Shown piece by piece: positions 1 through 23,461 of a stretch of 23,461 nt of DNA (positions are counted from its first letter, which is position 1; every line of letters begins with the position of its first letter). A model generated the notes under the pieces. That model was not told where the DNA came from. It searched no databases and saw only the letters and a list, made by a program, of their open reading frames with translations. The DNA is taken from IMG/VR virus record IMGVR_UViG_3300027754_000450, positions 1 to 23,461 of that record; one strand, given 5' to 3'. Made by a program: the position numbers and the translations under genes. The stretch is from a virus.

Positions 1-2333
1 AAAAAGAATTAAAAGAAAAATACGGAAGTCCACTTGTTTTTGAAGAATTAAGCGGAGAGGACGCTATTAAATTAATGAAAGCCGAGGCCGAGAATAAGGC
101 TTCTGCAAACAGAATGACGGACAAAAGCGTACCAGATGCTCCGTTTCGCAAGGATTGGCCGATCCAGGTATTCAAGAGAATACTTGAAAGAGCAGTTGAT
201 AGCGGAGAAAAAGCTGTTGGATGGACAAAGGGAGCAACTCAATTCCAAAGATGGGGAAGCGAGCGCGTCGATTGGAGGGAATTTAACTCAGAAGGAGTTA
301 AAGGATATTTGGTGCAATCCAGAAATTTCACAAGAAATGCTGGCCCTGTAAATGATTTGGGAGACAACCCAATGGTTAGGCTTGTAAAAACAAAAGAAGA
401 CTTGGATGCTGTGATTCAAGCATCCGGAATTTCAGACGAAAACAATGTTTTCTCGAATAAGGTTTGGAAGAAAATGCAGGAAAATCCGTCCGGGACATCG
501 ATGCCAAGAAAAGAAGGAATGGAGAAATTTTACGACGAAGTGCTTCCGACTGAAATTGGTAAGTACATGAAGCAGTTTAGCGTCAAGGTTAGGGAGTCAG
601 CAATTGAAGATAATGTATTAAGGGAACAAGTCCCAATCTGGTCAGTCGACATTACTCCGGATGTGGTCGCAGGAGTGCGCAAGATGCAAGCAATTGAAAA
701 GGAGTTTTCTGCATACGGACAGGGCAAGCCGAAATCAAGCATTCTCGGAGAAGAGCAGAAGCAGTTTGCCCCGGCCACGACCGAAGAGGACAAGTTGCGC
801 GAATTGGCGTCGAGCGTTTCCGGGCTCAAAAATGCAATCAAATTTATGACCCCCGACGAGCAGAAGAAACTTCGTCGGGATACAGGACAGAAGATTGTTG
901 ATATTCGCGAGAAGCTACCGTCGGCACAGGAATTTGCAGAGGTCGCAATCGCCGGAGAGGCAAAGCGCGGGTGGTACAGGAAGAGCACTCAGGCACTGAT
1001 CGACGTTTTTGATAGCGACGCACCAAGATTCGCGGCCCTTCTGGCTGCGCTGTCGCCTCAAACCTCTGTCGAGAGCAACCTGGTAAACGCACTAAAGACT
1101 TGGACTTTGTGGGTAAAAGAAGGTCGTCCTCAGTCAACCGACAAGATTTTGAATATCATGGCAAAGTCAGTCCAGGGTAGCGGGACTCTTGATTCTGTCC
1201 TGGGCGCCTGGAGAAACAATTCGATCGAGGCACTAACGTCCGTAGATCCGGAAAAGATCATGCTCTCCGGGCCAAAGGTGAATTCGTTCATGCTCAATCT
1301 GCGCGACATGGTGAATGAGGTGACCAATGACGCATGGATGGCAACGTTTGCCGATATCGAGCAGACCATGTTTTCCGGTAGTAAGACCAAGTCAGATCCA
1401 GGCAAAGGCCCGGGATACCTGGCTATGTCGAGTCGAGTCCGGGAGGCTGCGCAAAAGGCGAGCGAGTTAACTGGAGACAGTTGGACCCCGGCTGAGATCC
1501 AGGAAACTGTTTGGTCGTTTGCCAAGACTCTTTACGAGATGCGTAAATCTGCCGAAGAGAAGCGCACCATGGTGCAGATCGTCAAAGAAGGCAGGTTGAC
1601 AGGGGAGAAGATTGGGGAAACTCCTGACTTTTCTTCGTTGTTGCGCACCGGGGAATATCGGGATATACTTGTGCGCAATGGATATGAAGGTGCAATCGCC
1701 CTCCTTGAGGGAGCAGGAAATAAGCCTGACAGAGGAAATATTGCTGGAGCGGGAAAAGCGCCAGGAGTCTCTGAAGGCAAAGCAAAACCGTCTCTTAGCG
1801 GTCCTGTTGAGCCAACCCGCGGAGTCCTCTCCTCGGCAAAAAGGCTAGACGCTGTCTTTAATAGAAGACTCGCAGAGTCGCTTGCCAATCAAGGCAAAAA
1901 CCTCGAATCAGCAGTAAAGTCTAGGTTAATTAAGGGGCAACTGGAAGCAGGAAGGCGCCCATCCGTAGGAATAAATATTAACGACTCGTCTCAAGATTTT
2001 ACAGGCCAGATTTTAGCTGGGGAAAAGACGATTGAAACAAGGGACTCGGACAGTTTACGACCCTACGTTGGGAAGCGCGTTGGAATTATAAGAACAGGGG
2101 TAGGGAAAGCAGAACTTGTTGGATACGCAACAATAGGAGAACCAGTGATTTACAAAAACCAAGCTCAATTCAAGGCAGATCAAGGTAAGCATCTTGTGGC
2201 TAGCGGATCTGAGTTTGATATTAAAAGGGGCGGAGTAAAGTATGGTTATCCAATTTCAGATGTTGAGAAGACAGGGCCAACGCCTGTGAAATCACAGGGA
2301 ATTGTGGCAAGGCAACTTGAGGCCAAAAAATGA
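1..2333 (+). CDS. C-terminal part of a large phage polyvalent virion protein with a terminal ASCH-like domain (5' partial)
   Basis: The reading frame is already open at base 3 and runs through the ATG at 75 without a stop, so this is the tail of a protein that starts left of the window. Numbering from the Met at 75, residues 100-200 resemble the linker found near the end of large phage polyvalent proteins. Residues 280-490 form a conserved helical domain (LSPQTSVESN, TNDAWMA, GPGYLAMS, ETVWSFAK) that recurs in such proteins; I recall it as a DUF7178-like family. Residues 630-735 (GEKTIETRDS, YVGKRVGIIRTG, VGYATIGEP, GYPISDVE) look like an ASCH domain, a PUA-related RNA- or nucleotide-binding fold. 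Polyvalent proteins are thought to be injected with the DNA and to act against host defences early in infection. The position next to the lysozyme-like gene suits the end of a virion module. The exact activity is unknown. Confidence 0.8.
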   Translation, partial: KELKEKYGSPLVFEELSGEDAIKLMKAEAENKASANRMTDKSVPDAPFRKDWPIQVFKRILERAVDSGEKAVGWTKGATQFQRWGSERVDWREFNSEGVKGYLVQSRNFTRNAGPVNDLGDNPMVRLVKTKEDLDAVIQASGISDENNVFSNKVWKKMQENPSGTSMPRKEGMEKFYDEVLPTEIGKYMKQFSVKVRESAIEDNVLREQVPIWSVDITPDVVAGVRKMQAIEKEFSAYGQGKPKSSILGEEQKQFAPATTEEDKLRELASSVSGLKNAIKFMTPDEQKKLRRDTGQKIVDIREKLPSAQEFAEVAIAGEAKRGWYRKSTQALIDVFDSDAPRFAALLAALSPQTSVESNLVNALKTWTLWVKEGRPQSTDKILNIMAKSVQGSGTLDSVLGAWRNNSIEALTSVDPEKIMLSGPKVNSFMLNLRDMVNEVTNDAWMATFADIEQTMFSGSKTKSDPGKGPGYLAMSSRVREAAQKASELTGDSWTPAEIQETVWSFAKTLYEMRKSAEEKRTMVQIVKEGRLTGEKIGETPDFSSLLRTGEYRDILVRNGYEGAIALLEGAGNKPDRGNIAGAGKAPGVSEGKAKPSLSGPVEPTRGVLSSAKRLDAVFNRRLAESLANQGKNLESAVKSRLIKGQLEAGRRPSVGININDSSQDFTGQILAGEKTIETRDSDSLRPYVGKRVGIIRTGVGKAELVGYATIGEPVIYKNQAQFKADQGKHLVASGSEFDIKRGGVKYGYPISDVEKTGPTPVKSQGIVARQLEAKK

Positions 2334-2335
2334 CC

Positions 2336-2608
2336 TCACTCGACGTCTTTGAGCCTATCGGTCAACCCGGAGAATCTACCGCGGGAATCAAACACGGTTC
2401 CGTCCTTTGTAATGAAACCGTCAAATCTTCCGCTCCGATTGCTAACCCAACCCCTGTTCCTAGAAACCATTCCGTCAATAGCCCCTGTTCTTGTTGTGCG
2501 AATACCCCGATCCAACATGCCGGAGTAGGTTCCTGTCTCGTCCAGGAGGAGATCCCCGGCGAAACAACGACTGAGTGATAATGCTGTAACCAATAGGATT
2601 TTCTTCAT
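2336..2608 (-). CDS. Small secreted protein with about four short glycine-containing repeats
   Basis: This is the only credible minus-strand gene (90 aa). Residues 1-18 (MKKILLVTALSLSRCFAG) look like a Sec signal peptide: two lysines, a hydrophobic core and a plausible cleavage after A17. The mature part carries four related units starting near residues 26, 41, 59 and 76 (TGTYSGMLDR, TGAIDGMVSR, SGRFDGFITK, RGRFSGLTDR), spaced 15-18 residues. Such periodicity is unlikely in a shadow frame. It resembles small exported YD-type repeat proteins of phages and bacteria, but I cannot assign a family. Its ATG shares the CATG at 2606-2609 with the ATG of the plus-strand lysozyme-like gene. An upstream in-frame ATG at 2659 would add 17 residues. 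No strong Shine-Dalgarno is visible. The plus frame 2330-2578 starts in an ATGA overlap but has no recognisable features, so I prefer the minus reading. Confidence 0.55.
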   Translation of the reverse strand: MKKILLVTALSLSRCFAGDLLLDETGTYSGMLDRGIRTTRTGAIDGMVSRNRGWVSNRSGRFDGFITKDGTVFDSRGRFSGLTDRLKDVE

Positions 2609-3431
2609 GGCAAACATTCTAACACAGATCCCGGAACTAAGCGCAAGCAGAAATTTCACCCCATTTGGGGCTGGAGAATTTGACAGGCAAAACGCATCTA
2701 GGCCAATGCAGGAGCCCCAGAAGGTGGGGTGGACCGACGAGAAGGGTCAGCGCCTAGTCGCCATGTCTGAGCGCATGCGGTCGGCTGCGTCGATGGACGA
2801 TATCCGGGCAGAGACAACACAAAGAGCAATGGAGGACGAAGTGAGTAAAAATATTATGCAGGATCAAAACTTGATGGGGCCGAAGGTCCCAAAGAACGAA
2901 TACGAAGCAGCATTAGCAACAGTTGATATGGAGGCTAGGAAAGACAAGGCCGGAAACGTCATGGTCTACAATCTTCCTTCCGGGGACATGGGCGGGAGCT
3001 ATGAAGTCGCCGGGATCAATGACAAGTATCATCCCGCGGCCGCGCAGATGCTGAAGAACCTTCCGCCTGGAGAACGTCGAGACGCCGCGGCCAAGTACGT
3101 CGTAGAGTATACCAGGCCCATCACGTCTAAACTTCCAGAACCTTACAGACTTTTTTTCCAGGACCTAACGTTCAATAGGGGGCCGGCGGGTGCTACAAAG
3201 TTCCTGCAACGCGCAATCGGGGTGAAGGATGACGGAGCCCTTGGGCCTCAGACGCTCAAGGCCCTGGAGGGATTGAACCCATCCGAGGTAATGAAGAACG
3301 TTTCTGTCGAGCAGATGACCTACGAGAGAAGGCTTGCGGAGCAGAACCCGGAACGTAAAAAGTTCCTCAATGGTCTCCAGAATAGGGTCTCGAACAGATA
3401 TCGGCTTTTCGGGAATGCCCCAACCGGGTAA
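2607..3431 (+). CDS. Lysozyme-like protein: GH108-like domain plus C-terminal peptidoglycan-binding domain
   Basis: 274 aa. Residues 1-100 are polar with no clear domain. Residues 125-265 match the glycosyl hydrolase 108/PG_binding_3 architecture: the GGSY near 129-132 sits where the family has its EGGY active-site motif, followed by a helical region and by the binding segment FLQRAIGV..DGALGPQTLKAL at 199-220. The family cuts the glycan strand of peptidoglycan. Here the catalytic Glu position appears to hold Asp or Met (DMGGSY, 127-132), so activity is uncertain. There is no signal peptide, so export would need a holin, or it may act as a virion-associated wall hydrolase, which suits its position beside the polyvalent virion protein. 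The upstream AGGA is weak. It overlaps the next gene by 17 bases. Confidence 0.72.
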   Translation: MANILTQIPELSASRNFTPFGAGEFDRQNASRPMQEPQKVGWTDEKGQRLVAMSERMRSAASMDDIRAETTQRAMEDEVSKNIMQDQNLMGPKVPKNEYEAALATVDMEARKDKAGNVMVYNLPSGDMGGSYEVAGINDKYHPAAAQMLKNLPPGERRDAAAKYVVEYTRPITSKLPEPYRLFFQDLTFNRGPAGATKFLQRAIGVKDDGALGPQTLKALEGLNPSEVMKNVSVEQMTYERRLAEQNPERKKFLNGLQNRVSNRYRLFGNAPTG

Positions 3432-3804
3432 TCGTCAGACAGGAGCAGTAGGAGTTGCTAGGGTAATCGCAGGACTCCTCGCTTCCGGGTGGAACGTGTT
3501 GACCCCATTTGAGGACAACGCCGGGTACGATATTGTCGCGGAGAAGAATGGGTCATTCAAAAGAATCCAGGTCAAATCTTGCGGATCTCCAAGGTTGCAC
3601 AGCAGTGGCAGAAGGGGCCCGAGCTACAAGTTCAGCACCGGGCGCGGAGTCGACAAGAGGAAGTACGGCAAGTGCATCGACCTAATATTCCTAGTCGCGC
3701 TGGACAAGGATTTGCTGTGGGTATTTGATTCAAGAAAAATGAAAGCGACACGTTCCGCGTCTCCAGAAGACTCAATTGCCTGGATGAGTTTGTCGAAGAT
3801 ATAG
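3415..3804 (+). CDS. Small PD-(D/E)XK endonuclease-like protein
   Basis: 129 aa from the ATG at 3415, which overlaps the stop of the lysozyme-like gene by 17 bases. The open frame reaches back to 3334, but that part lies inside the previous gene and has no protein-like features. The N-terminal helix (RQTGAVGVARVIAGLL, 7-22), then WNVLTPFEDNAGYDIVAE and RIQVKS, give the core E/D39...Q52-V-K54 of the PD-(D/E)XK fold. The pattern resembles the group-I-intron-associated or Holliday-junction-resolvase-like branch. Conserved nuclease residues are present, so it is probably active, but the substrate is unknown. It may process recombination or packaging intermediates, or be a free-standing homing-type nuclease. 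Its coupling to a lysis gene is unusual. Confidence 0.6.
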   Translation: MPQPGNRQTGAVGVARVIAGLLASGWNVLTPFEDNAGYDIVAEKNGSFKRIQVKSCGSPRLHSSGRRGPSYKFSTGRGVDKRKYGKCIDLIFLVALDKDLLWVFDSRKMKATRSASPEDSIAWMSLSKI

Positions 3805-3851
3805 CAAGTCAAGCTAATTAAAATTCCCCTAAAATAATATATTGACTCGAA

Positions 3852-3866
3852 TGCCGTGTCTCGGCA
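3852..3866 (+). repeat. Short hairpin in the leader of the nuclease/SSB/exonuclease operon
   Basis: TGCCG (3852-3856) and CGGCA (3862-3866) form a perfect 5-bp stem with a 5-base loop, 32 bases before the ATG at 3899. A TTGACT (3842-3847) lies just upstream and matches five of six bases of a sigma70 -35 box, but no good -10 follows at 16-18 bases. The 94-base gap 3805-3898 probably holds the promoter or processing site of the operon that follows; I cannot fix the start point. Confidence 0.35.
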
Positions 3867-3887
3867 GAGTCCGGTGATCTTGAAACG

Positions 3888-3894
3888 AGGAGGT
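3888..3894 (+). promoter_or_regulatory. Near-perfect Shine-Dalgarno (AGGAGGT)
   Basis: AGGAGGT lies 4 bases before the ATG at 3899, the strongest ribosome binding site in the window. It decides the start at 3899 over the in-frame ATG at 3914 and suggests high translation of the first gene of the nucleic-acid module. Confidence 0.8.
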
Positions 3895-3898
3895 CACC

Positions 3899-4312
3899 AT
3901 GGGCGGAGGGAAAATGTCACGCAACAAGGGGAAACGCGGTGAACGCGAGGTATCAAGCCTGCTCAGTGAGGCTGGATGGAAGGCTAGGCGCGCCCAGCAG
4001 TTCTGCGGGTCACCGGATGGGGGAGCTAGTGATGTACTGGTCGAATCAGAATTCTGGCCCTACCACGTCGAGGTCAAGTACTGCCAACAAACCAAAATTT
4101 ACGATTGGATGCAACAATCTTCCAACGATTCAAAAACTGGTAAGACGCCTATCGTCTGTCATCGAAGAAATCAAACCGAATGGCACGTCACAATGAAATT
4201 TAAGGATTGGATCAATTTAGTGAATAATAGTCTTCCGATCGTGTTGCCAGCAGTCACACACGCAAAAGACATTCATCAGACTTCACCTCAGATAAACCCA
4301 AATAAACCATAA
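3899..4312 (+). CDS. Holliday-junction-resolvase-like PD-(D/E)XK nuclease
   Basis: 137 aa. The N-terminus (SRNKGKRGEREVSSLL, 7-22) with E15/E17, then RRAQQFCGSPDGGASDV with D45, then HVEVK with E58-V-K60, gives the E...D...ExK layout of resolvase-like phage nucleases. I have seen the same order (KGKRGE, RRxQQF, PDV, HVEVK, VVxHRRN, WxVTM) in phage proteins annotated as putative Holliday junction resolvase or PDDEXK-like. The HRRN (about residue 88) and WHVTM match as well. A resolvase would debranch replicating or packaging DNA. The start has a strong SD. It sits 15 bases before the SSB-like gene, whose own AAGGAG lies in that gap. Confidence 0.72.
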   Translation: MGGGKMSRNKGKRGEREVSSLLSEAGWKARRAQQFCGSPDGGASDVLVESEFWPYHVEVKYCQQTKIYDWMQQSSNDSKTGKTPIVCHRRNQTEWHVTMKFKDWINLVNNSLPIVLPAVTHAKDIHQTSPQINPNKP

Positions 4313-4327
4313 AAGGAGAATACACAT

Positions 4328-4945
4328 ATGGCATTAGTACTCAGCGAGAAAAGCACAAAAGAAAGACCGATCGTAGAAGCGGGAGCGCATCCTGCAATCT
4401 GCTATTCGGTCGTTGACCTCGGAACCCAAAAGAGCACCTACCAAGGTGAGACGAAGGAGTTGAAGAAGATCCGGATCGGGTTTGAGATCTGCGATCAGAA
4501 CGACGACTTCGAGCAAGTGGAGAATGGTAAGGTCACCATCATCAAAAAGCCGTTGGTCTGTTCCGCGGAATTTACCGCGTCGATCGGACCGAAGGCGTCG
4601 CTTCGAAAGTTCGTTGAAGGCTGGCTAGGATCGGCGCTCAACGCCAAGCAACTTGCATCGTTCAAAGTGACGGACTTTCTTGGGAAGTCGGCACTGCTCA
4701 ACGTAGTTCACAAGGTTAGCCAAGTGTCCGGCAAGACCTACGCTGCGATCGGATCGGCATCCAAATTGCCCAAGGGCATGGTCGTTCCTGAGCGAGTAAA
4801 CAATCTTGTCTCGTATGAGATTGAGCAGGGCCAGGGTGGCGAGTTTGTTAACTTGCCCAAGTGGCTCCAGGAAAAAATCCTTCTATCGAAAGAACTCGGT
4901 GGGGCCAAGTCGACCGCGGCGACCGACGACGGAGCACCATTCTAA
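4328..4945 (+). CDS. Phage single-stranded-DNA-binding-like protein
   Basis: 205 aa. The order VEAGAHPAICYSVVDLG, LKKIRIGFEI, ASLRKFVEGWLG, FLGKSALLNVVH, YAAIGSASKLPKGM and LPKWLQEKI follows a phage family commonly found beside exonucleases and recombinases. The last six residues, DDGAPF (200-205), copy the acidic tip of bacterial SSB (DDDIPF-type), which recruits partner proteins. This supports an ssDNA-binding role in replication or recombination. AAGGAG lies 9 bases upstream of the ATG. The stop overlaps the next start by one base (TAATG). An OB-fold is likely but not proven by eye; the role is inferred from the tip and the neighbours. Confidence 0.7.
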   Translation: MALVLSEKSTKERPIVEAGAHPAICYSVVDLGTQKSTYQGETKELKKIRIGFEICDQNDDFEQVENGKVTIIKKPLVCSAEFTASIGPKASLRKFVEGWLGSALNAKQLASFKVTDFLGKSALLNVVHKVSQVSGKTYAAIGSASKLPKGMVVPERVNNLVSYEIEQGQGGEFVNLPKWLQEKILLSKELGGAKSTAATDDGAPF

Positions 4946-5214
4946 TGGAAGAGAATTTAATTTGGACGGACGGAGCGTTTCCGGACACAAGAAATTATGG
5001 TCTCTCAAAAATGGAGTATGCAGCGATACACATATTTGCGAGCGCAATATCTTCGAGGTTCCAGATGTTTGAGTTCCATATAGGAGCACAAGAAAGAGAG
5101 GAAATTGAGGAAATGGCTGACAGGGCTGCGAGAAAGTCGTGGATTCTTGCGGCCAAACTTGCCATCCAAGGTGAAGGTATTGCTGATCAATTGAAGGAAG
5201 GAGCAGAACTATAA
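4945..5214 (+). CDS. Small phage protein, unknown function
   Basis: 89 aa, starting at the ATG in a TAATG overlap with the SSB-like gene; a longer open frame upstream runs inside that gene and is not favoured. The sequence (GLSKMEYAAIHIFASAI, then ADRAARKSWILAAKLA near the C-terminus) resembles a class of small helical phage proteins that sit between SSB/exonuclease genes and begin with a similar SKMEYAA-type helix. No catalytic motif is seen. Its TAATG overlap with the exonuclease gene downstream implies coupled translation and a possible accessory role in recombination. Confidence 0.65.
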   Translation: MEENLIWTDGAFPDTRNYGLSKMEYAAIHIFASAISSRFQMFEFHIGAQEREEIEEMADRAARKSWILAAKLAIQGEGIADQLKEGAEL

Positions 5215-6086
5215 TGGCACTAGAACTCTCTACATATTCGGAAACGCCAACGAGATTGGTGACCGCGGAATTCTCTGCGCACTGGTACTCGACTGACGGA
5301 GAGGCTTACCACACTGTCCCGGACGCTGAAGGGCGCGATCGTCCAACAACGCTCCGGGACGTGAGGAAGCTAGCCAAGGAGGGAATTCATTTGTTACCGT
5401 CGGTCACTTCGGTGATGAAAGTGAAGGACGCCCCTCAGCTGAATGCATGGAAAATTTCTCAATGCCTGCTCGCAGCCGACGAGCGCCCGAGACTTCCCGG
5501 GGAGACCCTGGAAGATTGGGCCTCGGCAGTTGAGGAGTTGAGCAAGGCAGTGACCAAGAAGGCGTCGAACCATGGCACTGCTATGCACGACGTCCAGGAG
5601 AGACTGCTACCATTGCTACGCGAAAAGAAGGAGCCTGTATCCGTAAAGGATATTGAGATTCGAGAGGATCTGCTCCCCTTTGCAGAGCACATGGTTAAGT
5701 GGATCAACTCTGAGGTCATCTCCTCCCATTGGGAAGAGAAGGTGCTGGTCGGTGCTGGATACGCCGGGAAGGCGGACGCGCTGATCGATCACTCCGAGCA
5801 TGGCACATGCCTAATCGATCTGAAGAACAGATCGTTCGATCCGGATAAGGTGACAGCATCCAGGCGCCCGGTCTATGCGCACGACGCCATGCAACTAGGG
5901 GCCTATAGGAAGGCCCTTGGTAGAGAAGTGCACTGCATGTCGGTGATACTATCGTCCAAGACTCCCTCCGCTCCGTTTGTTTACAAGTGGAGCGAGCAGG
6001 AGTTGGAAGACGGCTGGAGTGCTTTTCAGCACTGTTTAGCCTTGTGGTGCTTTGACAAAAAATTCAAACCCAAAGGTGTGCAGTAA
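5214..6086 (+). CDS. RecB/Cas4-like PD-(D/E)XK exonuclease
   Basis: 290 aa. Residues 180-231 carry the RecB-family nuclease core: GYAGKADALID with D188, LIDLKNR with D202-x-K204, and MQLGAYRKAL with Q227...Y231 (the QxxxY motif). H120 and H125 (NHGTAMHDV) fit the upstream helix, and E174/E175 precede the core. Length and motifs match phage recombination exonucleases that resect double-stranded DNA ends and pair with an ssDNA-binding protein. With the SSB-like protein upstream it probably forms the phage's recombination pair; no annealing recombinase (Bet/Erf/RecT type) is recognised here. The TAATG overlap shows translational coupling. Confidence 0.8.
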   Translation: MALELSTYSETPTRLVTAEFSAHWYSTDGEAYHTVPDAEGRDRPTTLRDVRKLAKEGIHLLPSVTSVMKVKDAPQLNAWKISQCLLAADERPRLPGETLEDWASAVEELSKAVTKKASNHGTAMHDVQERLLPLLREKKEPVSVKDIEIREDLLPFAEHMVKWINSEVISSHWEEKVLVGAGYAGKADALIDHSEHGTCLIDLKNRSFDPDKVTASRRPVYAHDAMQLGAYRKALGREVHCMSVILSSKTPSAPFVYKWSEQELEDGWSAFQHCLALWCFDKKFKPKGVQ

Positions 6087-6111
6087 ACAATAAACCAAAG
6101 GAGTAATAAAA

Positions 6112-6270
6112 ATGAAACCAGGACTGTACGCAAATATACATAAGAAGAGGGCCAGGATTAAAGCTGGCTCGAAAGAGAAAATGAGGAAACCCGGCTCTAA
6201 AGGAGCGCCGACCGCGAAGGCGTTTGAGCAGTCAAAACTAACAGCAAAGGAGGTTGGTTATGGCCGATAG
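6112..6270 (+). CDS. Small basic conserved phage protein (MKPGLYANI family)
   Basis: 52 aa, starting at the ATG preceded by AAAGGAG (10 bases). It begins MKPGLYANIHKKRARIKAG and continues EKMRKPGSKGAPTAKAFEQS. This pattern is widespread as a tiny basic protein in podovirus-like genomes; its function is unknown. Many Lys/Arg suggest nucleic-acid binding. The last 11 bases overlap the next gene, whose ribosome binding site lies inside this one. Confidence 0.75.
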   Translation: MKPGLYANIHKKRARIKAGSKEKMRKPGSKGAPTAKAFEQSKLTAKEVGYGR

Positions 6271-6532
6271 TCCAGCATGGCAAAGGGCCCTGGGCAAAAA
6301 CCCAGAAGGTGGGCTGAATGAGGCAGGACGTCGTAGCTACAATCGGTCTACAGGCGGGAACCTAAAGGCCCCGGTCAGCAGGAAGCAGGCTGCCCGATCG
6401 GAGACCTCGGCTGCGAGGCGTAAATCTTTTTGTGCCCGAATGTCGGGCATGAAGAAGAAGTTGACCTCGGCCAAGACTGCCAGAGACCCTAACAGCAGGA
6501 TCAATAAGAGCCTGAGAAAGTGGGATTGTTAA
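6260..6532 (+). CDS. DUF6321-like small basic phage protein
   Basis: 90 aa from the ATG at 6260, chosen because AAAGGAGG (6246-6253) is correctly spaced; an in-frame TTG at 6254 is less likely. The sequence SPAWQRALGKNPEGGLNEAGRRSY, then LKAPVSRKQA, ARRKSFCARMSGMKKKLTSA and DPNSRINKSLRKWDC is the recognisable DUF6321 pattern, very conserved in phages and of unknown function. It is rich in Lys/Arg and ends in Cys. It overlaps the preceding 52-aa protein by 11 bases, and the two are often neighbours. Confidence 0.82.
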   Translation: MADSPAWQRALGKNPEGGLNEAGRRSYNRSTGGNLKAPVSRKQAARSETSAARRKSFCARMSGMKKKLTSAKTARDPNSRINKSLRKWDC

Positions 6533-6533
6533 T

Positions 6534-6899
6534 ATGGAATCAATCATGGAAGCAATCGATTCGCTAGGCACAGCAGTCCGCGAGCTCCAGGAGGGGCTCC
6601 CGGTCAAGGATCATACAGAACCAACGATCGAAGACGTAGCTACCTATGCGAGTAGTGTGATCAGAAAGATCATGAACCGCGGGTCAAACAAGTCTAGGTT
6701 CGGCGAGTGGTTCCACAAGAACTCACTCCGCTACAACTCCGACCGGGCGATTGCCCACATGACCCGAGCGATGCAACAGATCGATGGCAACACGTCTTCT
6801 CCGGACGCTTCCGGCGAGACATGCATCGACCACCTAGAGCGAGCACTGGTCCGGGCCGTGTTCACACTCTACAAGGCCAAGGAAGGGAAGATACGGTAA
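6534..6899 (+). CDS. Hypothetical phage protein, DUF5664-like C-terminus
   Basis: 121 aa. The C-terminal half (SDRAIAHMTRAMQQIDG...ETCIDHLERALVRAVFTLYKAKEG) resembles the helical HxxxA...DHLxxALxRxxF pattern of DUF5664-type phage proteins, a group related to all-alpha nucleotide pyrophosphohydrolases. No clear metal-binding EExxE motif is present, so enzymatic activity is not supported. A one-base gap separates it from the DUF6321-like gene, and its stop overlaps the next start (TAATG). Confidence 0.55.
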   Translation: MESIMEAIDSLGTAVRELQEGLPVKDHTEPTIEDVATYASSVIRKIMNRGSNKSRFGEWFHKNSLRYNSDRAIAHMTRAMQQIDGNTSSPDASGETCIDHLERALVRAVFTLYKAKEGKIR

Positions 6900-7030
6900 T
6901 GGCTGGGCACATCATTGAGTTGATATTTTTAATCGGATTAATCACAACTATCGTGATTGTGCTTGCGCCATTGGTTTGGGTGACCATGATCACGGTCGAG
7001 AAAATTGACAAAATCCGTGACGACAAATAG
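6899..7030 (+). CDS. Small single-pass membrane protein
   Basis: 43 aa in a TAATG overlap with the upstream gene. Residues 5-31 (IIELIFLIGLITTIVIVLAPLVWVTMI) are one long hydrophobic span, followed by a charged cytosolic-type tail (KIDKIRDDK). No family is recognised. It could be an accessory lysis, superinfection or membrane-anchoring peptide; only the membrane location is supported. The longer open frame from 6707 lies inside the preceding gene and is not used. Confidence 0.6.
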   Translation: MAGHIIELIFLIGLITTIVIVLAPLVWVTMITVEKIDKIRDDK

Positions 7031-7202
7031 TACCAGCATCCATATCGGCCCGAAGACAACGACCTGGGAGGACCCTCTCGCAGTGTTCCTCCACAAGGAC
7101 GAGTCGACCAGGATGGAGCGCATCATGGAGTATCTGTCATGGGAAAACTATCGGCTGCATCAGATCATCCAGAGATTCATGGATGAAAGGAAGTCAACAT
7201 GA
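7017..7202 (+). CDS. Small hypothetical protein
   Basis: 61 aa from the GTG at 7017, overlapping the upstream stop by 14 bases; a TTG at 7005 is an alternative start. The sequence has a polar N-terminus (TSIHIGPKTTTWEDPL) and a helical, charged C-terminus (STRMERIMEYLSWENYRLHQIIQRF). No family is recognised. Its TGA overlaps the next ATG (ATGA at 7199), which supports expression as part of the operon. Confidence 0.5.
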   Translation: MTTNSTSIHIGPKTTTWEDPLAVFLHKDESTRMERIMEYLSWENYRLHQIIQRFMDERKST

Positions 7203-7351
7203 TCTTCGTCCAGTGGGGCGAAAGGTACTACGCGGTGACTTCCAACGGAGATATTTTTGATTCTGGCGGGAAGCTAACAATCATCCCGGAGGGGCTGAAG
7301 AAAGCAATCAAGGAGGCGGGTATTCATGAAGAGGCAAATAGTAACAGTTAG
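7199..7351 (+). CDS. Small hypothetical protein, 50 aa
   Basis: The ATG overlaps the preceding stop (ATGA). The protein MIFVQWGERYYAVTSNGDIF... has a short beta-rich start with a WGERYYAVTSNGDIFDSGGKL pattern, as in a small beta-hairpin domain, and a basic helix (EGLKKAIKEAG). The AAGGAGG for the following glycosyltransferase lies inside it. Function unknown; it has no membrane segment. The overlap and the clean frame support a real gene. Confidence 0.5.
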   Translation: MIFVQWGERYYAVTSNGDIFDSGGKLTIIPEGLKKAIKEAGIHEEANSNS

Positions 7352-7970
7352 TTGCCAGTTGCCGGAATGGTTTGAGAAACATTCCCTGCCAAGGATGGAA
7401 GAATCGTCTAAGCGGTGGGACGCAAATCTTGTAGTCATTAGGCCAGAGAAGCCGATCGGACTGCTAGCCAAAATGTCACTGGTCGACGCGGTGCAGAATG
7501 CTGACAGGACTCTGTTTGTCGACAGCGATGTATTGATCTCGCGCGAGTGCGTAAACCCATTCGAGACTTTTCCCCAGGGACACTTCTATGCCTGTGCCGA
7601 CGCTCCTCACGGTGACCAGCTACATTGGGGCCGGGCAAACGAGATGATCTTATCTCAGGCAATGCTCGGATCGGTCAAGTGGACCCAGGGTTACTTCAAC
7701 ACCGGGGTCATGGTTTGCGACAGGCAACATGCAGGCGCCTGGGCCAATTTCGTGTACGCACCATTCGCATTCCCTGAGCAGACTTTCACCAACTACCGGG
7801 CCAGGATGCTCGGTTACTCCATTCGTTTCCTGAGTTGGGAATGGAACGCGATGGAGATTAATACCCCGAAGGATAAGAAACAGTCAGACGGATTCATGCC
7901 ACACGCAGCCGGGATCTACGGAGATGCTAGGGCGAAGTGGATTGAGGAAATGGACAAGGTACTGCCATGA
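7326..7970 (+). CDS. GT8-like glycosyltransferase
   Basis: 214 aa. It has the GT-A layout of retaining family-8-like transferases: LFVDSDVLI with the metal-binding D66-S67-D68, YFNTGVMV (FNTG, 124-127), EQTFTN (151-156) and a C-terminal HAAG (193-196). These are the DxD, NxG and HxxG positions that bind Mn2+ and the nucleotide-sugar. At 214 aa it is shorter than most bacterial GT8 proteins but complete for the core. There is no membrane segment, so it acts in the cytoplasm. AAGGAGG (7310-7316) precedes the ATG. Its stop overlaps the GT9-like gene (ATGA), which suggests joint action on one glycan. The acceptor is unknown. Confidence 0.7.
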   Translation: MKRQIVTVSCQLPEWFEKHSLPRMEESSKRWDANLVVIRPEKPIGLLAKMSLVDAVQNADRTLFVDSDVLISRECVNPFETFPQGHFYACADAPHGDQLHWGRANEMILSQAMLGSVKWTQGYFNTGVMVCDRQHAGAWANFVYAPFAFPEQTFTNYRARMLGYSIRFLSWEWNAMEINTPKDKKQSDGFMPHAAGIYGDARAKWIEEMDKVLP

Positions 7971-9031
7971 GAATATTGACTCTAAAAGATCCCATGATGT
8001 TGGACGATCGTCTGCATCATCCACACGATTCTGTCGTAGTCCCGGACGAGGTTCGCGGAGTGCCCGGGACACATGCCGATGCCTACACGATTCCTTACAG
8101 GGTTGGTTGCGCCTCGGGCGGATACGCGGCCCTTTACCGCGGTGGAGCGATCGGGGATCAGTTCATCGCCATGGGCATCGCCAGGGCAATGCAACACTAC
8201 GAGGGCGACGGAAGGATCGAGGCTTACGTTCCGCAAAGGCACTTGCCACTGTGGGAAGGATTCGCCGGAGTCAGGGTCATGCCATTAGCTCCTACGATTG
8301 CCACCTGGAAATCTTATAAGGGTCACGTCTGCCTGGACGATATCCTGTCGAAGACCGCGCACCTAGATGGCAACGTGTACGACTACGTCTACAGATCCTG
8401 GGGCGTCGAGGTCGACGACAACTTTAAGAAGCCTTACGCAAAGCTACTGGACAAAGACCAGAACGAACTTGCCGACATTGGATTCCATCCTGAAGGACCG
8501 TTCCTGCTTTATTCGATCAGCGGATCGAGCCTATGGAAGAGCTACCCAACCTACGAGGCGGGGCTGTTCATCAAGTCGTTCCTCAAGGAGAACAAGGATT
8601 GGCAAGTCGTAGCAGTGGGCCACGACGATCCTCCCTTGTCCATCACCCACAGCAGACTGATCAATCTCCAGGGAAGACTACGCAACATTAGGACGCTATT
8701 GCACCTAGCTGCGCGTTGCGACATGGCAGTTTGCCCGGAGTCGGCAGTCATGCATATGACAGCGATATTCGACGCTCCAACCGTAGGGTTGTACGGACCC
8801 TACGGACCTGAGCACACGTCGAAGTACTACAAGTATGTGAAGCCAATCTTTCCTAAAGATGTTTGTCCCCACGCCCCATGCTCGGTGTACGAGCAACCCA
8901 AGGACAAATGCAAAGACGCGGTCAACGCAATACAGGGAGAACCCAAATGGTGCAACGTTCTAAGGTCAATCAAGCCAGAAGATATTCTGGCAAAGACAAA
9001 AGAAATCCAAGCAAACCTAAAACAGGCATAA
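7967..9031 (+). CDS. GT9-like (heptosyltransferase-fold) glycosyltransferase
   Basis: 354 aa. GGAIGDQFI (59-67) matches the N-terminal GxGD loop of family-9 transferases. CPESAVMHMTAIFDAPTVGLYGP (from residue 256) matches the D/ESGxMHLA...PxVALFGP donor-binding signature. The fold is the GT-B type of lipopolysaccharide heptosyltransferases, which use ADP-heptose; in phages the donor and acceptor are unknown. The C-terminus is Cys-rich (CPHAPC, DKCKD, WC between 305 and 330), as in some GT9 proteins. It starts in an ATGA overlap with the GT8-like gene. The two transferases may build a two-sugar modification of DNA, a virion protein or host surface glycan. Confidence 0.72.
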   Translation: MRILTLKDPMMLDDRLHHPHDSVVVPDEVRGVPGTHADAYTIPYRVGCASGGYAALYRGGAIGDQFIAMGIARAMQHYEGDGRIEAYVPQRHLPLWEGFAGVRVMPLAPTIATWKSYKGHVCLDDILSKTAHLDGNVYDYVYRSWGVEVDDNFKKPYAKLLDKDQNELADIGFHPEGPFLLYSISGSSLWKSYPTYEAGLFIKSFLKENKDWQVVAVGHDDPPLSITHSRLINLQGRLRNIRTLLHLAARCDMAVCPESAVMHMTAIFDAPTVGLYGPYGPEHTSKYYKYVKPIFPKDVCPHAPCSVYEQPKDKCKDAVNAIQGEPKWCNVLRSIKPEDILAKTKEIQANLKQA

Positions 9032-9207
9032 TCAGAATCGTTTCTGAGAAGAAAGTTGTCTGCTATGAGTTGGGCCTAGACGTGGACAAGGACGTCTACG
9101 AGTCAATCGTTGAGGCTGGGCGCATTCACATTGCGAACGACAAGGATGCTCTGTTCCAGTACGCGCTGAAGACAGCACTGAAGGAGTGCGCTAATGAACG
9201 ACTTTAA
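8947..9207 (+). CDS. Small hypothetical protein overlapping the GT9 gene
   Basis: 86 aa from the ATG at 8947, preceded by AGGGAGA at suitable distance; the frame is open further upstream but only inside the GT9-like gene. It overlaps that gene by 85 bases. The basic N-terminus (VQRSKVNQARRYSGKDKR) lies in the overlap. The unique part (IIRIVSEKKVVCYELGLDVDKDVYESIVEAGRIHI...DALFQYALKTAL) alternates strands and helices. No family is recognised. It overlaps the oxygenase gene by 14 bases. Confidence 0.5.
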   Translation: MVQRSKVNQARRYSGKDKRNPSKPKTGIIRIVSEKKVVCYELGLDVDKDVYESIVEAGRIHIANDKDALFQYALKTALKECANERL

Positions 9208-9757
9208 GCAGAAGATCCTGACAGCAGTGTGCGAGCCGGACGTGTTGACCGAGCACCAGTGCAACATGATCCGCGACGACGCCCAGGTCATAGGCATGAA
9301 AAGATCTCACGTCATGAATAAGGATGGCACGACCCGGGCCGCGTTCACCAGGACATGCTCGTCGTGTTGGGTGCCGTTCGCGGAACATTACAAGTGGCTA
9401 TACGAAGTGGTAAGGAACATGGCCGGGGACCTAAACCAACAGCACTACAGGCTGGACATTACCGGAATGCAACAACTGCAGATCTTGCGATACAGGCCCG
9501 GGCAGTTCTTCCTGCCACACTTCGACTGCTTCGATGGTAGCGATCGCAAGCTAACGATGGTGATCAATCTATCAGACCCAACAGAGTTTCTCGGTGGAGG
9601 GCTCAGGGTTGAGTGCGACTTGCACAACGCTAAGGATGTTAAGAAGCGGGGATCGGCGACGATGTTCCCCACCTACATAAGGCACCAGGCACTGCCAGTG
9701 TTCTTTGGCTCCAGGTGGGTCCTGGTCGCCTGGTTGACCGGAGGACAGTGGAGATGA
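9194..9757 (+). CDS. 2-oxoglutarate/Fe(II)-dependent dioxygenase, prolyl-4-hydroxylase type
   Basis: 187 aa. The double-stranded beta-helix signature is clear: QILRYRPGQFFLPHFD with H109 and D111 (HxD), the GGGLRVE strand near 134-140, RHQALPVFFGSRWVLVAW with the distal H164, and R174 for 2-oxoglutarate. Length and motifs match PKHD/P4H-like oxygenases common in phages, which hydroxylate protein or, in other branches, nucleobases. All metal ligands are present, so it is probably active. It follows two glycosyltransferases, so hydroxylation followed by sugar transfer is possible, though no substrate is known. It ends in an ATGA overlap with a tiny membrane peptide gene. Confidence 0.8.
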   Translation: MNDFKQKILTAVCEPDVLTEHQCNMIRDDAQVIGMKRSHVMNKDGTTRAAFTRTCSSCWVPFAEHYKWLYEVVRNMAGDLNQQHYRLDITGMQQLQILRYRPGQFFLPHFDCFDGSDRKLTMVINLSDPTEFLGGGLRVECDLHNAKDVKKRGSATMFPTYIRHQALPVFFGSRWVLVAWLTGGQWR

Positions 9758-9834
9758 ACGGTTGGTACGCAATTATTGTTTGGGTAGTTGTTTTTGGATT
9801 GCTAGCAATCTACTGCGACAAGCTGACAAAATGA
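9754..9834 (+). CDS. 26-aa membrane peptide
   Basis: It starts in an ATGA overlap with the oxygenase gene and ends in an ATGA overlap with the next gene, so both junctions support translation. Residues 4-21 (WYAIIVWVVVFGLLAIYC) are a single hydrophobic span, followed by DKLTK. It is too short for a family assignment. It may be a membrane-active phage peptide, or mainly serve to couple translation between its neighbours. Confidence 0.45.
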   Translation: MNGWYAIIVWVVVFGLLAIYCDKLTK

Positions 9835-9983
9835 GAGCTCTTGCTTGGACTCTTTATTGGATAGGAGACTTGATCTCGAGAACGTTTATGCGGTTTGGTT
9901 GGGGATATTCTATTTACAATAGATTCATGAACTGGTCGTTGAAGTTTGATAAGAACGACGAGATCTGGAAGAAAGTTAAATGA
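9831..9983 (+). CDS. Small conserved phage membrane-associated protein
   Basis: 50 aa from the ATG at 9831 (ATGA overlap). The pattern LAWTLYWIGDLISRTFM...GWGYSIYNRFMNWSLKFDK...IWKKVK is a small family seen repeatedly in phage genomes, with the conserved YWxGDxIS, YxxYNxxMxWS and DKxxxxWKxVK positions. It is aromatic-rich and amphipathic, probably membrane-associated. Function unknown. It ends in an ATGA overlap with the following gene. Confidence 0.7.
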   Translation: MRALAWTLYWIGDLISRTFMRFGWGYSIYNRFMNWSLKFDKNDEIWKKVK

Positions 9984-10570
9984 CCCACGCAGCCAACCTT
10001 CCGCGCCACCTATACGTCAAGGTCGACATGGCGTTTGTGTCTGACGGTGAGAAGCAGGAGATAGAAGACGCTGTCTGGTTCGGACTGACAGCGATCCCTG
10101 GCCGGGCCTGGGGATGCACTGTCATGCTCAAGTGTGGAGCGATCTACCGCGGACTTCCACTGCATGCCTTGGCCCATGGTGAGATTGCTATTGCCGATTG
10201 GGATCTCAACGACGCGCAGAGATGGGACTGTTTCGGATGGAACTTCACGACGATCGAGTACGAGTATTTGATGGGCCTATCGTGCAAGGTGTGGATTGCT
10301 AGCAGAAAGATATGGGAGGTTGGGCGCTACATGTTTACCGCGGAACCTTACGGAGACGGATTCTCCATGGCCCCGGAGCAGACAAAGTCGCATCACTTTA
10401 TCAAGCTGAACAACGGACGCATGACTGCGGTCCCGGGCAACAACGTTCTGTGGAACGAGTCGAGCTTCACTACTCCAGGCGACAAGCCTAAGTGGCTACG
10501 CGGACAGCGCAAGACCTGGCACGGTGAGGAAGCGACCTGGGACGACGTAGTGGGTGAAGAAACAGCGTAA
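9980..10570 (+). CDS. Recurrent phage protein of unknown function
   Basis: 196 aa. Conserved stretches AVWFGLTAIPGRAWGCTVMLKCGAIYRGLPLHALAHG, RWDCFGWNFTTIEYEYLMGLSCKVW, EPYGDGFSMAPEQTKSHHFI and NNGRMTAVPGNNVLWNESSFT match a family that I recall from many proteobacterial phages and prophages without a known role. It is rich in Trp, Cys and His, but the spacing shows no standard enzyme motif. There is no signal peptide or membrane segment. It is translationally coupled to the small protein upstream. It could belong to the modification module or be a structural accessory; the sequence does not decide. Confidence 0.65.
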   Translation: MTHAANLPRHLYVKVDMAFVSDGEKQEIEDAVWFGLTAIPGRAWGCTVMLKCGAIYRGLPLHALAHGEIAIADWDLNDAQRWDCFGWNFTTIEYEYLMGLSCKVWIASRKIWEVGRYMFTAEPYGDGFSMAPEQTKSHHFIKLNNGRMTAVPGNNVLWNESSFTTPGDKPKWLRGQRKTWHGEEATWDDVVGEETA

Positions 10571-10601
10571 TGTCGGTAAACAAATAACAGAAAGGATACA
10601 T

Positions 10602-10757
10602 ATGCCATTAGGAAAAAACGTATCGAAGAACATGCGGGAACTGATGAAAGATAATAAGAAGAAGGGCAAGGAGCGCGGGGCCGGAGGTAAGGCCAGGAGC
10701 TTTGAGCAGATGGTAGCGATCGCACTCAACGCAGCTGGCAAGAGCAAGAATCGGTGA
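10602..10757 (+). CDS. DUF6496-like small basic phage protein
   Basis: 51 aa from the ATG at 10602, chosen because AAAGGA lies 6 bases upstream; the frame upstream of it has no protein-like features. The pattern MPLGKNVSKNMRELMKDNKKKG...SFEQMVAIALNAAGKSK matches the DUF6496 type: an N-terminal SxxxRELM helix and a C-terminal AVAIALxxAxKSK helix. It is very basic (about one quarter Lys/Arg) and probably binds nucleic acid. Its role is unknown. It ends in a GTGA overlap with the next gene. Confidence 0.72.
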   Translation: MPLGKNVSKNMRELMKDNKKKGKERGAGGKARSFEQMVAIALNAAGKSKNR

Positions 10758-10996
10758 GTTTGGCGAACACCCTCAAGTGGCAACGTGATATCCTCGAGGC
10801 AACTAAGAGGATGCTCGTTGTGCAAAGAGATGCTTCGGACCATACCCACGCTCCGTCAGTCCGGCAGATTATCACCAATGTCGACGCGGCTCTGCTGTTC
10901 AACAAAGAACTAAGTGAAAATCTACAAGATAACCTCCGTCAAGTTCGGGGCGCTTGTGAAGGATCTTGGCCTCGCTCCGGGGAGCTTGTTCCCTGA
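10754..10996 (+). CDS. Small hypothetical helical protein
   Basis: 80 aa from a GTG in a GTGA overlap. The sequence SLANTLKWQRDILEATKRMLVVQRDASDHTHAPSVRQIITNVDAALLFNKELSENLQ is helical and resembles small phage proteins of the type 'two helices with a Asp-His-rich loop'. The last 28 codons overlap the next gene in another frame and look less protein-like, so the functional part may end near residue 60. No family is recognised. Confidence 0.45.
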   Translation: MSLANTLKWQRDILEATKRMLVVQRDASDHTHAPSVRQIITNVDAALLFNKELSENLQDNLRQVRGACEGSWPRSGELVP

Positions 10997-11165
10997 GGAG
11001 TTCGGCAACCAAGGAAGAATAATCAACGCGATGCTTTACGACTACTGGCACGGAAATGGATATAAGCTGGACATGTTGACAGGAACTTTTGTAGAAGATA
11101 AGACAACAACCCCAACGAAAGGAACCCCGCAATGCAATCCACCAGACTCACGAAAGGAGACCTGA
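10914..11165 (+). CDS. Small hypothetical protein
   Basis: 83 aa from a GTG, overlapping the preceding gene by 83 bases. The sequence MKIYKITSVKFGALVKDLGLAPGSLFPEEFGNQGRIINAMLYDYWHGNGYKLDML looks like a folded alpha/beta domain, and it is the better-supported frame in the overlap. The tail (KTTTPTKGTPQCNPPDSRKET) is disordered and overlaps the next gene by 34 bases. No family is recognised and no good SD is visible; expression may depend on translation of the upstream frame. Confidence 0.5.
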   Translation: MKIYKITSVKFGALVKDLGLAPGSLFPEEFGNQGRIINAMLYDYWHGNGYKLDMLTGTFVEDKTTTPTKGTPQCNPPDSRKET

Positions 11166-11494
11166 CCGAACGGTACAGGCAACTAGCAGGAGAGGTCGTC
11201 GTGCAGATGATCTCAGATATTAAACTACTGAACCGCAGGAGAATCCTGTCCGGCTTAGTACAGATCGCCAAGCCAGTACGGACAGCATGGCAAGGTGACG
11301 GATACAAAACGTATACGGAGTCCGAAGAACTAGTGCGCGCGGTCCGCGGTGAACCAATGGCTACATGGCTCATGGTCGCCGGGGCCAATGTAGATCACCG
11401 TGACGTCGTCCGGCGCCTGGAGAAGTTGACCCCTGAGAAGTGCATCGAAAGCGAGCACAGGAAGTTCCATCAGTCCAGGAAGGGAAACCGATGA
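11132..11494 (+). CDS. Hypothetical protein, 120 aa
   Basis: The ATG has AAAGGA 9 bases upstream, inside the preceding gene. Residues 1-50 (LTERYRQLAGEVVVQMISDIKLLNRRRILSGLVQIAKPVRTAW) look helical. Residues 65-120 include an EELVRAV helix, a WLMVAGANVDHRDVVRRLEKL segment, and a basic C-terminus. The size and helical, Arg-rich make-up recall small replication-accessory proteins encoded before helicase genes, but no motif confirms this. Its TGA overlaps the next ATG. Confidence 0.5.
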   Translation: MQSTRLTKGDLTERYRQLAGEVVVQMISDIKLLNRRRILSGLVQIAKPVRTAWQGDGYKTYTESEELVRAVRGEPMATWLMVAGANVDHRDVVRRLEKLTPEKCIESEHRKFHQSRKGNR

Positions 11495-11655
11495 AGATGG
11501 ACGACTACAAGTGCGCGGTCCCTAACGAACTAAAGAAACTGGCGGAACAGTTCCAGGTCGAGAAGTGCTGGATCTTTCCTGACAAGGTTTGGCAAGTGAT
11601 CGTGGAGATGCGCGGTACTGCCTGGCGCAATATGTGGGGAAGGCAATACAAATGA
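11491..11655 (+). CDS. Small hypothetical protein before the helicase
   Basis: 54 aa from the ATG in an ATGA overlap; a second Met two codons later is an alternative start. MKMDDYKCAVPNELKKLAEQFQVEKCWIFPDKVWQVIVEMRGTAWRNMWG is helical with several Trp. It overlaps the helicase gene by four bases (ATGA). No family is recognised. The tight coupling suggests work with the helicase, for example as a loader-type accessory, but this is only position-based inference. Confidence 0.5.
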   Translation: MKMDDYKCAVPNELKKLAEQFQVEKCWIFPDKVWQVIVEMRGTAWRNMWGRQYK

Positions 11656-13070
11656 ACCCGGACTCTTACGGACCACCGCGGGACAACGAGGCTGAGTGGG
11701 CAGTGCTGTCGGCATGCTTCACTGACCCAACAATCCTGGATAGGAACAAGGCTGAGATCCTGGACCCACACAACTACTACCAACCAGTAGCCCGGTGCGT
11801 CGCCCGGGGGCTCAGGGACGGTGTGCCACCTGACGCTGTCGCAATGGGTGAGTTTGTGGCGAAGGAGCACCAGAAGTATGTGCACGAATTTAGTCTGAAG
11901 ATTATGTCAGGATCGATCACTTCCGCGTCGAAGATGGACTATTGGTTGCCCAGGTTGCGGAAGACTACGCGCATGCGGAACATGCACACAGCTGCGCTCA
12001 AGGCGCTCGGTGCGATGGAAGAACAGGACGCATGCCCGGAAGATATTAGGAACATCCTGGCCGGGGCCAGCAAGCCATGGGGCAGTGGCAATCTCCCACT
12101 CATCATGGAGGCGGGGGCCTTGGACGAATTGCCGATTGAAAAGCCGGAGGAGATTATCTACGGAGCCCTGCACCGGGGATGTAAGATGGTGCTAGGCGGG
12201 ACCAGCAAGAGCATGAAGACTTGGACGCTGTTGCAGTTGGCGATATGTGTGGCGTCTGGCACAAAGTTTTGGGAGATGCAAACGCGCAGGACGCGGGTGC
12301 TGTTCATCAATTTCGAGATTCAGCAGTACTCATTCCGCGAGAGGATCAGATCAGTGTGCCGGGCGCTAGGCATTCAGATCCCTAGCGACCAGTTGTTTGT
12401 TTGGAACTTGCGCGGACACTCGGCGGACCTGAGCGCGTTGCGGCCCAAGATAATCGACCAGCTAAGGATCGGAGAGTTTGGACTGATCTGCTTCGACCCG
12501 ATCTACAAGTTGTACGGAGAGAGAGATGAAAATTCAGCCGGGGAAATGGCTACGTTGATGAACGAGGTAGACAGTATTGCAGTGGAAACCAACGCGAGCG
12601 TCGTGTTCGGGCATCACTTCAGCAAGGGCCACGGCAACAGGGCCGGGTTTGATAAGATGTCAGGCAGTACAGTCTTTGCCCGGGACCCGGACAGTATCTT
12701 CGTTATGCATCCTCACAAGGAAGAGAACGTGCTGATCGTCGAGCCAACGATGAGAGACTTTTCTCCGATCGATCCGTTCTGTGTGCAGTGGGAATTTCCG
12801 CTGATGAAGCGCACAGCAGAATTTAATCCGGACGACGCGCGCCCAACCGAAGGATCGAAGAAGGCATACGAGGATGAGGAAGTGATGGCATGCGTTGACA
12901 AGGAGAAAGGATCTTCATTCAAGGATGTGTGGGAGAAAGCAGATCCTGCAATGGGAATTCCGCGGGGAACTCTCTCGAGATATCTCACGCGCTTGGTGAA
13001 GTCAGGTAAGTTGCTGAAAGATAAAACGCAGTTCGGCGAGGTTTACCGCGTTCCGGCGCCAGGTTTTTAG
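11652..13070 (+). CDS. Replicative DNA helicase: DnaB-N-like domain plus RepA-like ATPase
   Basis: 472 aa from the ATG at 11652 (ATGA overlap); an open frame back to 11589 adds 21 unlikely residues. Residues 10-125 resemble the DnaB N-terminal domain (NEAEWAVLSACFTDP...YQPVARCVARGL). Residues 165-390 are a RecA-fold ATPase of the RepA/AAA_25 type. GGTSKSMKT (182-190) is the P-loop, with the usual Gly before Lys replaced by Met. FINFE follows at 219-223, ICFDPI at 279-284 gives the Walker B Asp, and GHHFSKG (320-326) gives the sensor histidines. Residues 405-470 look like a winged helix (FKDVWEKA...IPRGTLSRYLTRLVKSGKL). It should unwind DNA at the fork; no primase domain is attached. Confidence 0.78.
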   Translation: MNPDSYGPPRDNEAEWAVLSACFTDPTILDRNKAEILDPHNYYQPVARCVARGLRDGVPPDAVAMGEFVAKEHQKYVHEFSLKIMSGSITSASKMDYWLPRLRKTTRMRNMHTAALKALGAMEEQDACPEDIRNILAGASKPWGSGNLPLIMEAGALDELPIEKPEEIIYGALHRGCKMVLGGTSKSMKTWTLLQLAICVASGTKFWEMQTRRTRVLFINFEIQQYSFRERIRSVCRALGIQIPSDQLFVWNLRGHSADLSALRPKIIDQLRIGEFGLICFDPIYKLYGERDENSAGEMATLMNEVDSIAVETNASVVFGHHFSKGHGNRAGFDKMSGSTVFARDPDSIFVMHPHKEENVLIVEPTMRDFSPIDPFCVQWEFPLMKRTAEFNPDDARPTEGSKKAYEDEEVMACVDKEKGSSFKDVWEKADPAMGIPRGTLSRYLTRLVKSGKLLKDKTQFGEVYRVPAPGF

Positions 13071-13129
13071 AAAAAGTATTTCATTCAATATCAACAACTT
13101 ACGCATTGTATTGAAAATACTTGTAGACA

Positions 13130-13148
13130 TAACCCAGCCGATGGGTTA
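13130..13148 (+). repeat. Perfect 7-bp hairpin before the A-rich small-gene cluster
   Basis: TAACCCA (13130-13136) and TGGGTTA (13142-13148) pair perfectly around a 5-base loop, ending 10 bases before the ATG at 13159. The 88-base gap 13071-13158 is AT-rich and probably carries the promoter of this cluster, but no sigma70 pair with normal spacing is convincing (TTGTAG at 13121 and CATAAC at 13128 do not fit together). The stem could be an operator, or an mRNA 5' hairpin. Confidence 0.4.
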
Positions 13149-13158
13149 AATTCTAACC

Positions 13159-13380
13159 ATGAACAACACAATAAACCAGGCCGAGGAAAGCACGGCGAAA
13201 GTTGCTTTTGAATTAAAAAATAATTTGCTTTTATATGTTGGCAATTATGAGAAAAGCAGATCACAACAAGAGGAAGCTCGTTATCTTTTGGAAAAACTTG
13301 AAAAAGCAAATCGTATCCATTCGCAAATGATTCATGAGTTATGGGAAAAATATGAAATGATGAAATGGGGGAAATTATAA
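13159..13380 (+). CDS. Small hypothetical coiled-coil protein
   Basis: 73 aa. The AT-rich gene starts ATGAACAACACA and has no Shine-Dalgarno; a 7-bp hairpin lies just upstream. Residues 30-65 (NYEKSRSQQEEARYLLEKLEKANRIHSQMIHELWEKYEMM) are a strong helix with coiled-coil character. No family is recognised. Base and codon use (Lys as AAA, many A-ending codons) differ from the flanking GC-richer genes, which suggests separate acquisition. One base separates its stop from the next ATG. Confidence 0.55.
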   Translation: MNNTINQAEESTAKVAFELKNNLLLYVGNYEKSRSQQEEARYLLEKLEKANRIHSQMIHELWEKYEMMKWGKL

Positions 13381-13381
13381 T

Positions 13382-13573
13382 ATGAACAACACATTAACAG
13401 CAAAAGCCGAACCCGCCTTGATCACCAAGACCGGGAAAACTTGGACAATGAGCAGACTCAATTCGGTTGGTGGAGTAATTTCATCAACCCATAAGACGCT
13501 GAAGTCCGCGAAGGAAAAAGCTGAAAGCCTCGGATACGTTTTCGAGGTCGGGAACTTTCAGTGGAAAAACTAA
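13382..13573 (+). CDS. Small hypothetical protein, 63 aa
   Basis: The ATG follows the previous stop by one base, and the gene opens with the same 12 bases (ATGAACAACACA) as its neighbour at 13159. LITKTGKTWTMSRLNSVGGVISSTHKTLKSAKEKAESLGYVFEVGNFQW looks like a small beta-beta-alpha domain with aromatic residues near the ends. No family is recognised. It overlaps the possible GTG start of the next gene by 13 bases. Confidence 0.5.
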   Translation: MNNTLTAKAEPALITKTGKTWTMSRLNSVGGVISSTHKTLKSAKEKAESLGYVFEVGNFQWKN

Positions 13574-13599
13574 CCCCCAACCAAGAAAGACCAACCAAC

Positions 13600-13776
13600 A
13601 TGATCAACACAACTAAAAGCAAGATACTGGAAAAACTATTCGTGAACTACGTCAACTCGAATTCGGAAAGGATTCGGGCGCTCGCGAAGTTCTGCAACTT
13701 GTCACAACAAGAAAAGTCTGACCTTGTAGTGGCATTCAAGAAACATCAGTTAACCATTAAAGGAGAATCCAAATGA
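13600..13776 (+). CDS. Small helical hypothetical protein
   Basis: 58 aa from the ATG at 13600 (ATGATCAACACA, similar to the two preceding starts); an in-frame GTG at 13561 would add 13 polar residues. LEKLFVNYVNSNSERIRALAKFCNLSQQEKSDLVVAFKKHQL is helical, and LAKFCNLSQQEKSDLV recalls a short HTH-like turn, but no family is recognised. It ends in an ATGA overlap with the following membrane peptide gene; the AAAGGAG serving that gene lies inside this one. Confidence 0.5.
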   Translation: MINTTKSKILEKLFVNYVNSNSERIRALAKFCNLSQQEKSDLVVAFKKHQLTIKGESK

Positions 13777-13862
13777 CCGAACTAATCCTATTGACCCCAT
13801 GCGGAATTCTGTGCACCGTGTTTATGTGGCTTATGGCTACAAGTAAGGAGTGTGGGAAATGA
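13773..13862 (+). CDS. 29-aa membrane peptide before dcm
   Basis: Its ATG has AAAGGAG 7 bases upstream and overlaps the previous stop (ATGA); its TGA overlaps the dcm ATG. Residues 3-23 (ELILLTPCGILCTVFMWLMAT) form one hydrophobic span, with KECGK at the end. It also contains AAGGAG, the ribosome binding site for dcm. It may be a true membrane peptide or a coupling leader; size prevents a family call. Confidence 0.5.
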   Translation: MTELILLTPCGILCTVFMWLMATSKECGK

Positions 13863-15181
13863 AGTATTTATCTGTCTGTTCTGGCATTGAGGCAGCGTCC
13901 AAGGCTTGGGAGCCGATTGGATGGGAGCCAGTAGCGTTTTCAGAAATCGAACCATTCCCAGCCGCGGTGCTGAAGCACCATTGGCCGAAGGTTCAAAACC
14001 TAGGAGATATGACAAAATATGAGCAATGGAATATACAAAGCGGAACAATCGACCTTCTGGTCGGAGGAACACCCTGCCAATCATTCAGCGTCGCAGGATT
14101 GCGACAAGGGCTCAAAGACCCAAGGGGGAACCTCATGCTTACCTATCTTGCAATCGCTGAACGTTTCAAACCTCGATGGCTTGTCTGGGAAAACGTCCCC
14201 GGTGTGTTGTCATCTAACGGAGGAAAAGATTTTGGTTCCTTCCTCGGAGCGTTGGGGGAGTTGGGGTATGTCGACTGGGCGTACAGAGTCCTCGACGCTC
14301 AATGGTTCGGAGTGGCCCAAAGACGCAGACGTGTGTTCGTTGTCGCACATCTTGGAGAAGGGAGTCTTGCCGCAAAGGTTTTATTTGAGTCCGAAAGCGT
14401 GTGCAGGGATACTCCGCCGAGCCGAGAAACGAGGCAAGGAACTGCCCCCGATGTTGAAGCAGGCGTTGGAGGCGGTGAAGGAGTAGGTGCATTTAGAATG
14501 CAAGCGTTTGGGGAATACTCCAACGATGGAACGGTTGTCCTCTACGAAAACCATCCCAACGACAGCCGAGTAACTGGACCACACGATGTCGCACCTAGTT
14601 GCGTTTCACGATACGGAACGGGTGGTGGGAATTTGCAGTTGGTTCAGGAGGCGATTGCCTTTGAGCCTGGTATTGCAACGAGAGAAGGCAGCGAGGGCAG
14701 ATTTGTGAAAGAACTATCTCCGACATTGCGGAAGGAGATGGGAGATAATCAGGTGGCTGTCGCTTTTCCTATTGATACACAAAACATGACTGAAGGTCAT
14801 GCAAGCGGAGGTAAAGGACACGGGAATAATGGTGATCCTTCTTTCACGCTTACAAAAGGGCATAGTCACGCAGTCGCAGTCGATGTATACAACCAAGCAA
14901 TAGACGGAAATACGGCGGCTACTTTAACAAGCGCTTGCGGTGGTACTAACACAAGCGGCCCTAAAGCAATGCAATCAATGGCAGTACGCAGGCTCTCTCC
15001 AAGAGAATGTGAACGACTTCAAGGTTTCCCCGATGACCACACGCTAATCCCTTGGCGTAACAAGCCAGCGGATCAATGCCCAGATGGGCCACGCTACAAG
15101 GCGCTAGGTAATTCAATGGCCGTCCCGTGCATGGCTTGGATTGGAAAAAGGATTGACGCAGTAGAAAGGAATATGAAATGA
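13859..15181 (+). CDS. dcm: Dcm-type DNA (cytosine-5) methyltransferase
   Basis: 440 aa from the ATG at 13859 (AAGGAG upstream). All catalytic motifs are present: I (LSVCSGIEAAS, 4-14), IV (GGTPCQSFS with catalytic C73), VI (ENVPG, 111-115), VIII (QRRRRVF, 154-160), IX (RRLSPRECERLQGFPDD, 377-393) and X (YKALGNSM, 413-420). The enzyme moves a methyl group from S-adenosylmethionine to C5 of cytosine, probably to shield phage DNA from host restriction. The 215 residues between VIII and IX, where the target-recognition region lies, hold at least four loosely repeated units that end in VAF/IAF or similar. A long +1-frame ORF (14019-14486) overlaps its first half. Its stop overlaps the next ATG. 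Confidence 0.9.
   Translation: MKYLSVCSGIEAASKAWEPIGWEPVAFSEIEPFPAAVLKHHWPKVQNLGDMTKYEQWNIQSGTIDLLVGGTPCQSFSVAGLRQGLKDPRGNLMLTYLAIAERFKPRWLVWENVPGVLSSNGGKDFGSFLGALGELGYVDWAYRVLDAQWFGVAQRRRRVFVVAHLGEGSLAAKVLFESESVCRDTPPSRETRQGTAPDVEAGVGGGEGVGAFRMQAFGEYSNDGTVVLYENHPNDSRVTGPHDVAPSCVSRYGTGGGNLQLVQEAIAFEPGIATREGSEGRFVKELSPTLRKEMGDNQVAVAFPIDTQNMTEGHASGGKGHGNNGDPSFTLTKGHSHAVAVDVYNQAIDGNTAATLTSACGGTNTSGPKAMQSMAVRRLSPRECERLQGFPDDHTLIPWRNKPADQCPDGPRYKALGNSMAVPCMAWIGKRIDAVERNMK
14019..14486 (+). CDS. Protein-like ORF in the +1 frame inside dcm (possible overlapping gene)
   Basis: 155 aa entirely inside the methyltransferase gene. Unlike ordinary shadows it looks like a protein: an N-terminal polar region (SASQDCDKGSKTQGG), a central LNGSEWPKDADVCSLSHILEKG, and a strongly patterned C-terminus RFYLSPKACAGILRRAEKRGKELPPML. 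I recall this LSPKACAGILRRAEKRGKELP pattern as a recurrent phage protein annotated as hypothetical. The DNA is read in the dcm frame as the VAQRRRRVF...VLFESES region. AGGAGA lies 11 bases before the ATG, a slightly long spacing. It may be a genuine overlapping gene, or a frame that databases often predict because dcm is conserved. I cannot decide without selection tests. Confidence 0.45.
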   Translation: MSNGIYKAEQSTFWSEEHPANHSASQDCDKGSKTQGGTSCLPILQSLNVSNLDGLSGKTSPVCCHLTEEKILVPSSERWGSWGMSTGRTESSTLNGSEWPKDADVCSLSHILEKGVLPQRFYLSPKACAGILRRAEKRGKELPPMLKQALEAVKE

Positions 15182-15450
15182 AGTATTACGCTGAAGAGGA
15201 GGGTGAACTGACGTTCGAGCAGATGGTTCCGGGCAAATATTATCGGTCCGGGAACGACTACGGAATCTGCGAGATCAATGAGTACGCTACCAACAAGCCG
15301 AAGATCCTGACCTATCTCAATAGATGCGGGAGTTGTATAGGCGGGAACGTCCTGCTGTTCGAGGTCGACATGACCGACAGGCTTCTGGCAGTGCTGAAGG
15401 ATCGCAGGGACAAGACGATCGGGTTCATCGACGAGATGGGGACATGGTGA
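15178..15450 (+). CDS. Small hypothetical protein, 90 aa
   Basis: ATGA overlap with dcm. FEQMVPGKYYRSGNDYGICEINEYATNKPKILTYLNRCGSCIGGNVLLFEVDMTDRLLAVL looks like a small beta-barrel-type domain with three Cys, two of them in RCGSC. The codon use is GC-richer than in the genes before dcm. It ends in a 7-base overlap with the next gene. No family is recognised; coupling to dcm is the only functional hint. Confidence 0.55.
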   Translation: MKYYAEEEGELTFEQMVPGKYYRSGNDYGICEINEYATNKPKILTYLNRCGSCIGGNVLLFEVDMTDRLLAVLKDRRDKTIGFIDEMGTW

Positions 15451-15836
15451 GCGACAAGGAAGTCACAAAGCATAAGCTCCGATTCGGCGAGGAGTGGTAC
15501 ACGATTTGCGTCACCACAGACGATTGGTGGTTGGAGGATGGTCCTTCAGATATGTCAGAGAAAATGATGAGGGCCGGCGAGGAGTTTGCCCTAGAGAATG
15601 GGATGCTCCCGCCGAAGGTCCTATGTGCTGAGTGCCGCAAAGGAATCTATGTTGATGTAGTTGATGACTATCTCATATCTGGGGTAATCATTAGGAACTT
15701 GGATATGAATAGATGCCCTAGCTGTAGGCACACAACGTTGCCATGGGCATCCGTAGAGAGAGTTGACAAGGCATTGGAGGAAGCGAGGAAGGCTGCCAAA
15801 GATTTAAATGGAGGGAAGAATGAACCAATCAATTGA
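15444..15836 (+). CDS. Hypothetical protein with a likely zinc-binding CxxC...CxxC pair
   Basis: 130 aa from the ATG at 15444, with a GTG one codon later as an alternative; the longer open frame from 15324 is out-of-frame noise inside the upstream gene. CAEC (61-64) and CPSC (91-94) are 26 residues apart and would form a zinc-ribbon-like site. The N-terminal part (EEWYTICVTTDDWWLEDG) is beta-rich and acidic; the C-terminus is helical (VDKALEEARKAAKDL). Possible roles are nucleic-acid or protein binding. No family is recognised. Confidence 0.55.
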   Translation: MVSDKEVTKHKLRFGEEWYTICVTTDDWWLEDGPSDMSEKMMRAGEEFALENGMLPPKVLCAECRKGIYVDVVDDYLISGVIIRNLDMNRCPSCRHTTLPWASVERVDKALEEARKAAKDLNGGKNEPIN

Positions 15837-16017
15837 ATGCCCTCACTGCCGCGGAGAGGTCCCGGTGGCGTTATTCGCGTCCAGGATTGGTAAGGTGAGG
15901 TCGGAGGCTAAGGCCAAGGCATCGATCGCTAATGGTAAGAAGGGTGGGGCGCCTAAAGGGAACAGGAATTGGGCCGGGAAAGAGCTCCAGGTGGTTGGTT
16001 TTAGTGCTCAAAACTAG
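15820..16017 (+). CDS. Small zinc-knuckle protein with a KGGxPKGN motif
   Basis: 65 aa from the ATG at 15820, which has GGAGG 7 bases upstream; an in-frame ATG at 15808 would add four residues. ECPHC (6-10) gives one CxxC, followed by a basic helix (SEAKAKASIANGKKGGAPKGNRN). The S-EAKAxAS-xNGKKGGxPKxN pattern is frequent in small phage DNA-binding or replication-linked proteins. It overlaps the preceding gene by 17 bases and is the last gene before the non-coding repeat region. Confidence 0.6.
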   Translation: MNQSIECPHCRGEVPVALFASRIGKVRSEAKAKASIANGKKGGAPKGNRNWAGKELQVVGFSAQN

Positions 16018-16037
16018 GCTAAAACAGCCATTTCGGG

Positions 16038-16068
16038 CTACTCTGTTAAACTCGGGTTCTACTCTGTT
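16038..16068 (+). repeat. 10-base direct repeat CTACTCTGTT, two copies 21 bases apart
   Basis: CTACTCTGTT occurs at 16038-16047 and 16059-16068. The start-to-start distance of 21 bases is two helical turns, so a protein could bind both copies on one face of the DNA. This is a typical operator or iteron spacing. The second copy is part of the left arm of the 13-bp inverted repeat. Confidence 0.6.
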
Positions 16069-16110
16069 TCACCATTTCGATCCCCTTATATATACAGAAT
16101 GGTGAAACAG
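16064..16110 (+). repeat. 13-bp perfect inverted repeat with AT-rich loop
   Basis: CTGTTTCACCATT (16064-16076) is the exact reverse complement of AATGGTGAAACAG (16098-16110), with a 21-base spacer containing TTATATATA. As DNA it could be a dimer-protein operator flanking a melting-prone core; as RNA it makes a long stem. It is not followed by a T-run, so a simple terminator is less likely. Confidence 0.7.
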
Positions 16111-16190
16111 CCCCCTGTTAGAGCGGGGGACTAAAGTCCCCCCGCTTCGCTGCGCTAGCGGTACCGCTCCAACCGCGGGGGCTTTTCAGG
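16111..16190 (+). terminator. Nested G/C hairpins ending in a short T-run; possible terminator/attenuator
   Basis: Four runs can pair in more than one way: C5 (16111-16115), GCGGGGG (16123-16129), the C6 run with GC (16138-16145) and GCGGGGG (16175-16181). GCGGGGGACT pairs with AGTCCCCCCGC next to it (one bulged C). Instead, CCCCCGC (16139-16145) can pair with GCGGGGG at 16175-16181, enclosing the palindrome AGCGGTACCGCT (16157-16168) and followed by CTTTTC. The two folds exclude each other, as in attenuators. The T-run is short (four T), so strength as an intrinsic terminator is doubtful. Confidence 0.5.
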
Positions 16191-16318
16191 TTTACCATAT
16201 GCCTTTTTAATTCTTACCAGAAAGAATAGGCGAAACAGTAAAGACTTGCGCGTCGGCCTGGATGCAATACGTTGACTCAAGCCAGTTCTTATGGGGTGGG
16301 TTGGGGAATTGGTTGCGA

Positions 16319-16373
16319 CCCGGGAGGGGTGAAAGTGGTTCCCGGGCGCGGGGTTTTCTGACTACCGGGAGGG
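16319..16373 (+). promoter_or_regulatory. Alternative hairpins that can expose or hide the ribosome binding site of the first late gene
   Basis: TCCCGGG (16340-16346) can pair with CCCGGGA upstream (16319-16325; 7 bp, 14-base loop). It can also pair, as TCCCGG, with CCGGGA (16365-16370), which contains the start of the GGGAGGG ribosome binding site of the gene at 16380. The same CCGGGAGGG sequence occurs in both places (16320-16328 and 16365-16373). This is the layout of a translation switch. Only base pairing is seen; no ligand or regulator is known. Confidence 0.45.
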
Positions 16374-16379
16374 TTGCAT

Positions 16380-16577
16380 GTGGCAGACGAAGCTAAAATT
16401 AAATCGATCATCGCTGAGAACGTTAAGCTCAAGTCAGCATGCTCATCGTTCTGGAAGTTGCTTACCAATTGCAACAGGAAGTGCAGTGACGAAGTTGGGG
16501 AGACGCTAGTTAATGAATGCATCTGGAAACTCCAGCGACTTGCCAATTACTACGAGTCCAAAGGATCTAGTCTCTGA
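16380..16577 (+). CDS. Small hypothetical protein before the small terminase
   Basis: 65 aa from a GTG at 16380, with GGGAGGG at good distance; a TTG at 16374 is possible, and an ATG at 16378 opens a different, less protein-like frame. ADEAKIKSIIAENVKLKSACSSFWKLLTNCNRKCSDEVGETLVNECIWKLQRLANYY is helical with four Cys. No family is recognised. It overlaps the next gene by 65 bases. The leader can fold to hide its ribosome binding site. Confidence 0.5.
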   Translation: MADEAKIKSIIAENVKLKSACSSFWKLLTNCNRKCSDEVGETLVNECIWKLQRLANYYESKGSSL

Positions 16578-17175
16578 TCCGGTCCCGGCCATAGTGCCGA
16601 GGCAAAAGAAGCGCAGGATGAAGCTGCGCGTTCCTGAGAAGAAGATCGAGAAGGTGGATGAGAAGCGCCTGGACAAAGAGCGCAGGCTCATGAATGAAGT
16701 TCCGAACTACATCCCGGACGTTGTCATTGGCGTTAAGGGATTCCCAAAGATTACCGACGAGCATCTGGTAATTGTTGAGACCGCACTCAGCAAAGGATTC
16801 CCATATGCGATGATTGCCGACCTATTAGGTATCGCAAAGTCCACGCTATCAGCATTCCTATCCGCCAGGCCCCACATCACCGAACGCTTAAAAAAAGCAG
16901 AGTCGCTCCACATCACGCGCGCTCTGGAAGTCATTGACAGAGCGGCAGAAAAGGGGACTTGGCAAGCGGCCGCATGGCGCATCGAGCGCAGGGCCCAGGA
17001 GCATTTCGGTCAGCAGTCCCGGGTCCAGGTTGGAGGAGCAGTGGCGAACGTGCATTTTACCGCGGCCGACGCGGCACTCCTGGTCAACGCGAACAAAATT
17101 AAGTATGCGGGGAAGTCGCAAACGAAGACCACTTCCGAGCCGAATTCAGTACAAGACTCATTGTGCGACAAATGA
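16513..17175 (+). CDS. Putative terminase small subunit (HTH protein)
   Basis: 220 aa. Residues 30-60 are strongly basic (RQKKRRMKLRV...DKERRL). Residues 94-117 (KGFPYAMIADLLGIAKSTLSAFLS) form a helix-turn-helix. It is followed by LKKAESLHITRALEVIDRAAEKGTWQAAAWRIERRAQEHFGQ, a pattern typical of small terminases and related HTH packaging proteins (the WxAAAWxxERRxxExFG segment). This protein should recognise the packaging site and load the large subunit, encoded 33 bases downstream. The start lies inside the preceding gene. The C-terminus is low-complexity. It could instead be another phage HTH protein, but position favours terminase. Confidence 0.65.
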   Translation: MNASGNSSDLPITTSPKDLVSDPVPAIVPRQKKRRMKLRVPEKKIEKVDEKRLDKERRLMNEVPNYIPDVVIGVKGFPKITDEHLVIVETALSKGFPYAMIADLLGIAKSTLSAFLSARPHITERLKKAESLHITRALEVIDRAAEKGTWQAAAWRIERRAQEHFGQQSRVQVGGAVANVHFTAADAALLVNANKIKYAGKSQTKTTSEPNSVQDSLCDK

Positions 17176-17208
17176 AACGACCAATATTAGAATTATATTA
17201 CATGGGGT

Positions 17209-18768
17209 TTGGGAGTCAATAAAATTGTGGAGACGACGCCCCAAACAATCGTGACCCCCCACGACACCCCCCCCGGGGGGCCCCCCACACGCGCGCGCGG
17301 GCGCGCGACCCCCCTCAGAAATTCGGCTAGAAATAAAAAGGGGTCATCGAAACCCGGCCCGGCATCGAAGGTTGACGAACAAGCTACCCCGGCAGGATTC
17401 GCGGAGGGTGTACTCAGGTTAAATCTATACCCCTGGCAAAAAGAGGTCATGAATAACCTGGCCCCGATCTATAGCCGGGTAGCGCTGGTGGCTGCGAACG
17501 GTTCCGGCAAGACGTCAAATGTCATCGCCCCGGCCCTAGTCTGGCACATGGTATGCTTTGAGGAGTCTTTGTCGGTCGTTACCGCGTCAGTCTATCGCCA
17601 GGTCGAATCTGTGCTCTGGCCTGCGATTAAAGCCCTTCTAAGGCCCTTTGGCGACATGGTTGAGGTCACCAGTGGGGAAATCCGCTTCAAGCATGCCTCG
17701 GGGCGTATAAGCCGAATTTTGGGGTTTACAGCAGGCAATGACAACGAGTCAGCAGGCCGGGCGGAAGGTTTTCACGCTGCGAACCATGAAACTGCTCCAC
17801 TCATGTATGTTGTAGACGAAGCCAAGACCGTCCAGGACCCGATCTACGTTTCAGTGTTTCGATGCCAACCAACCCGCCTCCTGGTCGCCAGTTCGCCAGG
17901 GGCCCCAGTGGGTCAGTTCTACCGATGTTTTACAAAGGAAGCAGATCTGTGGAAAAAGACCAGGGCAACTGCTTGGGACTGTCCGCACATCAGTCCGCTA
18001 TACATTTCAGAGATCCAGCAACGTTATGGGGTCAACAGTCCGTTCACTCAGTCCATGCTCAAGGCGGAATTCATGGACCTTGGCGAGGAGCGCCTGGTCG
18101 TGAGCCTGGGTAGCTACGACAACTGCGTAAACAACCCACCTGTCCCTAATGGGACGGATAGGACGGCTGGCATCGACTTTTCCGCGGGTGGCGACGAGAA
18201 CGTGATCGCAATCCGGGAAGGGAACCGAATCCTCCCACTGATCACATGGCGCGAAAGGGATACGATGGCAACGGTCGGGCGGATCATCATGGAACTAAAG
18301 AAAGCCGGGGTTAAGCCGGAGCAAGTATTCGCCGACGCCGGGGGCTTGGGTCTACCAATGTGCGACGCACTGAACGAAGCCGGGTGGACCGTGAACCGGG
18401 TAAACTTTGGTGGCAACGCCAGGGACAGCGACGCCTACCAGAACAGGGGTTCGGAAATGTGGCACAGGCTGGCCCGGAAGATCGAAACTTGCGACATCAT
18501 CCTGCCCGAAGACGATATTCTTAAAAGCCAGCTAGTAACCAGGAGGGCCCAAGCAACGTCCCGCGGGAAGCTGGGCTTGGAGTCGAAAGACGCAATGCGG
18601 TCCCGCGGAGTGGCGTCTCCGGACAGGGCCGACGCGGTTGTTATGGCATGCGACAACGCGGGGCTTGACTACGACTTGACAATGGCATACACGCGTCCAT
18701 CTTTGCTTGAACTAATGAAACAGGCGTCCGCGGACACTGAAATGTCCGGTTGGGATGCCGGGGGATAA
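17209..18768 (+). CDS. Terminase large subunit
   Basis: 519 aa from a TTG at 17209; a GTG at 17227 with GGGAG upstream is an alternative, and the true start is unsure. The ATPase has Walker A AANGSGKT (95-102) and Walker B LMYVVDEAK (198-206, D203/E204), plus SSPG (228-231) as the coupling motif. The nuclease domain has D323 (GIDFSAGGDE), D376 (FADAGGLG) and D472/D475 (SPDRADAV), the RNase-H-like metal triad. It drives DNA into the prohead and cuts it. Residues 10-60 are disordered (Pro/Gly/Arg) and are encoded by an extreme C/G tract (17254-17314). The next gene follows after 15 bases. Confidence 0.9.
   Translation: MGVNKIVETTPQTIVTPHDTPPGGPPTRARGRATPLRNSARNKKGSSKPGPASKVDEQATPAGFAEGVLRLNLYPWQKEVMNNLAPIYSRVALVAANGSGKTSNVIAPALVWHMVCFEESLSVVTASVYRQVESVLWPAIKALLRPFGDMVEVTSGEIRFKHASGRISRILGFTAGNDNESAGRAEGFHAANHETAPLMYVVDEAKTVQDPIYVSVFRCQPTRLLVASSPGAPVGQFYRCFTKEADLWKKTRATAWDCPHISPLYISEIQQRYGVNSPFTQSMLKAEFMDLGEERLVVSLGSYDNCVNNPPVPNGTDRTAGIDFSAGGDENVIAIREGNRILPLITWRERDTMATVGRIIMELKKAGVKPEQVFADAGGLGLPMCDALNEAGWTVNRVNFGGNARDSDAYQNRGSEMWHRLARKIETCDIILPEDDILKSQLVTRRAQATSRGKLGLESKDAMRSRGVASPDRADAVVMACDNAGLDYDLTMAYTRPSLLELMKQASADTEMSGWDAGG
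17254..17314 (+). repeat. Extreme C/G tract with palindromic G6C6 and alternating CG run
   Basis: Within the first 35 codons of the terminase gene are C6, C8-G6-C6 (17267-17286, palindromic at both junctions), ACACGCGCGCGCG (17287-17299) and GCGCGCG (17301-17307), then another C6. It is almost pure G+C in a genome of about 53% GC. Alternating purine-pyrimidine CG is the classic Z-DNA-prone sequence, and the G/C palindromes would make very stable hairpins. The protein segment is a disordered Pro/Gly/Arg linker, so the DNA or RNA structure may be what is selected. Confidence 0.75.
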
Positions 18769-18783
18769 AAGGGGGAATAAAAC

Positions 18784-18945
18784 ATGAACTGGAAAACAAC
18801 TGCAACTGGAGTTTTGTCAATCGTAGTAGCCGTCGCTGGAGCAGCGGTGGAATTTTTGAAGACAGGCAAAGTGCCTGAGCTCGGAACACTCATCGCCGCG
18901 ATCATTGCCGGAATCGGACTGATCAAGGCCGCCGACGCCAAATAA
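18784..18945 (+). CDS. Small holin-like membrane protein
   Basis: 53 aa. Two hydrophobic segments (residues 7-25 and 35-49) are separated by a short polar loop (KTGKVPE), ending KAADAK. The pattern MNWKTTATGVLSIVVAVAGAA...GTLIAAIIAGIGLIKAADAK is familiar from many phages, where it is called a putative holin or membrane protein. GGGGGAA precedes the ATG by 7 bases, a weak SD. It sits directly before the spanin-like pair, supporting a lysis role: forming holes that release the lysozyme-like enzyme. Its small size would fit a pinholin or class-II-like topology. Confidence 0.65.
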   Translation: MNWKTTATGVLSIVVAVAGAAVEFLKTGKVPELGTLIAAIIAGIGLIKAADAK

Positions 18946-18951
18946 GATTTT

Positions 18952-19176
18952 GTGTTTTCGTGGATCGGCGCACTCATCGAATTGCTCAAGGCAATTGCAG
19001 GATTGTTCCCCGGGGAACGTGAGCGCAATGAGTCTGCAGCCAGAAAAGAATGGTCTGACACTCGCAATCGCATCGACGCTTCTTTTGGTGGTAACGCTTG
19101 GTGGATGCGCAACCGTAAGTCCGGTGGTGAGGACGTCGGGGAACGCGGACAGACTGATCAACGACCCAAGGTTTGA
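18952..19176 (+). CDS. Small N-terminally anchored protein, possible inner-membrane spanin
   Basis: 74 aa from a GTG (no ATG is available) 6 bases after the holin-like gene. Residues 2-19 (FSWIGALIELLKAIAGLF) could be a membrane anchor; the rest is polar (GERERNESAARKEWSDTRNRIDASFGG). The gene is overlapped by a lipoprotein gene in another frame, as in Rz/Rz1-type pairs. At 74 aa it is shorter than typical Rz proteins and lacks a long coiled coil, so the spanin role is uncertain. Confidence 0.45.
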   Translation: MFSWIGALIELLKAIAGLFPGERERNESAARKEWSDTRNRIDASFGGNAWWMRNRKSGGEDVGERGQTDQRPKV

Positions 19177-19288
19177 CGAGGTCACAAGGTCAACACCTAA
19201 CGTTCAATCCTGGGCATACGACGCAGTACACACAATAAACGATTTAGAATACGAAGTAAGGTCAAGGAACAATGGAACCAATAAATAA
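19028..19288 (+). CDS. Lipoprotein, possible outer-membrane spanin (Rz1-like)
   Basis: 86 aa from the ATG at 19028. Residues 9-26 form a hydrophobic signal sequence ending in the lipobox L24-G-G-C27, so the mature protein is a lipid-anchored polypeptide (CATVSPVVRTSG...). It overlaps the anchored protein upstream by 149 bases in a different frame and the portal gene by 17 bases. The embedded position, the lipobox and the lysis neighbourhood match Rz1-type o-spanins, which span the periplasm with Rz and disrupt the outer membrane. It lacks the usual Pro-rich segment, but the lipobox is clear. Confidence 0.6.
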   Translation: MSLQPEKNGLTLAIASTLLLVVTLGGCATVSPVVRTSGNADRLINDPRFDEVTRSTPNVQSWAYDAVHTINDLEYEVRSRNNGTNK

Positions 19289-21179
19289 CGAACTCCATAC
19301 GCGCATCCTTCGGGATCTAAAGAACCGTGCAACATGGGACGCCCGGCAAAGGCAGTTCTATGAGATGCGAACGTTTGGAATGCGTCGGAAGGTTAAGCCA
19401 TGGCCCACCGCGGCGGACATGCACGTCGCGCTGATTGATCGCATTATCGAAAGGCTCAAACCCAACTACGTCAACTCGGCCCTGGGCAACGACGTCGTCG
19501 CCGGGTTCGTTCCTATGCGCCAACAGTTGGCTCCCCTCACTGTTACCGCGGAGCGCTACTTCGACTACAAGATCCGAGAGCGTACCGCATTCCAATTTGA
19601 GATCGTTCGTCTAATCGACGACATGCTTTTGTTCGGTCGCTCTGTACTCAAATCAATTTGGGACGAGGGCAAGAAAGAAATTATTTTCCAGGCAATCGAT
19701 CCGACTAGGTTCATCGTGCCTGACCAGACCGTTGCCCTAGACGACGCCGACTACCTTTGCCACGTTATGGTCTTATCAGTTGACCAGTACAAGCGCGTCG
19801 CGGCCTATAACCAGGACGAGGACTTCATTAAGAGGATCGCCGGACGTGGGACCAAGTTCGAGGGGATCAACACCGAAAAAGAACAGGCTGTTTACCAACG
19901 TGAAGGTATCACCTACGACTCTCGCCCGGACCGCATTATCCTTTGGGAGATCTACACCAGGAACGAAGACGACGAGTGGAATGTTTCCACATACTCGCCC
20001 TTGGCAACCATGGAGCCTGTGCGTGAAGATTTCGTGCTTCCATACAAGCACAAGCAGTGTCCGTTCACAGAGTTTAGCTACGAGTTGACCAACGGAGGAT
20101 TCTATTCGTCACGCGGGGTCGCTGAGATCCTGGCTGCGAATGAGATGACCCTGGCGAAGCTGAAGAACTCCATGCTCGACTTTCTGGAACTGGCAAACCG
20201 TCCCCTGTTCCAGGCCGACAATCCTGTCTCTCTCAACATGGCTAACCTCAAGATGCAACCTGGGCAGATACTGCCCCAGGGCATTAAGCCTGTGCAGATG
20301 ACGACTCCTCCGATGGACTTTATGCGAGTCATGTACGACGAGCGCGCGGAGGCGGAGCAGAGGGTTGGAACAATTGATTTTGGGGTCGGCAACAATCCCG
20401 CGGAACCTGGTAGCTCCAGAAAAACAGCAACTGAAATTCAAGCGTTGGTGAACACCGGGTCCGCGGGTGCTGATTTACGCAACCGTCTTTTCCGCATGTC
20501 GCTAGGTCGCCTGTTCCGTCAGTGCTGGTCGATCTATCTGCAGTACGACAAGAAGGATTTGAATTTCCGATATGCAGAAGATACCGGGACCGTCCCGCCG
20601 GAAGCATTGCACGAACAGTATTCGATCATGCCCAAAGGTGGGTACGATTTCCAGACTCGCCAGTTCCAGCTTCAGAAGGCAGTAGCCCGAATGCAGTTGC
20701 TCGGGCAGTCTCCTTTCATCAACCAGGCTGAACTTGTTAAATCAGTGCTCGAGCTCGACGATCCGAGCCTAGTACGTCGCCTGGTCCAAGACCCGATGAT
20801 GAACCAACAGGAGCAGAGGGAAGAGCAGGCGAAGGAACTCGCCGCGATGATGACGACCGCGTTCCCGATTGCGATCAAGCCGACCGACGATCACCGGGCC
20901 CATCTTGAGATCATCTTTGATTTCCAGCAAGCGGCCGAAAAAGGATTCCGCCAGGTCGACCAGGCTACAGCACAGGCGATCGGTCAGCACTTGGACCAGC
21001 ACTTACAGGCGCTCGAACAGATCGATCCGAACACTGCCAGGGCGATTACTGCCGAGCTCAAGAAAATGAATAGGGCGAAACAGCAACAGCAGGAACAACT
21101 GCAAGGCGCGCAGGGGCAACTACCACCCCCGGAAATGGCTGGACAGATGCCAGGAAACATGCAACAACCGATGGTGTGA
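19272..21179 (+). CDS. Portal protein
   Basis: 635 aa. The sequence fits podovirus-like portals: an N-terminal DLKNRATWDARQRQFYEMR helix, WPTAADMHVALIDRIIERLKP, LIDDMLLFGRSVLKSIW, IDPTRFIVPDQT, LPYKHKQCPFTEFSYE, NGGFYSSRGVAEILAANE and the Ala/Gln/Met-rich stretch that follows. The KTATEIQAL segment near residue 385 is typical of P22- or N4-like portals. The C-terminus is Gln/Pro-rich and disordered (QQQQEQLQGAQGQ). It forms the ring through which DNA enters the capsid. AAGGAA precedes the ATG. The stop overlaps the FkbM gene start (GTGA). Confidence 0.88.
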   Translation: MEPINNELHTRILRDLKNRATWDARQRQFYEMRTFGMRRKVKPWPTAADMHVALIDRIIERLKPNYVNSALGNDVVAGFVPMRQQLAPLTVTAERYFDYKIRERTAFQFEIVRLIDDMLLFGRSVLKSIWDEGKKEIIFQAIDPTRFIVPDQTVALDDADYLCHVMVLSVDQYKRVAAYNQDEDFIKRIAGRGTKFEGINTEKEQAVYQREGITYDSRPDRIILWEIYTRNEDDEWNVSTYSPLATMEPVREDFVLPYKHKQCPFTEFSYELTNGGFYSSRGVAEILAANEMTLAKLKNSMLDFLELANRPLFQADNPVSLNMANLKMQPGQILPQGIKPVQMTTPPMDFMRVMYDERAEAEQRVGTIDFGVGNNPAEPGSSRKTATEIQALVNTGSAGADLRNRLFRMSLGRLFRQCWSIYLQYDKKDLNFRYAEDTGTVPPEALHEQYSIMPKGGYDFQTRQFQLQKAVARMQLLGQSPFINQAELVKSVLELDDPSLVRRLVQDPMMNQQEQREEQAKELAAMMTTAFPIAIKPTDDHRAHLEIIFDFQQAAEKGFRQVDQATAQAIGQHLDQHLQALEQIDPNTARAITAELKKMNRAKQQQQEQLQGAQGQLPPPEMAGQMPGNMQQPMV

Positions 21180-21976
21180 GCGAAACGTCCAAGATATTCA
21201 ATATTGACCTCCCAGGGGTTTCCGACGGTCCTGTTAAGATAGTTTTAGATTACTCAAAGACGAGCCAGAAATATATTGGTTCGCACCTAGAAAAGGGCAT
21301 CGCATACGAGGGCGCGCTGTTCGCGCTCATTCTTAGAAAGCTAAAGCGCGGAGATACGTTCATTGACGCCGGGGCCCACGTCGGGTTTTTCAGCATGATC
21401 GCAGCCAAGCTGGTCGGAGAGGATGGGGAAGTTTACTCCTTTGAAATGAACCCGGACAACTATTCCATGCTGGTAATGAATGTCGGGTTAAACAATTTTA
21501 GAAACATAAGACCCCACAATTGGGCAATCTCAAACGACTCTGGCCCTGTGCAGTTTTGGCTTAACCAGGATAACGACGGTGGTCACTCGCTGTGGGATTG
21601 TGGGAAGCATAGTTTTAACGAGAAGAGCAGGGTTTCGCCACAAAAGATGGTCTCCTATTCAATAGCCCTGGATCATTATGATTCTTTTGATAAGGTTCAT
21701 TTTATCAAGATGGACGTTGAGGGAGCAGAGGTTCTGGCGTTAAACGGAATGATTGAGCTTCTCAAAAAGAATCTTCCAATCGTAGCGCTTGAGATAAACA
21801 ATTTTGGTCTAGCTCAAATGGGACACAGCTACCAGGACATTCGTGTTCTTATGAACAAAATTGGCTATAGGTGCTGGGTCATAGAGGGTGGTGACCCAAA
21901 AGAACTACCAATGGACGAGGAGCCCAAGTTTGATAATGTATACAACTTGTGTTTTTCGACGGAAAGCATTATATGA
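21176..21976 (+). CDS. FkbM-family methyltransferase
   Basis: 266 aa from a GTG in a GTGA overlap with the portal. GDTFIDAGAHVGFFSMIAA (residues 59-77) is the SAM-binding motif I, and FIKMDVEGAEVLALNGM (176-192) is the FkbM signature; VALEIN follows near 203-208. FkbM enzymes usually O-methylate sugars or other small hydroxyl acceptors. Finding one translationally coupled between portal and scaffold is unusual and implies co-regulation with capsid assembly. The target might be a glycan on a virion protein, perhaps built by the two glycosyltransferases at 7326-9031; that is inference. Confidence 0.75.
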   Translation: MSETSKIFNIDLPGVSDGPVKIVLDYSKTSQKYIGSHLEKGIAYEGALFALILRKLKRGDTFIDAGAHVGFFSMIAAKLVGEDGEVYSFEMNPDNYSMLVMNVGLNNFRNIRPHNWAISNDSGPVQFWLNQDNDGGHSLWDCGKHSFNEKSRVSPQKMVSYSIALDHYDSFDKVHFIKMDVEGAEVLALNGMIELLKKNLPIVALEINNFGLAQMGHSYQDIRVLMNKIGYRCWVIEGGDPKELPMDEEPKFDNVYNLCFSTESII

Positions 21977-22260
21977 CAAGACTAAGGGCAATCTTAAACT
22001 TTATACGCTTTACCAAGTGGGTCGACGAGCCGGAATGGACCGGGGACGATGCCAGGGCACTGGGAAGTTTCATGAGATCCGAGCATGGGGTCAGGTTCGC
22101 GGCGATCCTCAGAAACATGACAATTCGACAGGATTCTAGTGCGGTTCAAAAAGGCGACTTGACAGCGTGTGGATTCGCAATAGGTTTCCGATCTGCAGTG
22201 GCAGTTATCGATTCCCTCGGAATTGATGCCACTCATCCCGCGGGAGGGGCAGACGACTAG
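21973..22260 (+). CDS. Small conserved protein between portal and scaffold
   Basis: 95 aa from the ATG at 21973 (ATGA overlap); the open frame back to 21949 adds eight unlikely residues. WTGDDARALGSFMRSEHGVRFAAILRNMTIRQD...LTACGFAIGFRSAVAVIDSLG matches a small helical phage protein that I have seen near portal genes (the DAxxLxxFLxSxxGxKFxxILRN and GFAxG patterns). It may help head assembly. Function unknown. Confidence 0.6.
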   Translation: MTRLRAILNFIRFTKWVDEPEWTGDDARALGSFMRSEHGVRFAAILRNMTIRQDSSAVQKGDLTACGFAIGFRSAVAVIDSLGIDATHPAGGADD

Positions 22261-22292
22261 AGGTTACCCGCGGAGTACATAGACTAGTCACA

Positions 22293-22306
22293 ATCCCGCC
22301 CGGGAT
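22293..22306 (+). repeat. Short G/C hairpin before the scaffold gene
   Basis: ATCCCG and CGGGAT form a 6-bp palindrome around CC, in the 82-base gap before the scaffold gene. There is no T-run. It could be an RNA processing or stabilising stem that adjusts the level of scaffold and capsid relative to the portal genes. The AAAGGGG ribosome binding site of the scaffold gene follows at 22333. Confidence 0.35.
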
Positions 22307-22342
22307 CGTTAACCATCTCGGGGCTGGAGTAAAGGGGTTAGC

Positions 22343-23299
22343 ATGGGTGATGGAATAGAACTGACGGCGGAATCGTTACGAAGAGCGGCCATGATTGAGG
22401 ATGGGATCATCCCTCCAGATAGAGTGGAAGCAAAACCGGAAGCGACGCCAACGTCGGAACCAGTGGAGAAGACCGAGTCGAATCCCACGTCGACGACAGA
22501 ACCTAAAACAGAAAATTCGCCTTCTGCGACCGAAGTCGTAGACAAAAAAGGTGATAGTTCTTTAACAACGACAGAGTCTGAGAGTCCGGTTGAGTCATCC
22601 GACAAGGCCAAGGAACCCAGCAAGTACGAGAAGCTAAAGAACCGTCAGCAGAAAGAATGGGATGCCATTCAGCAAGCTAAGGCGGAATCTAAGGCCGAAA
22701 AGGAACGCTTGGAACGCGAGCGCCAGGAATTCATGCGCGAACGTGAAGAGGCACGGAAGGCAGACCAGGAGAGACCAGCAGGCAAGTTCGACGCGACCGA
22801 CTACCGAAACGCTGCGAAGCAGTTCCGGGAAGAGGGTCGAGAAGATCTAGCCGAGCAGGCCGATAAGAGAGCTCAAGAGGTTGAGAAGTACGAAATACAA
22901 TCTCAAGAGAGAAAAGTTAAGGAGATGGGCGAGAAGGCTTGGAACGAGAATCTGAACAGATTGGTTGATAAGCATCCAGATCTAAAGGATTCAAATTCAA
23001 ACCTGCATAAAAAAGTAGCAGAACTACTTAATTCGAAAGCAGTCCTTCGCCAGTATCCTGACGGCATCGTCGATGCAGTCGAGATCGCACAGCTTGCTCT
23101 TAAAACGGATAACTCAACCGGATTAGCAGATGAAGTCGAAAAGCTCCGCAAAGAAAATGCGGAGTTCAAAAAACGTTTACAACCTGGAGTTGGTTCACCG
23201 TCAACCCCGGCGCCCAAGAAGCAGTTTAAGGATTTATCCACTGCAGAACAAGGTGCCGAACTTCGCCGAATGGCGATGGAATTTGACGACGCTAACTAA
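22343..23299 (+). CDS. Putative scaffolding protein
   Basis: 318 aa between the portal-side genes and the major capsid gene, where phage scaffolds are encoded. Residues 25-90 are disordered and Glu/Ser/Thr/Pro-rich. Residues 95-200 form a long charged coiled coil (KAEKERLERERQEFMREREEARK). Residues 235-285 include DAVEIAQLALK and a second short coiled coil (EVEKLRKENAEFKKRL). The composition fits a scaffold that guides capsid assembly and then leaves. AAAGGGG lies 7 bases upstream. A role in head assembly is inferred from position and composition. Confidence 0.75.
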   Translation: MGDGIELTAESLRRAAMIEDGIIPPDRVEAKPEATPTSEPVEKTESNPTSTTEPKTENSPSATEVVDKKGDSSLTTTESESPVESSDKAKEPSKYEKLKNRQQKEWDAIQQAKAESKAEKERLERERQEFMREREEARKADQERPAGKFDATDYRNAAKQFREEGREDLAEQADKRAQEVEKYEIQSQERKVKEMGEKAWNENLNRLVDKHPDLKDSNSNLHKKVAELLNSKAVLRQYPDGIVDAVEIAQLALKTDNSTGLADEVEKLRKENAEFKKRLQPGVGSPSTPAPKKQFKDLSTAEQGAELRRMAMEFDDAN

Positions 23300-23326
23300 G
23301 GTTTAGACAACAGGAGATAAAATTAT

Positions 23327-23461
23327 ATGGCACTAGTAACCTCTGGCTCGCTCGCAGCGGCCTACCAGGAGTACTTCTCGAAAGAGTTGCTCCAACGTCA
23401 ATTGCCCATCCTTCAGATGGAACAATTCGGAATGAAAGCGGCGCTTCCGCGTAAAAACGGA
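23327..23461 (+). CDS. Major capsid protein, N4-gp56 type (3' partial)
   Basis: The first 45 codons only; the gene runs off the right edge. The ATG is preceded by AGGAGA at 9 bases. MALVTSGSLAAAYQEYFSKELLQRQLPILQMEQFGMKAALPRKNG matches the start of N4-gp56-family capsid proteins (the YxxYYSKxLLxRLxPxLxxxQFGxKxxLPxxxGxTV pattern). It should form the capsid shell with the HK97 fold, assembled on the scaffold encoded just upstream. Confidence 0.78.
   Translation, partial: MALVTSGSLAAAYQEYFSKELLQRQLPILQMEQFGMKAALPRKNG

Follow-up and report, generated by a model that had tools for sequence, protein, structure and literature searches.

Overprinted phage genes are of a known kind, and long nested genes with proven selection are rare in dsDNA phages. 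In lambda, Rz1 is embedded in Rz, in another frame of the same message, and encodes the lipoprotein spanin partner. Two proteins are also known to come from one dcm region in the split C5-methyltransferases of the M.AquI alpha/beta kind. In mycobacteriophages, a "hidden" out-of-frame HNH endonuclease has been described in a methylase insertion, the ShiLan domain (PMC11855218). A review of overlapping viral genes is mainly concerned with small eukaryotic viruses (PMC8227390). No description of a nested gene in dcm was found in the open literature.

The window, i.e. the whole stretch of DNA analysed here, is a 23.5-kb virus record which contains dcm, a gene coding for a phage DNA cytosine-C5 methyltransferase that matches PF00145 (E=1.8e-52) and PHROG 116 (E=3e-94) and has M.HaeIII and M.HhaI as its nearest solved structures. 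There is a possible alternative start, GTG, at 13850. Motifs I-X lie within one ORF and, judged by its motifs, dcm is intact, since PCQ, ENV and QxRxR are invariant among 50 dcm relatives. Another ORF, of 155 codons plus stop, is located entirely within dcm in a different frame; it begins 160 nt downstream of the dcm start and so lies in the +1 frame of dcm, and the coordinates, length and frame assigned to it in the initial annotation are all confirmed. From the sequence comparisons given below, this ORF is almost certainly a real coding gene, overprinted in the phage dcm in its +1 frame. The features of the locus are as follows.

13859..15181, plus strand: dcm, 440 aa, the phage DNA cytosine-C5 methyltransferase gene that hosts the overlap (PF00145, PHROG 116)
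14002..14006, plus strand: Shine-Dalgarno-like AGGAG located 12 nt upstream of the nested ATG (sequence)
14010..14012, plus strand: TGA in the +1 frame, 5' boundary of the nested ORF (sequence)
14019..14486, plus strand: nested +1-frame gene, 155 aa plus stop, ATG start (open frame, stop avoidance, purifying selection)
14019..14318, plus strand: nested N-terminal part, residues 1-100, variable and predicted to be mostly disordered (AlphaFold2, substitution ratios)
14072..14080, plus strand: dcm motif IV PCQ, residues 72-74, inside the overlap (invariant in 50 dcm sequences)
14318..14332, plus strand: dcm motif VIII QRRRR (QRRRRV), residues 154-158, inside the overlap (Q154, R156 and R158 invariant)
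14328..14483, plus strand: predicted nested C-terminal helical domain, residues 104-155 (pLDDT block means 79-97)
14385..14447, plus strand: signature LSxKACxGILRRAxxRxxxLP, nested residues 123-143 (conservation, codon-position pattern)
14393..14899, plus strand: variable target-recognition part of dcm, residues 179-347 (predicted structure pLDDT <50)

As with lambda Rz1, an entire gene appears to be nested out of frame in its host gene and probably read from the same message; unlike Rz1, the nested product is soluble-looking and helical and is encoded inside an enzyme gene, the proteins and function being different. The likeness to M.AquI consists in two proteins from one dcm region and in two bacterial loci in which the nested frame continues into the target-recognition part of dcm: in L308 (2230-3382) the nested ORF runs in frame through this part to motifs IX-X, and in L296 (1885-3955) it enters this part and can be followed as far as an assembly gap, while the catalytic half remains in the dcm frame in both. 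These fused loci may be simple frameshifts, and they would also fit a physical partnership. An AquI-like beta subunit was nevertheless rejected for the window, because the nested ORF ends at 14486, before the target-recognition part and motifs IX-X, which are carried by dcm itself together with the other motifs in one ORF. In another bacterial locus (L254, 2317-3838), the catalytic and target-recognition halves are in different frames and separated by a stop.

The ShiLan ORF is a mobile insertion that encodes an HNH nuclease in the third frame, whereas in the window the dcm sequence itself is double-coded. A hidden HNH insertion of this type was rejected as the nested ORF has no Pfam match and dcm aligns to its relatives and to HaeIII/HhaI without any insertion in the overlap. 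In Mycobacterium phage Thibault, the nested gene is interrupted by an annotated HNH gene; across gp102-gp105 (L333, 1329-3130), the HNH ORF lies within the methylase and the nested C-terminal core is left as the "hypothetical" gp104.

The nested gene is absent from nearly all annotation, and a few records give it methyltransferase names. The orf14 of Streptococcus phage MM1-1998, labelled "C5 methyltransferase beta subunit" (DQ113772), and the CDSs labelled "DNA methyltransferase" or "methyltransferase" in the S. thermophilus phages P0092 and pST occupy the same nested +1 position inside dcm, yet they have no PF00145 match and no PCQ or ENV; the streptococcal form differs from that of the window in lacking the GILRRAEKRGK tail. 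The window ORF has a match (1.4e-13) to PHROG 16143, as do 25 out of 40 members; the DNA methyltransferase label of this PHROG presumably originates from nested ORFs deposited under that name. A DNA methyltransferase identity was rejected because PCQ and ENV are absent from the translation, which has no PF00145, Pfam or NCBIfam match. In none of these records, including PHROG 16143, is the nested frame presented as a selected overlapping gene.

In order to count stops, dcm genes were gathered with baits from outside the overlap only (the N-terminal 53 or the C-terminal 66 residues), and expected numbers were obtained by permuting synonymous codons within each gene, with the dcm protein and codon usage kept fixed. 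In the window dcm, 5.8 stops are expected in the +1 frame and none is seen, so a chance origin of the open frame is excluded. For 116 distinct dcm genes, the number of +1 stops per gene is 0.34 compared to 4.50 expected, and the +1 frame is fully open in 81% of them versus 1.9% expected, the +2 control frame having 6.51 stops observed and 6.58 expected. Stops are not common in relatives, which according to the initial annotation would have counted against the gene: a non-redundant set of 67 dcm genes less than 90% identical contains only 15 stops in the +1 frame versus 258 expected, with observed/expected values of 6/57, 9/91.5, 0/61.8 and 0/47.6 in successive parts of the ORF. Upstream of the nested ORF the observed and expected +1 stops of these 67 genes agree, and their +2 frame shows no depletion comparable to that of the +1 frame. 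The in-ORF stops of window-type genes are confined to the first 48 codons, numbered from dcm residue 54, and precede a later start.

The nested protein is restricted to part of the C5-methyltransferase family, as neither the core motif nor stop depletion was detected in any of 27 C5-methyltransferases from random Pseudomonadota genomes (6.89 stops versus 6.72 expected, core in 0/27). Streptococcal phage dcm genes selected by their N-terminus have 1.33 stops versus 6.92 expected, with the core found in 33/33, and in core-selected gut Firmicutes phages there are 0 stops per gene in the tail versus 1.32 expected.

Selection on the nested protein was estimated by splitting dcm-silent changes into those altering the +1 protein and those leaving it unaltered, with the ratio of the two rates taken as +1 nonsyn/syn. 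Among close relatives, the ratio is 0.91 upstream of the ORF and then 0.32, 0.15 and 0.06 along it (0.15-0.32 in the nested N-terminal part), and the corresponding values for a more divergent set are 0.92 before the ORF and 0.50, 0.38 and 0.18 within it. The dcm-silent changes which alter the +1 protein are suppressed up to 16-fold, and those creating a +1 stop number zero across dcm residues 111-203 in both sets. In close relatives, dcm residues 181-198 show almost no variation at the third codon position (0.010) but are free to vary at the first (0.317), as is characteristic of a +1 reading frame. The synonymous-constraint type of test on a dcm alignment, as proposed in the initial annotation, found purifying selection in the +1 frame, and the constraint, a lack of which would there have counted against the gene, is very strong. 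Of the two alternatives put forward there, namely a hidden second gene inside dcm and a set of database "hypotheticals" that are mere out-of-frame readings of dcm, the strong +1 constraint and the avoidance of stops bear out the former and refute the latter. Judging by these substitution and stop patterns, purifying selection acts on the nested gene, and maintains its open frame, in phages that infect many bacterial phyla.

Across dcm residues 161-203, the mean identity is 73% for the +1 translation and 52% for the dcm translation, the former being higher in 98% of pairs. As the +1 frame is better conserved than dcm and the position pattern is inverted, conservation after motif VIII is due to the nested protein and not to dcm. 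The earlier view that motif VIII and the segment after it are both conserved therefore stands for the motif, while the following segment is, by its codon-position pattern, conserved in the +1 frame and not for the sake of dcm. This agrees with the dcm model, in which residues 179-347 are without confident structure (pLDDT <50), while the confidently predicted nested residues 104-155 overlie dcm residues 158-208, and the first 30 residues of the unstructured dcm part overlie the nested helical domain. The nested gene would explain why phage dcm has a conserved stretch after motif VIII that lacks a structure of its own. The target-recognition part (window 14500-14980) consists of repeated gapped modules which are strongly different between otherwise close relatives and look shuffled. 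In two other loci (L053 and L060), the dcm C-terminal HSPs are in another frame than the N-terminal ones, which suggests frameshifts inside the repetitive target-recognition part.

The nested start is ATG in 61 of 71 cases. The Shine-Dalgarno (SD) match at nested starts averages -5.5 kcal/mol compared to -3.45 kcal/mol in codon-permuted dcm, and a match of -5 or better is present at 72% of nested starts versus 27% in permuted genes, examples being CCTAGGAGATATGACAAAAT-ATG in the window and TTTAAGGAGTGGCCC-ATG in L238. The ATG starts and the SD enrichment point to internal initiation on the dcm message. Ribosomes would thus start on the nested gene within the dcm mRNA, with the nested protein and the methyltransferase being made together.

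All 246 loci inspected (86 first-round loci, 80 from bacterial genomes and 80 from gut phages) hold the nested ORF in the +1 frame of a dcm. The full ORF, its core and profiles were used to look for stand-alone homologues, named in the initial annotation as possible support, among viral contigs, bacterial genomes and sampled phages and plasmids, and none was found; the other possibility raised there, that homologues exist only as the alternative frame of dcm, turned out to be true for 246/246 inspected loci. In a profile scan of 398 genomes, the true matches all overlap dcm, and a few weak ones fall in dcm genes without the ORF. Such linkage is expected of any overprinted gene and by itself is no proof of joint function. 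Given the strong constraint and the avoidance of stops, the strict linkage reflects an overprinted gene that is still inside dcm and never left its host gene. The carriers are phages and prophages of Proteobacteria, Acidobacteria, Verrucomicrobia, Planctomycetes, Actinobacteria and Firmicutes, and there is also an archaeal one, Methanobacterium virus Drs3. The C-terminal pattern FYLSPKACAGILRRAEKRGKEL, which the initial annotation linked to phage proteins annotated as hypothetical, is present in the nested ORF and was indeed found in hundreds of phage records.

Phage P1 carries an unannotated 157-aa nested ORF at 66728-67201 in dmt (NC_005856), and P1-type copies were detected in 493 out of 5,426 complete E. 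coli genomes; among the matches listed, the annotation names the methyltransferase only. The target-recognition part has been exchanged among P1-type phages, and in the exchange region diverged copies compared to P7 are 36-48% identical in the dcm frame and 49-61% in the nested frame. With its smaller divergence at this exchange, the nested frame preserves the consensus of its C-terminal helices. Since P1 carries the nested gene, its function can be directly tested in a standard laboratory phage, and past deletions or mutations of phage Dcm/Dmt will also have removed or altered the second protein. In Escherichia phage vB_EcoM-813R1 (L329), both dmt and its nested frame break off soon after the core, and genes nearby are split as well, which may be due to sequencing errors in the record.

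According to AlphaFold2 (run on A2), the nested product is predicted to consist of a disordered N-terminus (residues 1-100, pLDDT about 42-69 by block), which overlies the folded dcm catalytic domain, and a confident three-helix C-terminal domain without known relatives (residues 104-155, pLDDT block means 79-97), with helices at residues 108-114, 125-138 and 144-154. The C-terminal consensus is LSxxLE ... FxLSxKACxGILRRAExRGKxLPxxLxxAL, and the signature LSxKACxGILRRAxxRxxxLP is invariant or nearly so in 116 sequences. No match was found for 40 nested members in Pfam/NCBIfam or for the nested product in a PDB sequence search, and in the PADLOC families there was none except for one member with a weak match to type II methyltransferase models. 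The matches obtained with Foldseek/VIA, to region 2 of mycobacterial sigma factors (Z 3.4 over 43 residues), are weak and do not lend themselves to interpretation, and a viral structure library matched only Thibault gp104 and one phage methyltransferase model.

With regard to function, the product of about 155 aa, in which a flexible N-terminus is followed by a small, basic and helical domain, may be a partner of the methyltransferase. Through its conserved C-terminal helices, this partner would bind the enzyme, or the enzyme plus DNA, and tune the activity or timing of the enzyme. This partner model is put forward tentatively, at somewhat less than an even chance, and the wider proposal of a pan-phage family born by overprinting in dcm, never found outside it and acting as an obligate partner (a regulator, a specificity factor or a protection factor) is believed to fall just as slightly short of probable. 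The statement taken as a whole, with an overprinted gene, an internal start on the dcm mRNA and a product that is the methyltransferase partner, is about evenly balanced. If the product is an obligate partner, the phage methyltransferase, that of P1 included, would in effect consist of two proteins, for which one stretch of DNA codes in two frames.

The partner is favoured over a feedback regulator of dcm expression and over a guard of methylated DNA. As a feedback regulator, the product would be a small basic DNA- or RNA-binding protein limiting a potentially toxic multispecific methyltransferase, in agreement with the basic and well conserved C-terminal helices and with co-expression by internal initiation; it is considered unlikely, as there is no match to a known DNA-binding fold, and promoters and target sites of host genes vary among phages, which makes a shared operator improbable. 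Somewhat less likely still is a role in protecting the methylated phage genome, and not the enzyme, against modification-dependent (type IV, McrBC-like) restriction: 5-methylcytosine makes the phage a type IV target, and an inhibitor encoded inside dcm would couple methylation to protection. Such a role would explain why the nested gene is strictly linked to dcm in unrelated hosts and why its conservation is high whatever the target specificity, but type IV enzymes are not known to be universal in these hosts, Pfam gave no match, and PADLOC, which covers defence and not anti-defence proteins, gave none bar the weak type II methyltransferase hit.

Ribosomal frameshifting from dcm into the nested frame would yield a short methyltransferase variant (motifs I-VI plus a helical tail) instead of a free-standing protein. 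Selection on the +1 frame with its C-terminal part most constrained is consistent with such a variant, which nevertheless seems very improbable because a start codon and SD, neither of which a frameshift needs, show their enrichment precisely where the selected frame has its 5' edge, and stop depletion also begins there. That there is no gene, the openness of the +1 frame being a by-product of dcm motifs or codon bias or else a nucleotide signal such as a target-domain recombination anchor, agrees with the confinement of homologues to the alternative frame of dcm but is hardly credible, as the depletion persists with dcm protein and codon usage fixed, the +2 frame is normal, the 27 control methyltransferases are negative, and third positions of the +1 frame are free, although a signal at the DNA level would constrain them too.

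Several other genes of the window were recorded alongside. Two glycosyltransferases (one GT8-like below the cut-off, the other GT9) and a 2OG-Fe(II) oxygenase lie in a row at 7326-9757, and PD-(D/E)XK nucleases of two families, PDDEXK_5 and PDDEXK_15, almost adjoin each other at 3334-4312. A methyltransferase at 21176-21976 (PHROG 8156; FkbM-like by eye) directly follows a 635-aa connector/head-tail adaptor protein (PHROG 332), which is the probable portal.
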